Below, one piece after another: positions 1 through 64,000 of a stretch of 64,000 nt of DNA. Source of the stretch: Aquabacter sp. L1I39. Lineage in GTDB: Bacteria; Pseudomonadota; Alphaproteobacteria; Rhizobiales; Xanthobacteraceae. The notes beneath the pieces are model-generated. The model saw only the letters and a program-made list of their open reading frames with translations. It did not search any database and had not been told where the DNA came from. Position numbers and translations under genes: made by a program. How positions within the stretch are numbered: position 1 is the stretch's first letter; every line of letters begins with the position of its first letter. The stretch is from positions 263,559 through 327,558 of the forward strand of contig NZ_CP072392.1 of NCBI RefSeq assembly GCF_017742835.1, read 5' to 3'.

Positions 1-1
1 G

Positions 2-229
2 CGGGTGTTCACGGACGCCGCCCTGGGTGAGGAGACCCGCATCCTCGCCGAGCGCCTCGCGGCGCTCGATCCGGCCGCCGCCTCCGCCATCAAGCGCCTG
101 GTGCACGCGGCTTGCGACGGACTGCTGGACGCCCAGCTCGACCTGGAGCGCGATCTTCAGGGGGAGTTGGGACGCCGGCCGCAGATGCAGGCCGCCATCG
201 CTGCCTTCTTCGCGCCCAAGACGGCCTGA
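2..229 (+). CDS. Enoyl-CoA hydratase/isomerase family protein, C-terminal end (cut by window start)
   Basis: Only about the last 75 residues are present, and the frame is open to the left edge, so the true start lies outside the window. The visible part is an Ala/Leu/Arg-rich helical tail with pattern ILAERLAALDP, then a stretch rich in alternating acidic and Leu residues, ending AAIAAFFAPKTA. This resembles the C-terminal helices of crotonase-fold enzymes, whose tails often read 'FFAPK' or similar after a run of E/R-rich helix. The catalytic oxyanion-hole region is not visible, so the family call is an inference from the tail alone. Confidence 0.5.
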   Translation, partial: RVFTDAALGEETRILAERLAALDPAAASAIKRLVHAACDGLLDAQLDLERDLQGELGRRPQMQAAIAAFFAPKTA

Positions 230-241
230 TCGACCCTGCCC

Positions 242-1555
242 CTATCCGCGCGCCGCCAGACGGCGCTGGCTGGCGGCCAGGGCAATCATGGCCAGGACCA
301 GCGGCACCAGGGCCAGCGCCAGAAGCGCGTTCCAGCCGAACGCGGAGAGCAAGCCTCCCGACAGGAAGGAGCCCACCGCCATGGTGCCAAACACGGCGAA
401 ATCATTGAAGGATTGAACGCGGGCCTTCTCTTCCGGCAGGTGGCAGTCCAGCACCATGGCGGAGGCGCCCACGAAGCCGAAATTCCAGCCGACGCCGAGC
501 AGGATCAGCATCGCCCAGAAGTGCCCGACCTCAATGCCGAACAGTCCAGCCACAGCGGCAAGGCCGATGAGGCCGAGCCCGGTCGCCACCACGCGGGAGG
601 CGCCGAAGCGGCTGATCAGACGGCCGGTCCAGAAGCTCGGCCCATACATGGCGATGACATGCCATTGCAGGCCGAGATTGGCGGCCTCCTGCGAGTGGCC
701 GCACAGCCGCATGGCGAGCGGTGCGGCGGTCATGAGGAAATTCATCAGGAGGTAGGAGACCACGCCGCAGGTGACCGCCAGGATGAAGCGCGGCTGCTGG
801 ATGATGACGCCCAGAGGGCGCCCGCCCGTGCGGTCCGCGGCACTGGGCAAGGGCAACTTGACCCCGATCAGCACGAGGGCGGACAGCGCCGCGGCCACAG
901 CCTGTCCGATATAGGTGGCCGCGAACAGATAAGGCGGCGACAGGTTCATCGTATAGGTGACGAGCTGCGGCCCCAATATGCCGGCGAACACCCCGCCCGC
1001 CATCACCGCCGACAGGGCACGGGGCCGTCGCTCGGGGGCCGCGCAGTCGGTGGCGGCGAAACGGAAGCTCAGCACGACTGCGCCATAGACGCCAGCAAAG
1101 AAGGTCGACAGGCAGAACAGCCAGAAGGATGCCTTCACGACGGCGAGGGACGCAATCAGCCCGGCAATGACCCCGCAGGCCGTCCCCAGCATGAACACCA
1201 GCCGGCGACCATGGCGTTGCGCGATGGCGCCCGCAGGCAAGGTGCAGAAGGCCATGCCCACGACAAAGATGGAAATGGGCAAAGTCGCAAGCGCGGCGCT
1301 GGGGGCCAGCATGTGCCCGACAATCGCGCCGGTGGCGAAGACGACGGTGGCGTTCATGCCCGCGAGAGCTTGGGCGATGGAGAGCCGCAGGACGTTGCCG
1401 CGCTCCAGGCGCAAGGCGTCCGACAGGTCCTGCCGGGGGGACAATGTGGTGCTCAAGCCTCTGATGACCTTCTCAAAAAGACGCTGCCCGCTGCGTTGTA
1501 TGCATGTGCCCCGGTCGCGGTGTTTTGTCGACCTCCTTCGCATGCCCTCGGCCAT
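242..1555 (-). CDS. Major facilitator superfamily (MFS) transporter
   Basis: A 437-residue polytopic membrane protein. About 12 hydrophobic segments are visible from roughly residue 50 to the end. Between segments 2 and 3 it has the MFS signature-like loop AQRHGRRLVF, a variant of the G-x-x-x-D-R-x-G-R-R loop. This architecture fits a proton-coupled efflux or uptake permease; the substrate cannot be read from sequence. The first 33 residues are Arg/His-rich and look non-native, so a TTG at 1456 is a plausible alternative start. The gene converges on the partial gene at the left edge. It stands alone, with an AT-rich stretch at about 1615-1645 upstream that could hold its promoter. Confidence 0.85.
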   Translation of the reverse strand: MAEGMRRRSTKHRDRGTCIQRSGQRLFEKVIRGLSTTLSPRQDLSDALRLERGNVLRLSIAQALAGMNATVVFATGAIVGHMLAPSAALATLPISIFVVGMAFCTLPAGAIAQRHGRRLVFMLGTACGVIAGLIASLAVVKASFWLFCLSTFFAGVYGAVVLSFRFAATDCAAPERRPRALSAVMAGGVFAGILGPQLVTYTMNLSPPYLFAATYIGQAVAAALSALVLIGVKLPLPSAADRTGGRPLGVIIQQPRFILAVTCGVVSYLLMNFLMTAAPLAMRLCGHSQEAANLGLQWHVIAMYGPSFWTGRLISRFGASRVVATGLGLIGLAAVAGLFGIEVGHFWAMLILLGVGWNFGFVGASAMVLDCHLPEEKARVQSFNDFAVFGTMAVGSFLSGGLLSAFGWNALLALALVPLVLAMIALAASQRRLAARG

Positions 1556-1684
1556 GTTCCGAGGGTGCGGAAGCAGACCGGGCCGGGTGCTCTGATGCCG
1601 GGCGGGTCCTGTGAAACAGTTTATATTACCTTGTTACCGTTGTTGGCGTGTGTCCCCATGGGGGGCGCGGCCTCCCGTTGGCGG

Positions 1685-2407
<723 letters not shown>

Positions 2408-2417
2408 GGCCACCCCC

Positions 2418-4397
2418 TCATTCCGCGGCCAGGGCGGCGCCGCCCAGATAGGCCTCGATGACCCGTTCGTCGGCCTGCACCTCGGCCGGCCGGCCTTCGG
2501 CAATCTTCTGGCCGAAGTCCAGCACGCTCACCATGTCGCAGACCCCCATGACCACATCCATGTGATGCTCGATGAGCACGATGGTGATGCCTGCGTCGCG
2601 CACCTTGCGGATGATCTCCATGAGCACGCGGATGTCGGGCGCGGTGAGGCCGGCGGCGGGCTCGTCCAGCAGCAGGAGCTGCGGGTCCAGCGCCAGCGCG
2701 CGGGCGATTTCCAGCAGGCGCTGCTTGCCATAGGGCAGGTTGCGCGCCTCCTCATTGGCGAGGTCCTGAAGGCCCACGAAGGCGAGCAGCCCCATGGCCC
2801 GCTCGCGCGCCGCCCGCTCTTCCCGGCGGATGCGGGGCAGGCCAAGGGCCACCTCCAGGAAGGTCGCCCGATAGGTGTGGTGGAGGCCCACCAGCACGTT
2901 CTCGATCAGCGTCAGCTCGCCGAAGAGCTGCACGTTCTGGAAGGTGCGGGCGATGCCGTCGGTGGCGATGGCCGCCGACTTGCGGCCGGCAATGTCCTGT
3001 CCCTTGAAGCGGATGGCGCCGCCGGTGGGCACATAGATGCCGGTGAGCACGTTCATCATGGTGCTCTTGCCCGAGCCGTTCGGACCGATGAGGCCGTGGA
3101 TGGTGCCCGGCTTCACGGCGATGGACACCCGGTCCAGCGCCCGAAGGCCCCCGAACTGCATGACCACCCCGTCCGTCTCCAGGAGCACGCCGGGTCCGGA
3201 CGCGCCGGCGGTGGTGACCGCCGTCTTGGCGGCGGTGGCGTCGATCACCGCATGGGCATGGAACAACCGCGGCCAGAGCTTGATGGCCGTGCGCTTGAGG
3301 AAGCCCACAATGCCTTCGGGCAAATAATAGACCACGAACAGGATCATCATACCGAAGACGGTGAGCTTGTAGTCGGTGATCTTCTCCAGCATCAGCGAGA
3401 AGATGAAGAAGCCGATGCATAGCGCCACGGGGATGGCATTCTTCAGCCGCCGGTCCGGCTCGGCGAAGAAGGCGCGGATTCCGGCAATCACGGCGATCAC
3501 CGCCACGAGCCCCGCGATCTGGCGGAACAGGTTGATGTCCGCCAGCAGGTTGGGCAGGAAGACGATGATGACCGCGCCGAGGATCGGCCCCAGGCGCGAC
3601 TTGCGCCCGCCCACCGTCACCGCCAGCAGGAACTGGACGGAGAGCTCGAAACCGAAATTGTTCGGCGCGATATATTGCTCCGAATAGGCAAAGAGCACCC
3701 CGGCAAGCCCCGCAAAGCCCGCGCTCACCACGAAGGCCAGCACCTTGTGCTTGTAGACGCTCACCCCCATGCAGTCCGAGGCGATGGGGCTGTCGCGCAG
3801 CGCCTCGAAGGCGCGCCCGAGGTGCGAGGCGAGGATGCGGTTGATGACCACCAGTGCCAGCACCAAGGCGATGGCGCAGATGTAGTAATATTCCACTTCC
3901 TTCATGCGCTTCAGCGACATGTCGAACAGCGGAATGGTGCTGCCCCAGTCCCGCAGGTCCAGGAAGAGCGGCGTCGACAGCTTGATGCCCAGCGGCCCGT
4001 TGGTGAGATCGCTCATCTCATTGATGAGGATTTGCACAATGGTGCCAAAGGCGAGCGTCACCATGGCGAGGTAAGGCCCGTTCACGCGCAGCGCCGGGAA
4101 GGCCAGGATGACGCCGAACAGGGCAGCCATGATGACGCCCAGCGGCAAGGCCGGCCAGAAGCCGATCCCGAAATGCATGGACAGCACGCCGGCCGTATAG
4201 GCGCCGATGCCGAACAGCGCCGCATGGCCGATGGAGACTTCGCCCGTATAGCCAAACACCACGTCGAGGCCGAGCAGCAGGATGGCATAGATGGCGATGG
4301 TCACCATCAGGTGCAGGTAATAGGGGCTTGTCACCGCGAAGGGCAGGACGAGCAGGACAGCAAGGCCGAGAACGGCGCCGGCAAGTTTCAGCGGCAT
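2418..4397 (-). CDS. Fused branched-chain amino-acid ABC permease LivM and ATPase LivG
   Basis: A single 659-residue chain. Residues 1 to about 370 form a LivM-type permease with about nine membrane segments and the typical VFGYTGEVSIGHAAL motif near residues 47-61. After a short linker (about 375-403) a complete LivG ATPase follows: Walker A GPNGSGKST at 438-446, the LivG-type signature LPYGKQRLLEIARAL, and Walker B LLLLDEPAAGL. In most bacteria these are two genes. Here no stop or frameshift separates them. It lies 4 bp after livH and 10 bp before livF, within one minus-strand operon. The fusion fixes permease and ATPase stoichiometry. Confidence 0.95.
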   Translation of the reverse strand: MPLKLAGAVLGLAVLLVLPFAVTSPYYLHLMVTIAIYAILLLGLDVVFGYTGEVSIGHAALFGIGAYTAGVLSMHFGIGFWPALPLGVIMAALFGVILAFPALRVNGPYLAMVTLAFGTIVQILINEMSDLTNGPLGIKLSTPLFLDLRDWGSTIPLFDMSLKRMKEVEYYYICAIALVLALVVINRILASHLGRAFEALRDSPIASDCMGVSVYKHKVLAFVVSAGFAGLAGVLFAYSEQYIAPNNFGFELSVQFLLAVTVGGRKSRLGPILGAVIIVFLPNLLADINLFRQIAGLVAVIAVIAGIRAFFAEPDRRLKNAIPVALCIGFFIFSLMLEKITDYKLTVFGMMILFVVYYLPEGIVGFLKRTAIKLWPRLFHAHAVIDATAAKTAVTTAGASGPGVLLETDGVVMQFGGLRALDRVSIAVKPGTIHGLIGPNGSGKSTMMNVLTGIYVPTGGAIRFKGQDIAGRKSAAIATDGIARTFQNVQLFGELTLIENVLVGLHHTYRATFLEVALGLPRIRREERAARERAMGLLAFVGLQDLANEEARNLPYGKQRLLEIARALALDPQLLLLDEPAAGLTAPDIRVLMEIIRKVRDAGITIVLIEHHMDVVMGVCDMVSVLDFGQKIAEGRPAEVQADERVIEAYLGGAALAAE

Positions 4398-4401
4398 CGG
4401 C

Positions 4402-5301
4402 TCAGACCTTCTTGATGGCAGCGCGGCCGAACAGGCCGGACGGCTTCAGGGACAGGACGAGGAGCAGGAGGACGAGGCCGGGCACGTCCTTGTAGCCGGT
4501 GGAAATGTAGTAGCCGGTCAGCGTCTCGGTGATACCGAGGATAAGACCGCCCACGATCACGCCCATGCCGCTGGACAGGCCGCCAATGATGGCCACCGCA
4601 AAGGCCTTCAGCCCCAGCGCCGCGCCCATGGTGGCCCCGGTGAGCGTCACCGGGGCGATGAGCACGCCGGCCAGCGCCGCGGTGGTGGAGGAGAGCGCGT
4701 AGGAGAAGGTGATGACGCGGCGCGTATTGATGCCCATCAGGTCGGCCGCGTCCTTGTCATTGGCGGTGGCGACCACGGCCTTGCCGTAGATGGTGCGGCG
4801 GTTGAACACCTCCACCGCCAGCATCATGGCCAGCGCGCCGAGCACGATGGCGATCTCCATGGGCTGTACGCGGATGGGGCCGATGTTCAGCGCCGCCTCG
4901 GGCAGGGGGGAGGGAAAGCGCAGCGCGTCGCGGCCCCAGATGTTCTCGGCCAAATTGCGGAAGATGATGCCGAGCGCGATGGTGGCCATGATCCAGCCCG
5001 CCTCGGACTTCGCCTCCACGGCGCGTCGCACGCCCAGCCACTCCACCACCGTGCCTTGGGCCATGCCGAAGACGAACACCACCGGTAGCATGAGCAGATA
5101 GGCGAGCCAGTTGCCCAGCGCCTGACCGATGAGGAAATTGATGGTGGTGAGCCCCACCAGGGCCCCCAGCATCAGCGCCTCGCCCTGGCCGAAATTCAGC
5201 GTCTTGGAGGTGACGAAGGTGAGCTGGTAGCTGAAGGCGATGACGCCATAGATCATGCCGACGGCGATGCCGCTGACGACGAGCTGCAACAGGATGTTCA
5301 T
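4402..5301 (-). CDS. livH: Branched-chain amino-acid ABC transporter permease LivH
   Basis: A 299-residue integral membrane protein with about eight hydrophobic segments. The LivH/LivM-family motif near the N terminus is LNFGQGEALMLGA (LNFGQGE variant of LNFAQGE), and TNDKDAADLMGI is the conserved cytoplasmic EAA-like loop. It pairs with the LivM half of the downstream fusion to form the channel. It follows the binding-protein gene after a 209-bp gap that contains two strong stem-loops. Its stop is 4 bp before the fusion gene, so the two are probably translationally linked. Confidence 0.95.
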   Translation of the reverse strand: MNILLQLVVSGIAVGMIYGVIAFSYQLTFVTSKTLNFGQGEALMLGALVGLTTINFLIGQALGNWLAYLLMLPVVFVFGMAQGTVVEWLGVRRAVEAKSEAGWIMATIALGIIFRNLAENIWGRDALRFPSPLPEAALNIGPIRVQPMEIAIVLGALAMMLAVEVFNRRTIYGKAVVATANDKDAADLMGINTRRVITFSYALSSTTAALAGVLIAPVTLTGATMGAALGLKAFAVAIIGGLSSGMGVIVGGLILGITETLTGYYISTGYKDVPGLVLLLLVLSLKPSGLFGRAAIKKV

Positions 5302-5390
5302 GGCCGGTCCCGAAGGCGAGGAGCGGGCCCGCGCGCGGCGCGGGAGGGAAAGGTCGCGTTCTGAAAGGGTCGCGTTCCGAAGAAGTGGTG

Positions 5391-5408
5391 GCCGGGCGTG
5401 GCCCGGCC
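5391..5408. repeat. GC-rich palindrome in livJ-livH gap
   Basis: A GC-rich inverted repeat (GGCCGGGC against GCCCGGCC) lies 37 bp from the 9-bp stem-loop at 5445-5467. Together they look like a REP-type intergenic palindromic element rather than a gene-specific operator. No coding potential is seen. Confidence 0.4.
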
Positions 5409-5444
5409 CATCCCCGAACTGCGTCGGGTGGAGCTAAGGCGTCT

Positions 5445-5467
5445 GTGCCCGGGACAGGCCCGGGCAC
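5445..5467. repeat. 9-bp stem-loop between livJ and livH
   Basis: GTGCCCGGG and its exact complement CCCGGGCAC are separated by five bases (ACAGG). Together with the second hairpin at 5483-5503 it lies in the transcript between the binding-protein gene and the permease gene. There such structures commonly protect the upstream mRNA from 3' decay. Confidence 0.55.
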
Positions 5468-5482
5468 CCTTGGCGCATGCAA

Positions 5483-5503
5483 GGCGGGCCGCGATGGCCC
5501 GCC
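5483..5503 (-). terminator. Stem-loop just after the binding-protein stop (attenuator or mRNA stabiliser)
   Basis: GGCGGGCC and GGCCCGCC form a perfect 8-bp stem with a 5-nt loop a few bases beyond the livJ-type stop codon at 5511. No U-tract follows, so full rho-independent termination is unlikely. Partial read-through would give more binding protein than permease, a known arrangement in binding-protein ABC operons. Confidence 0.5.
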
Positions 5504-5510
5504 CGCAGGC

Positions 5511-6719
5511 TCAGTTGGTGGCGGGCTTCACCCGCACCGCCTTGTCGCCGGCAATGTCTTCGGGATGGGCGGCCACCACGCGGCCCCCCTTCACCACGCC
5601 GAACACCGGGATGTTGGACGTGATGGCCTCATGGTCGGTGGCGCTGAAGGGCTTGTCATAGATGGTGACGACGCCTTCCACCTTGGTCTTCAGGTTTTCC
5701 AGTGCCTCGCGCACCTTCTTGCCGTCGGTGGAGCCGGCCTGGGTGATGGCGGCGGCCAGCAGATAGACCGAGTCATAGCCCTGCGCGGCGGAGACCGGGG
5801 AGGGGATGCGGTCCACCTTGTAGGCGGCCTGATAGGCGTCGATGAAGGCCTTCCGCTTCGGGGTATCACCCAGCTGGATGAAGGTCTGGGGCATCATCGC
5901 GCCCTCGCCATTGGCGCCGGCCGTGTCGATGAAGCTGGCCATGGACAGGGTCCAGGACCCGATCATGGGCACCTTCCAGCCGAGCTTGGCCATGCCGTTG
6001 GCGATCTGCGCCAGTTCCGGGCCGATGGCATAGGTCAGGATCACGTCGGCGCCGGCTTCCTTGGCGCGCAGCAGCTGCGCGGTCATGTCGGTGTCGCCGA
6101 TGTTGAACTTCTCGGTGGCCACCGGCTTGATGCCCATGGTGGCCAGCGCCTTTTCCAGGTCCTGGCGACCGAGCTGGCCGTAATTGGTGCTGTCGGCGAG
6201 GATGGCCGGCTTCTTGAAGCCCTGCCGCTTCACCGCTTCCTCGGCGATCATGGCGCTCTGGATGGTGTCATTGGCAGAGGTGCGGAAGATGTAGTTCGCC
6301 TTGTCCTTCGGCGGCAGGAACTGCTGGGTGATGGCGGTGCCGGTGGCGACGTTGTTGATGACCGGAATCTCGGCTTCCTGATAGAAGCGCTGCGAGGCGA
6401 GCGCGACGCCGGTATTGATGAAGCCGAGGGTGGCGATCACCTCTTCCTTGTTGATCAGCTCCTGGGCGATCTGGACGCTGACCTCGTTCTTGGCCTCGTC
6501 GTCCCGCTCCACGAGCACGAGGGGGCGGCCGAGAACGCCGCCATTCTTGTTGATCTCCGCCACCGCCAGCTTCACGCCGTCGCGCATGGAGACGCCCATG
6601 GACGAGGAGCCGCCGGTAAAGGGGCCGGAGAGACCGATCTTGATGGGGTCGGCCGCAATCGCGGCGCCGGCCATAGCAAAGCTCACGGCGGCCGCCGTGA
6701 GGATCCACTTCAGTCGCAT
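5511..6719 (-). CDS. Branched-chain amino-acid ABC transporter, periplasmic binding protein
   Basis: A 402-residue exported binding protein of the LivJ/LivK (Peripla_BP_6) family. A signal peptide is clear: MRLK, a hydrophobic run, then cleavage near AIA-ADP (about residue 22). The mature start PIKIGLSGPFTGGSSSMG is the usual ligand-pocket beginning, and the two-lobed fold is supported by evenly spread alpha/beta patterns such as VVTIYDKPFSATDHE. The start at 6719 is preceded by GGGAGTG four bases upstream. It heads the operon with livH, the livM-livG fusion and livF. The exact ligand (Leu/Ile/Val, an amide or an aromatic acid) cannot be told. Confidence 0.93.
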   Translation of the reverse strand: MRLKWILTAAAVSFAMAGAAIAADPIKIGLSGPFTGGSSSMGVSMRDGVKLAVAEINKNGGVLGRPLVLVERDDEAKNEVSVQIAQELINKEEVIATLGFINTGVALASQRFYQEAEIPVINNVATGTAITQQFLPPKDKANYIFRTSANDTIQSAMIAEEAVKRQGFKKPAILADSTNYGQLGRQDLEKALATMGIKPVATEKFNIGDTDMTAQLLRAKEAGADVILTYAIGPELAQIANGMAKLGWKVPMIGSWTLSMASFIDTAGANGEGAMMPQTFIQLGDTPKRKAFIDAYQAAYKVDRIPSPVSAAQGYDSVYLLAAAITQAGSTDGKKVREALENLKTKVEGVVTIYDKPFSATDHEAITSNIPVFGVVKGGRVVAAHPEDIAGDKAVRVKPATN

Positions 6720-7231
6720 GTTTCACTCCCTAGGGGTGCCTGATTTTTTGGCATCATTGTCGGGACGTCTCTTTTGAGCGTCCGCGCTTCAATCGTTTAA
6801 AGTAATCACTCCCGGTGCGCCAGTTCAACCTTGGCGTGATTACCTTAGGTAAGGCGCTTTTATTGAAGCGCGACGGCGCGGGCGCTGGACGCGATCCCGG
6901 CGCACGTTTGTCGAACGCGCCTATGGAACGCGTTCAAATAAATGGCTCCCGATGCCTCGCCCCGCCCTCTGCACCGTTGAGCTGATCGACATGCGCGCCC
7001 GGATGCTCCTGGAAACGGCTGGGATCGTGGCCACGAAGGCGATAGGGAGCTCTCCATGCGCCGCTTCTGGTTCGGCGGGGCATCAAGGCCGTTTCGAGGC
7101 CTGCTGAGCTGAGCCTGATAGGTAAAGGGGCCCCGCTTGCTTTCTAAATTTGCGTCAGCCGCCAGTGTATGGGGGCGGGTTCTGTGATGGCTCGACCGTG
7201 AGTTTAGTAATTGTTTGTTCTTGCACATGCC
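6720..7231. other. 512-bp non-coding stretch between the liv operon and the GntR gene
   Basis: I see no convincing gene here. It holds the presumed promoter of the liv operon on the minus strand: TTGAAC, about 17 bases, then TTACTT, at roughly 6800-6830. It also holds the inverted repeat at 6840-6852 and a 6-bp hairpin around 6854-6875. A 122-codon open frame on the minus strand has no start signal and no family resemblance, so it is not called. Confidence 0.5.
6840..6852. promoter_or_regulatory. Inverted repeat upstream of the liv operon promoter
   Basis: TTACC and GGTAA are separated by three bases, about 120 bp upstream of the binding-protein start and just upstream of the presumed -35 box. 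This is a possible regulator site. No cognate regulator is identifiable. Confidence 0.3.
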
Positions 7232-7906
7232 TCATTTTCCAAGGCTTTCGACAAGCAGATCGCCCGTGGCAAGGATGTGGATGCGCAGCGCGTCACAGGC
7301 GCGTTCAATGTCTCTCATCTCGCAGCGCTGCAATATTTCGCGATGCTCGATTTGTGACTGCTCGGAGTGATGGGTCTCCTCCCACGTGAAGCGCAGGTAT
7401 CTCTCGAAATTCAGTCTCAAATTGCTGATGAGCTCGAGGGTGCGCTCCTTGCGGGCGGGCGCGTAGAGAAGCTCATGAAACCGGGCATTCAGGAGGATCC
7501 TGGCGTCGACGGTGTCGGCCGCGTCGAGCTTGTCCAAAGTGCGTCCGCACTGCTGAAAGTCCGAGCGGACCATGTTCGGGATCGACCATCGCAGCGCCTG
7601 GCATTCCAGGAGGGCGCGCAATTGGGTGATTTCCCAGGCTTCGTCGGCGCTCAGCTTGGCCACGCTGACCCCGCGTCGCGGCTCCGCCTTCAGGAAGCCT
7701 TCGGCGGTGAGTTGGCGGAACGCTTCGCGCACGATCATTTGGCTGACGCCATACTGCGTGGCCAGGGCGTCCTGCCGGAGCCGTTCTCCGCCCTGGAGCC
7801 GATTGTGCATGATCGCATTGCGCAGTTCATCGCACACGATGGCGGAGGCCGTACGGTTGAGCGCCGGCGGCTCGTGACTTCTTTCTGTCTCGTCGAGATC
7901 GACCAT
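7232..7906 (-). CDS. GntR-family regulator with FCD ligand domain
   Basis: A 224-residue regulator of the FadR (FCD) subfamily. The N-terminal winged helix-turn-helix spans about residues 15-80 (ALATQYGVSQMIVREAFRQL, then EGFLKAEPRRGVSV for the wing). The all-helical FCD domain follows with metal/ligand-binding pattern residues (ARFHELLYAPA and IEHREILQ, both with conserved His). The frame is open 20 codons further up, but ATG 7906 has AGAAGG just upstream and removes an Arg-rich non-family head. It is divergent from the amino-acid uptake/catabolism operon starting at 8117, which it very probably controls through the palindrome at 8076-8096. FCD regulators usually bind carboxylates or amino acids. 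Confidence 0.93.
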   Translation of the reverse strand: MVDLDETERSHEPPALNRTASAIVCDELRNAIMHNRLQGGERLRQDALATQYGVSQMIVREAFRQLTAEGFLKAEPRRGVSVAKLSADEAWEITQLRALLECQALRWSIPNMVRSDFQQCGRTLDKLDAADTVDARILLNARFHELLYAPARKERTLELISNLRLNFERYLRFTWEETHHSEQSQIEHREILQRCEMRDIERACDALRIHILATGDLLVESLGK

Positions 7907-8051
7907 CACGCCTTCTTTCAAGCGATAGTTGCGCGCGTCCGCCCGCGGGGCGCGCGGCTTGTGCATAGGTGACTGATAGCGCCGGATCGATCGCGGCGAA
8001 AGTCTCGTAACCCGGTTCCACGCCTCTGCAGCGCTCTATCATCCTGTGCGC

Positions 8052-8080
8052 TTGACGGGCATTGGTCCGTGTCGTAATTA
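8052..8080 (+). promoter_or_regulatory. Sigma-70-type promoter of the amino-acid operon
   Basis: TTGACG at 8052-8057 and TAATTA at 8075-8080 are separated by 17 bp. This places transcription start near 8087 and gives a roughly 30-nt leader before the ATG at 8117. The -10 box is inside the left arm of the palindrome 8076-8096. Confidence 0.6.
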
Positions 8081-8096
8081 GCGATTATCGCTAATT
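8076..8096. promoter_or_regulatory. Perfect 21-bp palindromic operator, probable GntR/FCD binding site
   Basis: AATTAGCGAT is followed by one T and then its exact reverse complement, giving 10-bp arms with no mismatch. It covers the -10 box and the presumed transcription start of the operon beginning at 8117, and lies in the divergent region shared with the GntR gene. A dimeric repressor bound here would block RNA polymerase. Confidence 0.7.
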
Positions 8097-8116
8097 TAGA
8101 CGGACAGCCTCTCTCC

Positions 8117-8821
8117 ATGATCCGCCTCGCCGACTTTGATGCCGTGACCTTCGACGTCTATGGCACCCTTATTGATTGGGAGCCCTCCATCGCTGCGTTT
8201 CTCGGCCGCTGGGCCGGGCAGTCCGGTGTCGTCGCCAGCGATGAGGAGCTCATCATGGCGTTTGATCGCGCCCGGGCGGAAATCCAGAAAGAGCGGCCTG
8301 CCCATCTCTATCCCGACGTTCTGCGCCGCTGCTTCGACCGCATCGCGCTTGAGCTGAAACTGCCTGTCGACGCGGACCTGCGTGAGGCCTTCGCTGCCAC
8401 GCCCCATCACTGGCCGGCTTATTCCGACGTCCCGGCGGGCCTGAAGGCGCTGCAGGCGCGCGCGAAGATCGGCGCCCTCTCCAATATCGATAATTCGTCC
8501 CTCGCCTCCTCCTGCGCCAAGATGAATATCGCCTTCGACATCGTGGTCACCGCCGAGCGCGTGGGCGCCTACAAGCCGAGCCCGGATCATTTCGAGACCG
8601 CGCTCGCCGACCTCTCCGCGCAGGGCATCCCACCCGCGCGCATCCTCCATGTGGGCCAGAGCCTGCGCGCGGACATCACGCCCGCAAACCGCCTCGGCCT
8701 CACCTGCGTCTGGATCAACCGGCCCGACCGCCTGCTCGGCCTTTCCGGCGAGGGGGCGGCCGAGGCGCGGCCGGACCTCACCGTCTCAAGCCTTGCGGAA
8801 ATGCTCGAAGCCATCGGCTGA
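8117..8821 (+). CDS. HAD-superfamily hydrolase, haloacid dehalogenase type II-like
   Basis: A 234-residue HAD hydrolase. Motif I is FDVYGTLIDWE (nucleophile Asp in FDVYGT), motif II is the Ser/Asn region ALSNID, motif III is the Lys in YKPSPDHF, and motif IV is in HVGQSLRADI. The cap position and the FDVYGTL signature resemble L-2-haloacid dehalogenases (type II). Many such proteins act on phosphorylated or unknown substrates, so the substrate is open. It is the first gene of the GntR-controlled operon and is followed 29 bp later by the binding-protein gene. No strong Shine-Dalgarno is seen; the leader is short. Confidence 0.85.
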   Translation: MIRLADFDAVTFDVYGTLIDWEPSIAAFLGRWAGQSGVVASDEELIMAFDRARAEIQKERPAHLYPDVLRRCFDRIALELKLPVDADLREAFAATPHHWPAYSDVPAGLKALQARAKIGALSNIDNSSLASSCAKMNIAFDIVVTAERVGAYKPSPDHFETALADLSAQGIPPARILHVGQSLRADITPANRLGLTCVWINRPDRLLGLSGEGAAEARPDLTVSSLAEMLEAIG

Positions 8822-8850
8822 ACGTCCACACAAAAACCAGAGGGGACATC

Positions 8851-9723
8851 ATGAAACACGCTTTGTCGGCCGCCATGGGCGCGGTCATCGCCACGCTCGC
8901 CCTCGCCCCCGTCGCGCAGGCGCAGTCCAGCGATGCAGTGCTCGACCGTATCCGCGCCAAGGGCGCCATCTCCATCGGCTATCGCGACGCCTCCATTCCC
9001 TTCTCCTTCGTGGATGCGCAGGGCAAGCCGCAGGGCTATTCCACCGACATCTGCCTGGAAGTGGCCAATACGGTGAAGACGGCGCTCAACCTGCCCGATC
9101 TTCAGGTGAAGATGGTGCCGGTCAATTTGCAGAACCGCATTCCGCTGGCGGCCAATGGCACCGTGGACATTTCCTGCGAGTCGGCGGTCAATACCATTGC
9201 CCGGCAAAGCCAGGTGGACTTTTCCTATCCCTTCTTCATCTCGCACACCCGCCTTCTGGTGAAGGACAAGTCGGGCATCGGCGAGTTGAAGGACCTGGCC
9301 GGCAAGGTCATCGCCTTGCCCATCAATTCCGTGCCGGAGCGCCTGATCCGGTCGCTCATCGAGAAGGACAAGCTCAACGTCCGCATCGTGCCGGTGAAGG
9401 ACAATGCGGAAGGCTTCCTCGCCCTCTCCACCGATCGCGTGGACGCCTTCGCCACCGACGACATCCTGCTCTTCGGCCTGCGCGGCAAGGCGCCCAATCC
9501 TTCCGACTACAAGGTGGTGGGGGCACCCTTATCTTATGATTACTATGGATTCCTGGTGCAGAAGAACAGCACCGTCTTCCTGTCCCTGGTGAATGCCACC
9601 CTCTCGCGCATGGCCCGCGACGGCCGGCTCCAGGCGCTCTACGCCAAATGGTTCTCGCCCATGGGGGTTCCGCTCTCGCCGGATCTCGAGACCATTTTCA
9701 ATGTCATCGCCATCCCGGAATAG
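8851..9723 (+). CDS. Polar amino-acid ABC transporter, periplasmic binding protein
   Basis: A 290-residue binding protein of the SBP_bac_3 family (glutamate/aspartate/arginine type). The signal peptide is MKHALSA, a hydrophobic core, and AQA cleavage at about residue 25. The mature domain has typical features: GAISIGYRDASIPFSF and GYSTDICLEVANTV at the first ligand contact, and DISCESAVNT in the hinge. The start is preceded by AGAGGGG at good spacing. Two permeases and an ATPase follow immediately, making a complete transporter for an acidic or polar amino acid. Confidence 0.93.
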   Translation: MKHALSAAMGAVIATLALAPVAQAQSSDAVLDRIRAKGAISIGYRDASIPFSFVDAQGKPQGYSTDICLEVANTVKTALNLPDLQVKMVPVNLQNRIPLAANGTVDISCESAVNTIARQSQVDFSYPFFISHTRLLVKDKSGIGELKDLAGKVIALPINSVPERLIRSLIEKDKLNVRIVPVKDNAEGFLALSTDRVDAFATDDILLFGLRGKAPNPSDYKVVGAPLSYDYYGFLVQKNSTVFLSLVNATLSRMARDGRLQALYAKWFSPMGVPLSPDLETIFNVIAIPE

Positions 9724-9766
9724 CGCGTTCCGCCAACGTCTTGCGCCCTCACAGAAGAATGCCGCG

Positions 9767-10498
9767 ATGACCTATTCCTGGAACTGGGGCGTCCTCGTGC
9801 AGGACCCCTATCTGCAATGGCTCGGCTGGGGCCTTGCCCTCACGCTCGCCATCTCGCTGGGCGCGCTGGCCATTGCGCTCTCGGTGGGGACGGCGGTCGG
9901 CATCCTGCGCAGCTCGGAGCGTGCCGTGCTGCGTGCCGCGACGGGCGCCTATATCAGCCTCTTCCGAAACATCCCCCTGCTGCTTCAGATGTTCCTGTGG
10001 TTCTTCGTGGTGCCGGAACTGCTGCCGGAGGGCGCCGGCCGCTGGCTCAAGCGCGATCTTCCCTATCCGGAAATCGTCACCGCCATCATCGCCCTTGGGC
10101 TCTTCACCAGTTCACGCATCGCCGTCCAGGTGAGTGCGGGCATCGATGCGGTGCCGCGTGGCCAGCGCATGGCGGCGAAGGCGGCGGGGCTGTCGCAGCT
10201 CCAGGCCTATCGGCTGGTGCTGCTGCCGCAGGCGCTGCGCATCATCATTCCCCCTTTGACCTCGGAAATCCTGACCATCTTCAAGAACTCGTCGGTGGCC
10301 CTGACCATTGGCGTCTATGAGCTGACCACCCAGACGCAGCAGATCCAAAGCATCACCTATCAGGGTTTCGAGGCCTTCACGGCAGCGACCATCCTCTATC
10401 TGGCCATCGCCATGACGGTCACCGTGATCATGCGGGCCATTGAGCGGGGCGTCGCGCTGCCCGGCACCACGTCAGGGGGTCTCCATGTCCGCTTTTGA
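9767..10498 (+). CDS. Polar amino-acid ABC transporter permease 1 (HisM/GltJ type)
   Basis: A 243-residue permease with about five membrane segments. The EAA loop is QRMAAKAAGLSQLQAYRLVLLPQAL, the interface with the ATPase. The frame is open upstream to 9593, but those codons overlap the binding-protein gene in another frame and are Arg/Ser/Pro-rich. ATG 9767 (MTYSWNWGV) matches the family start. It overlaps the second permease by 14 bp. Confidence 0.92.
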   Translation: MTYSWNWGVLVQDPYLQWLGWGLALTLAISLGALAIALSVGTAVGILRSSERAVLRAATGAYISLFRNIPLLLQMFLWFFVVPELLPEGAGRWLKRDLPYPEIVTAIIALGLFTSSRIAVQVSAGIDAVPRGQRMAAKAAGLSQLQAYRLVLLPQALRIIIPPLTSEILTIFKNSSVALTIGVYELTTQTQQIQSITYQGFEAFTAATILYLAIAMTVTVIMRAIERGVALPGTTSGGLHVRF

Positions 10499-11144
10499 TC
10501 TTGCGCCCATCACCAACTCCCTGCCTTTCTTGCTTCAAGGCCTGGGCCTGAGCATCTTGCTCACCGCCATCGCCATGGGGGGCGGCATCGCCCTCGGGCT
10601 TGTCATTGCGCTGGTGCGGCTGACCCGTGTGCCGGTGCTCGCGCCGCTGGCCGCGCTCTATGTGAACGGCTTCCGAGCGGTTCCGCTGATCCTGGTGATC
10701 TTCTGGTTCTACTTCCTGGTTCCTCTTCTGGTGGGGCGCTCGGTCGGCGCGCTCTATTCGGTGCTCATTGCCTTCGTCATGTTCGAGGGGGCCTATTATT
10801 CGGAGATCATGCGGGCGGGCCTGCAAAGCGTGCGGGTGGGCCAATGGCAGGCGGCCAAGGCCTCGGGGCTCGGCTATCTCCAGACGGTGCGCCTCATCGC
10901 CTTGCCCCAGGCCCTGCGCAACATGGCGCCGCTCATGGTGACCCAGGGCGTGATCCTGTTCCAGGACACCGCGCTCGTCTACGTGGTCTCGCTCCACGAT
11001 TTCATGACGTCCGTCAGTATTGTCGCCAACAATACGAACAGTCCCGTTGAGATGTACGTGTTCGCGGCGGTCGTCTACCTCGCCATCTGCCAGGCCGGCA
11101 ATGCGCTCGCGGGGCGGCTGAAGCGCGCCTCCCGGGCCGCATGA
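10485..11144 (+). CDS. Polar amino-acid ABC transporter permease 2 (HisQ/GltK type)
   Basis: A 219-residue permease with the family start MSAFDLAPI at 10485. The EAA loop reads [22 protein letters not shown]. It begins inside the 3' end of permease 1, with a GGGGG tract just upstream serving as a ribosome-binding site. The two permeases form a heterodimeric channel. Its TGA overlaps the ATG of the next gene (ATGA). Confidence 0.92.
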
Positions 11145-11926
11145 GGCCGCCTTCCACACACCCTCCAGCCATGGATGTGCCGATGACTTCGCATGAAATG
11201 ATCAAGGTGGAAGGTCTGGGCAAGAGCTTTGGCCCCTTGGAGGTGCTGAAGGATTGCAGCCTCAGCGTGCGGCGGGGTGAGGTGGTGGTCATTTGCGGCC
11301 CATCGGGCTCCGGCAAGAGCACGCTCGTCAAGTGCATCAACGGCATCGAGGCGTTCCAGCGCGGCCAGGTGCTGATCGAGGGCGCGCCGCTGCCCTCCCG
11401 CGGGCGGGCAGCGGCGCGCATGCGGGCGCGGGTGGGCATGGTGTTCCAGCATTTCGAGCTTTATCCGCATTTGACCGTGCTGGAGAATATCTGCCTCGCC
11501 CCGGTCCATGTGCTCAAGCGCCCGCGGGCGGAGGCGCAGGCCAAGGCGCGCGGGCTTCTCGCCCGCGTCGGCCTTGCGGACAAGGAAGCCGCCTATCCCG
11601 CGCAATTGTCCGGCGGCCAGCAGCAGCGCATCGCCATCGTGCGCGCGCTGGCCATGGACCCGGTGGCCATGCTGTTCGACGAGCCCACCTCGGCGCTTGA
11701 TCCGGAAATGATCGGCGAAGTGCTGGCGGTGATGCTGGAACTCGCCCGCGAGGGCATGACCATGATCGTGGTCACCCACGAAATGGGCTTCGCCAAGGCC
11801 GCCGCCGACCGGGTGGTGTTCATGGACAAGGGCGCCATCGTCGAGATCGACGAGACGCAGGCCTTCTTCGCGGCGCCCCGCTCGGAGCGCGCCCGCCTTT
11901 TCCTCTCCCGCGTTTTGGCACATTGA
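11141..11926 (+). CDS. Polar amino-acid ABC transporter ATP-binding protein
   Basis: An ABC ATPase of the GlnQ/HisP group. Walker A is GPSGSGKST, the Q-loop is in [10 protein letters not shown], the signature is [15 protein letters not shown], Walker B is [13 protein letters not shown], and the switch His is in VVTHEMGF. The start at 11141 overlaps the preceding stop as ATGA, suggesting coupled translation. The family's conserved N terminus begins at [12 protein letters not shown] (11183), so the first 14 residues may not be translated. It completes the transporter with the three upstream genes. Confidence 0.92.
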
Positions 11927-11927
11927 C

Positions 11928-12932
11928 ATGAACCCCTTTTCCATCCCCACCCGCGACGACATTCTCGATGCCCGCCGCACCCTTGCCGGTGTCGCCGTGG
12001 AAACGCCGCTGCTGCGCTCCGACGCGCTGGACCGGTTGACCGGTGCCCGCGTCCTCCTGAAATGCGAGAATCTCCAGCGCACCGGCGCCTTCAAATTCCG
12101 GGGCGCCTATAATTGCCTGTCGCGGCTGGACCGGGCGGCCTATCCCGGCGGCGTCGTGGCCTATTCCACGGGCAATCATGGCCAGGCGGTCGCCACGGTG
12201 GCGCGGATGCTGGATCTCCCCGCCACCATTGTCATGCCGCAGGACGCCCCTGCGGTGAAGATCGCCAAGGCCCGCGCGGCCGGGGCGCAGATCGTGCTCT
12301 ATGACCGCAATCGCCAGTCGCGTGAGGAGATCGCCGCCGAGATCGCAGGTCGCACCCCGGTTGCGGTGGTTCCGCCCGGCGACCATCGCCACATCATTGC
12401 CGGCCAGGCGACGGTGACGATGGAGAGCATTCACCAGATGGGCGGGTTGGTGCCCGATGTCATCCTGGTCCCGTGCGGTGGGGGCGGGCTGTCCGCCGGG
12501 ACCTGCCTGGCGGTCGAGGCCATGGGCGTGCGGCCTGAGGTCTGGGCGGTGGAGCCGGAGGATTTCGACGACACGCGCCGCTCGCTCGCCAGTGGCATGC
12601 GGGAGGTGAATGCCGCCCTGTCCGGCTCGCTCTGCGATGCTCTCTTGGCCCCGATACCCGCCGAACTGCCGTTCTCCATCACCCAGCGCCGCCTCGCCGG
12701 GGCGCTGACGGCCTCGGACGTCGATGTGCTGCGGGCCATCCGCTTTGCTTATGAGGAATTGCGGCTGGTTACTGAACCGGGGGGGATCATCGCGCTCGCT
12801 GCCTTGCTGGCCGATCCGGCCCGCCCGCGCGGGAAGACCGCCCTCATCATTATCTCCGGCGGCAATGTGGATCCCGCCGTGTTCAAGACCGCTCTCGATC
12901 TTGACCTCGCCCCCCTGGGCTCGGCCGCCTAA
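11928..12932 (+). CDS. Threonine/serine dehydratase-like PLP enzyme (possible hydroxyaspartate ammonia-lyase)
   Basis: A 334-residue fold-type II PLP enzyme. The PLP lysine is in GAFKFRGAYN (Ser-x-Lys-region equivalent), the substrate loop is YSTGNHGQAVA, and the phosphate-binding glycine loop is PCGGGGLSAG. This single-domain form without a regulatory ACT domain matches catabolic threonine dehydratases, serine racemases and threo-3-hydroxyaspartate dehydratases. The reaction is beta-elimination of water from a hydroxy-amino acid, giving an unstable enamine/imine. It starts one base after the ATPase stop. The RidA gene three places on is consistent with enamine release by this enzyme. Confidence 0.88.
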   Translation: MNPFSIPTRDDILDARRTLAGVAVETPLLRSDALDRLTGARVLLKCENLQRTGAFKFRGAYNCLSRLDRAAYPGGVVAYSTGNHGQAVATVARMLDLPATIVMPQDAPAVKIAKARAAGAQIVLYDRNRQSREEIAAEIAGRTPVAVVPPGDHRHIIAGQATVTMESIHQMGGLVPDVILVPCGGGGLSAGTCLAVEAMGVRPEVWAVEPEDFDDTRRSLASGMREVNAALSGSLCDALLAPIPAELPFSITQRRLAGALTASDVDVLRAIRFAYEELRLVTEPGGIIALAALLADPARPRGKTALIIISGGNVDPAVFKTALDLDLAPLGSAA

Positions 12933-12980
12933 GCGCCGGATCTCACCGATTTCTCATTCTGTTGCATCAAGGACACCTCT

Positions 12981-14192
12981 ATGCCTTCCGCCTTCGACAG
13001 GTTCGCCGCCCTTGCCACCGACAGTGCCCCCGGCCAGGAGGTCCGCCAGAGCACGGGAGACGTGGGGGCGCTCATGCGCGGCGAGCCGATGGCCGGCCCG
13101 TTGGTGGACTTCTCCCATGGCGACGTGGACGCCTTCACTCCGGCGCCGGGTGCGCTGGAGGCCTTCTCCCAGGCCGTGGAAGCGGGGGGACGGCAGGCCT
13201 ATACGGAGTATCGCGGGGCGGCGGACATTCGCGCGGCGCTTGCTGAAAGGCTCGCCGTCTTCACCGGGGCGCCGGTTTCGCCCGATGCCGGCACCATCGT
13301 GACGCCGGGCACCCAGGGCGCGCTCTTCCTGGCACTTGGGGCGCTGGTGGCGCCCGGCGACAAGGTTGCCATCGTGCAGCCCGATTATTTCGCCAACCGC
13401 AAAATCGTCCAGTTTCTGGGCGGGGTGCCGGTTCCCGTGCCCATGGACTATCTGGGCACGTCCACAGAGGCCGGCCTTGAACTGGATCGTCTGCGGGATG
13501 TGTTCGCGGCGGGGGCGAAGGTTTTCCTGTTCTCCAATCCTAACAATCCCACCGGCGTCGTCTATTCCGCCCGCGAAATCCGAGCCATCGCCGACCTTGC
13601 GGGGCAGTTCGACGTGACCGTGGTTGCCGATCAGCTCTATTCCCGCCTGCTCTATGATGGCGAGACCTATACGCATCTGCGGGCCTGTGGCCTTGCGGAC
13701 GAGCGGGTGGTGACCATTATGGGGCCGTCGAAGACGGAGTCGCTCTCTGGCTACCGCCTCGGAATCGCGTTCGGTGCGCCCTCCATCATTGATCGCATGG
13801 AGAAGCTGCAGGCCATCGTCTCCCTGCGGGCCGCGGGCTACAATCAGGCGGTGCTGCGCACTTGGTTCTGCGAGCCAGAGGGCTGGATGGCGAACCGCAT
13901 CCGTCTGCACCAGGCCGTCCGGGATGATATGCTCCAGCTGTTCCGGGCTGGGGGGCTCCCCACGCGCACCCCGAAGGCCGGGAGCTATCTCTTCCCCACC
14001 TTGCCGGACCTCGCGGTCAGCCTCTCCGACTTCGTGCGCCTGTTGCGCCACCAGGCACAGGTGATCGTCACGCCGGGCACGGAGTTCGGCCCGCACGACC
14101 ACAGCATTCGCCTCAATTTCTCCCAGGGCCACGCATCGGCCGTGGCCGCCGCCCGGCGGATCGTGGCCATGGCACAGCTGTATCGCAGGTGA
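12981..14192 (+). CDS. PLP-dependent aminotransferase class I/II
   Basis: A 403-residue fold-type I aminotransferase. The conserved NPNNPTG motif (FSNPNNPTGVVYSA), the VVADQLYSRL strand with the PLP-ring Asp, and the Schiff-base Lys in GPSKTESLSGYRLG are all present, with Arg in IRLNFS near the C terminus as the carboxylate-binding residue. AAGGA lies eight bases before the ATG. It follows the dehydratase by 48 bp in the same operon and probably moves the amino group of the imported amino acid or its product to a 2-oxo acid. The specific pair is unknown. Confidence 0.9.
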   Translation: MPSAFDRFAALATDSAPGQEVRQSTGDVGALMRGEPMAGPLVDFSHGDVDAFTPAPGALEAFSQAVEAGGRQAYTEYRGAADIRAALAERLAVFTGAPVSPDAGTIVTPGTQGALFLALGALVAPGDKVAIVQPDYFANRKIVQFLGGVPVPVPMDYLGTSTEAGLELDRLRDVFAAGAKVFLFSNPNNPTGVVYSAREIRAIADLAGQFDVTVVADQLYSRLLYDGETYTHLRACGLADERVVTIMGPSKTESLSGYRLGIAFGAPSIIDRMEKLQAIVSLRAAGYNQAVLRTWFCEPEGWMANRIRLHQAVRDDMLQLFRAGGLPTRTPKAGSYLFPTLPDLAVSLSDFVRLLRHQAQVIVTPGTEFGPHDHSIRLNFSQGHASAVAAARRIVAMAQLYRR

Positions 14193-14196
14193 CGAC

Positions 14197-14661
14197 ATGC
14201 CATTGGACCCCGCGACTGGCGCATGTCCCGTGCGCCAGCCCAGCCCACCTCCGCCCCAGGGGCTTTATGTTCCCGCCCGGCGTCACAACGACCTCGTCTT
14301 CGTCTCCGGCATGACGCCGAGGCGAAACGGCGTGCTCCTCCATGCGGGGCAGGTTGCCGCCGATGCGCCTGCCGAGCTTTATGAAGAGGCCGTGCGGCTT
14401 GCCACAGGCAATGCCCTTCAGGCCGCTGAGACGCAGCTTAGGAGCGCAGAACGGATTGCGTCCGTGGTGAGCCTGACGGTGTATGTCAACGCCCCGCCGG
14501 GTTTTACGCGCCATTCCCAGATCGCGGATATTGCCTCGCGTCATATCCAAGACCGCCTCCCCGCAGTCTTGCCGAGCCGCGCCGCCATTGGTGTCGCGTC
14601 CTTGCCGGGAAATGCAGTGGTGGAAATTTCAATGATTGCGAGTGTGTCTTCAGGCGATTGA
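14197..14661 (+). CDS. RidA (YjgF/YER057c) family enamine/imine deaminase
   Basis: A 154-residue RidA-like protein. The conserved pattern is visible: LVFVSGMTP near the N terminus and the catalytic Arg in PSRAAIGVASLPGNAVVEI near the C terminus. RidA proteins hydrolyse reactive 2-aminoacrylate-like intermediates released by PLP dehydratases, so its place after a dehydratase and aminotransferase is meaningful. AGGTGA is four bases before the ATG, and the gene starts 4 bp after the aminotransferase stop. It is the last gene of the operon. Confidence 0.9.
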   Translation: MPLDPATGACPVRQPSPPPPQGLYVPARRHNDLVFVSGMTPRRNGVLLHAGQVAADAPAELYEEAVRLATGNALQAAETQLRSAERIASVVSLTVYVNAPPGFTRHSQIADIASRHIQDRLPAVLPSRAAIGVASLPGNAVVEISMIASVSSGD

Positions 14662-14795
14662 GGTAGAAATCAATTCAAATGGAACGCCGTCAAAGGAACC
14701 ATGGTTTTTATCATGGCTATACCCGGCCGGTGACGAGGCACTGAACGGCCACCCGTCCCCGACCTCCCAGGACGCGCCTTCCGCTAGAGCGCGAT

Positions 14796-14822
14796 CCCAT
14801 CAGATTGAATCAATCTGATGGG
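14796..14822. repeat. Intergenic palindrome 1, 13-bp arms
   Basis: CCCATCAGATTGA and its exact reverse complement flank one A. Outside the arms, CTAGAG on the left and CTCTAA on the right extend the symmetry. This looks like a dispersed alphaproteobacterial palindromic element. Confidence 0.65.
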
Positions 14823-14860
14823 TGAATCCCCCTCTAACCCATTGATAGAGAATGCGTGAT

Positions 14861-14889
14861 CCGATCAGATGGCGATGCCATCTGATCGG
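14861..14889. repeat. Intergenic palindrome 2, 13-bp arms
   Basis: CCGATCAGATGGC and its reverse complement flank GAT. TAGAG to the left and CTCTA to the right extend the dyad. It shares the core GATCAGAT/ATCTGAT with palindrome 1 (CATCAGAT there), so the two are members of one repeat family. Confidence 0.65.
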
Positions 14890-14926
14890 CGCATGCTCTA
14901 AGGCGCCACTCTGAACCGCATGCTTG

Positions 14927-15243
14927 AGCGGCTCCAGCCGCAACCGCCTCTCCCGCGGCATGGGCGACGCCACCCTGGTGTTCTGTGCCGACACGTCACG
15001 GACCGTGAACGAGGAGGGAGCGCAGGCGGCGGAGAGTTGGTTCGCAACCTTCATCGAGCCGCCGGATGACGCAGATGAGGCCCGCAAGGAGCGCCTGGGG
15101 CTGGAACAGATGCCGGAGGGGCGCCCGGTGGAGGATCTCGATCCACGCCTGTGCGCGGGCACGCGCTTCCACATGCTCGGCCTTGCCCCCAATGCGGCGC
15201 GCCTGTCCGTGCGCTACTGGATGACGGACGATGTCGGCGCCTT
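14927..15243 (+). pseudogene. Fragment of type I-C CRISPR gene cas8c (csd1)
   Basis: An isolated run of about 105 codons resembles the central part of Csd1/Cas8c, the large subunit of type I-C Cascade. It starts with SRNRLSRGMGDATLVFCAD (family SRNR-x-x-x-GDATVVFWAE), continues through a variable acidic stretch, and ends with TRFHMLGLAPNAARLSVRYW, a family hallmark. Nothing before or after belongs to the gene: the left side is the palindrome region and the right side is antisense integrase sequence. No other cas gene or repeat array is visible in the window. It is a dead relic. Confidence 0.75.
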
Positions 15244-15432
15244 CCCGGCGCGCCTCGCCGCATCCAACACGGCCTCAATGCGGCCCCTGGCGCGGGAAGC
15301 TGTCTCGTTTTTTCCCGCCCAGATGGGCGTCAGGACCGCGAGCACGTCCTCAATGCTGACTTGGTCCAACGCGTTGTCACGGATGGCCGCGTTGGTGGCG
15401 ACGGTCCGGGCGTTGAGTCTGTTGAATTTCAT
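15214..15432 (-). pseudogene. Internally deleted tyrosine integrase (relic of a second copy)
   Basis: The N-terminal MKFNRLNARTVAT is nearly identical to the start of the intact integrase at 27661-28914. It then jumps directly to AIRDNALDQVSIEDVLAVLTP, which corresponds to residue 151 onward of that protein, so about 136 codons are deleted in frame. Similarity ends near codon 195, at the cas8c fragment. The upstream non-coding region to 15574 is also similar (about 90%) to that of the intact copy. All catalytic residues are missing. Confidence 0.85.
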
Positions 15433-15563
15433 GCGGATTGCTAGCGGCGCGGAGCTAGGCGTGATTGCTCCTAGCCCTAGACCTAGACCTTTTGGAGATG
15501 CTCTGCGAAACGGAATCCAGGAACTTCAACGCTTTTGAAAGGGTGCGGGAACGTCTGGAACAG

Positions 15564-15574
15564 GTAATTGGCGG
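15564..15574. repeat. Degraded attachment-site relic
   Basis: GTAATTGGCGG is identical to the sequence spanning the tRNA-Ser 3' end at 29078-29088. Similarity to the tRNA stops right after it. It marks the outer end of the integrase relic and probably an old att site. Confidence 0.5.
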
Positions 15575-15657
15575 GCCGCGACCGATGAAACGGAGAACTA
15601 TATCTACGCTGTAACCCTCTAAAATGATGGGTGAATATCGGCCGGTTCCGCCGCAGC

Positions 15658-16014
15658 TCACATCGCTCGCGGTATGGCCGCTTTGAGCTTGTGGCCGACT
15701 TCGACGATGGCATCCAACGCTGGCACCAGTTCCTCGCCGAGCGGTGTCAGGGCGTATTCCACCGAAGGCGGTGTCGTTGGCTGGATGGTGCGCGTGATGA
15801 CGCGACGGCTTTCCAGTTCACGAAGCCTTTGCGATAGCACTTTGGCCGAAATCGGCGGGATGTCGAGGCGCAACTCGTTGAATCGCCGTGGCCCAGCGCG
15901 CAGGTGCCAGATCACATTCGGCGCCCAGGCGCCAGCGATGATCGCCATGCACTCGGTCAGAGCGCATGTCTCTGGTGGCGGCGCGCTGCGGTTTCTGCGG
16001 ACTTTGAGGCTCAT
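15658..16014 (-). CDS. HxlR-family transcriptional regulator
   Basis: A 118-residue winged-helix regulator with the HxlR pattern: CALTECMAIIAGAWAPNVIWHL (N-terminal helix with Cys), GPRRFNELRLDIPPISAKVLSQRLRELE (recognition helix), and VEYALTPLGEELVPALDAI. HxlR proteins often sense electrophiles through a Cys. It is divergent from the GST-led operon at 16132, and the palindrome at 16041-16055 lies between them. Confidence 0.92.
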   Translation of the reverse strand: MSLKVRRNRSAPPPETCALTECMAIIAGAWAPNVIWHLRAGPRRFNELRLDIPPISAKVLSQRLRELESRRVITRTIQPTTPPSVEYALTPLGEELVPALDAIVEVGHKLKAAIPRAM

Positions 16015-16025
16015 GCTCCCGACCC

Positions 16026-16059
16026 GGTTACTGCGCGGAAACTCGAATATCGAGTAACC
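16026..16059. promoter_or_regulatory. Nested inverted repeats, probable HxlR operator
   Basis: An outer pair, GGTTACT (16026-16032) and AGTAACC (16053-16059), encloses an inner palindrome ACTCGA-ATA-TCGAGT at 16041-16055. The site lies between the divergent HxlR gene and the GST operon, where an autoregulating HxlR dimer would bind. Confidence 0.6.
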
Positions 16060-16131
16060 AATAGAAACTTGGTTGGCAAGGGTAACTTGGCTGAATAACG
16101 TCCGGCCATCCCCGCAACCAAGGAGGCTTCC

Positions 16132-16761
16132 ATGCGGCTCTACTTCAAACCCGGTGCTTGTTCGCTGTCGTCGCGGATCGCGCTCACCGAGATCGGCCTA
16201 GCTTACGATACCAGCAAGGTCGACACTGAAACCGGCCTGACCGAAACCGGCGCCGACTATCGCGCCGTCAATCCCAAAGGCTATGTGCCGGCTCTCGAAC
16301 TGGACGGCGGCGCCATTCTTACCGAGAACCCGGCCATCCTCCAGTTCCTCGCCGATACCCATCCCCAAGCAGGTCTCGCGCCTGCCTACGGCACCCTGGA
16401 GCGGGCACGCTTGCAGGAATGGCTCAACTTCACCTCGTCCGAGCTGCATAAGGCGTTCGGCCCCTATTTCCGGGGGCGCCCGCTCGAAGAGGCGGAAAAA
16501 CGACCGGTCGAATTGCGTTTGGCCCGGCGCGTGGCAGATGTGGAGCGCGGCCTTGCCGATGGCAGGGACTTTATCCTTGGCGAGGGGTTCACCGTGGCGG
16601 ACGCCTATCTGTTCGTCGTCTTGAACTGGTCGGGCTTCATCGGGTTTGATCTCGCCCGCTGGCCGCATGTGGCGGCCTATGTGGCGCGTATCGCGGCCCG
16701 GCCCTCTGTCCGCAATGCCATGCGTCAGGAAGGGCTTGTTGCTAACGAGGCTGTGGCATGA
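16132..16761 (+). CDS. Glutathione S-transferase, beta-class-like
   Basis: A 209-residue cytosolic GST. The start MRLYFKPGACSLSSRIAL is typical of bacterial beta-class enzymes, where the Cys near position 10 contacts glutathione. NPKGYVPAL carries the cis-Pro of the thioredoxin fold, and TENPAILQFLAD carries the gamma-glutamyl-binding residue. AAGGAGG is five bases before the ATG. Its last codons overlap the next gene (ATGA). It probably conjugates glutathione to an electrophilic compound sensed by the HxlR protein. Confidence 0.93.
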   Translation: MRLYFKPGACSLSSRIALTEIGLAYDTSKVDTETGLTETGADYRAVNPKGYVPALELDGGAILTENPAILQFLADTHPQAGLAPAYGTLERARLQEWLNFTSSELHKAFGPYFRGRPLEEAEKRPVELRLARRVADVERGLADGRDFILGEGFTVADAYLFVVLNWSGFIGFDLARWPHVAAYVARIAARPSVRNAMRQEGLVANEAVA

Positions 16762-17135
16762 CCCCGGCCTTGAACGACATCTGCGAGGTCCTTCAGGACT
16801 ATTTCGACGCGCTCTATTTCTGCGACGTCGACAAGCTTCAAAACGTCTTTCACCCCAAAGCGATCTACGCCACCGCTGACGAGACGCCGCTGCTCTATCG
16901 CACCATGGAAGACTATGTGCCGGTCATCGCTGCGCGCCAGTCGCCGGCCTCGCGCAACGAGATACGGCGCGATCATATAGACGCCATCGATCTGGCGGGC
17001 GAAAATACCGCGCTCGCCCGCGTGCGCTGCTCGATAGGCCAGCGCGACTTCGTCGATTTCCTCACCCTGGTGCGCACGGATGGCCGGTGGCGGATCATCG
17101 CCAAGGTCTTTCAGATCATCGAACGCCAGCAATAG
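16758..17135 (+). CDS. NTF2-like (SnoaL/lumazine-binding-like) protein
   Basis: A 125-residue protein of the cone-shaped NTF2-like fold: an N-terminal helix (VLQDYFDALYFCDVDKLQNVFHPKA), then beta strands ending DGRWRIIAKVFQ, the classical 'DGRWRI' end. Such proteins bind small hydrophobic ligands and some are isomerases or dehydratases. Coupled to the GST by a 4-bp ATGA overlap. Confidence 0.85.
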   Translation: MTPALNDICEVLQDYFDALYFCDVDKLQNVFHPKAIYATADETPLLYRTMEDYVPVIAARQSPASRNEIRRDHIDAIDLAGENTALARVRCSIGQRDFVDFLTLVRTDGRWRIIAKVFQIIERQQ

Positions 17136-17147
17136 GGATCGACCGAC

Positions 17148-17360
17148 ATGCCGTATGTGAACATCAAGATCACGCGCGAAGGCGCGACGCCGGAACAGAA
17201 GGCCGAACTCATCAGGGGCGTGACCGACTTTCTGGTGAAAGTGCTGCGCAAGAACCCGGCCACTACCTTCGTCGTGACCGACGAGGTCGAGATGGAGGAT
17301 TGGGGAGTCGGTGGCCTTCCCGTCGCGGAATACCGGAAAACGCTCGGCAAGTCGTCGTGA
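17148..17360 (+). CDS. Tautomerase of the 4-oxalocrotonate family
   Basis: A 70-residue protein starting MPYVNIKITREGATPEQKAEL. After removal of Met the N-terminal Pro is the general base of 4-oxalocrotonate-type tautomerases. The length fits the family (about 62-75). It lies 12 bp after the NTF2-like gene and 7 bp before the monooxygenase start, in one operon. Confidence 0.92.
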   Translation: MPYVNIKITREGATPEQKAELIRGVTDFLVKVLRKNPATTFVVTDEVEMEDWGVGGLPVAEYRKTLGKSS

Positions 17361-17367
17361 GGTTCCG

Positions 17368-18363
17368 ATGACTTTGCAGACGCCTCTCATACAGTCCCTC
17401 GACTTGACGGTTCCGATCATCCTGGCGCCGATGGCTGGCATTGCGGGCGGCGCTCTGGCGGTGGCGGTATCCGGGGCGGGCGGCCTCGGCCTTATCGGCG
17501 GCGGCTATGGCGATCGCGGCTGGATCGAACGCGAGTTCGAGATTGCTGGCGGGGAGAGGATTGGAATCGGGTTCATCACCTGGGCGCTTGCCCGCCAGCC
17601 TGAGCTTCTTTCGTTAGCGTTGGAGCGCGGTCCGCGCGCGGTTCTCCTTTCTTTTGGCGACCTGCGTCCATTCGCGCCGTCGATCGCCAGGGCCGGCATC
17701 CCGCTCATCGCTCAAGTCCAAACGGTCGAGGACGCGCGCATCGCTGTCGGTGAGGGCGCAACGATCATAGTCGCGCAGGGAACGGAAGCTGGCGGGCATA
17801 GCGGCGAGCGCGCGACAATGGCGCTCGTTCCAGCCGTCGTGGATGCGGTTGCGCCTGTCCCTGTCATTGCCGCCGGCGGCATTGCCGATGGTCGTGGCTT
17901 GGCGGCGGCGTTGATGCTGGGGGCTGCAGGCGTCCTCTGCGGCACCGTATTTTACGCCGCCGCGGAATCGCTGGCGCACCAGAACGCCAAGAAGCGAGTG
18001 GTCGAGGCTTCGGGCGATCATACGGTCAAGGGAAGTGTGTTCGATGTCGTGCGCGGGTATGACTGGCCCACCCCTTGGGCGATCCGCACGCTGCGCAATG
18101 CCTTCTATGACCGCTGGTCCCGCGATCTTGACGACGTACGCCGAACGCCTGGTCCCCACCGGAAGAGCTATTCCGACGCACAGGATCGGGGCAATGTCGA
18201 GGTGGCGGCAGTCATCGTCGGCGAGGCGGTTGATCTTGTGCGCACGATCGAGCCAGCATCGGCGCTAGTCGAGCGCGTCCTGACCGAAGCGTCGGACTGC
18301 TTGGCGAATGGCGCAAAGCTGCTTGACCTCTCTCACCGTGGCAATCGACGGTCGGGTCTATAG
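17368..18363 (+). CDS. Nitronate monooxygenase (2-nitropropane dioxygenase family)
   Basis: A 331-residue FMN-dependent TIM-barrel enzyme. PIILAPMAGIAGGALAVAVS begins the barrel (flavin contact), AQGTEAGGHSG carries the conserved HxG catalytic region, and PVIAAGGIADGRGLAAALMLGAAGVLCGT holds the phosphate-binding strand-loop-helix. It oxidises alkyl nitronates or acts on related enolates. The frame is open upstream to 17311; ATG 17368 is preferred because it matches the family start and lies just after the tautomerase stop. Confidence 0.9.
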   Translation: MTLQTPLIQSLDLTVPIILAPMAGIAGGALAVAVSGAGGLGLIGGGYGDRGWIEREFEIAGGERIGIGFITWALARQPELLSLALERGPRAVLLSFGDLRPFAPSIARAGIPLIAQVQTVEDARIAVGEGATIIVAQGTEAGGHSGERATMALVPAVVDAVAPVPVIAAGGIADGRGLAAALMLGAAGVLCGTVFYAAAESLAHQNAKKRVVEASGDHTVKGSVFDVVRGYDWPTPWAIRTLRNAFYDRWSRDLDDVRRTPGPHRKSYSDAQDRGNVEVAAVIVGEAVDLVRTIEPASALVERVLTEASDCLANGAKLLDLSHRGNRRSGL

Positions 18364-18411
18364 CGTGACCGAACGTATGGGATGACGCCTGTTCACCCCC
18401 TCGGGAGGAAA

Positions 18412-18470
18412 ATGAGGACGTAGAATAAATTCATCGGTCTCGATGTTCACAAGGATACGATTGCCGTGCC
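18412..18470 (+). pseudogene. IS110-family transposase, 5' relic
   Basis: After GGGAGGAAA, an ATG is followed by a TAG as fourth codon and then NKFIGLDVHKDTIAV, the hallmark N terminus of IS110/IS1111 DEDD transposases (IGLDVHKDT). The similarity ends within a few codons. The in-frame stop and the missing body show it is inactive. Confidence 0.75.
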
Positions 18471-18596
18471 GATGTGGCCGAGGCGTTCGTGGCTGCGCTA
18501 TGCCACCCCAACACCTCGCGGACGACCTTCGAGATCGCATGGGGTAAGAGAACAGCGGCAGGATGCCGCCATAGCCGCGCAGCGGAAAGTTTGTAG

Positions 18597-18610
18597 TGGC
18601 GGAGAGGGAG
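18597..18610. repeat. Left attachment repeat of the tRNA-Ser element
   Basis: TGGCGGAGAGGGAG matches 14 of 14 bases with the tRNA-Ser 3' end at 29083-29096 and then diverges. It marks the far end of the 10.5-kb element. Confidence 0.75.
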
Positions 18611-18674
18611 TCCTCAGAACTTTTCGCCTAACGCCTTGTATCAGAACGGAAAAATTTATACCGAATCACAACAA

Positions 18675-18693
18675 CCCTAGCACTGACCCTAGC
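18675..18693. promoter_or_regulatory. Possible integrase arm-type sites (left end)
   Basis: Two direct copies of CCCTAGC start 12 bp apart, 65 bp inside the left attachment repeat. Related CCTAGCCC/CCCTAA repeats occur at 28953-28981 near the right end. Such short direct repeats at both ends fit arm-type integrase or excisionase binding sites. Confidence 0.4.
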
Positions 18694-18811
18694 GAAATGC
18701 TCCGCGTCAGGGCTTTTGCCTATCGCACGGGTGGTCAGGCGGGGCGGTGCGAGGCCATTCTAAAAGCGACTGTAGCACGGCGGCGCAAGTCACGTCTGCC
18801 GCCCCGTTTCG

Positions 18812-19615
18812 TCAGTGCTTCTCGGTCGGGACAAGGTGCAAGAGCCCCTGCCCCTTGGCGCCCTTCCGCTTCAGCGAAGTTGCGATGTGGTTGCGGATGA
18901 TCTCGCCGCCCTGTTCGCGCGTAACCCAATCGGCCGCCGCCTCGCGGGGGAAGCGCCACCGCCGGTAGACGTCGATCTCGGTCGGGGTGCGGAAAGCCGC
19001 CAGCCCGCGCTCCAGGCAGTAGGTCTTGAGGTGACGGGTGATGATCAGCCCCGTCCCGCGCACCCGCGTTTCCGGCCGGATGCCCGCCATGTCCAACACG
19101 TCGCGGGACGTCACGGTCCCGGCAAGATCGAACGTGGGGGCCGCAGCCGACTTCGCCGCACGAAGCTCCTGGGCCAGCCGGCCGATCGTCTCCAGCGCGG
19201 CTTCCATCCCCTCGCGAAGGTCCGCGATCTGCCGCCCCGTGACGGCCTTCACGACGCCGCCGATCCTGCGCAGGATCTCGGCCTCATTGAACGCCGGAAT
19301 GGCGTGGGGGTTAGCGGCCTGCGCAGCAACGTGCGCTTCCAGTTGCTGCCACCGATCGATGATGCGGGCGCGAAGCGTGACGCTATAGCCAGAGACCAAG
19401 ATCAGGCACTCGCGCTTGGGGAGGCGAAAGATCGGATAAGACTGGCCGTTTTGGGGGTTTAGGTGGGTGTCCTCAAAACTGAGGACACCCCCCTTTCCGT
19501 GCAATTCCAACAACATAGAGCGGATGTCGCGCATCACATTGTCATGACGCTTCACGGTCAGTTTCGCGATCTCCACCGAGGACATCGTGAGGGGCTCGCC
19601 GGGCTTTCCGGGCAT
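18812..19615 (-). CDS. Rha-family phage antirepressor/regulatory protein
   Basis: A 267-residue protein (from M at 19615). The N-terminal Rha domain reads EPLTMSSVEIAKLTVKRHDNVMRDIRSML, then a variable tip GVLSFEDTHL, then FRLPKRECLILVSGYSVTLRARIIDRWQQLE. A helical linker follows, and the C-terminal third (SRDVLDMAGIRPETRV, then VTREQGGEIIRNHI) is an antirepressor-type domain. Rha proteins are lytic-switch regulators of temperate phages. The frame is open further up to 19945, with MQEFRNIKDL at 19849 as another possible start; the family normally has about ten residues before TMSS, favouring 19615. The hairpin at 19465-19490 lies within the tip codons. Confidence 0.85.
   Translation of the reverse strand: MPGKPGEPLTMSSVEIAKLTVKRHDNVMRDIRSMLLELHGKGGVLSFEDTHLNPQNGQSYPIFRLPKRECLILVSGYSVTLRARIIDRWQQLEAHVAAQAANPHAIPAFNEAEILRRIGGVVKAVTGRQIADLREGMEAALETIGRLAQELRAAKSAAAPTFDLAGTVTSRDVLDMAGIRPETRVRGTGLIITRHLKTYCLERGLAAFRTPTEIDVYRRWRFPREAAADWVTREQGGEIIRNHIATSLKRKGAKGQGLLHLVPTEKH
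19465..19490 (-). repeat. Tip hairpin of the intact rha gene
   Basis: GGGTGTCCTC and GAGGACACCC form a perfect 10-bp stem around the loop AAAACT (AGTTTT on the coding strand). It encodes the variable tip of the Rha N-terminal domain, with the Phe codon TTT in the loop. It is the reference member of the hairpin series at 19963-21598. Confidence 0.8.
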
Positions 19616-19818
19616 GATCGACGGAACCGGATTCGCAGCCGCCGCGTCCTCGTGCTTCGGCTCCTCAGCCTTGCGCGACTTGGGCGCTTCCTTGGGCGCG
19701 GTCAGGTCTTCGATCCGGCGCCGCAGGTAGGCAAGTCTTGACCTGGGGAGAAAGTGGCGCGACCACGATCGGGAAGGAGCGCTCGGCCTCGCGTATATCC
19801 ACCAATGGTGGGCGTGCA

Positions 19819-19861
19819 CTAAGTCTTTGATATTGCGAAATTCCTGCATTGCAGGGCTTCT
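19819..19861 (-). repeat. 43-bp duplicated block, copy A
   Basis: Begins CTAAGTCTTTGATA and contains the palindrome CCTGCATTGCAGG. About 38 of 43 bases match copy B at 20722-20764. On the minus strand it could encode MQEFRNIKDL at the head of the long rha frame, or be its promoter/leader. Confidence 0.7.
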
Positions 19862-20028
19862 GCGAAAATAGGCGCACGTCTGGCGATGGTGTCCAACGCT
19901 ATCGGTGCGGGGTTCGTCCACAGACTGTGGGCGGACGAAAACCACTCGGCACTACAGAGGCGCCCCCAAATTTGGGGAGGTGGAAGAGTTCAATGGCGCG
20001 CGTCGAACCATTCGGCCCTGCAATTTGA

Positions 20029-20096
20029 GCAGCGGCTGAAAAGTCAGCCGCTGCCTTTCCTACCTCTGGCAACATCTTCCGCGTGTTGGCGAGGGC
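20029..20096 (-). pseudogene. rha N-terminal relic with a perfect 10-bp hairpin
   Basis: Reads ALANTRKMLPEVGKAAADF on the minus strand, resembling the HVMRDIRKML-E-x-GK helix and tip of Rha. The hairpin at 20029-20054 pairs GCAGCGGCTG with CAGCCGCTGC around AAAAGT, with no mismatch. Confidence 0.65.
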
Positions 20097-20147
20097 ATTC
20101 GGGGCGATGATGGGGTATGCTCAAAACTGAGCACACCCCCTAACCGA

Positions 20148-20279
20148 GCTGTCCCGATAGCTGCCCCCAAAATCGGGGCCAGCGATATTCCCACTCTCTT
20201 CCAAAATGTTGCGGATGTCCCGCATCACATGGTCATGACCGCTTCTCGGTCAGTTTTGAGATCCCCTCGGCTTCATGAC
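20148..20279 (-). pseudogene. rha N-terminal relic, best preserved, with one frameshift
   Basis: Minus strand reads EGISKLTEKR, then after a one-base insertion HDHVMRDIRNILEESG, then DFGGSYRDSS. This is a textbook Rha N terminus (I-x-x-LT-x-KRHDHVMRDIR). The hairpin at 20160-20183 spans the PDFGGS codons with eight pairs and one mismatch. Confidence 0.75.
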
Positions 20280-20303
20280 CGTCTCCTCAAAATAAGGAGA
20301 CGG
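20279..20303 (-). repeat. Tip hairpin with 9-bp perfect stem
   Basis: CCGTCTCCT pairs with AGGAGACGG around a 7-nt loop CAAAATA. The minus strand codes PSPYFEET, a Rha-like tip detached from its helix. Confidence 0.7.
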
Positions 20304-20361
20304 ATGGCCGAGAGCCCTTCGACGGGATGGGCGTTCCGCCCTTGGGATTGGGTCTGGGGAT

Positions 20362-20429
20362 CGTCCCTCCAAAATTGGAGAGACGTTCCTCTCCGTGCAA
20401 TTCCAACAACATAGCGCGAATATCGCGCC
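20362..20429 (-). pseudogene. rha N-terminal relic (RDIRAMLLELHG ... FGGT)
   Basis: The minus strand reads RDIRAMLLELHGEERLSNF then GGT without a frameshift. It is close to the intact gene's RDIRSMLLELHGKGG. Hairpin 20362-20385 has eight pairs and one mismatch around AAAATT. Confidence 0.75.
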
Positions 20430-20721
20430 TCGGGCTTGGTAGCCGTGGGGATTTCCTGAGACTGAGGGAGCCTGGATCTTCCTCCGATGCAGTATGGCGT
20501 TCGGTTCGAACTGGAAGTTAGTGGGCATCGGCGATCAGTGCTGTTGGTGCCGGGTTCATCCGCCGATGGCGGACGGACAAAGCGTCGTCACATAAAGGCG
20601 ATCAGAAAGCGGCAGCGCTGACCATTCGGCGCGGTTCGACGGGTATGCTCAAAACTGAGCACCCCCCAGCGAGCCGGTGCGATCAGGGCAGAGCTCTTGT
20701 CGAAGACATGCATGGCCTAAG

Positions 20722-20764
20722 CTAAGTCTTTGATAACGTGAACTTCCTGCATTGCACGGCTTCT
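20722..20764 (-). repeat. 43-bp duplicated block, copy B
   Basis: About 88% identical to copy A (19819-19861), in the same orientation. On the minus strand a stop codon follows the MQEVHVIKDLA codons, so this copy cannot open a longer frame. It suggests that a whole rha 5' region was duplicated here. Confidence 0.7.
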
Positions 20765-21002
20765 AATGACACCTGCGGGGCAGGCGCGCAATGGTCAGGC
20801 GCACGCACAGCAGCGTGCGCCCTGCAATATCTCGACACCTCAATCTAAAACTGAATTGAGTAAGTCCCCAATGGGGGAACATTCACGGAGCTACGGTTTG
20901 CGAGCCCGCGTGCCTCGCCGCCATCTGGGGAACGGCCTCAAAAGAGAGGCGGTTGAAATCCTCTATGCGAGCGGACGCATTTCGCACGCTAATCTTAGCT
21001 GT

Positions 21003-21096
21003 GGCTGAAAACTGGGCCGCGGCTTTTCCTAGCTCTGCAAACATATTGAGAATCTCCCCCACGACATGCTTGTGCTGCTTTCCGGGCAGCTCGCCC
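21003..21096 (-). pseudogene. rha N-terminal relic (KQHKHVVGEILNM type)
   Basis: Minus strand reads GELPGKQHKHVVGEILNMF and then AELGKAAAQF in one frame. The EHKNV-like helix is typical of another Rha sublineage. Hairpin 20998-21023 has six Watson-Crick pairs, three G-T pairs and one mismatch around AAAACT. Confidence 0.7.
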
Positions 21097-21110
21097 CTCT
21101 CCTCTGCCTC

Positions 21111-21186
21111 ATGACCGTCTGCCCAAAACTGGGCAGACGGTTGTCCCCATGCGATAACATAGATCGAATTTCACGCATCACATGCG
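21111..21186 (-). pseudogene. rha N-terminal relic with a perfect 10-bp hairpin
   Basis: Minus strand reads HVMREIRSMLSHGDNRLPSF then GQTV. The hairpin 21115-21140 pairs CCGTCTGCCC with GGGCAGACGG around AAAACT, the strongest stem in the array, and one further A-T pair extends it. Confidence 0.75.
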
Positions 21187-21399
21187 ATGCCGCTTGCCTG
21201 CAAGTTCCGCAACCCCACCCGCTGCAATACGCTGGTCGGGCAGGTCTTAGCTGCTCGGGTGGCGGGAGCCGAGAAGGGACCGCTTCCCAGTCCTGGGGCG
21301 GGGGCTCTCAAGCATAACGCCCCCCTCTCACGTCTTTCGAGGTGTGTGGTGGCTGAGGACGCCTGCCGACCCAGTGCGCCCGGCCCCGTTGTCCAAGGC

Positions 21400-21484
21400 G
21401 GCATTGTGTCCCACCGACGGTGGAAGTTCAGTCTCGCACCGGTTTGCGAGCCGTTTGACAGAACGCTTCACGTGGTCATGGCAC
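21400..21484 (-). pseudogene. Relic of a divergent Rha type (CHDHVKRSVKRLA)
   Basis: Minus strand reads CHDHVKRSVKRLANR then ETELPPS, the pattern of a second Rha subfamily (RHDHVKRSIERLAERGVI-x-LPP). The tip here contains the palindrome CCACC-GAC-GGTGG instead of the AAAACT hairpin. Confidence 0.6.
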
Positions 21485-21739
21485 CCCGACCTATCCCGTT
21501 GCGTAATCTGGCGGTGGAGCGCGGTTCTAGCCAGTCCTCCTTTTTGGGATGCTGGCATCCTACCCGTTCCGCTCCACAACTGTCCTCAATCTTGGGGGAA
21601 GCGGCATTTCGCCAAATAGGTACCGAAAAAGGGAAGTGAGCGACGCGCGGGGGGGGCTTGCCATAGGCCAGCCGGACAGCTTCACTTGCTTAAGCAGAGG
21701 CGTGGGCCGCCTCTGACCAAGCGGCGGGAGCGAACGCGG

Positions 21740-24244
21740 GTGAGCGAACAGATTGTGCAGCGCCTAAATGCACTCATCGTCGAATATCAGGGGCGCGACC
21801 TCAATGAGGCAGATACGCGACACAAGCTGATCGACTTCGTGCTACACGAAACTCTGGCTTGGCCAAAAAACCGCGTAAGCCTCGAGGAACACATCGCCCC
21901 AGGATATGCGGACTATGTCTTGCGCAAGGGGGACGACGACCCGATTATCGTGGTGGAGGCGAAGAAGGAAGGGGTGTATTTCGAAGTGCCGGACTCATTC
22001 AAGCCCGGTGAATTGTCGGCGTATATTCCACTTTCGAAACTCTTGTCTGATAAGAACATCTCTGCGGCAGCGAAGCAGGTTAGGCGATACTGCCAAGACA
22101 TCGGTTGCGAGTTCGCCTGCATCACTAACGGCCGTGAATGGATATTTTTTAAAATATTTGAGCGCGGAAAGCGCTGGGAAACCCTAAACGCCTTCGTGGC
22201 GCGCGAGATTTCGTTCTTCTCGATCGAGTACACGAAAGCGTATAACGCCTTTTCATACAACGCGATTACAAGCAAACTTTCACTCCCCACCTTACTCACC
22301 AGCGGCGATCAAAAAGATAGAAATATTTTTTACGCGAAAGATCGCATTCCATCTTATTCTCATGCCATTACTGCAAACAAGTTAGCCAAAACTCTTCGGC
22401 CTATCGTCAATCATTACTTCGGAGTTATTGGAGATAATGACGTCGACTTCATGAACAAGTGCTATGTCTCGCACCGGGATTACCATCACAGCTTTGATGG
22501 GATGCGAACGCTTATAGAAGACTCGCTCACTCCCTATTTCGCCGATTACGGCGTCCGACAATTGGACGACACGGGAAAGGGAGGCCGCCTCGGCGGGCGG
22601 CTAACCAAGAATATCAAGAAGGGGCGGAAGGGAGAGGTCCTTGTACTCTTCGGCGGCAAGGGAGCCGGCAAGTCGACCTTTGTTAAACGGCTGCTGCATC
22701 ACAACCCGCCGCGGTGGCTTAAGGATCATGCGGTCATAGCTATAATCGACCTGCTCAACACCCCGGAAGACCTGGGCGTCATCCGGCAGACGATCTGGAG
22801 CACGCTGGTCAGGAGCCTAGATGTTGAGAACTTTCTGAGCGCCGAGCGCGCTGTACTGCTTGAGAAGCTGTTCCACGATCGCTTCGAGGTCGCAAACCGT
22901 CAGCAGCTCGCGGGCCTATCGAAGGCGTCAGAACACTACAACTCCAAGCTCAATGCGCTAGTCGAACATTGGAAAGTCGACCTCCCCTACTGCGCCAAGC
23001 GCCTAGTCGAGTATTGGAAGTCCCAGGACACTGGCATCATCGTTGTTGTGGATAACACAGATCAATATTCTGGCGATATACAGGATTTTTGCTTTTCATC
23101 GGCGCAAGAGATTGCCGACGAACTGGAATGCGTAACGCTCATCTCGATGCGGGAGGAGCGGTTCTACAACTCTAAAATTCACGGTCTGTTGGACGCTTTC
23201 CAGAACGCCGGCTTCCATATCAGCTCGCCCAAGCCCGCGGAAGTGTTCAAGAAGCGGCTTGAGTACACTGCCGACATACTAACCTCCCCTACTGTTCGGC
23301 AAGATATCGACGACGTCGAGGACATCAAGTTAATGGACGAATGCGCCCAGTATCTCCGCATTGTCTCTCGTGAGTTCAATAACGACCGGTCGCCGCTGAA
23401 CAATTTCCTTACAGCGTGTGCGCACGGCGACACTCGATTGTCGCTCGACCTATTTAGGAGCTTTTTGCTGTCGGGTTACACGAATGTCGAGGAGATGCTG
23501 AGCGCCGGTCAGTGGAACTTCCTAATCCATCAGGTGATTAAGCCGGTGATGATCCCCACCAGATACTTTTATGACGAACTGCTCAGCGACATTCCAAACA
23601 TCTACCAGTTGCGAAACGCGCGTCATGGGTCCCACTTTACATCATTGAGGATATTAAGAAAGCTAGCAAAGAGTTTCGACAACGGCGTCGCTTCTTACGT
23701 ACCAATCGCTGTTCTGAAAGCTTATTTTTCCGAGACCTTCAATATGCTCGAAGATTTTACGAGCAATCTTGACATGTTGCTTAAGCACGGATTTGTCGAA
23801 TCAAATAATCGAATCGACCATTATGCGGATGAGGTAGATAGTTTAAAGATTACAGGATATGGACTCTATATATACAGAGAGCTTGCCTACATATTTTCCT
23901 ACTTGGATTTGGTGTGCGTCGATACCGGAGTATTCGACGAGAGTGTCGCTAATCTGCTCGTGCAAGCTGCGAACAAGGAGTATGCTCAGTTCGAAAGGGC
24001 CGACCGCATGGGCCGCATTAGGACGCGCCTGGAACGAGTTGAGCACTTCATTCGATACCTCCAGGCAGAAGAGGCGGCGGAACGTGAACGCTACTCGCTC
24101 GGGATGGCCGAGGAGGAGATGTTTACACACCAATGCGCCCAGAACTTTGCGAGTGAAAGCAAGCGCGTTATGGAAAGCGCTCAGAAGCAGGGCGTTAGGC
24201 GACGTGGAAGGGCGTTTCAACCCGAACGGTCGATAACGCGATAA
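21740..24244 (+). CDS. PD-(D/E)XK nuclease fused to a P-loop NTPase, probable anti-phage protein
   Basis: An 834-residue protein. Residues about 1-150 resemble the N-terminal nuclease of type I restriction HsdR subunits: EADTRHKLIDFVL, then the Asp in ADYVL (about 58), then VVEAKKEG with the E-x-K pair (about 73-75). A P-loop NTPase follows: Walker A FGGKGAGKST (about 304-313), Walker B IIVVVDNTDQ (about 433-442), and LISMREERF as sensor/arginine segment. The C-terminal 350 residues are helical with no family I recognise. GTG 21740 has GGGAG nine bases upstream; TTG 21686 would add 18 basic residues. GC content is visibly lower than in flanking core genes, indicating transfer. No methylase or specificity gene is near, so it is not a classical type I restriction system. 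Confidence 0.8.
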   Translation: MSEQIVQRLNALIVEYQGRDLNEADTRHKLIDFVLHETLAWPKNRVSLEEHIAPGYADYVLRKGDDDPIIVVEAKKEGVYFEVPDSFKPGELSAYIPLSKLLSDKNISAAAKQVRRYCQDIGCEFACITNGREWIFFKIFERGKRWETLNAFVAREISFFSIEYTKAYNAFSYNAITSKLSLPTLLTSGDQKDRNIFYAKDRIPSYSHAITANKLAKTLRPIVNHYFGVIGDNDVDFMNKCYVSHRDYHHSFDGMRTLIEDSLTPYFADYGVRQLDDTGKGGRLGGRLTKNIKKGRKGEVLVLFGGKGAGKSTFVKRLLHHNPPRWLKDHAVIAIIDLLNTPEDLGVIRQTIWSTLVRSLDVENFLSAERAVLLEKLFHDRFEVANRQQLAGLSKASEHYNSKLNALVEHWKVDLPYCAKRLVEYWKSQDTGIIVVVDNTDQYSGDIQDFCFSSAQEIADELECVTLISMREERFYNSKIHGLLDAFQNAGFHISSPKPAEVFKKRLEYTADILTSPTVRQDIDDVEDIKLMDECAQYLRIVSREFNNDRSPLNNFLTACAHGDTRLSLDLFRSFLLSGYTNVEEMLSAGQWNFLIHQVIKPVMIPTRYFYDELLSDIPNIYQLRNARHGSHFTSLRILRKLAKSFDNGVASYVPIAVLKAYFSETFNMLEDFTSNLDMLLKHGFVESNNRIDHYADEVDSLKITGYGLYIYRELAYIFSYLDLVCVDTGVFDESVANLLVQAANKEYAQFERADRMGRIRTRLERVEHFIRYLQAEEAAERERYSLGMAEEEMFTHQCAQNFASESKRVMESAQKQGVRRRGRAFQPERSITR

Positions 24245-24460
24245 ACCTCATCGCCCGCAACGCGTGTAGGCAATAAGCCGATCCCGCAATCAGAAAGAGA
24301 TAGCGCGCAGATCTGTACATTTTTAACCCCGCATAATTGAGCGCGCCGCGCCCTTTAGTTCCCCAATGTGTCAATTCGAGAGGTCAAATGCCAAAGGGTG
24401 TTGGTCGACCTGGCGGGAATTATCGGCCGGGGAGTGGCCCCCGTCTCCCCGGCGCCTATG

Positions 24461-25387
24461 TCACGCAGCGTTGGAGATGGGGGCCTGCACCGGCACCAAC
24501 TCGGTCAGGGTATGATCGGGCTCGGCCGCAACCTCGTGCGTGTCGCGCTCTGCCTGAAGCTCGGTGAGGCGGTTCAGAACGTAACCGGCGTCCGAAAACG
24601 TCACGCTGCGCCAGTAGGGGGCATCGTCAGCAGAGAGCCCGGGCAGTTCGATGCGGCAGAGACGCTCACCGCTCACGCCGATCTTCTCGCGAATATAGGT
24701 GACTTCGCGAAACGTCTTCTTTTCAAATTCGTCGTAGTGAGGCGGCGCCTTCTTATCGGCGCGTTCGATTTCGCGCCGGCCTTTCCCGCCACCAAGGTCC
24801 TCGATGTTCGACTGGTCGGGATGCGGGCGGTCATGATCGCGCAGGCACCACAGGTCCAGAAGCTTTTCGCTGAGGATGCGACGCGGCTCGTAGGGGCGGT
24901 CGCGGACGGCGGCCTCAACGGGCGGAAGAGGCAAGGCGCCCGAGGGCAGGTAGGCATTCACGCGGTCGGCCAGCGCGTCCGCCTCTGCAATGGTGGCGAT
25001 CAGGTCCACCAACTTGGCGGCGAGCTTGGGATAACGCTCACGGAGCTTCTTCTGAGCGGCCTCACTGACGCGGGCGGCCTCAGCATAGGCCGCCTGCCGC
25101 GCGGCTTCGGCTTCCTTCTCTGCCTTTTCGGCCGCACGCTTGCGAAGAAGCGCGAGTGCGGTCTCCATGTCCTCGATCTCATTGCGCGTGCGCATAATGA
25201 GATTCCGATGATTGATGCGCTCCTCATCGCCACGCATCAAGGCCGCGGGCATCTCTTCTTCGAGCGTGAAGAGCTTGGTGCGAGCACCCTGAATGGCGGC
25301 TTCAATCTCGCGTTCCCCGGCGATCAACTGAGACTCGGTCGCTTTGTTGGAGCGCATGAGGGTGGAGAACTTCTCAAAGATCGACAT
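24461..25387 (-). CDS. Unrecognised coiled-coil protein
   Basis: I do not recognise a family. The 308-residue protein has a long charged helix (about residues 15-125) with Glu/Ala/Lys/Arg heptad-like pattern, for example KRAAEKAEKEAEAARQAAY, likely a coiled coil. A polar middle (DRPHPDQSNIEDL) and a C-terminal section with possible beta structure (YWRSVTFSDAGYVLNRLTEL) follow. No signal peptide or membrane segment. GAGGTG lies eight bases before the ATG. It is the last of three minus-strand genes after the terminator at 27212-27249 and is convergent with the nuclease-NTPase. Confidence 0.7.
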   Translation of the reverse strand: MSIFEKFSTLMRSNKATESQLIAGEREIEAAIQGARTKLFTLEEEMPAALMRGDEERINHRNLIMRTRNEIEDMETALALLRKRAAEKAEKEAEAARQAAYAEAARVSEAAQKKLRERYPKLAAKLVDLIATIAEADALADRVNAYLPSGALPLPPVEAAVRDRPYEPRRILSEKLLDLWCLRDHDRPHPDQSNIEDLGGGKGRREIERADKKAPPHYDEFEKKTFREVTYIREKIGVSGERLCRIELPGLSADDAPYWRSVTFSDAGYVLNRLTELQAERDTHEVAAEPDHTLTELVPVQAPISNAA

Positions 25388-25505
25388 GTTTATTCACCTC
25401 AAAATGATGTGTGTTTGATCTAATTTTACGCAAACAAACTGCAAATTGACGGCTTGCAGAATCGCGAAAAGGGGGGACTGCCGCCGCCGCGCGGTCCGCA
25501 GCCTC

Positions 25506-27002
25506 TTAGGAGGACCCGAGCCGTTGGGGCCGGGGTGCCGAGGTGGAGACCGGGGGATGGTAGCGGTGCGGGCAGATGGTCCAGTTCGGGACAGTCCTCG
25601 ACCCACTCAAGCCCCGACGCACGGTCAACGTGGCCGCAGATGGCCTAGGAGCGGGCGTGGGAGGGGTTTTGTCTTTGGGCATAGTGAGTGGCCTTGCTGT
25701 GTGAATGGGCGCCTGTGCTTTCCTGATGGGGTTGGGTGAGGGGGCGGCCATGGGGGCCGCCCCCATCTCATTCGCGTCGGGGTGGGCATCGGCGAGATTG
25801 ATGTTGGATTGCTGGATCATTGCCCTACCCGCGAGCGCACGAGAGTCAGCCGACTCTTGCGGGAAGAGAGAGACGACGTTTCCAGGGAACGGCCCGTCTT
25901 CCGAGCGCCGCGCCCGAGCAGGATGGTGATGCACAACGGAGGGGCCACCGCCCTGCCGCTCTTCAAGAAGCGCGCCGTCCACATCCCGACTTCCTGGTCC
26001 GACCGCTTCCCCATCACGGACATAAACGCGCGCTCGCGGATTCCTCCCGCGCGAAACGTCGGATCGGGAGGGCAGGGAGCAAATGTCATCGGCTTCGTCC
26101 TCAGGCTGGGGGGCATGGGAACCGGGCTCGCGCATGTCGGGCGCGAGGGGCGGAGATTCAGCAAGGCAAGAATGGGAGGCCGGGGCGTAATGGCCACGGC
26201 CGATACGCGTGATCTGCCCGGCCTTGGTGAGGCGCGACAGAAGCGGCTTAATTGTCTTAAGGGACAGGCCGGTCGCGGTCGCAATATCAAGGAGGTCGGA
26301 CGCGCCCGCCTGGATGGCGGCGCGGACCTGAGCACTCTGCGGCGGTTGGAAAGTTGCAACCTGCCGTGACGCTACGTTCTTAATATAAATAAGAGCGTCA
26401 CGTTCGGTTGCAACTTTCTCACCAAACCGTTGCAGCGCAAGCCTTTCACGATACCGAGCGTTCCTTGCGCGGGCCATCTCACGACGGCGAGAGGCGCGCC
26501 GCTCCGCGCGCGCCTCGGGGCTTTCGTCGACGGGGTGGAGAGTGACCACCCGGCCCCGCGCTGCAATCTCTCGCACCTCTTCGACCGTGAGTCCCAGGAG
26601 GCGGCCGGCCCTGCAATCGTCGAGGAGGCGATGCGTCCGGGCGGGAAGCACAGCGGCGTGGAGGACATCCAAGCCGATGTCATCCACCCACGAGCGAGGC
26701 AGCACTTCAATCAACCCGGGCACGTCGCAGTGCAGCCCGCCGACACCGTCCAATTTTGACAGCGCATCTGCCAGCACCTCGGCGACACCAGCCCGGCTGA
26801 CAGGAAGCTCGCCCACCTCAGAACGAAGCGAAGCGAGGGCGCGGATGTCTGCCAGCCTACGAAGGGCGAACATCTGCGTCCGCGTGCTGCTCTTAGGGCG
26901 GCGGCTCGCATAGAGCCGATTGACCCGCATTCCCGAACGGGACGGGGAAACTGGAGCGGGAGGACGGTCAACGACGGCCTCGATAGCGAGGGCGGCACTC
27001 AT
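25506..27002 (-). CDS. Unrecognised protein with central winged helix and disordered tail
   Basis: A 498-residue protein with no family I can name. Residues about 40-220 are helical and Arg/Ala-rich (REMARARNARYRERL). About 245-285 reads ASDLLDIATATGLSLKTIKPLLSRLTKAGQITRIGRGHYAP, a winged-helix DNA-binding pattern (helix, recognition helix, wing). The last 200 residues are low-complexity, Pro/Ser/Arg-rich and probably disordered. The start at 27002 shares its A with the stop of the 58-residue gene (TGATG), so translation is probably coupled. A replication-initiator or regulator role in the element is possible but is only inference. Confidence 0.65.
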   Translation of the reverse strand: MSAALAIEAVVDRPPAPVSPSRSGMRVNRLYASRRPKSSTRTQMFALRRLADIRALASLRSEVGELPVSRAGVAEVLADALSKLDGVGGLHCDVPGLIEVLPRSWVDDIGLDVLHAAVLPARTHRLLDDCRAGRLLGLTVEEVREIAARGRVVTLHPVDESPEARAERRASRRREMARARNARYRERLALQRFGEKVATERDALIYIKNVASRQVATFQPPQSAQVRAAIQAGASDLLDIATATGLSLKTIKPLLSRLTKAGQITRIGRGHYAPASHSCLAESPPLAPDMREPGSHAPQPEDEADDICSLPSRSDVSRGRNPRARVYVRDGEAVGPGSRDVDGALLEERQGGGPSVVHHHPARARRSEDGPFPGNVVSLFPQESADSRALAGRAMIQQSNINLADAHPDANEMGAAPMAAPSPNPIRKAQAPIHTARPLTMPKDKTPPTPAPRPSAATLTVRRGLSGSRTVPNWTICPHRYHPPVSTSAPRPQRLGSS

Positions 27003-27178
27003 CACTGCACTCGCGTCATGATCGCGGCGAACGCGGCGTGATAATTCGTGAAACGCACAGGAATATCGACGAGCATTCCGCCGCAATTGCGGAAAGCCAT
27101 AAAGCAGTCTTCGCAGTCAAGAATGACGCCGGCCTGCCTTCCTTCGCGAAAGACCCTTGTGATGCGATCGGTATTCAT
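27002..27178 (-). CDS. Small hypothetical protein (58 aa), coupled to the winged-helix gene
   Basis: ATG 27178 opens MNTDRITRVFREGRQAGVIL, then DCEDCFMAFRNCGGML with three cysteines, and ends ITR-like at MTRVQ. The TGA stop overlaps the next start by one base. The C-x-x-C spacing hints at metal binding. No family is recognised. Confidence 0.55.
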   Translation of the reverse strand: MNTDRITRVFREGRQAGVILDCEDCFMAFRNCGGMLVDIPVRFTNYHAAFAAIMTRVQ

Positions 27179-27211
27179 CTAATGTTTACTCGCTCATGTT
27201 CCCTGAAATAG

Positions 27212-27249
27212 AAAAAGCCGCCCCTCTTGTTCCAGGGGGCGGCTTTTTT
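27212..27249 (-). terminator. Rho-independent terminator after the excisionase-like gene
   Basis: AAGCCGCCCC and GGGGCGGCTT form a stem of about ten pairs with an 18-nt loop region, flanked by A-rich sequence on one side and T-rich on the other, so it can act in both directions. It lies 8 bp after the excisionase-like stop and separates it from the 58-residue gene. Confidence 0.8.
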
Positions 27250-27256
27250 GTTGTGC

Positions 27257-27463
27257 TCAGCGAAGGTTCGGAGCGATCTTGGCGCGCGGCGCCTCAGCGA
27301 TGAGCTGCTCCACGGCAGACTCAAGGATGCGCGTAGACTTGCCAATCTTCACCGCGTGAAGATGACCCGAGCCCAGAAGGCGGTACACGGTAGAGCGAGA
27401 CACGTTCAGCTTGTCGCTGGCCTCATCAAGCGAAAGAAGGCGAGTAGTAAACGTCGCAGACAT
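27257..27463 (-). CDS. Excisionase-like helix-turn-helix protein
   Basis: A 68-residue HTH_17 (MerR-like excisionase) protein. The pattern LLSLDEASDKLNVSRSTVYRLLGSGHLHAVKIGKSTRI is complete: helix-turn-helix plus wing with the invariant KIG. ATG 27463 follows GGAGGA by four bases, better than the longer frame to 27514. Located beside the integrase, it is the likely directionality factor for excision of the element. Confidence 0.88.
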   Translation of the reverse strand: MSATFTTRLLSLDEASDKLNVSRSTVYRLLGSGHLHAVKIGKSTRILESAVEQLIAEAPRAKIAPNLR

Positions 27464-27660
27464 GATGTCCTCCACAAATGTATGTGGAGAGTGTTGTTGA
27501 CGCGGTGTGCGCAAACAAGGCGCTAGGAGCGTGGCCGCTGGGGATGGAGCGCCCCGTTTGACATAGAGAAAGACGGCTAAACGGCCGAAAAAGCGTCGCG
27601 CACTAACGTCTTAGCTACCGTTTCAGCGAGGCCCGGAATGTCAAAGTGACTTCCTGTGCC

Positions 27661-28914
27661 TCACCTCGCCGCCGACGGATTTGCCGGGCTCGAACAGACA
27701 AACGCATCCCAGGCATCCATCAACTCCCGTCGCTTTTCCAAGGCGTCTCCGCGCCGGTAAGCGAGTTCAGTCGCATCGCCGACTGCGTGAGCCAGAGCTG
27801 CCTCCGCGACCTCGCGCGGAAAGGCAGTAGTGTCGCCTGCCCAGTCCCGGAACGTGGAGCGGAAGCCGTGCGCGGTTGCGTCGACCTCCAAGCGCCTTAA
27901 GAGGGCAATGAGAGCAACGTCACTCAATTGACTGCCCTTTCGCATTCCCGGGAAGACGAACCTTTCCGGATCGTTTCCTAATTGGCCCACGGTTTGGAGA
28001 ATCTCCACCGCCCTATTGGTGAGCGGGACCCTGTGGATGCGGCCCGCTTTCATGCGTTCTGCCGGGATGGTCCAGAGGCGCGCGTCCAGATCGATTTCAC
28101 TCCATCTCGCGCCCCTAACTTCCCCTGATCGTGCAGCCGTGAGAATGGCGAACTCAAGCGCAAAGCTACTCATGCCGCGCACAAGGCGGAGCCTCCGAAC
28201 GAACGCGGGCAGGTCCGAATATGGCAGGGCCGCGTGATTCCCGCGCTGCAGCTTTTGGCGTTTCGGCAGCGTCAGGGCGAGGTGTCCCTTCCAGCGCGCC
28301 GGGTTTTCGCCGGTCCTGAGCCCCTTCGCCTTCGCCGCATCCAGCACGGCCTCAATGCGGCCCCTGACGCGGGAAGCTGTCTCATTTTTTCCCGCCCAGA
28401 TGGGCGTCAGGATCGCGAGCACGTCCTCAGTGCTGACTTGGTCCACCGCCTTGTCGCGGATGGCCGAGCAATAGCCGCCGGCCTTGAAGCTTCCGTCTTC
28501 ATCGCGCTCCAGGCTGAGCGTGTACCGCCACTGAGCCGCGTGCTTGCTATTCCGCCACCCCGGCTCCATTGCGCGGATATGCTCTTCCGCCACCTGCCCG
28601 AAAGTGATTGCGTTCCTGGTCGCTGCCGCCTTCCGGCGCTCGGCGATGGGGTCTATCCCCATCGCCGCCTTCTCACGCGCCTCGGCCGCGAGTTGCCTAG
28701 CTAGGGCCAAGGAGACCGTCCCCAACGGCCCTAACCCCAACTCCCGCATCTTCCCTGCCCCAGGCGCGGAGGGGTCGGCTTTCCAACGGAAGAAGAGGCT
28801 CCAGGACTTTGAGCCGGTCGGAGACACCACCAGATAAAGGTTTCCGCCATCAGCGTGGCGTCCTGGCTTTGTGATGGTGGCGACGGTTCGGGCGTTGAGG
28901 CGATTGAGTTTCAT
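27661..28914 (-). CDS. Tyrosine integrase, P4 type, of the tRNA-Ser element
   Basis: A 417-residue site-specific recombinase. The N-terminal DUF4102-like arm-binding domain (LNARTVATITKPGRHADGGNLYLVV) is followed by a SAM-like core-binding region (EEHIRAMEPGWRNSKHAAQW). The catalytic domain carries Arg262 (TAARSGEVRGARW), His349 and Arg352 (HGFRSTFRDW), His376 and Tyr386 (TELAYRRGD). All five are present, so it should be active. It starts 172 bp from the tRNA-Ser 3' end. A deleted relative is at 15214-15432. Confidence 0.95.
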   Translation of the reverse strand: MKLNRLNARTVATITKPGRHADGGNLYLVVSPTGSKSWSLFFRWKADPSAPGAGKMRELGLGPLGTVSLALARQLAAEAREKAAMGIDPIAERRKAAATRNAITFGQVAEEHIRAMEPGWRNSKHAAQWRYTLSLERDEDGSFKAGGYCSAIRDKAVDQVSTEDVLAILTPIWAGKNETASRVRGRIEAVLDAAKAKGLRTGENPARWKGHLALTLPKRQKLQRGNHAALPYSDLPAFVRRLRLVRGMSSFALEFAILTAARSGEVRGARWSEIDLDARLWTIPAERMKAGRIHRVPLTNRAVEILQTVGQLGNDPERFVFPGMRKGSQLSDVALIALLRRLEVDATAHGFRSTFRDWAGDTTAFPREVAEAALAHAVGDATELAYRRGDALEKRRELMDAWDAFVCSSPANPSAAR

Positions 28915-28952
28915 GAGGCTGCTAGGGGGCGCATAGCTAGGGCGTCATTGCT

Positions 28953-28981
28953 CCTAGCCCTAACCCTAACAGCAAACCTAG
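28953..28981. promoter_or_regulatory. Possible integrase arm-type sites (right end)
   Basis: CCTAGCCCTAACCCTAAC followed by ACCTAG lies between the integrase start and the tRNA attachment site. Similar CCTAG repeats are kept at the relic end (15467-15488) and near the left end (18675-18693), as expected for recombinase arm sites. Confidence 0.45.
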
Positions 28982-29082
28982 ATTGAGGGGAATTTCGCGG
29001 CGCTTTCGGAGACGCTCTGCGAAACAGAATCCAGGAAATTCAACGCTTTTGAAAGGGTGTGGGAAAGCCTGGAACATGTAAT

Positions 29083-29096
29083 TGGCGGAGAGGGAG
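29083..29096. repeat. Right attachment repeat within tRNA-Ser
   Basis: TGGCGGAGAGGGAG is the 3' acceptor end of the tRNA (complement), including CCA. It is identical to 18597-18610. Confidence 0.75.
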
Positions 29097-29172
29097 GGAT
29101 TTGAACCCCCGATACGGTCGCCCGTATGCCGCATTTCGAGTGCGGTGCATTCAACCACTCTGCCACCTCTCC
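29083..29172 (-). tRNA. tRNA-Ser (anticodon CGA)
   Basis: The minus strand folds as a 90-nt class II tRNA. Acceptor GGAGAGG pairs with CCTCTCC, discriminator G, and encoded CCA. The anticodon stem CCGCA/TGCGG holds the loop CTCGAAA (anticodon CGA, codon UCG). A long variable arm (ATACGGGCGACCGTAT region) and GGTTCAAATCC T-loop are present. It serves as the insertion target of the element. Confidence 0.95.
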
Positions 29173-29472
29173 AGCCGGGGCGCGGTGCGCGGGGCACCGT
29201 TGTGGTGGAGCGCTTCTAGCGGAGAGACGCGGCACAGACAAGTCGCTTCACGCTTGCGGGATGGCGTATCCACCATGCCGAAAGCGCCACGACAGCTATG
29301 TCCACGCTTCCCCGCGCGCCTGCCGCGCAAGGTCGCGGGCTTCGACCGGAATTGGGCCCATGTGTCGCGAGAAATATGCCATTACCTAAAAGTCATTTTT
29401 GCGGACGTGCGACCAGACCGGGTGGTGCGCTATAGAGGTCGCCGGTCGAACGCCCCCGGAAACCGAGCCGAG
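29173..29472. other. Non-coding stretch between tRNA-Ser and the aerotolerance operon
   Basis: I see no gene here. The last 100 bp before 29473 should hold the promoter of the operon; no clear -35/-10 pair stands out. Confidence 0.4.
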
Positions 29473-30579
29473 ATGAATCAGAGTCCAGACGCCGCCCAGC
29501 TCCAGGCCGCCCAGGCGGCCCAAGCGCAGGGTCATGCTCCGTCTCATGCCCACGCCCAAGCTGCCCACGCCCAAGCAGCGGCCCGGGAGGCGCAGGCCAT
29601 GGCCGCGCTGGCGGCGAGCGACCTGCCCAAGCGCACCTTCGACCGGCTGGCGGCCTTTATGAACGCAGCCATCGTGGGCCAGCCGGCCTTCGTGGATCTC
29701 TTGCTGGTGGCGGTGCTGGCGGACGGGCACCTCCTGGTGGAGGGCGCGCCGGGCCTTGCCAAGACCAAGGCGATCAAGGCGCTGGCCCGGGCGATCCAGT
29801 GCGACGACCAGCGGATCCAGTTCACCCCGGACCTCCTGCCCTCCGACCTCACCGGCACCGACATCTACCGGCCCGAGGACGGCACCTTCCGCTTCCAGGC
29901 CGGCCCCGTCTTCCACAACTTCATCCTGGCGGATGAGATCAACCGTGCCCCGGCCAAGGTGCAGGCGGCGCTCCTGGAGGCGATGGCGGAGCGGCAGGTG
30001 ACGGTGGGCGGCACCACCTATGCCCTGCCCAAGCTGTTCCTGGTCATGGCGACGCAAAATCCCATCGAGCAGGAAGGCACCTATCCCTTGCCGGAGGCGC
30101 AGCTCGATCGCTTCCTGCTGCATGTGCGCATCGGCTATCCCGACGTGGCGGCCGAGCGGCAGATCCTGCGCATCGTGCGGGGCGAGGCGCGGGGCGAGGA
30201 GCTGGCGTTCGGCGAGCGGGTGCCCCAGGCGGTGGTGTTCGCCGCCCGCCGCGCGGTCCAGGCGGTGCACATGTCGGAGGCGGTGGAGACGTATCTGTTG
30301 CAGATCGTGGCCGCCACCCGCGCGCCCGAGCTTTACGGGGCGGATCTCAAGGGGGCGGTCTCCTTCGGCGCCAGCCCGCGCGGCACCATCGCGCTCGACC
30401 GGTGCGCCCGCGCCCATGCCTGGCTGCGGGGCCGCGACCATGTGCTGCCGCAGGATGTGCAGGCCATCGCCAAGCCCGTGCTGCGCCACCGCGTGCTCCT
30501 GACCTTCGAGGCCCAGGCGGATGGCTTCTCCTCCGATGATTTCATCGACGCCCTTCTGGCGCGCGTGCCGGTGAGCTGA
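29473..30579 (+). CDS. MoxR-family AAA+ ATPase
   Basis: A 368-residue AAA+ chaperone-like ATPase. After an Ala/Gln/His-rich head (about 1-55) comes Walker A EGAPGLAKTKAI, Walker B ILADEINRAPAKVQ, sensor-1 VMATQNPIEQEG and the sensor-2 region ASPRGTIALDR. MoxR proteins work with von Willebrand factor A proteins to mature or insert cofactors in partner complexes. The frame is open upstream to 29059 across the tRNA, so the start MNQSPDAAQ is chosen. First gene of the Bat (aerotolerance) operon. Confidence 0.93.
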   Translation: MNQSPDAAQLQAAQAAQAQGHAPSHAHAQAAHAQAAAREAQAMAALAASDLPKRTFDRLAAFMNAAIVGQPAFVDLLLVAVLADGHLLVEGAPGLAKTKAIKALARAIQCDDQRIQFTPDLLPSDLTGTDIYRPEDGTFRFQAGPVFHNFILADEINRAPAKVQAALLEAMAERQVTVGGTTYALPKLFLVMATQNPIEQEGTYPLPEAQLDRFLLHVRIGYPDVAAERQILRIVRGEARGEELAFGERVPQAVVFAARRAVQAVHMSEAVETYLLQIVAATRAPELYGADLKGAVSFGASPRGTIALDRCARAHAWLRGRDHVLPQDVQAIAKPVLRHRVLLTFEAQADGFSSDDFIDALLARVPVS

Positions 30580-30592
30580 GCGACCCACGCTG

Positions 30593-31540
30593 ATGGCCGC
30601 CGACAGGGACGATCTGACCGGCATCGTTGCCGACCTCAACGAGCTGATCGCGGCGCGGCCGAAGGGGCGCGCCCATGGCTATGGGGGCGCGGACAAGGTG
30701 CGCACCCTGCGCTTCGGCGGTCACAAATCGTCCTTCCGCGGCCGAGGCATGGAATTCGACGAGGTGCGCACCTACCAGCCGGGCGACGACGTGCGCACCA
30801 TTGATTGGCGGGTCACGGCGCGCACCGGCAAGGCGCACACCAAGCTGTTCCAGGAGGAACGGGAGCGCCCGGTGCTGGTGGTGCTGGACCTGCGGCCCTC
30901 CATGCTGTTCGGCACGCGGGTGTGCTTCAAGTCGGTGCTGGCGGCGCGGGCCTGCGCCTTCGTGTCCTGGGTGGCGCTGGAGGGCGGCGACCGGGTGGGC
31001 GGGCTGGTGCTCACACCCGATGGCCTCTCCGCCTTCGCGCCGCGCAGCAGCCGCAGCGAGGTTCTGGGTCTCATGAAGGCCATGGCGGAAGGCACCCGCC
31101 ATGCGCTCTCCCCCACCCATGCGCGCAACGGCCCCCCCTTGGCCGATGCGCTGGCTCGCGCCCGCCATGCCAGCCGGCCGGGCACCTTGGTATTTGTCGC
31201 CAGCGATTTCTCCGATTTCGATGCCCTTGCGGAGCAGGAGATGGGGCGGCTTGCCACCCATTGCGAGGTGGCGAACCTGTTCGTGCAGGATGCGCTGGAA
31301 GAGGCCGCCCCGCCCCCCGGCGCCTATCGCCTGAGCGACGGCAAGAGCGTGGCCATCCTGGATCTGGAGGGGCGGGCCGCGCCCGCCGCCTATGTGCGCC
31401 TGTTCGCCGAGCGGCGCGCCCGCATCGAGGCCTTCTCCCGCAAGCGGGGTCTGGCCTTCAAGGTGCTGCGCACAGGCGATGACCCCGCCGACCTGCTCTC
31501 GCCCGCGCGGCTCCAGCCGGGACGGAAGGGGGCGCGATGA
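30593..31540 (+). CDS. DUF58 domain protein of the Bat operon
   Basis: A 315-residue DUF58 protein. The hallmark RGRGMEFDEVRTYQPGDDVRTIDWRVTAR is present, followed by a VWA-like fold (PVLVVLDLRPSMLFG). These proteins always accompany MoxR and Bat genes. It starts 13 bp after moxR and overlaps the next gene by ATGA. Confidence 0.93.
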   Translation: MAADRDDLTGIVADLNELIAARPKGRAHGYGGADKVRTLRFGGHKSSFRGRGMEFDEVRTYQPGDDVRTIDWRVTARTGKAHTKLFQEERERPVLVVLDLRPSMLFGTRVCFKSVLAARACAFVSWVALEGGDRVGGLVLTPDGLSAFAPRSSRSEVLGLMKAMAEGTRHALSPTHARNGPPLADALARARHASRPGTLVFVASDFSDFDALAEQEMGRLATHCEVANLFVQDALEEAAPPPGAYRLSDGKSVAILDLEGRAAPAAYVRLFAERRARIEAFSRKRGLAFKVLRTGDDPADLLSPARLQPGRKGAR

Positions 31541-32061
31541 ACCCGCAGCAGCCTTATTCCCTGCCGCCTTCGCCGCTGGATCCGCCGGGGCAGGAACTGC
31601 TCGCCCAGCTGCGCGGCCTGCATCTGCCGGGCGAGGTGCCCTTCTGGCCGCTGGCGCCGGGCTGGTGGATGCTGGCCGGCGCCCTGGTCGTGGTGCTGCT
31701 GATCGCGCTCTATCTGGAATGGCGGCGCCGGCAGACCCTGTCCTACAAGGTGCGCCAGCAGGTCAAGGCCATCGCGGCCGATCTGAAAGCCCATCCCGAT
31801 GCCAGGTCCGTGGCGGCGGCGAGCGCAATCCTGTTGCGCCGCGTCGTGGTCTCGCGCGGGCGGGACGAGGCGGCGGTGACCTTCACCGGCCCGGCCTGGG
31901 AAGAGGTGCTCGCCACCGGCAAGGGCGGCATGGGGGTGGAGGTGGCGCGCTTCGTGGCGCTCGCCCCCTATGTGCCGCCGCACGCGCCGGGCGGCGACGG
32001 CGTGCCCCGCGCGGCCCTAGTGGCGGCCTTGTGCCATTGGATCAAGGTCAACGCCAAATGA
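31537..32061 (+). CDS. DUF4381 membrane protein of the Bat operon
   Basis: A 174-residue protein with one membrane helix (about 42-62, WWMLAGALVVVLLIALYLEW) after a Pro-rich N terminus with LRGLHLPGEVPFWPLAPGW, the DUF4381 signature. The basic, helical C-terminal half is probably cytoplasmic. Coupled at both ends by ATGA overlaps. Confidence 0.88.
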   Translation: MNPQQPYSLPPSPLDPPGQELLAQLRGLHLPGEVPFWPLAPGWWMLAGALVVVLLIALYLEWRRRQTLSYKVRQQVKAIAADLKAHPDARSVAAASAILLRRVVVSRGRDEAAVTFTGPAWEEVLATGKGGMGVEVARFVALAPYVPPHAPGGDGVPRAALVAALCHWIKVNAK

Positions 32062-33089
32062 CCTTCCAATGGCCCTTCGCCTTTCTCCTTCTCCTGGTGC
32101 CGGTGCTGGTGCGCTTCCTTGTGCCGGCGGCCAAGGTGTCGCGCTCCGGCGCGCTGCGGGTGCCCTTCTTTGCCCAGATGCGCGCGGCGGGCCTGGTGGG
32201 GGAGGGGGCGCGGCGCAAGAAGCTCGTGCGCCTCGTGCTCATGAGCCTCATTTATGGGCTGCTGGTGGCGGCCGCCGCCCGGCCGGTGATCGTGGGGACG
32301 CCCGTGCCGCTGCCGGTGGACGGGCGCGACCTGATGCTGGCGGTGGACCTCTCCGGCTCCATGGCGCGGCAGGACCTGACCAAGGATGGACGCCCCACGG
32401 ACCGCCTCACCGTGGTGAAAGCGGTGGCCGACGACTTCATCGCCCGCCGCAAGGGCGACCGGGTGGGGCTGATCCTGTTCTCGTCCCGCGCCTATGTGCA
32501 GACGCCGCTCACCTTCGACCGGGAGGTGGTGCGCCAGTTGCTGGACCAGTCCCGCATCGGCCTGACCGGCCAGGAAACCGCCATCGGGGATGCCATCGCG
32601 CTCGCCGTGAAGACCTTGCGCAGCCGGCCCGATGACCAGCGCGTCATGATCCTGCTCACGGACGGAGCCAACAATTCCGGCGTGCTCGACCCCATTCTCG
32701 CCGCCGAGGCGGCGCGGCAGGAGCATGTGAAGATCTACACCATCGGGGTGGGCGCCGACCGCCTCAACCTGGGCTCGCGGGTGGTCAACCCGTCCATGGA
32801 CCTGGACGAGGATGCGCTCCAGAAGATCGCCGACATGACCGGCGGGCGCTATTTCCGCGCCCGCGACACGGCGGGCCTTGCCGCCATCTATGCGGACATC
32901 GATCGCATGGAGCCGGTGGCGGGTGATCCGCTCTATCTCAGCCCCACCGTGTCGCTGTTTCATTGGCCGCTGGCGGTGGCGCTCGGCCTGTCCTTCGTCG
33001 GGGCGCTGCTCGGCGTCCTGCCGGCCCGGCGGCGGCGCGCGGTGCCGGTGGCGGCGGCCCCTGCGGCCGCAGGGGAGGCGCGCGGATGA
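32058..33089 (+). CDS. BatA-type von Willebrand factor A membrane protein
   Basis: A 343-residue protein: N-terminal membrane helix (FAFLLLLVPVLVRFLV), a second near 55-75, a VWA domain with an intact MIDAS (AVDLSGSMARQDL; DxSxS) and later TDGANNSG, and a C-terminal membrane helix (PLAVALGLSFVGALLGVL). BatA acts with MoxR in an envelope complex linked to oxygen or stress tolerance. ATG 32058 overlaps the preceding stop. Confidence 0.93.
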   Translation: MTFQWPFAFLLLLVPVLVRFLVPAAKVSRSGALRVPFFAQMRAAGLVGEGARRKKLVRLVLMSLIYGLLVAAAARPVIVGTPVPLPVDGRDLMLAVDLSGSMARQDLTKDGRPTDRLTVVKAVADDFIARRKGDRVGLILFSSRAYVQTPLTFDREVVRQLLDQSRIGLTGQETAIGDAIALAVKTLRSRPDDQRVMILLTDGANNSGVLDPILAAEAARQEHVKIYTIGVGADRLNLGSRVVNPSMDLDEDALQKIADMTGGRYFRARDTAGLAAIYADIDRMEPVAGDPLYLSPTVSLFHWPLAVALGLSFVGALLGVLPARRRRAVPVAAAPAAAGEARG

Positions 33090-35377
33090 TCCCGGCCGGC
33101 TTCCATTTCCTGCGGCCTGACTGGCTCTATGCGCTCATTCCCGCATTGCTGCTGGCCCTCCTGGTGTGGCGCCGGCTCGGCCAGGGGCGTGACGACTGGG
33201 CGGGGTTGGTGGATGCCCATCTCCTGCGGCATCTGGCCGTGCGCGAGCGGGCGGGCATGCGGCGCTGGCCGGTGCCGGCGCTGCTGCTGGCCTGGGCGCT
33301 GGCCGTGGTGGCGCTGGCGGGACCCGCCTGGCAGAAGGTGCCCACCCCCACCCTCGACCGGCTGGATCCGGTGGTGGTGGTGCTCTCGCTCTCCCGCTCC
33401 ATGGACGGCACTGACCGCAAGCCCTCGCGTCTGGTGGCCGCCCGCCACAAGGTGGAGGACATGCTCGGCCGCATGAAGGGCGGACAGGTGGGCCTCGTCA
33501 TCTATGCGGAGGCGCCCTTCGTGGCCGCGCCTTTGACCGAGGATGCCCGCGTGGTCGGGCAGATGCTGCCGGAGCTGGCCACCGATCTCATGCCCGTGCC
33601 CGGGGACCGGCCGGACCTCGGCATCGCCGAGGCGGTGAAGCTCTTGAAGAATACCGGCGCCTCCACGGGCCGCATCGTGCTGGTGGCGGATGGGCCGGGG
33701 CAGAACCCGCCTCTGACGCGGGCCGCCGTCACCGCCGCCGCGGCGGCTGGCTATACGGTGAGCGTGCTCGACGTGCGCGCGCCCGGCGCCGACGGCGCGA
33801 CGCAGGAGGCGCTCAAGGCGCTTGCCGGCGACGGCCGGGGCCGCTTTGCCGCTGTTTCGCCCGATGGGCGTGATCTCGATGCGGTGCTGGCCCGTTCCCT
33901 TGCGGCACGCTCTCCCGTGGCGGAGGCGCGCACGCCGCTTCAGGAAAGCGGGCTGAAGGCCGACCAATGGGTGGACATGGGCCCCTGGCTTCTGCTTCTG
34001 GCGGCGCCCCTTGCGGCGCTGGCGTTCCGGCGTGGCTGGCTCGCGGCGCTGCCGCTCGCCTTCCTTTTGGGCGCTTTGTCCGGGGAAGCCCGCGCCCAGG
34101 CGCTGGAGGCGCCGGATGCCGCCGCTTTGCAGCGGGCGGACACCACCTGGCGCAACCTCTGGCAGACGCCGGACCAGCAGGGCGCCAGCGCCTTCTCCCG
34201 CAAGGATTACGACACCGCCGCCCGCACTTTCGCTGATCCCGGCTGGAAGGGCAGCGCGCTCTATGAGGGCGGCAATTACGATGCCGCCGCCTCTACCTTC
34301 GGCGCCATGCCGGGGGCGGACTATAATCGCGGCAATGCGCTGGCCAAGGCCGGCAAGCTGGAAGAGGCGGTCTCCGCCTACGAGGCAGCCCTCGCCCGCG
34401 ACCCACAGGATGCGGACGCCCAGCACAATCTCGACATCGTCAAGAAGGTGCTGGAGCTGCGCAAGCAGCAGCAGGACGAGCAGAACAAGCAAAATCAACA
34501 GAACCAGCAGAACCAGCAGAACCAGCAGGACCAGAAGAAGCAGGGTGGCGGCGGCCAGTCGCAGGCCAACCAGAAGCCTTCCGACGGCAAGGACCAGAAG
34601 AAGCCCGACCAGGGGCAGGACAAAGGCCAGGACAAGGGTCCCGAGCCCCAGAAGGACCCCGGTGACCAGCCCCAGCCCGAGCAGCCCGGCCCGGACAAGG
34701 GCCAGAACAAGGGTCCCAACAAGGACCAGGGCAAGGACCAGAAGGACCAGAAGGACCAGAAGAAGCCGGAGCAGGGCCAGGGCCCGGAGAAGGACAAGGG
34801 GCAGGATAAGGGTCAGGACAAGCCCGACCCCTCCAAGCCCGACCCCACAAAGCCCGGTGACAAGCCCGACCCGAAGAAGCCCGGCGAGGACAAGGCCCCG
34901 CCGCCGGACAAGCCCGGTCAGGACCAGCCCGACCCCTTCGCGCCGCCACCGCCGCCCAGCCAGAAGCCCGAGCCGCCCCAGGGCGGCCCGCAGCCCCAGC
35001 CTGCGCCGCAGCCATCGCCGCAAGGCCAGCCCAAGCCGGCGCAGCCCCAACAGCAGCCGGCGCAGCCCCAACAGCAGCCGGCGCAGCCCCAGCCTGCGCA
35101 GCCGCAGCCGAAGCCGGGCCAGGGCCAGCCGTCCCAGCCCGCCCAAGTGCAGCCTCAGCCGGCCCAGCCGGTGCAGGCGCAGCCGGGCGAGCCGCCCAAG
35201 GAGCCGCCGAAGGACCCCAAGATGGTGCTGGTCCCGCGTCCCATGACGGAGCAGGACCAGAACAGGGAGCAGGCGCTGCGCAGCGTGCCGGATGATCCGG
35301 TGGGCCTGCTGCGCGCTCGCATCCGCTCCTATTATTCCGGCACGCCCGTGCCCGCTTATGAGGAGAAGGCGCCATGA
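33086..35377 (+). CDS. Fused BatB-BatC: VWA domain plus TPR and long low-complexity tail
   Basis: A 763-residue protein that joins two usual Bat genes. Residues 1-330 are BatB-like (two N-terminal membrane helices, a VWA domain, another helix). A TPR segment follows (NRGNALAKAGKLEEAVSAYEAAL, about 415-435), as in BatC. From about 452 to 710 the chain is made almost only of Gln, Lys, Pro, Asp, Gly and Asn. The MIDAS reads VVVLSLSRSMDG, so the first metal-binding Asp is replaced by Ser. Overlaps both neighbours by ATGA. Confidence 0.9.
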   Translation: MIPAGFHFLRPDWLYALIPALLLALLVWRRLGQGRDDWAGLVDAHLLRHLAVRERAGMRRWPVPALLLAWALAVVALAGPAWQKVPTPTLDRLDPVVVVLSLSRSMDGTDRKPSRLVAARHKVEDMLGRMKGGQVGLVIYAEAPFVAAPLTEDARVVGQMLPELATDLMPVPGDRPDLGIAEAVKLLKNTGASTGRIVLVADGPGQNPPLTRAAVTAAAAAGYTVSVLDVRAPGADGATQEALKALAGDGRGRFAAVSPDGRDLDAVLARSLAARSPVAEARTPLQESGLKADQWVDMGPWLLLLAAPLAALAFRRGWLAALPLAFLLGALSGEARAQALEAPDAAALQRADTTWRNLWQTPDQQGASAFSRKDYDTAARTFADPGWKGSALYEGGNYDAAASTFGAMPGADYNRGNALAKAGKLEEAVSAYEAALARDPQDADAQHNLDIVKKVLELRKQQQDEQNKQNQQNQQNQQNQQDQKKQGGGGQSQANQKPSDGKDQKKPDQGQDKGQDKGPEPQKDPGDQPQPEQPGPDKGQNKGPNKDQGKDQKDQKDQKKPEQGQGPEKDKGQDKGQDKPDPSKPDPTKPGDKPDPKKPGEDKAPPPDKPGQDQPDPFAPPPPPSQKPEPPQGGPQPQPAPQPSPQGQPKPAQPQQQPAQPQQQPAQPQPAQPQPKPGQGQPSQPAQVQPQPAQPVQAQPGEPPKEPPKDPKMVLVPRPMTEQDQNREQALRSVPDDPVGLLRARIRSYYSGTPVPAYEEKAP

Positions 35378-37212
35378 CATGCGCCTCCTTCGCCTCCACC
35401 GGGCCGCGTCGCTCAGGCCTGCGCCGCGCGATGCTGGGTCTGGTGCTGCTCGCCGGCCTTCTGGCGGCAGCGCTGCCGGCCTTCGCCGCGACGCTCACCG
35501 CCACCCTCGACCGCACCTCCCTCGCCATGGGCGAGACGGTGACGCTCGTGCTCTCGCTCGCCGGCGGCGACAGCTCGACGCCGCCGGACCTCTCCGCCCT
35601 CGCCAAGGATTTCGAGATCCTGGACCGTCGGCGCGGCAGCCGCACCACAACGGTGGACGGCAAGCGCACCCAGGTGAACGAATGGGTGATGCTGCTCGCT
35701 CCCAAGCGCACCGGCACCCTCACCGTTCCTGCCTTGAGCGTCGCGGGCCTCTCCACCCAGCCGGTGCGGCTGGATGTCTCCCGCGCGCCCGCCGTGGACG
35801 TGAACGAGGACCGCCCCCTGTTCGTGCAGTTGGAGGTCGGCAAGGGGGATGCCTATGTGCAGGGCGAGATCCCCCTCACGGTCCGCATCTATGATGCGCT
35901 CGGCATGCGCTCCGGCGCGCTGACCCGGCCGGAGGCGGAGGGCGCCAGCATCGCCACACGGGGCGAGCAGCAGACTTATCTGCGCACCATCGGCAAGAAG
36001 CGCTACCGGGTCTACCAGCAGGATTATGTGATGACGCCGCAGAAGAGCGGCACCATCCATATCCTCCCCATCACGCTGAAGGCCGTCGTGCCCGGCTCTT
36101 CGGGCGCCAGCCTCGATGCAGAGATGGCGCGGCTGCTGGGCCGTCCGCCGAGCCCCCAGGCTTGGCTCGATGCCGGCGCTCCGGGCCGCGAGATCAATCT
36201 GCACACCGATCCGGTGGACGTGGAGGTCAAGCCCCGCCCCAGCGCCGCCACCGGCTGGTTCCTGCCCGCCAAGGCGGTGACGCTGACGGGCCAGTGGGCA
36301 AGCCCCCCGGCCAAGGCGCAGGTGGGCGACACGCTCACCCGCACCATCCGCCTTGTCGCCGTGGGCGCCACGCCCAACCAGCTGCCCCCGCTCACTCCCC
36401 TGGCGGTGGAGGGCCTGCGCCAATATGAGGATGAAAGCCGGCCCGAAACGGTGCAGGTGAAGGGCGAGGCCGCTGCCCAGCTGACGCAGGTGGTCTCGGT
36501 GGTCCCCACCCGTTCCGGCACCTTCACCTTGCCGGCGGTGGAAGTGGATTGGTGGAACACCGCCGCCAGCCGCGCCGAAAAGGCGGTGCTGCCGGCCGAG
36601 ACCTTTACCATTGCCGGCACCGCGCCGGAGCCGACCTCGACTGGCGATCAGGCCGTGGCGGTGGTGGAGGACGCGCCGGAGGCCCCGCCCGAGGGCGCCC
36701 CCGCGCCGGCGGGGACGGATCTTGTGGCCGCCATCGTGGTGCCGGCGCTGGCTTATATCGAGACCCATGCCCGCCTGGTCGCGGCGGTGGCGGCGGGGCT
36801 GCTGACGCTTGGCCTGTTCCTTGCGGTGATCTGGCGCCATCGCGCCGCCCGCGCGCGCCGCCGCACCTTGCGCCCGGCGCCCGCGCGCCGCGTGCCCTTC
36901 CGCACCCGCCGGGGCGGGGGCGAGGCGGCCATCGCCGCCGCTCTCGACGCCCTTGCCGCTGCCGCCAAGCGCAATGACGCGCGCGCCGCCCAGGCCGCCT
37001 ATCTCGCTTTCCTGCGCGCCGCCGGCGCGCCCCGCGCCCCGGCGCTGGAGGATGCAGCGCGGGATCTGGGCCTTTCGCTCCACGGCGCGATGCCCGCGCG
37101 CTGGCGCGGCCGGGCCCTTGCCAGGGCGGTCAAGGCCGAGCGCGCCGCCCGCCGCCCCGCCCGCGCCCCGCGCGGCGCGCGGCTGGCTCCCCTCTATCCG
37201 TCCGAAGGCTGA
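35374..37212 (+). CDS. BatD-family oxygen tolerance protein
   Basis: A 612-residue envelope protein. Signal-like hydrophobic stretch at 19-39 (LGLVLLAGLLAAALPAFA), then beta-rich BatD domains starting ATLTATLDRTSLAMGETVTLVLSLAGG. Repeats such as TVDGKRTQVNEWVMLLAPKRTGTLTVPAL are typical of BatD. A membrane helix (LVAAVAAGLLTLGLFLAVIW, about 470-489) and an Arg/Ala-rich cytoplasmic tail follow. Last gene of the operon. Confidence 0.9.
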   Translation: MTCASFASTGPRRSGLRRAMLGLVLLAGLLAAALPAFAATLTATLDRTSLAMGETVTLVLSLAGGDSSTPPDLSALAKDFEILDRRRGSRTTTVDGKRTQVNEWVMLLAPKRTGTLTVPALSVAGLSTQPVRLDVSRAPAVDVNEDRPLFVQLEVGKGDAYVQGEIPLTVRIYDALGMRSGALTRPEAEGASIATRGEQQTYLRTIGKKRYRVYQQDYVMTPQKSGTIHILPITLKAVVPGSSGASLDAEMARLLGRPPSPQAWLDAGAPGREINLHTDPVDVEVKPRPSAATGWFLPAKAVTLTGQWASPPAKAQVGDTLTRTIRLVAVGATPNQLPPLTPLAVEGLRQYEDESRPETVQVKGEAAAQLTQVVSVVPTRSGTFTLPAVEVDWWNTAASRAEKAVLPAETFTIAGTAPEPTSTGDQAVAVVEDAPEAPPEGAPAPAGTDLVAAIVVPALAYIETHARLVAAVAAGLLTLGLFLAVIWRHRAARARRRTLRPAPARRVPFRTRRGGGEAAIAAALDALAAAAKRNDARAAQAAYLAFLRAAGAPRAPALEDAARDLGLSLHGAMPARWRGRALARAVKAERAARRPARAPRGARLAPLYPSEG

Positions 37213-37301
37213 CCTGCCGCCCGAGCGTCACACGGCTTTCTCCCATTCCGGCTAAGGGCTTGATGGGGGCCTGCGCGTGCGGGCCGGACTGGGGATCAGG
37301 G

Positions 37302-38666
37302 ATGAAGCAGGATCCGATCGATACGGCGGCGATCTCGGCCGCGCCGAGCGCACTGGCCGCGCACCATGTGGCCGATGTGGTGGAGCTTTTGAACCGCAAG
37401 TCGCTGGAAGAGGCGGTGCAGTTCATGGGCACGCTGCCCGAGGCCTGGGCGGTGGAACTGATGGACCAGCCCGATTTCGCCTGGGCCTGCGAGGTGATGG
37501 AGGAACTGCCCGGCGACAAGGCCGCCCACCTCATGGAGCACATGTCCTCCGACCGGGTGGCCGACCTGCTGCGCTGGATCGCCGAGCCCAAGCGCTCCGA
37601 ACTGAAGGACCGCCTCTCCCCCGAGACCCGCGCCGGCATCGACCGGCTGCTCACCTACCCGCACAATTCCGCCGGCTCCATCATGACGACCGAGTTCGTC
37701 AGCGTGCCCAGCGACTGGACGGTGCAGCAGACGCTGACCCATCTGCGCGAGGTGGAATCCTCCCGCGAGACCATCTACGCCATCTACCTGCTGGACCCGG
37801 TGACCAAGAAGCTGGTCAATGTGGTGAAGCTGCGGGCGCTCATCACCGCCGATCCCGCCGCGCCTCTGCTGTCGGTGGCGCCCGCCTACGCCCCCATCAC
37901 CGCCAATGCGCTGGCCGACCGGGCGGACGTGGCGCGCCTCATCGCCAAATACGACCTTCTGGCCGTCCCCGTGGTGGACACCACCGGCCACATCATCGGC
38001 ATCTGCACCTTCGACGACATGATCGACGCCATGATCGACGTGCAGACGGAGGACGTGCAGCGCATGGGCGGCATGGAGCATATCCATGAACCCTATCTGC
38101 AGATCAGCTTCAAGGAGATGATCCAGAAGCGCGCCGGCTGGCTGTGCGTGCTGTTCCTGTCGGAGATGCTCACCACCTCGGCCATGCAGGTCTTCTCCGA
38201 CGAATTGGAAAAGGCCATCGTGCTGGCGCTGTTCATTCCGCTCGTCATGAGCTCGGGCGGCAATTCGGGGTCGCAGGCCACCTCCCTCATCATCCGCGCC
38301 CTGGCGCTCCAACAATTGCGCTTGCGCGACTGGTGGCGGGTGGCGTTCCGCGAACTGCCCACGGGCGTGGTGCTGGGCTCCATCCTCGGCGTCATCGGCA
38401 TCGCCCGCATCGCCATCTGGCAGGAAGCCGGCATCTTCGACTATGGCGAGCACTGGGTGCTGCTGTCGGTCACCATCGGCGTTGCCCTCATCGGCATCGT
38501 CACCTTCGGCTCGCTGTCGGGCTCCATGCTGCCGTTCGCGCTGAAGCGCCTGGGCTTCGACCCCGCCACCGCCTCTGCCCCGTTCGTGGCCACATTGGTG
38601 GATGTGACCGGCATCGTCATCTATTTCTCGGTGGCCTGGCTGTTCCTCCACGGCACCATTTTGTGA
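37302..38666 (+). CDS. mgtE: Magnesium transporter MgtE
   Basis: A 454-residue Mg2+ channel. The N-terminal superhelical domain (HHVADVVELLNRKSLEEAV) gates the pore. Two CBS domains follow (SVPSDWTVQQTLTHLREVE and YDLLAVPVVDTTGHIIGICTFDDMID), then about five membrane helices with the family pore motif SSGGNSGSQATSL. The upstream frame is open to 37260, but ATG 37302 with GGGGATCAGGG before it is the better start. Confidence 0.95.
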   Translation: MKQDPIDTAAISAAPSALAAHHVADVVELLNRKSLEEAVQFMGTLPEAWAVELMDQPDFAWACEVMEELPGDKAAHLMEHMSSDRVADLLRWIAEPKRSELKDRLSPETRAGIDRLLTYPHNSAGSIMTTEFVSVPSDWTVQQTLTHLREVESSRETIYAIYLLDPVTKKLVNVVKLRALITADPAAPLLSVAPAYAPITANALADRADVARLIAKYDLLAVPVVDTTGHIIGICTFDDMIDAMIDVQTEDVQRMGGMEHIHEPYLQISFKEMIQKRAGWLCVLFLSEMLTTSAMQVFSDELEKAIVLALFIPLVMSSGGNSGSQATSLIIRALALQQLRLRDWWRVAFRELPTGVVLGSILGVIGIARIAIWQEAGIFDYGEHWVLLSVTIGVALIGIVTFGSLSGSMLPFALKRLGFDPATASAPFVATLVDVTGIVIYFSVAWLFLHGTIL

Positions 38667-38712
38667 GGGGGAGGGGGCCGTCGCCGGCTCCCTGTCCTGT
38701 CCCAAAACAAAA

Positions 38713-38735
38713 GCGCCCGCCGGGGAGGCGGGCGC
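38713..38735 (-). terminator. Rho-independent terminator of the homospermidine synthase gene
   Basis: GCGCCCGCC and GGCGGGCGC form a perfect 9-bp stem; on the minus strand it is followed by TTTTGTTTT. It lies 46 bp past the hss stop. It may also slow read-through from mgtE. Confidence 0.8.
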
Positions 38736-38742
38736 TGAAGGC

Positions 38743-38760
38743 GCGGCCCGAAAGGGCCGC
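38743..38760. other. GNRA-capped stem-loop
   Basis: GCGGCCC and GGGCCGC close a GAAA tetraloop between the hss stop and its terminator. It is probably part of the 3' end structure. Confidence 0.4.
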
Positions 38761-38780
38761 ACGGGTCTTGAAGATGCGGT

Positions 38781-40211
38781 TCAGCGCACCAGGATGTTCT
38801 TGAACTGCCAGGGATCGTCCAGGTCCAGATCCTCGGGGAAGAGCTTCACCCGCTCGGTCAGGGGCGTCCAGTCCGTATAGGTGCCGATCACCGGGCCGAG
38901 ATAGGGGGTCTGCACTTCCAGGCAGCGGCGGAAGTCCATCTCGTCGGCTTCCACGATGCCGGCGTCCGGATTCTCCAGCGCCCACACCATGCCAGCCAGC
39001 ACGGCGGAGGTCACCTGGAGGCCGGTGGCGTTCTGGTAGGGGGCGAGCTGGCGGGCTTCCTCGATGGAAAGCTGCGAGCCGAACCAATAGGCGTTCTTGG
39101 CGTGGCCATAGATGAGCACGCCCAACTCGTCGCAGCCATCGACGATCTCGTGCTCGTCCAGGATCTTCCAGTCGCTCTGCATGCGACCGCCCGAGCCGAA
39201 CATTTCGTGCAGCGAGAGCACGGCGTCGTTGGACGGGTGGTAGGCATAGTGGCAGGTGGGCCGGTAGACCGCCTTGCCGTTCTCCCGCACCGTCAGATAG
39301 TCGGCGATGGAGATGGCCTCGTTGTGGGTGACGAGGAAGGCATATTGCGGGCCGGGGGTCGGGGTCCAGGAGCGCACGCGGGTGTCCGCGCCGGGACGCA
39401 TCAGATAGATGGCCGCGCCGCAGCCTTCTTCATGGGTGCGGCCTTCCGGCGGCAGTTCCTTCTCGTGCGTGCCCCAGCCCAGTTCCGCCGGCTGCAGGCC
39501 CTCGGAGACGAAGCCTTCCACCGACCAGGTGTTCACGAACACGTCGCGGGGCTTGGGATCGCGGGCGCGCTGGGTGTCGCGCTCGGCGATGTGGATGCCC
39601 TTCACGCCCAGCGCCTGAGCGAACAGCGCCCATTCCTCGCGGGTCTTGGGCTCGGGCCGGTCGAGACCGGTATCCTTGGCGATGTTGAGCAGCGCCTGCT
39701 TGACGAACCAGGACACCATGCCCGGATTGGCGCCGCAGGTGGACACGGCGGTCGGGCCGCCGGGCGAACGGCGGCGGGCGTCGAGCAGCCCCTCGCGCAG
39801 CGCATAATTGGTGCGCGCGGCCGGGCCCAGCGTCTCGTCGAAATAGAAGCCCTTCCAGGGCTCGATGACGGTGTCCACATAGAGGCAGCCGAGCTCGCGG
39901 CACAGCTCCATCACCGCCACGGAGGACACGTCCACCGAGAGATTGACGCAGAAGCCGCGCCCGCCGCCCGCCGTCAGCAAGGGGGTGAGGAGGTCGCGAT
40001 AGTTTTCGGCGGTCACTTCCGCCTTGATGTAGCGAATGCCGCGCGCGTCCAGCAGCTTGCGGTCGTCGTCCACCGGGTCGATCACAACGAAGCGGGAACG
40101 ATCGAATTCAAAGTGCCGCTCGATCAGCGGCAGGGTTCCGCGCCCGATCGAGCCGAAGCCGATCATAACGATGGGGCCGTCGATGGTCGCGTGAACCGGC
40201 CAATCGCTCAT
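38781..40211 (-). CDS. hss: Homospermidine synthase
   Basis: A 476-residue NAD-dependent enzyme that makes sym-homospermidine from putrescine. The Rossmann start GPIVMIGFGSIGRGTLPLIERH has the GxGxxG-type loop. CVNLSVDVSSVAVMELCRELGCLYVDT and ANPGMVSWFVKQAL are conserved in this family and in the related saccharopine reductases. The frame is open to 40289, but ATG 40211 (MSDWPVHATI) follows GGAGGAG. Homospermidine is a hallmark polyamine of Hyphomicrobiales. Confidence 0.93.
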   Translation of the reverse strand: MSDWPVHATIDGPIVMIGFGSIGRGTLPLIERHFEFDRSRFVVIDPVDDDRKLLDARGIRYIKAEVTAENYRDLLTPLLTAGGGRGFCVNLSVDVSSVAVMELCRELGCLYVDTVIEPWKGFYFDETLGPAARTNYALREGLLDARRRSPGGPTAVSTCGANPGMVSWFVKQALLNIAKDTGLDRPEPKTREEWALFAQALGVKGIHIAERDTQRARDPKPRDVFVNTWSVEGFVSEGLQPAELGWGTHEKELPPEGRTHEEGCGAAIYLMRPGADTRVRSWTPTPGPQYAFLVTHNEAISIADYLTVRENGKAVYRPTCHYAYHPSNDAVLSLHEMFGSGGRMQSDWKILDEHEIVDGCDELGVLIYGHAKNAYWFGSQLSIEEARQLAPYQNATGLQVTSAVLAGMVWALENPDAGIVEADEMDFRRCLEVQTPYLGPVIGTYTDWTPLTERVKLFPEDLDLDDPWQFKNILVR

Positions 40212-40702
40212 AATTTTCGATACTCCTCCAAAGGCCAACACCAACGTGGCCGCGGGCACCATGCTGAGGCGGGACCACGGCGTCAACACCTAGTGTGCCT
40301 GAAACGGAAAGAAGATCGAAATGCAGTGGTGCAAGTGGAAGGGTAAGTTCCCGTGACGCAAGAGATTCACGGCCGCCGCGGACAATTGCGCGGGGCGGAC
40401 CCTGTTCGACTTGTCATGAAACCGTAGCAATGAGCGCCGCGCGGGTCCGGCGTTCCGCAGCCCCTTGTCCTTTGGCTCTTCATGCCAGCGCGGGGGAGGG
40501 GCGCCATCTATTGCGTCGGCAGCGGGCGCCGGCGCAGGCGGAAAGCCTTGGCGCATGCGCCGGTGGCCTCCAGGGTTCTCTGACGTGCGTTCCGTAACGG
40601 CAGGGTGCTGGCGGAACGAGAGGCGAGGTGCGCTTGCGGGGCGCCTTAGGGCCGGCGCGCCGCCGCCGGTCCCGCCCGGGCGCCACCCGGGCGCTTCGCG
40701 TG
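40212..40702. other. 491-bp stretch between homospermidine synthase and PHB depolymerase
   Basis: No gene is supported on either strand. It must hold the hss promoter on the minus strand near its upper part. No palindrome or terminator stands out. Confidence 0.45.
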
Positions 40703-41923
40703 TCAATCGCTGGCGAGGATGTGGTTCCGCACCAGCGGATAGACCTGGCCGGCCCATTTGCGGCCGCTGAAGACGCCGTAATGGCCAACGCCGGCCTGCA
40801 TGTGGTGGCGCTTGCGATGGGGCCGCAGGCTGGAGCAGATGTCCTGCGCGGCGACCGTCTGGCCGATGGAGCAGATGTCGTCCCGCTCGCCTTCCACGGT
40901 GAGCAGCGCGGTGCGGCGGATGGCCTTGAAGTCGATGGGATTGCCGCGATAGGTCAATTCGCCCTTGGGCAGGCGATATTCCTGAAACACATATTGCACG
41001 GTTTCCAGGTAGAACTCCGCCGCAAGGTCCAGAACGGCGAAATACTCGTCATAGAAGACCTTGGTGGTCTCCGCCTTTTCCAGCTCGCCGGCCGCCAGAT
41101 TCTCATAAAGCTCGAAATGCGCCTTCATGTGCCGCCCGAGATTCATGGAGACGAAGGCGGAGAGCTGCACGAAGCCCGGATAGACCTTGCGCCCGCTGCC
41201 GGCAAAGCCCGGCGGCACGGTGGCGATGAGGTTGCGCTCGAACCAGGAAATGGGTTTCGAGGTGGCGAGCTCGTTCACCTTGGTGGGGTTGATCCGACAA
41301 TCGATGGGGCCGGCCATCAGCGTCATGCTGCGCGGCTGGGCGGGATTGTCCTCCTGCGCCATCACGGCGGCGGCCACCAGCGCCTGCACACAGGGCTGGC
41401 ACACCGCCAGCAGGTGCGACCCCGGCCCCATGAATTCCAGGAACTTGATGACGTGTTCCACATAGTCGTCGAAGGCGAAGGGGCCTTCATCGAGGCTCAC
41501 GTCGCGGGCATTGTGCCAGTCGGTGATATAGACGTCGTGGTCCGGCAGGAGGGTGCGCACCGTGCCCACCAGCAGCGTGGCGAAATGGCCCGAGAGCGGG
41601 GCTACCACCAGCACGCGGGGCTGGGGCACGTCCACATCCTTCTTGAAATGCAGCAGCGTGCCGAAGGGCAGGCGGCAGACATTCTCTTCCACCACCTCCA
41701 CCTCGCGGTTGCCCACCGTGGTGGTGTCGATGTGGAAGGGAAGGCGGGCATGGGAAAGCGCTGCGCGCTCCACCATCTCATAGGCCGCCGAGAGATGGCG
41801 GATGCCGCTATTGCCGCCGAGGAGGCCCATGAAAGGGCTGTCGAGCATCCGCCGCGCCATTTTGGCTCCGAAGCGGATGGGCTCCATCAGGTCGGCCTGG
41901 GTCTGGTAGGCTAGGTACATCAT
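40703..41923 (-). CDS. phaZ: Intracellular polyhydroxyalkanoate depolymerase
   Basis: A 406-residue depolymerase acting on native PHB granules. The nucleophile region is VCQPCVQ (Cys at about 175/178 in place of the lipase Ser), typical of intracellular PhaZ. LPDHDVYITDWHNARDV and HYGVFSGRKW near the C terminus (catalytic His) are also family hallmarks. Starts MMYLAYQ. It releases 3-hydroxybutyrate for use under starvation. Confidence 0.93.
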   Translation of the reverse strand: MMYLAYQTQADLMEPIRFGAKMARRMLDSPFMGLLGGNSGIRHLSAAYEMVERAALSHARLPFHIDTTTVGNREVEVVEENVCRLPFGTLLHFKKDVDVPQPRVLVVAPLSGHFATLLVGTVRTLLPDHDVYITDWHNARDVSLDEGPFAFDDYVEHVIKFLEFMGPGSHLLAVCQPCVQALVAAAVMAQEDNPAQPRSMTLMAGPIDCRINPTKVNELATSKPISWFERNLIATVPPGFAGSGRKVYPGFVQLSAFVSMNLGRHMKAHFELYENLAAGELEKAETTKVFYDEYFAVLDLAAEFYLETVQYVFQEYRLPKGELTYRGNPIDFKAIRRTALLTVEGERDDICSIGQTVAAQDICSSLRPHRKRHHMQAGVGHYGVFSGRKWAGQVYPLVRNHILASD

Positions 41924-42143
41924 GGGATCCTGCGCCTTTCGGCCATGCCGGACTGCGTCCGTGGCCGCGATTTTTCTTCCCTTGCGATGAAACGTCTCGC
42001 CGGCTGCGTTAGGAGGCGCCGCGGCGGGGTTTTACCCAGCAGGATCTAAGTCTTTGGGAGATTTTCATAATTTCGCCTTCCCCCTGACGCGGTTCGGATA
42101 TACCTGTAAAGCCCTCTAAACTAGATATTGAAGCGGGGGGTGG

Positions 42144-42159
42144 TGCAATGCAACATGCA
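42144..42159. promoter_or_regulatory. Triple TGCA motif in the phaZ-GST divergent region
   Basis: TGCA occurs three times in 16 bp. TGC-rich, TGCA-type sites are bound by the PHB regulator PhaR in other bacteria; the position upstream of the divergent genes makes this worth noting. No PhaR gene is in the window. Confidence 0.25.
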
Positions 42160-42200
42160 ACCGCTAAGATTGATCCGCGCGGCGAAAATCGGGGCCCGGC

Positions 42201-42851
42201 ATGAGCACGCTCACCATTTCCAGCAAGAACTATTCCTCCTGGTCGCTTCGGGGTTGGCTGCTGTGCAAGATGGCGGGCCTGGCCTTTGAGGAGGAGCGCG
42301 TCCCGGTGGACGATCCCTCCGCCAAGGCCGAGCTGTTGCTGCTCTCCCCCTCTTTCCTCGTGCCCCGCCTGGTGCATGAGGGGGTGACGGTGTGGGACAC
42401 GCTGGCCATCGCCTCCTATCTCAACGAGGTCTTCCCCCAAGCCGGCCTCTTGCCGGACGACCGGGCGGCCCGCGCCCATTGCCTGTCCATCTCGGGCGAG
42501 ATGCATTCGGGCTTTGCCAATATGCGCTCCGCCTTGCCCATGAACATCAAGGGCCGCTATCCCGGCTTCAAGGTATGGGCGGGCGCGCGGGCGGATATCG
42601 AGCGGATCGTGGCCATCTGGCGCGGGTGCTTCGCCGCCCATGGCGGTCCTTATCTCATGGGCGCGCGGCCGACCTTGGCGGATGCCATGTTCGCCCCCGT
42701 CTGCTCGCGCTTCGCCACCTATGACGTGCCGCTGGATGCCGCCTGTGCCGCTTATCGCGACCGCATCATGTCCCATCCCCTGATGCTGGAATGGATCGAG
42801 GGCGCCAAGGCGGAGCCGGAGGAACTGGAAGAACTGGACGTGGAGTTCTGA
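42201..42851 (+). CDS. Glutathione S-transferase family protein
   Basis: A 216-residue GST-like protein. The thioredoxin-fold start TISSKNYSSWSLRGWLLCKMAGL and SPSFLVPRLVHEGVTVWDTLAIASYLNE (cis-Pro and glutathione-binding region) match a GST subfamily of unknown substrate common in alphaproteobacteria. The C-terminal helical domain has TLADAMFAPVCSRF. Divergent from phaZ. Confidence 0.88.
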   Translation: MSTLTISSKNYSSWSLRGWLLCKMAGLAFEEERVPVDDPSAKAELLLLSPSFLVPRLVHEGVTVWDTLAIASYLNEVFPQAGLLPDDRAARAHCLSISGEMHSGFANMRSALPMNIKGRYPGFKVWAGARADIERIVAIWRGCFAAHGGPYLMGARPTLADAMFAPVCSRFATYDVPLDAACAAYRDRIMSHPLMLEWIEGAKAEPEELEELDVEF

Positions 42852-42888
42852 GGGCGGGACGCCCTCGCATTCTCAGGCGCCGGGCGCC

Positions 42889-43782
42889 TCACGCCCGGCC
42901 GCCTGCCTCCAGATGCTCCAGCAATTCGCGGGCGAAGGTGGGCAAGGTGGTGCGGCTGCGCACGCAGAGGACGAGGCGCCGCCGCGTCCAGGGCTCATCC
43001 AGCGGGCGCACCGCGATGCCGCCGTCCAGGGCGAGGCGCAGCGCCGCCGCCTCCGGCAGCACCGCCACGCCCACGCCCGCCGCCACCATCACCGCCACCG
43101 GCTCGAAGCCATAGACCCGCACCCGGTATTTGGGCGCGGCCCCGGTGCGCAGGGCTTGCCGGCCCACCAGTTCCTGCATGGCATTGCCCGGCGGCAGGCC
43201 CACAAAGGGCTCGCCCAGGAGGTCGGCGAAGCGCACGGCCGGTTGCCCCGCCAAGGGATGGGCCGGCGGCAGCACTGCCACGAGGCGGTCTTCGCCATAG
43301 GGAGAAAGCTCCAGGCCGCGCGTATCCACCGCATCCGAACCGATGCCCAGATGGATGAGCCCCTGCGCCAGGGCCAGCGTGATCTGGCGGCTCGGCTGTT
43401 CGCTGAGGTCGAGATCCACATCCGGATGGGCGGTGAGGAAGGTGGCGAGATCCGCGTGCAAGCGCCCGCCGAGGGCCGCGGTATTGCACCAGAGCCGCAC
43501 ATGGCCCTTCAGTCCGCGCCCATAGCGGGCCAACTCTCCCCGCATGCGCTCGGTCTGGTCGAGGATCAGCCGGGCATGGTGGGCGAGCGCCTCGCCCGCC
43601 GGGGTCGGCATGGCGCCGGCGCGGGAGCGCGTGAGGAGGGGGGTGCCGATGGCGTCCTCCATGCCCTTGACTCGGGCCGAGGCGGAGGCGAGTGCCAGAT
43701 GCGCCCGCTCGGCGCCGGCGGTGATGGAGCCGGTCTCCACTACGGCGAGAAACAGGCGCAGGTCTGCGGGATCAAAGCGCAT
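42889..43782 (-). CDS. LysR-family transcriptional regulator
   Basis: A 297-residue LTTR. The N-terminal winged helix is LRLFLAVVETGSITAGAERAHLALASASARVKGMED. The effector domain (about 90-295) has the RBS-type pattern LGIGSDAVDTRGL and VAAGVGVAVLPEAAA. Divergent from the TauE/SafE gene (130-bp gap), which it probably regulates. Confidence 0.92.
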   Translation of the reverse strand: MRFDPADLRLFLAVVETGSITAGAERAHLALASASARVKGMEDAIGTPLLTRSRAGAMPTPAGEALAHHARLILDQTERMRGELARYGRGLKGHVRLWCNTAALGGRLHADLATFLTAHPDVDLDLSEQPSRQITLALAQGLIHLGIGSDAVDTRGLELSPYGEDRLVAVLPPAHPLAGQPAVRFADLLGEPFVGLPPGNAMQELVGRQALRTGAAPKYRVRVYGFEPVAVMVAAGVGVAVLPEAAALRLALDGGIAVRPLDEPWTRRRLVLCVRSRTTLPTFARELLEHLEAGGRA

Positions 43783-43912
43783 GGGCGGCCTTTCGGCTCA
43801 TCCTACGGATAAACCGAAGGATAAGGCCGTATCTTCCGCATTGTTGCAAGTCCAAGCTGGGATTAGAGCAGGACGCATCCGCTTTCGGCCTCCCTTTTTC
43901 GTCTGTGCGCCC

Positions 43913-44698
43913 ATGTCTTTTCCCCTGTCCCTCTCCTTCCCCGTGCCGCTGACCGAGGCCTCCCTTGCCTTCATCGTCGCGGTGCTCGTCTTTGCGGGGC
44001 TGGTGAAGGGCCTCATCGCCATGGGCATGCCCACCGTGGGGGTGGGGCTGTTGTGCCTCATCATGCCCCCGGCCCAAGCGGCGGCGCTGATCGTGGTGCC
44101 CGCCGCCATTTCCAACGTGGTGCAGCTTGCCACCGGCCCGCGCCTGACCCACACCGTGCGGCGCTTCTGGTCGATGATCGTCACCGTGGTGGCCGGTACG
44201 CTGGTGGGCGGGCTGGTGATGGGGGGCCTGGAATCCCATCTGGCGCCGGCCATCTTGGGCCTGACGCTGACCGTCTATGGCGTGATGGGCCTCCTGAACC
44301 TGCATCTGAGGACGCCGCCGGCATTGGAGCGGTGGCTTTCCCCGGTGGCGGGCTTCACGTCCGGCCTGCTCACCGGCACCACCGGGGTCACGGTGATGCC
44401 CATGGCGCCCTATCTCCAGTCCCTCGATATGCCGAAGGAGGAACTGGTGCAGGCGCTGGGGCTGGGCTTTGCCATCTCCACCTTCGCGCTCGGCTTCGTG
44501 CTGATGGGGCAGGGTGCGCCCTTTTCCGACCCCACCATGATGGGAGCGTCCCTGGCGGCGCTGGTGCCGGCGGTGGCGGGCATGGAGATTGGCCGCCGGC
44601 TGCGCCTGAGGGTGTCGCCCGCCGCCTTCCGGAAATGTTTCTTCGCGGGGCTGGCGCTGCTCGGGCTGCACATGCTCGCCCGCGCCGTTCTCATCTGA
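43913..44698 (+). CDS. Sulfite exporter TauE/SafE family membrane protein
   Basis: A 261-residue protein with about eight membrane helices and the duplicated TauE/SafE pattern (FAGLVKGLIAMGMPTVGVGLL and GFTSGLLTGTTGVTVMPMAPYL). Family members export sulfite, sulfoacetate or related organosulfonates. ATG 43913 is chosen because the longer upstream frame lies antisense to the LysR gene. Confidence 0.88.
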   Translation: MSFPLSLSFPVPLTEASLAFIVAVLVFAGLVKGLIAMGMPTVGVGLLCLIMPPAQAAALIVVPAAISNVVQLATGPRLTHTVRRFWSMIVTVVAGTLVGGLVMGGLESHLAPAILGLTLTVYGVMGLLNLHLRTPPALERWLSPVAGFTSGLLTGTTGVTVMPMAPYLQSLDMPKEELVQALGLGFAISTFALGFVLMGQGAPFSDPTMMGASLAALVPAVAGMEIGRRLRLRVSPAAFRKCFFAGLALLGLHMLARAVLI

Positions 44699-44713
44699 GG
44701 TCATCTTGACAAT

Positions 44714-44754
44714 GAAAAGAGGCCCGCCGGTGCACACCAGCGGGCCCCCTTTTG
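44714..44754. terminator. Bidirectional rho-independent terminator
   Basis: GGCCCGC and GCGGGCC form the stem; AAAAG lies to the left and CCTTTT to the right, so it can end both the TauE/SafE (+) and the patatin (-) transcripts, which converge here. Confidence 0.8.
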
Positions 44755-44769
44755 TTTATGCGTTGTGGT

Positions 44770-45921
44770 TCAGTCGTCGATGCGGTGCACGTCATGCACC
44801 ACCACCGAGGCTTCCTTCGGCGGGCGGCGGAGCCATTCGCGGTGGCGCAGAGTGCGCATGGTGTCCTCGATGCCGGCCTGCCAATGGTCGCGCATGGAGG
44901 TGCCGGAGAATTCGTAGTCCTTGAAGTCCCGCTCGTAGGTCTTTTCCTGGTAGATCAGGTGGCAGATGTTGACAGGGCCGGAAGCGGCATAGTCCTCCAG
45001 CACGGCGCGATCCTCGTCGGTGCGCAACTGTTCGGGAATGCGCAGCACCGTCTCCGCATGCTTGGTGCGCATCTCCTGAACCCGGCGGAACAGGTCGGTG
45101 GTGTAGCGGGTTCGGCTGGAATAGCCGATGTCCTTCTGGCGCTCGATCACGTCGAACATGTCGCGGGGCAGTTCGCCCCGGGCGCTGAACAGGTCCACCT
45201 GGAACACCAGGGTCGACGGATGGTCGGGCTGGTCCAGGAGCCATTGCAGCGGCGTGTTCGAGACGACGCCGCCGTCCCAGTAATATTCGCCGTCGATGCG
45301 AATGGCAGGGAAGGCCGGCGGCAGCGCGCCGGACGCCATCACATGCTCCGGCCCGATGCGGTGGGTGGTGTTGTCGAAATAGATGAAGTTGCCGGTGCGC
45401 ACGTTGGAGGCGCCCACCGAGAACCGCTTCTGGCCGTTATTGATGAGGTCGAAATCCACCAAGCGCAGCAGAGTCTCGCGCAAGGGCGAGGTGTCGTAGA
45501 GGCTGGTGGCACCCTCCGCGCCCGTGGGCAGCAGCCAGGGATTGGGCCAGCGGGGGCGGAAGAAGCCGGGCTGGCCGAGGCCGATGGTCGCGAGCGCGCT
45601 CATCTGGTTGCGCATGGCGCGGTAGATGTCGCCCTCGGGGGTGAAGGGGAAGAATTTGCGTCCCGACACCGTCTCCCAGAATTCCCGCAGGCGGGGCACG
45701 CGGTTTTCCGGTGTGTTTCCGGCGATGATGGCCGAGTTGATGGCGCCGATGGAGACACCCGAGATCCAGTTGGGCTCGGCACCGGTGGCGGAGAGCGCCT
45801 CATAGACGCCGGCCTGGTAGGCGCCCAGCGCCCCGCCGCCCTGGAAGACCAGCGCGACCCGGTCATAATCGTGAACGAGAGCGGCGATTTCCTGCGGATT
45901 GTGATCCAGACGCGTGCTCAT
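44770..45921 (-). CDS. Patatin-like phospholipase
   Basis: A 383-residue lipid acyl hydrolase with a Ser-Asp dyad. The oxyanion loop is VFQGGGALGAYQAGV, the nucleophile elbow GVSIGA, and the Asp in YYWDGGVVSNTPL. A C-terminal DUF3734-like region follows. ATG 45921 (MSTRLDHN) is preferred over 45942. It stands alone between convergent and divergent neighbours. Confidence 0.92.
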   Translation of the reverse strand: MSTRLDHNPQEIAALVHDYDRVALVFQGGGALGAYQAGVYEALSATGAEPNWISGVSIGAINSAIIAGNTPENRVPRLREFWETVSGRKFFPFTPEGDIYRAMRNQMSALATIGLGQPGFFRPRWPNPWLLPTGAEGATSLYDTSPLRETLLRLVDFDLINNGQKRFSVGASNVRTGNFIYFDNTTHRIGPEHVMASGALPPAFPAIRIDGEYYWDGGVVSNTPLQWLLDQPDHPSTLVFQVDLFSARGELPRDMFDVIERQKDIGYSSRTRYTTDLFRRVQEMRTKHAETVLRIPEQLRTDEDRAVLEDYAASGPVNICHLIYQEKTYERDFKDYEFSGTSMRDHWQAGIEDTMRTLRHREWLRRPPKEASVVVHDVHRIDD

Positions 45922-46165
45922 CAGTCCCTCGTTTCCTGACATCCCACCGGCCCGAGCGGCGGGCGCGCCCGCTGCGGAGGTGCGACGATCTTCATGTGAG
46001 AATGGCGTGCGCGCCGGCCGCGCGCAATCGCGGGAGGGCGAGAGCCGGGGCCGAGCGGATCGGCTGGACCGCCTCTCTTCAGGCGCTTCGGCGCGGCGTT
46101 AGGGTGGCGGTGCCTCCGAACGCCGCTGGCCTCAGGCTGACGGGTGCCTCACGGTACCGGGTGCC

Positions 46166-46912
46166 TCACTTGGGTTCGGCGAGATAATCGTAGATCACCT
46201 CGCCCATGCCCAGCGTTAGGTCGGCGCGCAGGTGCAGGGCGGAGACGATCTCCAGCACCGGCAGCCGGGCCACATCGCAGATGGCATGGGGGTAGAGGCC
46301 GAGGGCGGCCGGGCCGACCCAGCATTCCTTCAGGTCGATGTCTTCCAGGTAATAGCGCACCAGCTCGCAGATGCGGGGGGTGGCATCCACGTGGGGGATG
46401 ATCTTGATCATGTAGTTGGGCGCCTTGAGCGCGTTCATGACCACGTCCTTGTCGGCCGCCACGTGCTTGTAGCCCATGGTGGCCTCGGCACAGAGCGTCT
46501 TGCCATAATGGAGGCGGCCGGAGAGGACGTCCTTCTCCACTTCCATCTTGGGGTGCGCATATTTCTTGGGGAAGCCCCACAATTCGCGGCCGCCGGCGAT
46601 GGGCGCTTCGTCGTCCAGGTACATGGAGTGGACATAGCCGCCCTCCACGCCATTGAACTTCACGGGGATGACCTGTCCGGTCTCGGTATAGTCGCCGAAG
46701 CCGGTGGAATCGGGCATGCGGATGAATTCGTACTTCACCAGCGGCTCGAACACTTCCAGCGGCTCGGGCACCACCTTGCGCAGCGCCTCGATGTCGGTGC
46801 GGTAGGTGATGATCATGAATTCCCGGTCGAAGAACCGATAGGGTCCCTTCGGGAACGCAGGGTTCGTCAGCGGCATGGAATAGGCGGTGCGGCGAACGTC
46901 TTCGATCTTCAT
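46166..46912 (-). CDS. adc: Acetoacetate decarboxylase
   Basis: A 248-residue enzyme converting acetoacetate to acetone and CO2. [14 protein letters not shown] holds the Schiff-base Lys of the family, and [13 protein letters not shown] the acidic residues lowering its pKa. [25 protein letters not shown] is the classic start; the 52 residues encoded upstream are not family-like. Links to PHB/ketone metabolism suggested by phaZ nearby. Confidence 0.92.
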
Positions 46913-47095
46913 GGGGAACTCCGAACTCCATCCGACCGGAACGGGTGTGCGGCCGGAGGGAGCCGTCCGCAACGTCATCTCGCAGGCGCGAGATGACATG
47001 AGGTTAGCCCATAGCTTGCCTGCGTGACAGCCCCGAGACGCACCGGCGTGGCGGGCCCCGCCGGGCATGGAAAAAATGGCTGCGGGGGCCGGGGA

Positions 47096-48088
47096 TCAGA
47101 ATTCCAGCAGTCCGGCGCTGCCCGAGGCTGTGCCAAAGGCCACCGCCCCGCCATCCGCCCGCCATCCGATGGCGGTCACCGGGGTGGCGTCGGGCTTGCG
47201 CAGGAGGATCTCGGCGCCATCGGAGATGCGCACCATCAGCACCATGCCGTCCTCGAAGCCGGCCGCCAGCACGGGGTCCTTGGGATGGCAGGCCACCTGC
47301 GTCACCTTGCCGGTGGTGGAGGGGGCCAGCATGGAGGGCTGCTTGCCCATGGGGCCTTCCTTGGACTGGAACGGCCACAGGATCACTTCCGTCGAGCCGG
47401 AGGAGGCCAGCCACTTGCCATCGGCGGTGAATTGGAACGACTTCACCCGGCTCGGATAGCCGGTCATGCGCATATGGCCGCCATCCACCACCCGCCAGCC
47501 ATGGAGCGCGGCTTCCTGCATGGTGGTGATGACGAAGCGGTTGTCCGGGCTGAACACGACGCCCAGGTGCGAGCCCTTCCAGCCCAGCGTCTCGGGCTTG
47601 GAGCCCGGCGCATTGGGGAACCACAAAGTCACCCCGCCATAATGGGCCACCGCCAGGCGGATGCCCTTGTGGGCGAAGCCAAGGCCGCCGACGGTGGAGC
47701 CCACCTCCAATTGGCGCGGCTCGCCCTTCGGCGAAATCATGTGGGCGGTCTTGCCCACCGAATAGGCGGTGATGCCGTCCGGGCCCAGGGCCACATGGTC
47801 CACCCAGCGGGCCTTGTGCTCCGCGAGGATGTTCATCGTGCCGTCGGCGGCCAGTTCCACCACCTTGCCGTCATCGCCGCCGCTGACGAGCCGCCGGCCA
47901 TTGCCGGCCACTTCCAGCGGCACGCCATCATGGAGCGTGACTTTGAGGGGAGAGGCGCCCACGAGGGTGGCGGCGCCCGCATCCTCCACCAGCACGCAGG
48001 TCCCGCCCAGAAAGCCGGAATGGACGATGCCGCTGTCCAGGGTGAAGGTGCGGACCTTGTCTGTGAGCGAAGAGGGAACAGTGGACAT
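47096..48088 (-). CDS. WD40 repeat protein
   Basis: A 330-residue beta-propeller. Repeats with the WD-type endings are visible: VSGGDDGKVVELAADG, VAHYGGVTLWFPNAP, TADGKWLASSGSTEVILWPFQ and VAFGTASGSAGLLEF (about seven blades). No signal peptide. Likely a cytoplasmic scaffold; partner unknown. Divergent from the HrpB helicase gene. Confidence 0.88.
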   Translation of the reverse strand: MSTVPSSLTDKVRTFTLDSGIVHSGFLGGTCVLVEDAGAATLVGASPLKVTLHDGVPLEVAGNGRRLVSGGDDGKVVELAADGTMNILAEHKARWVDHVALGPDGITAYSVGKTAHMISPKGEPRQLEVGSTVGGLGFAHKGIRLAVAHYGGVTLWFPNAPGSKPETLGWKGSHLGVVFSPDNRFVITTMQEAALHGWRVVDGGHMRMTGYPSRVKSFQFTADGKWLASSGSTEVILWPFQSKEGPMGKQPSMLAPSTTGKVTQVACHPKDPVLAAGFEDGMVLMVRISDGAEILLRKPDATPVTAIGWRADGGAVAFGTASGSAGLLEF

Positions 48089-48314
48089 GCGCCAGCCGGA
48101 ATGTCTGCGCCGTCGGGGGCAATCCGCCCTCCGAAGGCTTGAAGGAGAAGCCCGTGCGATCCGCGACGCAGCGGGTGCGCCGACGGTTCGTTCGCTCCCT
48201 AGATAAGCGAGGCGAGGGCATTTGTCGCCCCGCCCCTCGGCGTTCGGCTCCCGTTTCGGCCGTGCCCCCCGCCATGCTACAGGACGCGCCCCGCCGTCCC
48301 ATCGCCCTGGCCCC

Positions 48315-50804
48315 ATGTTCGACACCCGCCTGCCCATCGATGACGTCCTGGATCCGCTGCGCGAGACGCTGGCGCGGGGGCCGAACGCCGTGCTGGTGGC
48401 GCCGCCTGGCGCCGGCAAGACCACGCGGGTGCCGCTCGCCCTCATGGACGAACCCTGGGTCGCCGGCCGCAAGATCCTGGTGCTGGAGCCCCGCCGCCTC
48501 GCCGCTCGCGCCGCCGCTACCCGGATGGCGCAGACGCTGGGCGAGAAGGTGGGGGAACGGGTCGGCTATCGGGTGCGGCTGAAGGCGGAGGTCTCCCGGC
48601 GCACCCGCATCGAGGTGGTGACGGAAGGTGTCTTCACCCGCATGATCCTGGACGATCCGGAACTCTCCGGCATCGCCGCCGTGCTGTTCGACGAATATCA
48701 CGAGCGCTCCCTGGACGCGGACCTGGGCCTTGCTTTGGCGCTCGATGCCCAAGGCGGGCTGCGGGAAGACCTTCGCCTGCTCGCCATGTCCGCCACCCTG
48801 GATGGGGCCCGCGTCGCCGCCTTGCTGGGCGGGGAGAGCGGCCCGGCGCCCGTGATCGAGAGCGAAGGGCGCGCCTTTCCCGTGGAGACCTTCTATCTCG
48901 GCCGCGATCCGCGCGCGCCCATCGACCGTCAGGTGGCCGATGCGGTGGTGCGGGCGCTCAACGCCGAGCGCGGCTCGATCCTCGCCTTCCTGCCCGGCGC
49001 GGGGGAGATCCGCCGGACCGAAACCCTTCTGCGCGAGCGCGTGCGCGACAGGGACGTGGCCATCGTGCCGCTTTATGGCGCGCTGGACGCCGCCGAGCAG
49101 GACCGGGCCGTGCTGCCCGCACCCGCCGGCACGCGCAAGGTGGTGCTCGCCACCTCCATCGCCGAGACCAGCCTGACCATTGAGGGCGTGCGGGTGGTGG
49201 TGGATGGGGGCCTTGCCCGCGTGCCCCGCTTCGAGCCAGACGTGGGCCTGACCCGTCTTGAGACCGTGCGCGTCTCCCGCGCCGCCGCCGGCCAGAGGCG
49301 GGGCCGCGCCGGGCGCACCGAGCCGGGCATCTGCTATCGCCTGTGGAGCGAGGGGGAGACGGCGAGCCTCCAGCCTTTCGCGACGCCGGAAATTCTCGCC
49401 GCCGACTTGACCGGCCTGGTGCTGGATCTGGCCGCCTGGGGCGTGCGCGATGCCCGCAGCCTCGCCTTTCTCGATCCGCCGCCCGTCCCGGCTTTGGCCG
49501 AGGCCAAGGCGCTGCTGGTGTTGCTCGGCGCGCTCGATGCGGACGGCGCGGTGACGCCGCTCGGCCGGCGCATGGCGCGCCTGCCCTTGCCGCCGCGCCT
49601 CTCGCACATGGTCGTTGCCGGCGCCGATGCGGGCCTGGCGCAGGAGGCGGCGGAGATCGCCGCCGTGCTGGTGGAGCGGGGGCTGGGCGGGGATGGTGTC
49701 GACCTTCTCCACCGCCTCGACGGCTTCCGCCGCGAGCGTTCCCGCCGGGCGGACGATGCGCGCCGCCTCGCCGATCGCTGGGCGCAGAGTGCTGAACGGG
49801 GGGCCGGGGAGGCGCGCCTCTCCTTGGCGCAGGGCGCATCGCCCGCCGGCCTGCTGGCCTTGGCCTTCCCGGACCGCGTCGCCAAGGGCCGGGGCGATGG
49901 CACCCGGTTTCTCCTGGCCAATGGCAGGGGCGGGGTGATGGAACCCTCCGCGGCACTCGCCCGCGCGCCTTTTCTGACGGTGGCGGAGGTGTCCGGCCGC
50001 GCCGAGGCCGCCCGCATCACGCTGGCCGCCGCCCTGGACGTTGAAGAATTGGAGCGCCTGTTCGCCGCCGACATCACCAGCGGCGTGGAGGTGGCCTTCG
50101 ATGCGGAAGCCGCTGCTGTGCGGGCACGCGAAACACGCCGCCTGCGGGCCCTGGTGCTGGCGGACCGCCCCCGCCCGGTGCCGCAGGGGCCGGAGACGGC
50201 GGCGGCGCTGGCGCGGGGCGTGGTGGGGCTGGGCCTTGTCCGTTTGCCCTGGAGCGCGGCGCTCTCCCAATGGCGTGACCGTGTGATGTTCCTGCGCGCG
50301 GCCGAGGGCGAGCCCTGGCCGGACCTCTCTGACGCCGCCTTGGCGCAGGCGCCGCAGGATTGGCTCGCGCCTTATCTGGAGGGGCGCACGGCGCTCGCCG
50401 ACATCACGGCGAGCGACCTTTCCAACGCCTTGCACGCGCTTTTGCCCTATGAGCTGACCCGGCGCCTGGAGGCGGAGGCCCCCACCCATTTCGAGGCGCC
50501 CACCGGCTCGCGCCTGCCCATCGATTATGGGGCGGAAGGCGGCCCGGCCGTGTCGGTGCGGGTGCAGGAGATGTTCGGTCTGACGGTGCACCCCGCCATT
50601 GCCGGCGGGCGGGTGCCCCTTACTTTGGCCTTGCTCTCACCCGCCCATCGGCCCATCCAGATGACCAAGGACCTGCCGCAATTCTGGCGCGGCTCCTGGC
50701 GGGACGTGCGGGCGGACATGCGCGGGCGCTATCCCAAGCATCCCTGGCCGGAAGACCCCTCGCAGGCCCCGCCCACAACGCGGGCAAAGCCAAGAGGCAC
50801 CTGA
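48315..50804 (+). CDS. hrpB: ATP-dependent helicase HrpB
   Basis: An 829-residue DEAH-type helicase. Motif I APPGAGKTT, motif Ia LEPRRLAAR, motif II DEYHERSLDADL, motif III LAMSATLDG, motif V ATSIAETSLTIEGV, motif VI QRRGRAGRTEPG are all present in order, then the HA2 and HrpB C-terminal domains. HrpB is widespread but of unclear role in RNA metabolism. Frame is open to 48222; ATG 48315 matches the family start. Confidence 0.95.
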   Translation: MFDTRLPIDDVLDPLRETLARGPNAVLVAPPGAGKTTRVPLALMDEPWVAGRKILVLEPRRLAARAAATRMAQTLGEKVGERVGYRVRLKAEVSRRTRIEVVTEGVFTRMILDDPELSGIAAVLFDEYHERSLDADLGLALALDAQGGLREDLRLLAMSATLDGARVAALLGGESGPAPVIESEGRAFPVETFYLGRDPRAPIDRQVADAVVRALNAERGSILAFLPGAGEIRRTETLLRERVRDRDVAIVPLYGALDAAEQDRAVLPAPAGTRKVVLATSIAETSLTIEGVRVVVDGGLARVPRFEPDVGLTRLETVRVSRAAAGQRRGRAGRTEPGICYRLWSEGETASLQPFATPEILAADLTGLVLDLAAWGVRDARSLAFLDPPPVPALAEAKALLVLLGALDADGAVTPLGRRMARLPLPPRLSHMVVAGADAGLAQEAAEIAAVLVERGLGGDGVDLLHRLDGFRRERSRRADDARRLADRWAQSAERGAGEARLSLAQGASPAGLLALAFPDRVAKGRGDGTRFLLANGRGGVMEPSAALARAPFLTVAEVSGRAEAARITLAAALDVEELERLFAADITSGVEVAFDAEAAAVRARETRRLRALVLADRPRPVPQGPETAAALARGVVGLGLVRLPWSAALSQWRDRVMFLRAAEGEPWPDLSDAALAQAPQDWLAPYLEGRTALADITASDLSNALHALLPYELTRRLEAEAPTHFEAPTGSRLPIDYGAEGGPAVSVRVQEMFGLTVHPAIAGGRVPLTLALLSPAHRPIQMTKDLPQFWRGSWRDVRADMRGRYPKHPWPEDPSQAPPTTRAKPRGT

Positions 50805-50876
50805 GGGTGCCGTGATGCCGCCCGCTTCCTGTGGCTGGGATGGGGGACAACAAGGTCCGCAAGCAAAGGGCTGGTC

Positions 50877-51497
50877 ATGTCGATCAAGGTCATTGAGGGA
50901 CTCACCGGCGTGGTTCTGGCCGGCGGCGAGGCCCGGCGCATGGGGCGCATCAACAAGGCGCTGGTGACGGTGGGCGGGGTGCCGGTGATCGACCACATCC
51001 TCGCCCGCCTGGCCGAGACCTGCCAGCATGTGATGGTGATCGCCAATGATCCCGCACCCTATGCGGAGCGGGGCCTGGAGGTGCATGGGGACGTGATGCC
51101 CCATCACGCGGCGCTTGGCGGGCTCTACACCGCCCTGCTGAAGGCCCCGACCGAACACGTGTTTGTCTGCGCCTGCGACATGCCCTTCCTCTCCGCCCCG
51201 CTCATCCGGCACCTATCCTATGCCCTCGACGGTCATGACGCCGCCGTGCCGCGCGATGCCTACGGTCTCCAGCCGCTGCACGCCATCTATGCCCGCCGCA
51301 TTGCGCCGGTGCTGCAACCCTTCCTGCTGCGCGGCGAATTGAAGCTGGAAAAGGTCATCGCCACGCTCGATGCCCACATCCTGCCCCCCGCCGAGGTGGA
51401 GCCCTATGCGGCCGAAGCCAACATCTTCTTCAATGTGAATACGCCCGCCGACCTGGAGCAGGCGCGCCGGCAGGCGGGGCATCCGGGGGAGCCCTGA
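50877..51497 (+). CDS. mobA: Molybdenum cofactor guanylyltransferase
   Basis: A 206-residue nucleotidyltransferase that adds GMP to molybdopterin. VVLAGGEARRMGRINKALVTVGG is the signature (LAGG-x-x-x-RMG-x-x-KAL), and CDMPFLSAPLI the metal-binding Asp strand. AAAGGG precedes the ATG. A separate mobB is not seen. Confidence 0.93.
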   Translation: MSIKVIEGLTGVVLAGGEARRMGRINKALVTVGGVPVIDHILARLAETCQHVMVIANDPAPYAERGLEVHGDVMPHHAALGGLYTALLKAPTEHVFVCACDMPFLSAPLIRHLSYALDGHDAAVPRDAYGLQPLHAIYARRIAPVLQPFLLRGELKLEKVIATLDAHILPPAEVEPYAAEANIFFNVNTPADLEQARRQAGHPGEP

Positions 51498-51549
51498 GTG
51501 GCGCGCGCCGTCCGCCTCGCTATGGTGGCGCGCTTCGAGGACGAGGATC

Positions 51550-51993
51550 ATGGGCGGCATGGCGCAAGAGGACCAGCAGGCGCACCAGCAGCAAGGCGAA
51601 CAGCAGCAGGCGCCCGAGCGCTCGGTCTATGACCGCATGGGCGGAGAGGCGGGCATTCGCCGGCTCACCGGGCGCTTCTATGAATTGATGGACACCTTGC
51701 CCGAGGCCGCCGAGTGCCGGGCCATCCATCCCGAAAGCCTCGCCGGCAGCGAGCAGAAGCTGTTCGAATACCTGTCCTACTGGTTCGGTGGCCCACCGCT
51801 GTTCGTGGAGCGCCACGGCGCGCCCATGATGCGCCAGCGCCATTTTCGCGCGCCCATCGGGCCCCTGGAACGCGATGGCTGGCTCATCTGCTTCCGCCGC
51901 GCCTTCGACGAGACGGTGGAGGATCCCGGCCTTCGGGACGTGGTCATGCCCCGCGTGGAGGCGCTCGCCATGCACATGCAGAACAAGGCGTGA
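51550..51993 (+). CDS. Group II truncated haemoglobin
   Basis: A 147-residue globin with a Gln-rich head (about 1-25). ERSVYDRMGGEAGIRRLTGRFYELM is the typical start; LFEYLSYWFGGPPLFVERHGAPMMRQRHFRAPIG carries the proximal His (RQRHF) and group II Trp/Phe pattern. Proposed roles are oxygen or NO chemistry. The Gln/His-rich tail at the front is unusual. Confidence 0.92.
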   Translation: MGGMAQEDQQAHQQQGEQQQAPERSVYDRMGGEAGIRRLTGRFYELMDTLPEAAECRAIHPESLAGSEQKLFEYLSYWFGGPPLFVERHGAPMMRQRHFRAPIGPLERDGWLICFRRAFDETVEDPGLRDVVMPRVEALAMHMQNKA

Positions 51994-52155
51994 CCAGTTT
52001 TGCATCGCAATAAATCTGTGTTCTGAGCGGTTTCGGAGTAATGCTTTAAATAGTGCACTGCTAGGATTCAAAAAGTGAGCGAAGTCAAAGACTGAAATCG
52101 CCGTCTCCGTGGTAAGCTCCTGCCAAAGGTCCGACGTCAGGGTAGGAGACCTGGA

Positions 52156-54441
52156 ATGGCACGTTCTCGGGAAGAAGGCCTGGGGATGCGGGCTTTGCTC
52201 GCGCACTCCCACATCAATTCTCAAACGCCGCCGGGTCGGGCCGCCCGCGCCCTCGCCGACGAGCTGATCGAACAGGATGTGGACGTGGTGACCGCCACCT
52301 CCTGCGAGGATGCCGGCGCCCTGTTCGCCGCCGATGCCGCCATCCAGGCGGTGCTGCTGGACTGGGACATGGAGGGCGACGCCGACCACAAGGCGGCGCT
52401 TGCCACCATCGCCGCCATCCGCGCCCGCAATTCGGCTGTGCCCATCTTCCTGTGCGCCGACCGCTCGCTCGCCTCCACCATTCCCCTCGACGCCATGGGC
52501 GAGGTGGATGATTTCGTCTGGCTGATGGAGGACACGCCCCGCTTCATTGCCGGCCGCGTGGTGGCGGCGACGGAGCGTTATCGCAGCCAGGTGCTGCCGC
52601 CCATGTTCGGCGCGCTCGCCCGCTTCTCCCAGGTGCACGAATATTCCTGGCACACGCCGGGCCACACCGGCGGCACCGCCTTCCTGAAGCATCCGGCCGG
52701 GCGGGCCTATTTCGAGTTCTTCGGCGAGAACCTCCTGCGGGCGGACCTGTCCATCTCGGTGGGCGAGCTGGGCTCGCTGCTGGACCATTCCGGCCCCATC
52801 GGCCAGGGCGAGAAATATGCCGCCCGGGTCTTCGGCGCCCATCGCACCTATTACGTGACCAACGGCTCGTCCACCTCCAACCGGGTCATCCTCATGGCCT
52901 CGGTGACGCGGAACGATGTCTGCCTGTGCGACCGCAACTGCCACAAGTCCGCCGAGCACGCCATGACGCTGTCCGGCGCCATTCCCACCTACATGATGCC
53001 CTCCCGCAACGGGCTCGGCATCATCGGCCCCATCCCGCCGTCGCGGCTGACGCCGGAGGCCATCAAGGCCTCCATCGCCGGCAACAAACTGGTGGGGGAG
53101 GGGGTGGACCCGACGCCCCAGCACGCCATCATCACCAACTCCACCTATGACGGCCTCTGCTACAACGTGGCCAAGGTGGAGGCGCTGCTCGGCCAGAGCC
53201 TGGACCGCCTGCATTTCGACGAGGCGTGGTACGGCTACGCCCGGTTCAATCCACTCTACAAGGACCGCTTCGCCATGTTCGGCGATGCGAAGGCCTATGA
53301 CCCGTCGCGGCCGACGGTGTTCGCCACCCAGTCCACCCACAAGCTGCTGGCGGCGCTCTCCCAGGCCTCCTACATCCATGTGCGCGACGGGCGCCGGCCC
53401 ATTCCCCATGGACGCTTCAACGAGGCGTTCATGATGCACGCCTCCACCTCGCCCAACTACGCCATCATCGCCTCCAACGATGTGAGCGCGGCCATGATGG
53501 ACGGCGCCTCCGGCAAGGCCCTGACCACCGAATCCATCCGCGAGGCGGTGGCCTTCCGCCAGATCATGGCGCGGATGCATGCCGAATATGGCGAGCGGGG
53601 CACCTGGTTCTTCACCACCTGGCAGCCGGATTTCGTCACCGACCGGAGCGGCCGCAAGGTGGCCTTCCATCTGGCGGACGAGACCCAGCTTGCCACCGAA
53701 CCCGCCTGCTGGGTGCTGGCGCCTGGGGCCGCCTGGCACGGCTTCGAGGGGCTGGAGGACGACTGGTGCATGCTCGACCCCATCAAGGTGTCGGTGCTCA
53801 CCCCCGGCATGTCGCCCTCGGGCGTTCTGGCCGAGACGGGCATCCCCGCCGCCATCGTCACGCTCTATCTGGACCGGCAGGGCATCGTGGTGGAGAAGAC
53901 CACGGACTTCACCATCCTGTTCCTGTTCTCCATCGGCGTCACCAAGGGCAAGTGGGGCACGCTGGTGAGCGAATTGGCCGACTTCAAGCGCGACTATGAC
54001 GCCAATGCGCCGCTTGAGCACATCCTGCCCGACCTCGTGGCGCTGGCGCCCGCCCGCTACGGCGCCCTGGGCCTGAAGGACCTGGCGGACGAGATGTTCG
54101 CCGCCATGAAGGACCTGAAGACCACCGCCACCATGGCGGATGGCTTCTCCGAATTGCCGGAGCCGGATCTCTCCCCCGTGGAGGCCTACGAGAAGCTGGT
54201 GAAGGGCAAGGTGGAGGCCCTCACCCTCGACGAAATGGCGGGCCGCACCGTGGCCACCGGCGTGGTGCCCTACCCGCCGGGCATTCCGCTCCTGATGCCG
54301 GGCGAGAAGGCGGGTGCCAAGGCACTCGCTTATCTCAAGGCGCTGGAAGCCTTCGACCGCCGCTTCCCGGGATTTGGCCACGACACCCACGGCGTCGAGG
54401 TGGAAGACGGCACCTATCGCGTCCTGTGCATCACGGCCTGA
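52156..54441 (+). CDS. adiA: Arginine decarboxylase, inducible AdiA type
   Basis: A 761-residue PLP decarboxylase of the Orn/Lys/Arg fold-type I group. An N-terminal response-regulator-like wing domain (about 1-140) is followed by the core: HEYSWHTPGHTGGTAF, RNCHKSAEHAMTLSGA, HFDEAWYGYARFNPLY and the Schiff-base Lys396 in STHKLLAALSQAS. YARF and the C-terminal CRVLCITA-like end match AdiA rather than ornithine or lysine enzymes. It makes agmatine, consuming a proton. TAGGAG precedes the ATG; M11 at 52186 is a possible alternative start. Confidence 0.92.
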   Translation: MARSREEGLGMRALLAHSHINSQTPPGRAARALADELIEQDVDVVTATSCEDAGALFAADAAIQAVLLDWDMEGDADHKAALATIAAIRARNSAVPIFLCADRSLASTIPLDAMGEVDDFVWLMEDTPRFIAGRVVAATERYRSQVLPPMFGALARFSQVHEYSWHTPGHTGGTAFLKHPAGRAYFEFFGENLLRADLSISVGELGSLLDHSGPIGQGEKYAARVFGAHRTYYVTNGSSTSNRVILMASVTRNDVCLCDRNCHKSAEHAMTLSGAIPTYMMPSRNGLGIIGPIPPSRLTPEAIKASIAGNKLVGEGVDPTPQHAIITNSTYDGLCYNVAKVEALLGQSLDRLHFDEAWYGYARFNPLYKDRFAMFGDAKAYDPSRPTVFATQSTHKLLAALSQASYIHVRDGRRPIPHGRFNEAFMMHASTSPNYAIIASNDVSAAMMDGASGKALTTESIREAVAFRQIMARMHAEYGERGTWFFTTWQPDFVTDRSGRKVAFHLADETQLATEPACWVLAPGAAWHGFEGLEDDWCMLDPIKVSVLTPGMSPSGVLAETGIPAAIVTLYLDRQGIVVEKTTDFTILFLFSIGVTKGKWGTLVSELADFKRDYDANAPLEHILPDLVALAPARYGALGLKDLADEMFAAMKDLKTTATMADGFSELPEPDLSPVEAYEKLVKGKVEALTLDEMAGRTVATGVVPYPPGIPLLMPGEKAGAKALAYLKALEAFDRRFPGFGHDTHGVEVEDGTYRVLCITA

Positions 54442-54465
54442 GGCCACGGGAAAGGGGAGGCGGGC

Positions 54466-56013
54466 ATGAGCGAGGCGAGCACAGCGGCGCCGGCGGCTTC
54501 GGCCAATGGCGCATCCAGCGGCGGCAAGAAGATCGGCCTGGTGGCGGCCACCTTGATGGTGGCGGGCAACATGATGGGCTCGGGCGTCTTCATGCTGCCG
54601 GCCAACCTGGCCGCAACCGGCGGCATCGCGATCTTCGGATGGCTCATCACCATCGTCGGGGCGGTGTCGCTGGCGCTGGTCTTCGCCAAGCTCGCCTCCA
54701 TCGATCCGGCGGCGGGCGGACCCTATGCCTATGCCCGAAAGTCATTCGGCGACTATATGGGCTACCAGACCAACCTCATTTATTGGCTCGCCAATGTGGT
54801 GGGGAATGTGGGCTTGGCGGTGGCGGGGCTCGGCTATCTCTCCAACTTCTTCCCCGGCCTGAAGGACCCGCTGATCTCCGCGCTCGCCCAGATCGCGCTG
54901 GTCTGGTTCTTCACCTATGCCAACATTCTCGGCCCTAACGTGGTGGGGCGGCTGCAATCTTTCACCACCTCGTTCGCGCTGGTGCCCATCGTGGGCATGG
55001 CCATTCTCGGCTGGTTCTGGTTCTCCGGAAAAACCTATGCGGACGGCTGGAACGTATCGGGCCAGGGCACCTTCTCGGCCATCGGCGCCACCTTGAACTT
55101 CACGCTCTGGGCCTTCATCGGCGTGGAGACCGCCTCGGTCTCGGCCGGCGTGGTGGAGAATCCGAAGCGCAACGTGCCCATCGCCACCGTGTTCGGCGTC
55201 ATCATCGCGGCGGTGTGCTACGTGCTTTCCTCCTCGGTGATCATGGGCATGATCCCCAACAAGGAATTGGTGGCCTCCTCCGCCCCCTTCGCCGATGCGG
55301 CGCGCCTCGCCTTGGGCGACACGGCGGCCAATATCGTCGCTGCCTGTGCCGCCATAGGATGCCTGGGTTCGCTCGCCGGCTGGACATTGCTGGTGGGCCA
55401 GACCGCCAAGGCGGCGGCTGATGACGGGCTGTTCCCGAACCTCTTCGCCAAGGTCAATTCAAAGGGCGTGCCCTCGGCGGGCTTGGCGGTGGTCGCCATC
55501 ATCATGAGCGTGCAGATCGTGGCCACCATGTCGCCCACAGCCAGCGAGCAATTCGGCAAGATCGCCTCCATCGCGGTGATCATGACGCTGCTGCCCTACA
55601 TCTATTCGGCCATCGCCTTGAAGGTGATCGGCTACAAGAAGATGCCGAGCAAGGAATACAGCATCTACACCATGATCGCCCTGGTGGCGGCGGTCTATTC
55701 GCTGTGGGCCATGGTTGGTTCGGACGGCAACCAGACCCGCTGGTCGCTCATCTTCGTCATCTCCACCATCGTCTTCTACGCCATCGCCCTGAACCACAAG
55801 CGCGACGTGGAGGATGGCACGGTGCATACGGGCGGCGCAGCGCCGCGCTGGATCCGCTATGCGACTCTTGCCATCACCATCGCCGCGCTGGCGCTCATGT
55901 TCTGGGAAGCGGTGGGCAAGCACGAGGCGGGCACGTTGCGCACCCGCTCGCCCCATGCGACGCTGGAGTGGCGGGGAGAAAAGCCGGCGGGGCCGGCGCT
56001 GCATCTGGCGTGA
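54466..56013 (+). CDS. adiC: Arginine/agmatine antiporter, AdiC type
   Basis: A 515-residue APC-superfamily protein with about 12 membrane helices. GNMMGSGVFMLPANLAATGG contains the substrate-binding GSG region, and WSFIGVE-like WAFIGVETASVSAG and GWTLLVGQTAKAAADDGLFP follow AdiC closely. It lies 24 bp after adiA with GGGGAGG before the start; together they form the arginine-dependent acid-resistance pair. About 60 extra C-terminal residues are present compared with enterobacterial AdiC. Confidence 0.92.
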   Translation: MSEASTAAPAASANGASSGGKKIGLVAATLMVAGNMMGSGVFMLPANLAATGGIAIFGWLITIVGAVSLALVFAKLASIDPAAGGPYAYARKSFGDYMGYQTNLIYWLANVVGNVGLAVAGLGYLSNFFPGLKDPLISALAQIALVWFFTYANILGPNVVGRLQSFTTSFALVPIVGMAILGWFWFSGKTYADGWNVSGQGTFSAIGATLNFTLWAFIGVETASVSAGVVENPKRNVPIATVFGVIIAAVCYVLSSSVIMGMIPNKELVASSAPFADAARLALGDTAANIVAACAAIGCLGSLAGWTLLVGQTAKAAADDGLFPNLFAKVNSKGVPSAGLAVVAIIMSVQIVATMSPTASEQFGKIASIAVIMTLLPYIYSAIALKVIGYKKMPSKEYSIYTMIALVAAVYSLWAMVGSDGNQTRWSLIFVISTIVFYAIALNHKRDVEDGTVHTGGAAPRWIRYATLAITIAALALMFWEAVGKHEAGTLRTRSPHATLEWRGEKPAGPALHLA

Positions 56014-56040
56014 GGAAAGCGCCGGGGTTGGCCGGGACGT

Positions 56041-56056
56041 GTTGACCTGCGTCAAC
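56041..56056. promoter_or_regulatory. FNR/FixK-type box upstream of the export operon
   Basis: GTTGAC and GTCAAC are separated by CTGC; the core TTGAC-N4-GTCAA matches the FNR/FixK consensus. It is about 185 bp before the HlyD start, so either the leader is long or an upstream start is used. Suggests activation in low oxygen. Confidence 0.5.
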
Positions 56057-56240
56057 GAAGCGCGGTGCGGTGCAGCATAGGGTGAACCCGCTTCCGCCCC
56101 CGGCTTCTGCGGGGGGCGGCCCGGGTGGAAGGTTGCGGTCCCCGGGGGCGAAGAAAAGACATTCGGACCCCAGGCTCTGGGTCAGCTGCAGTGCGGCCGA
56201 CGCGGGGGACGTGGTTCGACAGGCCGGATTGGACCCCCTG

Positions 56241-57230
56241 ATGCTCCGCAAGATCGTCGTCGCGCTCGTCCTCCTTGCCCTCGCCGCCGGCGGAGGCGCC
56301 TATTATTACCTGAAGACCCGCCAGCAATTGCCCGCCGGCTTCGTCTCCGCCAATGGCCGCATCGAGGCCACCGAGATCGACATCGCCACCAAATATGCCG
56401 GCCGCGTGGCTGAGGTGATGGTGGAGGAGGGCGATTTCGTCCAGGCCGGCCAGGTGGTCGCGCAGATGGATGTGGAAGAGACCGCCGCCGCCCTGCGCAC
56501 CGCGCAGGCCCAGGCCCAGCAGGCGGAAAAGGCGCTGGAGCAGGCCTCCCACGTGGCCGAGCAGCGCTCCAGCGAACTCGACCTCGCCGTGAAGGAATTG
56601 CAGCGCTCGGAGACCTTGCTCTCGCGAGGTTTCGCCACCGCCCAGACGGTGGACCAGCAGCGCACGGCCCGCTTCACCGCCCAGGCGGCCCTTTCCGCCG
56701 CCCAGAGCAGCCTTGCCGCCAACGAGGCGGCGGTGCGCGCCGCCCAGGCCGAGGCGGACCGCCTTGCCCGGCAGGTGGCCGACGGCACGCTGAAGGCGCC
56801 CAAGGCGGGGCGCATCCTCTATCGCCTCGCCGAGCCGGGCGAGGTGCTGGCGGCAGGCGGCAAGGCGCTGACCATGCTGGACCTCTCCGACGTCTACATG
56901 ACGGTTTTCCTGCCCGCCGGGCTCGCCGGCAAGCTGGCGCTGGGCGCCGAGGCGCGCATGCTGCTGGAGCCACTCCCCGACACCGCCATTCCCGGCCGCA
57001 TCTCCTTTGTCTCCGCCCGCGCCCAGTTTACGCCCAAGCAGGTGGAGACGCAGACCGAGCGCGAGCGCATGGTGTTTCGCGTCAAGATCCGCATTCCCTC
57101 GCAGCTGGTCTCCGACCATATCGACATGGTGAAGACCGGGGTGACCGGCATGGCCTATGTGCGCATCGACCCGGCTGCGCCCTGGCCCGCCTGGCTGCAA
57201 TCACGCCTGACCGAGGCCGTGGCGAAGTAG
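56241..57230 (+). CDS. HlyD-family membrane fusion protein (YhiI type)
   Basis: A 329-residue periplasmic adaptor. N-terminal membrane anchor (IVVALVLLALAAGGGAYYYL), lipoyl-like half GRVAEVMVEEGDFVQAGQVVAQMD, a long coiled-coil hairpin (about 80-190), then TLKAPKAGRILYRLAEPGEVL and a beta-barrel. It links the downstream ABC protein to the outer envelope. The upstream frame is open to 56070; ATG 56241 gives the normal start. Confidence 0.92.
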   Translation: MLRKIVVALVLLALAAGGGAYYYLKTRQQLPAGFVSANGRIEATEIDIATKYAGRVAEVMVEEGDFVQAGQVVAQMDVEETAAALRTAQAQAQQAEKALEQASHVAEQRSSELDLAVKELQRSETLLSRGFATAQTVDQQRTARFTAQAALSAAQSSLAANEAAVRAAQAEADRLARQVADGTLKAPKAGRILYRLAEPGEVLAAGGKALTMLDLSDVYMTVFLPAGLAGKLALGAEARMLLEPLPDTAIPGRISFVSARAQFTPKQVETQTERERMVFRVKIRIPSQLVSDHIDMVKTGVTGMAYVRIDPAAPWPAWLQSRLTEAVAK

Positions 57231-57240
57231 CGGGGCGATC

Positions 57241-59976
57241 ATGGCCGATCCGGCTTCCGCTCCCGCCGAAACCGCGCCCGGCACGGGCCTGTCCTTCCGC
57301 GGGGTGCGGCACCTCTATGGGGCCTATGTGGCCCTGAAGGGCATCGACCTCGACCTGAATGCCGGCGCCTCCTTGGCGCTGGTGGGGCCGGACGGGGTGG
57401 GCAAGTCCACGCTGCTGGCCTTGCTCGCCGGCTCCAAGGCGGTGCAGGGCGGCGTCGTGCGCGCGCTCGGCGTCGACATGTCGGTCCGCCGCGACCGGGA
57501 GGGCGTGCAGCCACGCATTGCCTATATGCCCCAGGGGCTGGGGCGGAACCTCTATCCCAACCTCACGGTCGGCGAGAACATCACCTTCTTCGCCCGCCTG
57601 TTCGGTGCCAGCCCCATCGAGGCCCGCGCACGCCTTGCCCCGCTTTTGGCGGGCACCGGCTTGGCCCCCTTCGAGGACCGGCTCATGCGCAAGCTCTCCG
57701 GGGGCATGAAGCAGAAGCTCGGCTTGTGCTGCGCGCTGGTTCATGACCCGGACCTCCTGATCCTTGACGAGCCCACCACCGGCATCGACCCGCTCTCGCG
57801 CCGGCAATTCTGGGAATTGGTGGACGCCATCAAGGCCGAGCGGCCGCAATTGTGCGTCATCGTCGCCACCTCCGACATGGACGAGGCCGCCCGCTTCGAC
57901 CGGGTGGTCCTGATGAATGACGGGGCGATCCTGGCCGATGGCTCGCCCGCCGAGCTGCTGGCCCGCACCAACCAGCCCAATCTGGAGCGCGCCTTCATCG
58001 CCCTCCTGCCCGAGCGGCCGGATGGGGTGGGGCAGGACCATGACCGCGTCGCTATTGCCGCCGACGCGCCGGTGGCCATCGAGGCCAAGGGGCTCACCCG
58101 CCGCTTCGGCGACTTCATCGCCGTCAACGACGTCAACTTCACCATTCGCAAGGGCGAGATCTTCGGCTTTCTCGGCTCCAATGGCTGCGGCAAGAGCACC
58201 ACCATGAAGATGCTCACCGGCCTGCTGCCGGCGAGCTCCGGCGAGGCGCTTTTGTTCGGCAAGGCGGTGGCGGCCGATGACATGGAGACGCGCCGGCGGG
58301 TGGGCTACATGTCCCAATCCTTCTCGCTCTATGGCGAACTGACCGTGCAGCAGAATCTCGACCTGCACGCCCGCCTCTTCGCCTTGTCCGGGGAGGTCGC
58401 GAAAGCCCGCATCGCCGATCTCGTCGCCGATTTCGACCTCGGGCCCCATCTGGAGGCGCTCTCCGACAGCCTGCCGCTGGGCGTGCGCCAGCGCCTGCAA
58501 TTGGCAGTGGCCATCCTGCACGATCCGGAACTGCTCATCCTCGACGAGCCCACGTCCGGCGTCGATCCGGTGGCGCGCGACCAGTTCTGGGACCGGCTGG
58601 AGCGGCTCTCCCGCGACAAGGGCGTGACCATCTTCGTCTCCACCCATTTCATGACCGAGGCGGAGCGCTGCGACCGCATCTCCTTCATGCATGCGGGCCG
58701 GGTGATCGCCACCGGCACGCCGGGCGAATTGAAGGCGGCCAAGGGTGTCGCCACGCTGGAAGAGGCCTTCATCGCCTATATGGAAATGGGCGGGCGCAAG
58801 GATGCGCCCGTCGCCATGCCCAAGGCGGTGGCGGGCGGGCAGCGCAAGCCCGCCGCCTTCTCGGTGCGCCGCATGGGCGCCTATGCCTGGCGCGAGGCCA
58901 TCGAGATGCGCCGCGACCCGGTGCGCCTCACCTTCGCGCTGCTCGGCACGGCGCTCCTCATGCTGATCTTCGGCTTCGGCATCACGCTGGACGTGGACCA
59001 TCTGCGCTTTGCCGTGCTGGACCGCGACCAGACGCCGGAAAGCCGGGCCTATGTGGATGAATATGCCCACTCGCCCTATTTCATCCTGGAGGCGCCGCTC
59101 GCCGGGCCGGCGCAGCTGGAGGAGAAGCTGCGCGCCAACGCCATCTCCTTCGCCATAGAGATTCCCGCGCAATTCGGCTCCAACCTGCGCGGCGGCAAGG
59201 ACACGGAGGTCTTCATCACCGTGGACGGGGCCATGCCGTTCCGGGCCGAGACCATCGTGGGCTATGTGGAAAGCGTGCATCTGCGCTTCATCCAGGATGC
59301 GGCGCAGCTGGCGGGGAGCCCCATCGTGAGCCCGGCCAACCTCGTTATGCGCTATCGCTACAACCAGGCGTTCCGAAGCCTGGATGCCATGGTGCCGGCC
59401 ACCATCGCGCTGCTGCTCATCTTCATCCCGGCGGTGTTGACCGCGCTGGGCGTCGTCACCGAGAAGGAGATGGGCTCCATCACCAATCTCTATGTGACGC
59501 CGGTCACCAAGGTGGAATTCCTGCTGGGCAAGCAATTGCCCTATGCGGCGCTGGCGGTCTTGAACTTCCTCGTCATGGTGGTGATGGCGCTGACCCTTTT
59601 CGGCGTGCCGCTGAAGGGCAGCTTCCTGGGGCTGGCGCTGGCGGCCATCGCCTATGTGCTGGCCACCACCGCCTTCGGGCTCTTCATCTCCATCTTCACC
59701 AAGACGCAGGTGGCGGCGCTGTTTGCCACCTCCATCCTGACCATGGTGCCCGCCAGCCAGTTTTCCGGCCTGCTCCAGCCGGTGCCCACTTTGGATGGGG
59801 TGGCGCGGGTGATCGGCACCTTCTTTCCCACCACCTATTTCATGCGCGCCAGCGTCGGGGCCTTCACCAAGGGGCTGTCGCTCCTGGATCTGATGCCCTT
59901 CATCCTGGCGAGCCTGGCCTTCTGGCCGGTGCTGCTCGCCGCGGCGCTCCTTCTCCTGAAGAAGCAGGAGGTGTGA
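57241..59976 (+). CDS. rbbA: ABC transporter with two ATPase domains and one permease domain (RbbA type)
   Basis: A 911-residue protein, the same length as E. coli RbbA as I remember it. ATPase 1: Walker A GPDGVGKST at 49-57, LSGGMKQKLGLC, LILDEPTTGIDP. ATPase 2: Walker A GSNGCGKST at 312-320, LPLGVRQRLQLAVAIL, LILDEPTSGVDP. From about 545 to the end lies an ABC-2 membrane domain with six helices. Such proteins export drugs or small molecules and RbbA also binds ribosomes. Starts 10 bp after the HlyD gene and overlaps the next gene by one base. Confidence 0.93.
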   Translation: MADPASAPAETAPGTGLSFRGVRHLYGAYVALKGIDLDLNAGASLALVGPDGVGKSTLLALLAGSKAVQGGVVRALGVDMSVRRDREGVQPRIAYMPQGLGRNLYPNLTVGENITFFARLFGASPIEARARLAPLLAGTGLAPFEDRLMRKLSGGMKQKLGLCCALVHDPDLLILDEPTTGIDPLSRRQFWELVDAIKAERPQLCVIVATSDMDEAARFDRVVLMNDGAILADGSPAELLARTNQPNLERAFIALLPERPDGVGQDHDRVAIAADAPVAIEAKGLTRRFGDFIAVNDVNFTIRKGEIFGFLGSNGCGKSTTMKMLTGLLPASSGEALLFGKAVAADDMETRRRVGYMSQSFSLYGELTVQQNLDLHARLFALSGEVAKARIADLVADFDLGPHLEALSDSLPLGVRQRLQLAVAILHDPELLILDEPTSGVDPVARDQFWDRLERLSRDKGVTIFVSTHFMTEAERCDRISFMHAGRVIATGTPGELKAAKGVATLEEAFIAYMEMGGRKDAPVAMPKAVAGGQRKPAAFSVRRMGAYAWREAIEMRRDPVRLTFALLGTALLMLIFGFGITLDVDHLRFAVLDRDQTPESRAYVDEYAHSPYFILEAPLAGPAQLEEKLRANAISFAIEIPAQFGSNLRGGKDTEVFITVDGAMPFRAETIVGYVESVHLRFIQDAAQLAGSPIVSPANLVMRYRYNQAFRSLDAMVPATIALLLIFIPAVLTALGVVTEKEMGSITNLYVTPVTKVEFLLGKQLPYAALAVLNFLVMVVMALTLFGVPLKGSFLGLALAAIAYVLATTAFGLFISIFTKTQVAALFATSILTMVPASQFSGLLQPVPTLDGVARVIGTFFPTTYFMRASVGAFTKGLSLLDLMPFILASLAFWPVLLAAALLLLKKQEV

Positions 59977-61130
59977 TGTCCACCCCAGCCCTAACCCCGA
60001 AGCGCCCGCGCCTCATGTCCAATCTGCCGCCGCTGCTCATGAAGGAATTCGAGAGCCTGCGCCGCGACACCGTGCTGATGGTGCTGGTCTTCTATGCCTT
60101 TTCGGCCGCCATCCTGATCCAGGCCAATGGCATGAAGCATGATCTCCACCGCGCAACCGTGGCGGTGGTGGACGAGGATCGCTCCCAGCTCTCCCACGCC
60201 ATCACCGACGCTTTGCTGCCGCCGCGCTTCCAGACGCCGGTGGCGGTGGCGCCGGGGGATCTGGACCGGGCCATGAACCAGGCGCGCTATGTCTTCGCCC
60301 TGGATTTCCCGCCCCGCTTCGAACAGGACGTGCTGGCCGGCCGCTCGCCGGACGTTCAGCTTCTCATCGACGCCACCGCCCTCATGCAGGCCGGGCTCGG
60401 CGCCACCGACATCGCCAACATCTTCCAGCAGGAAGTGCTGCGCTTCGCCACCCGCTCGGACAAGCCGGTGTCCTATAATCCGACGCTGGAGGTGCGCGCG
60501 GCCTTCAACCAGGCGCTGGAAAGCTCCTGGTTCACCGGCACCATGGGGCTCATCACCAACATCACCATGCTCTCGGTGCTGCTGGCGGGCGCGGCCTTGG
60601 TGCGCGAGCGCGAGCATGGCACGCTGGAGCATCTTCTCGTGCTGCCCGTGCGGCCGGTGGAGGTGATGCTGGCCAAGATCCTCGCCAATGGCGCGGTGAT
60701 TTTGGTCCTGACCGGGCTCTCGGTGCTGGTGGTGCTGCGCGGCATATTGGGCATGACCATTGCCGGCTCGGTGCCGCTCTTCATGGCCGGGGTGGCGCTC
60801 TATCTCTTCTTCACCGCCTCGCTGGGCATCTTTCTGGGCACCGTGGTGCGCTCCATGCCGCAGCTGGGCCTCATGTTCATGCTCATCGTGCTGCCCATGA
60901 ACATGCTGTCGGGTGGCTTCACCCCCTTGGAGAGCATGCCGCAGGCGCTGCAATATATCATGCAGGTCTCCCCCTCCACCCAGTTCGTCGCCTTCGCCCA
61001 AGCCATCCTCTATCGCGGCGCCGGCTTCGACGTGGTCTGGCCACGCTTTCTGGCGACGGCGGCGGTGGGGCTGGTGTTCTTCTCTTATTCGCTGGTGCGG
61101 TTCAGGGGGTTCCTGGCGGCGCAGCAATGA
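59976..61130 (+). CDS. ABC-2 type permease (YhhJ type)
   Basis: A 384-residue membrane protein with an N-terminal helix, a large periplasmic domain (about 55-180) and five helices with LEHLLVLPVRPVEVMLAKI, the ABC-2 loop. It is the second permease half for the RbbA-type protein. TGATG overlap couples the two; GTG 59973 is an alternative start. Confidence 0.92.
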   Translation: MSTPALTPKRPRLMSNLPPLLMKEFESLRRDTVLMVLVFYAFSAAILIQANGMKHDLHRATVAVVDEDRSQLSHAITDALLPPRFQTPVAVAPGDLDRAMNQARYVFALDFPPRFEQDVLAGRSPDVQLLIDATALMQAGLGATDIANIFQQEVLRFATRSDKPVSYNPTLEVRAAFNQALESSWFTGTMGLITNITMLSVLLAGAALVREREHGTLEHLLVLPVRPVEVMLAKILANGAVILVLTGLSVLVVLRGILGMTIAGSVPLFMAGVALYLFFTASLGIFLGTVVRSMPQLGLMFMLIVLPMNMLSGGFTPLESMPQALQYIMQVSPSTQFVAFAQAILYRGAGFDVVWPRFLATAAVGLVFFSYSLVRFRGFLAAQQ

Positions 61131-61340
61131 GGGGGGCGGCGGCGTCGCGTTCTTTCTCTAAAAATGTGAGCCCCGTACCTGGCATAAAAAGCTTGCTCGG
61201 CGTTGCCTGAGCGGCCTCGAGCCTTGTAGGTCAATTTCCAAGTTTAGTGGTCGCTGCAATTATCATCCGACGCAGACGATGTAACAAATGCATGATATAT
61301 TTGGTCTTTGACCAGAAGGGTGGGCCTGTGGAGCTCGGCA

Positions 61341-62381
61341 ATGCTTTTCAAGATGAATTGTATGATTGAAGGTTTGATAAGATTTCGATTCGAAGATAAA
61401 ATTCCGATCTCGGTATGTATTGATAGTAATAACAGAATTGAACTGCATCGTAGTTCGAAAGGAAATGAAGTCCGGGTGGATTTGGTGTCGCACTGCAGCC
61501 CTCCCTCTCGCGTGGCGGACACGTTAAGGGCGCTTCGCGAAGACCGGCTTCTGCTGGATCAACCTTTGCAGAAGGGAGTACCTTGCGACGGCATCCAGGG
61601 AACGATTGTGGATGAGTTCGGCAAGGTCAAAGAGGGCTGGGCGATACCATTTGATTTGCTCCCCTCCGGTGCAAAGCCCTGGTTGGACACATTTCGCAAA
61701 CGTGCCCGAGAGACTTTGAAGACTCACATTCGCACATTGCGATGGCGTCAATCGGCGGCACTAGGTCATCAACCGTTCCGATTTGGTAGTCTCGACTGGT
61801 CGGAGGATGGTAACATCTGGAGCCCTGTCCCTCGGAAAATTGATGCTTCATTTTTAACCGTCGCGCCGTTTGAGGTGGATGAGGTCAGTCTGAAAGAAGC
61901 CGCAACGCTTGTGGCGTCAAACTATGTAGAGCCAATTGCGCATGAACTACTCTGCGAAGCTCGCGTTCTGATTGATTCAGCCCCGCGTAGCGCGCTTCTC
62001 ATTACTTTTGCAGCCTTGGAGGCCGGCTTAAAGAAGCATCTGTCGTTCCTGCTGCCCGGTGGGGAGGCCCTCATCGACAGGTTGCCGTCGCCCCCGGTTA
62101 CTGCAATATTGAAAGACGTCATACCTCAACTTCACGCTTCCCGAGGCATCGATCCGAGTTATTTCCCTCTACCAACGGAGATGGAAAGATTGCTCCTGAA
62201 GTGGGTTACACAGCGCAATCAAGTGGCGCATGGTGTCAAGCGCAGCGTTGACTTCGATACGCTCAAGGAATTCGTGGATCTGGTGTCTGACATACTATAT
62301 GCATTTGATGCGTGCCCAGGCCACGGCTGGGCCCATGGGCACATCAAATTACTGAAATCCAGAGAAAAGGTCGTTAGTTGA
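61341..62381 (+). CDS. Unrecognised protein with a HEPN-like motif
   Basis: A 346-residue protein I cannot place. The C-terminal half is helical, with APRSALLITFAALEAGLKKHL and later LLLKWVTQRNQVAHGVKRSV. R-N-Q-V-A-H fits the R-x4-H motif of HEPN RNases, and the helix order fits that fold. The N-terminal half (about 1-180) is mixed alpha/beta with no known motif. GGAG is seven bases before ATG 61341; the frame is open to a TTG at 61308. Base composition is clearly more AT-rich than neighbouring genes, so horizontal transfer is likely. Confidence 0.65.
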   Translation: MLFKMNCMIEGLIRFRFEDKIPISVCIDSNNRIELHRSSKGNEVRVDLVSHCSPPSRVADTLRALREDRLLLDQPLQKGVPCDGIQGTIVDEFGKVKEGWAIPFDLLPSGAKPWLDTFRKRARETLKTHIRTLRWRQSAALGHQPFRFGSLDWSEDGNIWSPVPRKIDASFLTVAPFEVDEVSLKEAATLVASNYVEPIAHELLCEARVLIDSAPRSALLITFAALEAGLKKHLSFLLPGGEALIDRLPSPPVTAILKDVIPQLHASRGIDPSYFPLPTEMERLLLKWVTQRNQVAHGVKRSVDFDTLKEFVDLVSDILYAFDACPGHGWAHGHIKLLKSREKVVS

Positions 62382-62501
62382 TTTTCAAAAAGTGCCGTCA
62401 GTCAGTTAATATTAATCCTCGACGTTGCTTGGGGTAGAGGATCTTATCCCGCCGCGCGCCCTCCCTCCCGAGAGCGCGCGCGTCCGTTTCCCAACCGTCC
62501 C

Positions 62502-62840
62502 TCAATCTACCGCCAAGACCGGCACGCTGGCATAGCGCAGCAGGCGCGTGAAGGCGGTGCCGAAGAGGAAGGCCCAGACGCCCTGTTCGTGATGGGCGCC
62601 GGCCACCAGGATGTCGCCCTTCAGCCAGCCCACATTGGCGATGGCGTGCTTCCAGTCGCGGCCGTCGCCGATGGTGGCGGTGGCCGTGATGTCGTCGGGA
62701 AGCTGGTCCATCGTCTGGGCCTGGGCGGCGGCGGCCTGCTGCTTCCAGGCATTGGCCACCATGTCCTCGGCGTGGAGTCCCACGTCCGACGGGTACATCT
62801 GCTTGTCGCGCACCACGAAGGTGACGAGGCGCAGCGGCAC
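62502..62840 (-). pseudogene. Universal stress protein, 5'-truncated
   Basis: About 112 residues correspond to the second half of a two-domain UspA protein: RHGVPLRLVTFVVRDKQMYPS, then GRDWKHAIANVGWLKGDILVAGAHH and the nucleotide-binding-like LFGTAFTRLLRYASVPVLAVD at the end. A stop codon lies in frame shortly upstream and no N-terminal part follows in any frame. Probably a non-functional remnant, although a GTG start at 62840 could still allow a short product. Confidence 0.7.
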
Positions 62841-62972
62841 GCCGTGGCGGCGGGCATTCCCTTGCGGGGCCGTGACCTGTCACCCATCAATCCGTGGGCC
62901 ATAAAATGTTCCAAGAGCGCGCACGTTTTGCCGGAATTCAAGGTCCAAGCGGCGCCGGGAGGTAAGGGGACG

Positions 62973-64000
62973 TCAGTCGGTCAATAGCCTGCCGGTGCGC
63001 TCGGGCAAGGCGTGGGCGCCGGCAATCTTGCCGATCACCTTGCCGGGCCAGGCATAGGTCTGGCTGTGCAGGGCAAAGAGCAGGCCGTCGGTGGCGGCCA
63101 GCACCGGCACGCTCTCGCCCACGGGATCGATGATGCGCGCCACTTCCTCGCCCGCTTGCACGCTGTCGCCCAAGCGCCGGCCATACGCGATGAGGCCATA
63201 AGCGGGGGAGCGCAACTGTTGCATGGCCTCCAGGGGCGTCGCTTCGCATAGCAGGGGCGGGAGAGCCTCCGCCTCGCCGCCGGCAATCATCCCCCGGCGC
63301 CGCAGAATGTGCTCCAGCGCCGCCGCGTCCCGGGCGGCAAGGGCATCGTCCACCGTGTCGTTGCAGCGCAGTTCCAGCGTGGCGGAGAGGCAGGCGGGCG
63401 GGATGGGGATGTGCGGAAAGCGCTTCGCCAGCGTCCACCAGGGGCCACTGCAGGCCTCGTCGAACGGGTTGCCACCGGAGACTTCCGCCAGCAGAACGGC
63501 GCGCGCTCCGATCTCGGCGGCGATGTCCTGGGCGTCGGGCCAGAGCGGGGTGCCGACATAAAGATGCAGCAACGCCTCGTTGTCCGCATGCAGGTCGAGG
63601 ACGATGTCGGCGTCATAGGCTAGGCCCATGAGGGTGAGGCGCAGGCGTTCCATCTCGCCTCGGGCGGCCATCCCCGCCAGCGCGGCGCCCATGGCATCGC
63701 GGATGGCGGCGACGTTCGCGGCCGGGTCGGGGCCGAGGCGGGGGGTGATTTCGTCGCCAATGACGGCGGCAAGGTCGGGATAGCCGCGGTTGAAATTGGC
63801 GCCGCTCGCCTCGTGGAAGCGTCCTTGGAGAAAGCCGAAGCGATGCTGGGCGAGGCCCAGCGGATTGGCCTGCGGCACCAGGATGATCTCGCCGGCAATC
63901 TCGCCCCGCGCGGCTAGATCTTGCAGCCGTGCGGCAAGGTGGCGCAGCGCCAGCATGCCCGGAAACTCATCCGCATGGAGCCCCGCCTGGAGATAGGCCT
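62973..64000 (-). CDS. Succinylglutamate desuccinylase/aspartoacylase family protein (cut by window end)
   Basis: A zinc carboxypeptidase-like (M14 subfamily) deacylase. The metal-binding H-x-x-E is in GLHADEFPG, which lies beyond the ATG at 63956, so translation enters from outside the window. The second His is in DIVLDLHADNEALLH. The C-terminal domain ends with a biotinyl-like barrel (SVPVLAATDGLLFALHSQ). Substrate is an N-acyl amino acid or similar. The true start is beyond position 64000. Confidence 0.88.
   Translation of the reverse strand, partial: AYLQAGLHADEFPGMLALRHLAARLQDLAARGEIAGEIILVPQANPLGLAQHRFGFLQGRFHEASGANFNRGYPDLAAVIGDEITPRLGPDPAANVAAIRDAMGAALAGMAARGEMERLRLTLMGLAYDADIVLDLHADNEALLHLYVGTPLWPDAQDIAAEIGARAVLLAEVSGGNPFDEACSGPWWTLAKRFPHIPIPPACLSATLELRCNDTVDDALAARDAAALEHILRRRGMIAGGEAEALPPLLCEATPLEAMQQLRSPAYGLIAYGRRLGDSVQAGEEVARIIDPVGESVPVLAATDGLLFALHSQTYAWPGKVIGKIAGAHALPERTGRLLTD

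Follow-up and report, generated by a model that had tools for sequence, protein, structure and literature searches.

Results

The window, i.e., the whole 64,000-nucleotide stretch of DNA that was analysed, contains an intact rha gene preceded upstream by Rha N-terminal fragments, all on the minus strand, whose tip codons form palindromes (Table 1). The intact gene scores 66.1 bits with the Pfam profile Phage_pRha (PF09669), whose cut-off is 29.9, and its open frame extends to 19945, across fossil sequence. In the AlphaFold2 model of its product (P0001) a helix is placed at residues 29–44 (mean pLDDT 87.7), where the recognition code described below needs it; the code residues are R28, D30, N31, and R34. 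The helix HDNVMRD predicts the half-site TGAGGA, which is present in both arms of the tip palindrome. At the level of sequence, the gene is thus a candidate Roi-like self-operator gene, i.e., one in which the palindrome bases follow the gene's own recognition helix. No IHF consensus was found near its predicted operator.

Table 1 Features of the intact rha gene and the upstream fossil array (positions in the window)
Feature	Position	Strand	Basis and remarks
Intact rha gene	18812..19615	-	ORF list and Pfam Phage_pRha (4.2e-18); presumed start codon
Predicted operator in intact rha, coding strand GGGTGTCCTCA-gttt-TGAGGACACCC	19465..19490	-	Palindrome and helix code
Recognition helix of intact Rha, R-H-D-N-V-M-R-D-I	19499..19549	-	AlphaFold2 model and covariation
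Fossil Roi-type tip CCACC-ATT-GGTGG, reads PPLVDI	19797..19813	-	Tip class as in L020
IHF-consensus match TATCAAAGACTTA	19820..19832	-	Starts 17 nt from the midpoint of the 19849 operator, as in HK022 roi
Fossil Roi-type operator (predicted) CCTGC-AAT-GCAGG, reads PAMQ	19842..19856	-	HK022 Roi reads PALQ
Fossil Rha-type palindrome, half-site TGGGG	19959..19982	-	Palindrome scan
Fossil cassette NALANTRKMLPEVGKAAADFSAAAQIAGPNGS	19971..20099	-	tblastn E 9e-16; predicted operator 20029–20054, half-site TCAGCC; Asn-A, Ala-C fit
Fossil tip GGVLSFEHT, palindrome centre 20125, half-site TGAGCA	20099..20140	-	tblastn and palindrome
Fossil cassette HDHVMRDIRNILEESGNIAGPDFGGSY, palindrome centre 20171	20139..20237	-	tblastn and palindrome; half-site TGGGG; His-G, Arg-G, Asp-G fit
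Fossil palindrome CCGTCTCCTTATTTTGAGGAGACGG, centre slipped	20279..20303	-	Palindrome scan
Fossil cassette RDIRAMLLELHGEERLSNFGGTIPRPNPKGG, palindrome centre 20373	20317..20427	-	tblastn and palindrome; half-site TGGAG, Arg-G fits
Fossil Roi-type tip CCGCC-ATC-GGCGG, reads PPSADEPG	20558..20574	-	L019 reads PPMADEPG
Fossil tip, half-site TGAGCA, reads GVLSFEHT	20641..20666	-	Palindrome
Second IHF-bearing fossil Roi-type tip (family D6)	20723..20759	-	IHF consensus 20723–20735, decayed operator 20746–20759
Decayed palindrome, doubtful, without Rha match	20838..20861	-	Palindrome only
Fossil cassette GKQHKHVVGEILNMFAELGKAAAQFSATAKI	20967..21107	-	tblastn E 7e-11; one half-site TGGGCC, matching the helix prediction, the other TCAGCC
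Fossil cassette over three frames, GKRHR / SHVMREIRSML / LPSFGQT	21083..21234	-	tblastn (21187–21083, 21234–21187) and palindrome; predicted operator 21114–21141, half-site TGGGCA

The array fragments span the helix-to-tip portion of the Rha domain, and several are open reading frames across the cassette. They were located by tblastn with other Rha domains as queries (E-values between 9e-16 and 0.002, taking 1 Mb as our chosen set size), and Roi-type tips near 19805, 19849, 20566, and 20746–20759 were added by eye. An earlier note on this DNA had correctly placed same-strand Rha fragments upstream of intact rha, but its count of eleven gives way to approximately 13–14 recognisable tips besides the intact one (that at 20849 being doubtful), and the array does not reach 21640 as it had stated, tblastn giving no Rha match from approximately 21240 to that position. 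The palindromes it described are well above chance: eight operator-like tip palindromes (score ≥5), the intact gene's own included, lie within 2.24 kb, for which the remainder of the window predicts 0.36 and shuffling of the sequence gives 0.27. Looser definitions yield 11 palindromes vs. 1.78 expected with a 4-nt spacer and 12 vs. 4.13 with a 3-nt spacer, most of these 12 not being operator-like. At least seven half-site types adjoin one another, and, as had been observed, stems are unlike between copies while pairing persists next to frameshifts. What had been taken for a 6-nt loop is more aptly an A/T-rich spacer, 4 nt long in Rha-type and 3 nt long in Roi-type tips.

A system peculiar to this array was rejected, since intact rha genes elsewhere bear the same palindrome at the same place. 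The earlier suggestion of a constraint at the nucleic-acid level can accordingly be retained, as pairing reflects one, but it is not a property of the dead copies, which would have inherited their palindromes from intact genes. Removing redundancy by shared 8-mers reduced 269 Rha domains to 180, 26 of which reach score 10, compared with a mean of 0.35 in 20 synonymous-codon shuffles; one 40-nt zone holds 49 of the 55 palindromes of score ≥8. For 55 of the 180 tips, which align without gaps in the same register as the intact gene of the window, pairing is 0.648 in the true register vs. 0.24–0.305 in slid registers. Stem covariation, which had been set beforehand as the test, was borne out by mutual information: of the 630 pairs of columns that the 36-nt tip allows, the six with the strongest signal are all stem pairs (41 of the 55 tips, 14 misaligned multi-tip or off-register rows being left out). 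Several tips occur in tandem within single genes (L187, L236, and L293). Extra copies of a gene's own operator were found near rha in 6 of 150 loci, compared with 6–9 for foreign operators, i.e., not above control. RhuM was dismissed as an instance of the same phenomenon: palindromes occur in L002, L025, and L029, but 21 RhuM tips have no general even-spaced palindrome.

Half-site bases track residues of the recognition helix encoded 15–25 codons upstream. At position 3, Asn goes with A, His with G, Asp with C, and Ser with T; at position 2, Arg with G and Ala, Thr, or Val with C; at position 5, Asp with G and Lys or Arg with C. Per half-site, the fit is 130/132 for N-A, 98/102 for H-G, 58/58 for D-C, 197/208 for R-G, and 40/40 for K-C, counted over the 150 genes, out of 176, whose palindrome scores ≥6 (26 fall below this threshold, and 4 further domains have no helix motif). 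Position 3 fits in both half-sites in 146 of 149 genes, the code table having been learned on the same genes; the three misfits are L121, where a second palindrome fits, L036, which is Roi-type and fits with a 3-nt spacer, and a poor match in L107. Of 71 protein columns, those of the helix predict positions 3 and 5 best. Position 2 is predicted better by a tip column than by the helix residue, some subfamily-tied columns also rank high, and Lys at the corresponding residue pairs with A in one group and with G in the other. When the code was predicted across subfamilies, passing over residues absent from the training set, position 3 was correct in 51/51 and position 5 in 43/50 cases (permuted maxima 30 and 29), and in the reverse direction in 92/95 and 86/92; position 2, predicted from A1 to A2, reached 31/45, which is not above the majority base (40/55). 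Roi-type genes, a third subfamily, obey the same code (half-sites N-A 26/26, D-C 8/8, S-T 14/14, and R-G 46/46) at a 3-nt spacer and score ≥5, a setting taken out of 38 combinations that leaves out HK022 (score 4). Sequence searches found no relative with a solved structure, and a MarR fold was dropped because structural comparison gave only a weak match (Foldseek E 0.045, TM 0.29).

Roi of coliphage HK022 belongs to the same family and offers a precedent, contrary to the earlier view that no such system had been described: this helix-turn-helix protein reportedly binds a site in its own gene adjoining an IHF site. The tip of HK022 roi (L367:10656-11381) has CCTGC-ATT-GCAGC, a short palindrome (score 4), and an IHF consensus begins 17 nt from its centre. 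Escherichia coli roi alleles are 98–100% identical over bp 1–60, 50–80% in most bins over bp 61–240, and 95–100% thereafter, a pattern indicating that helix and predicted operator are swapped as one cassette, in agreement with the earlier proposal that tips move between genes as units; the swap is an exchange between phage genes. Ten whole phage genomes were searched for further copies of the gene's own predicted site. S1249 gave no helix, and the site is unique in eight of the other nine, which suggests autoregulation; phi2 has a second perfect site. Two fossil Roi-type tips in the window keep an IHF consensus at the same distance as in the E. coli roi alleles. As a general partner, IHF was rejected: of 43 distinct Roi-type genes, three have the consensus ≤60 nt downstream of the operator, and 149 Rha-type genes pooled give one match in the first 30 nt.

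Discussion

The hairpins are most likely double-stranded DNA sites that the gene's own protein is predicted to bind. Because half-site bases follow helix residues and the rule transfers between subfamilies, each gene appears to harbour an operator for the protein it encodes, and we consider it highly probable, judging from these patterns, that the tip palindrome is this operator and that the array is a graveyard of such cassettes. The Rha/Roi protein would possess a winged-helix-like domain in which the start of the recognition helix reads a 5–6-bp half-site, and two half-sites would stand head to head across a 3–4-bp A/T-rich spacer within the wing-tip codons of the same gene. With helix and operator in one gene, both would form one cassette of approximately 150–180 bp that is exchangeable whole. 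The protein presumably binds the tip palindrome of its own gene, and binding within the gene would repress its own transcription, in HK022 together with IHF. Cassettes of several specificities would lie in the array, and their pairing would date from a time when they were functional. Sequence comparison shows the palindrome with its covariation, the code, which transfers between subfamilies, the exchange of cassettes, and a site that is nearly unique.

Although HK022 Roi reportedly has its site beside an IHF site within its own gene, it is a single phage example that is not known to be accompanied by a palindrome across the family, by a recognition code, or by exchange of cassettes, and the intact rha of the window differs from it in having no IHF consensus nearby. 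The HK022 Roi study (Clerget and Boccard 1996, J Bacteriol 178:4077) is cited in PMC3430580 and PMC4587872. Searches of open-licence papers yielded no family-wide intragenic operator, and PMC8951638 contains neither 'Rha protein' nor 'Roi' as whole words. The lambda O protein likewise has its binding sites (ori-lambda) inside its own gene (PMC4488673), so that protein and site travel together; however, these are four 19-bp iterons serving replication, whereas Rha would have one palindrome within the codons of the DNA-binding domain. KilA-N/APSES domains, represented by few sequences, differ in that they yielded no recognition code. If the proposal is correct, the gene of a phage regulator would itself reveal where its product binds, more than 100 natural pairs of helix and half-site would constitute a protein–DNA recognition code, the shuffling of antirepressor-like genes between phages without loss of control would be explained, the old HK022 Roi result would gain a family-wide basis, and the 'silent hairpin array' would be a record of past specificities.

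Short-looped stems reaching 13 bp inside coding sequence could also act as RNA, i.e., as an mRNA hairpin bound by the encoded protein or an antisense RNA or as a pause signal, and antirepressors are under antisense control in other phages. An RNA stem-loop should favour G.U over A.C mismatches and belong to a known family. Nothing points to RNA, because the 128 hairpins contain G.T and A.C mismatches about equally often (25 vs. 21); moreover, a comparison of 18000–22500 with Rfam found nothing at E ≤1, and the bases track recognition-helix residues of a helix-turn-helix-like domain, all of which makes this explanation very improbable. Template switching at quasi-palindromes, or hairpins that serve as recombinase targets, would give rise to almost perfect palindromes where the encoded protein loop is variable, without any operator role, and the tandem tips in single genes could be so explained. 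Yet neither process, both of which had been put forward in the earlier note, predicts half-sites that track the helix or a rule that transfers across subfamilies, leaving this possibility close to negligible.

Alternative roles for the array concern its origin and use. In pilE/pilS, a single expressed gene has partial copies of its variable segment next to it, and the array resembles this layout; as a bank of silent donors, which the earlier note had proposed, it would provide new helix-plus-tip portions to the expressed rha through gene conversion. The fragments comprise just the helix-to-tip cassette, the unit swapped among E. coli roi alleles, and several are open across it. In contrast to pilE/pilS, no variation of the expressed rha was seen and such arrays are rare among the loci searched; the fragments are also diverged and frameshifted. 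Among 100 other genomes, four gave matches to the array, short at most, so that none shares it, and no swap out of it was seen; BLASTN of the locus against phage and plasmid sequences likewise gave short matches only. The fetched loci, with flanks of 1.5–4 kb, include no comparable cluster, only single fossil pieces (L237:2754-2849, L277:3544-3576, and L282:3575-3700). In a search for which about half of the 180 domains served as queries, 434 of 440 Rha places have full domains, and three of the six partial ones fall in the window. A donor bank is, on this evidence, improbable. We regard it as no more probable that the fossil operators form a decoy array titrating Rha/Roi proteins from incoming phages: at least seven half-site types lie side by side and palindromes persist next to frameshifts, but only one such array was seen, and single chromosomal copies may titrate little, the test in lambda having relied on a multicopy plasmid. 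A broader reading, in which Rha/Roi and part of the KilA-N genes would be self-addressed regulators that combine specificity and address in one cassette and arrays would be address libraries that the prophage-bearing host uses either as decoys or as donors of new specificities, is doubtful. Returning to the proposed graveyard of cassettes, its density stands out at score 8, with five palindromes in 2.5 kb of the window and at most two in each of the other 522 loci. With the loose score of 6, six palindromes per 2.5 kb are reached in L277 as well, although a part of these are plain A/T-rich sequence, and five in L271 and in L293. One ORF near the array gives a weak match to Drt5.

Palindromes in the wing-tip codons

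A palindrome in the tip codons is normal for the Rha family: when further rha genes were scanned, they too had palindromes at this position, their stems being unrelated. We assembled 269 domains from 80 + 80 viral loci, 80 genome loci and earlier loci, and reduced them to 180. The best hairpin reached a score of 10 in 26 of the 180 (mean of 0.35 after synonymous-codon shuffling), and 49 of 55 hairpins with a score of at least 8 fall within a single 40-nt segment of the domain. Watson-Crick pairing over nine positions amounted to 0.648 in register vs. 0.24–0.305 in six slid registers (55 ungapped tips), and six stem pairs head the ranking of 630 column pairs (41 tips). In-register pairing and the top-ranked stem columns indicate that the wing amino acids are partly dictated by base pairing, reflected in residue pairs such as Leu...Glu, Pro...Gly, and Leu...Gln. 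Three single rha genes (L187, L236, L293) carry two to three tandem tip operators with different half-sites, one of which matches the gene's own helix. Another Rha-like group (L021, L022, L208) has a common palindrome, GGTTTATTTC-atgc-GAAATAAACC, with the loop atac in L022.

Judged by its sequence, the palindrome is a DNA element rather than RNA: its spacer is A/T-rich and its two arms read identically, as do operators bound by symmetric dimers. That it acts as an mRNA hairpin is highly improbable, as a preference for G.U would be expected, whereas mismatches in 128 palindromes include 25 G.T and 21 A.C.

Recognition code

Palindromes were picked by pairing alone, without reference to the recognition helix, and compared with the helix motif H-x-y-V-a-b, in which y corresponds to half-site position 3, b to position 2, and x to position 5. 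Counted per half-site, y paired Asn with A (130/132), His with G (98/102), and Asp with C (58/58); b paired Arg with G (197/208) and Ala with C (22/24), Lys being mixed; and x paired Asp with G (172/178), Lys with C (40/40), and Arg with C (34/34). Residue y agrees with both half-sites in 146 of 149 genes, but because these genes also served to derive the table, transfer between subfamilies weighs more. A rule trained on alpha-type genes predicted position 3 in 51/51 and position 5 in 43/50 cases of the phi80 type, whose domains are ~16–33% identical to the Rha domain of the window; permuted helices reached maxima of 30 and 29, respectively. The reverse transfer gave 92/95 and 86/92, with majority bases at 55 and 72 of 95. 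For position 2, transfer from alpha to phi80 type did not exceed baseline (31/45; majority base 40/55), and that from phi80 to alpha type gave 67/81 (majority 67/95). Roi-type genes, a third group with a 3-nt spacer, follow the same rule (half-sites: Asn-A 26/26, Asp-C 8/8, Ser-T 14/14, Lys-G 17/18, Arg-G 46/46). Of the 71 protein columns, those of the helix ranked top for positions 3 and 5; tip codons, which themselves form the palindrome, account for some other high-ranked columns, including the top one for position 2. An AlphaFold2 model of Rha (mean pLDDT 87.7) places the code residues at the beginning of helix 29–44, while the operator codons encode a short helical turn and the wing's first strand; fold matches of the modelled domain were weak.

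Target of the site and cassette exchange

No second own site was found beyond control in the 1.5–4 kb flanks of 150 genes, and the own site was unique in eight of nine whole phage genomes. Due to this near absence, the predicted main target of Rha/Roi proteins is their own gene, and binding there would result in negative autoregulation. The genome of the window holds one other match to its half-site pair, probably by chance. The exception among the nine phages is phi2 (L531), with extra operator copies at 939 and 9437, a perfect and a one-mismatch one; the first lies inside a span annotated as integrase gene, a candidate second regulated target.

Roi of phage HK022, a member of the family analysed here, was reported by Clerget and Boccard in 1996 to bind inside its own gene, with an IHF site alongside. 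HK022 roi (L367:10656-11381, unannotated in NC_002166) and three other E. coli roi alleles each carry the predicted operator and an IHF consensus starting 17 nt from its centre. In the window, two of the fossil tips of Roi type show the same arrangement and spacing, the consensus occurring only three times in these 64 kb; a family-wide scan indicated that IHF sites are not general across Rha/Roi. The HK022 study is cited in passages of PMC3430580 and PMC4587872.

The four E. coli roi alleles are 98–100% identical over the first 60 bp and 95–100% after bp 240, and mostly 50–80% identical over bp 61–240, which hold helix and operator; one pair (L401/L444) has bp 61–120 in common. By this comparison, the predicted specificity and its address are replaced together, as one cassette.

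A site within the own gene is already known for lambda O and, reportedly, for Roi; in open-licence literature we found no family-wide embedding of operators in DNA-binding-domain codons, readable code, cassette exchange or fossil array.

The fossil array and its surroundings

The intact rha gene matches Pfam Phage_pRha in a profile search. Using tblastn with Rha domains from elsewhere, about seven fragments were recovered upstream on the same strand, confined to the stretch from recognition helix to tip. Array tips bear perfect or near-perfect palindromes, and 2.24 kb contain eight operator-like ones, including the intact gene's own (0.36 would be expected, judging by the remainder of the window). 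The array described in the earlier note stands, with some 13–14 tips in place of its eleven fragments. It contains tips of both the Rha and the Roi type, with several specificities, and helices that survive mostly agree with their own palindrome: HDHVMRD fits TGGGG, NALAN fits TCAGCC, SHVMRE fits TGGGCA, and RDIR fits TGGAG, while HKHV agrees with TGGGCC in one arm only.

The other retrieved loci, whose flanks are short, held no comparable cluster, only single fossil pieces, although by a loose score the palindrome number of L277 equals that of the window; the array gave no more than a short match in any of 100 other genomes. Lone Rha-domain pieces outside full domains (L237:2754-2849, L277:3544-3576, L282:3575-3700) indicate that isolated fossils exist elsewhere. 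The simplest reading is that rha cassettes arrived and decayed repeatedly at one place. The array could instead donate cassettes, as the earlier note had proposed, which we consider improbable; equally improbable is a role as decoy, for which a precedent is the arrest of lambda by ectopic lambda origins, located inside gene O (PMC4488673). The rha locus has the degenerate copy of the integrase start on one side and the intact integrase on the other, and is thus probably part of an old integrated element.

Features of the rha locus and its surroundings in the window
Feature	Position	Strand	Remarks
Decayed copy of integrase start and attachment region	15251-15574 (15.3-15.6 kb)		vs. 28327-29088, 84-94% identical pieces
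Intact rha	18812-19615	-	
852-aa protein	21686-24244	+	type I restriction HSDR_N-like start and AAA-type ATPase region; adjoins array; no PADLOC match
ORFs	24461-25387, 25506-27086	-, -	weak PADLOC matches to Drt5 and AbiEi
Intact integrase	27661-28914		adjoins tRNA-Ser
tRNA-Ser	29083-29172		

Other families

Palindromes scoring at least 10 were found in 4 of 10 KilA-N domains (0.15 after shuffling); KilA-N genes with 9–13 bp palindromes inside the domain occur at L309, L311, L314, L324, and L018:2526-2552. RhuM showed no general palindrome. In RhuM genes from two genera (L002, L025), however, the corresponding position holds a shared palindrome of 10 bp whose loop is 5 nt long, and the adjoining ORF in L002 resembles a DNA methyltransferase subunit. 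At L173:1388-1428 and 2919-2957, hairpins of 17–18 bp are built on GCCGTCTGAA and are reminiscent of the uptake-sequence terminators of Neisseria.
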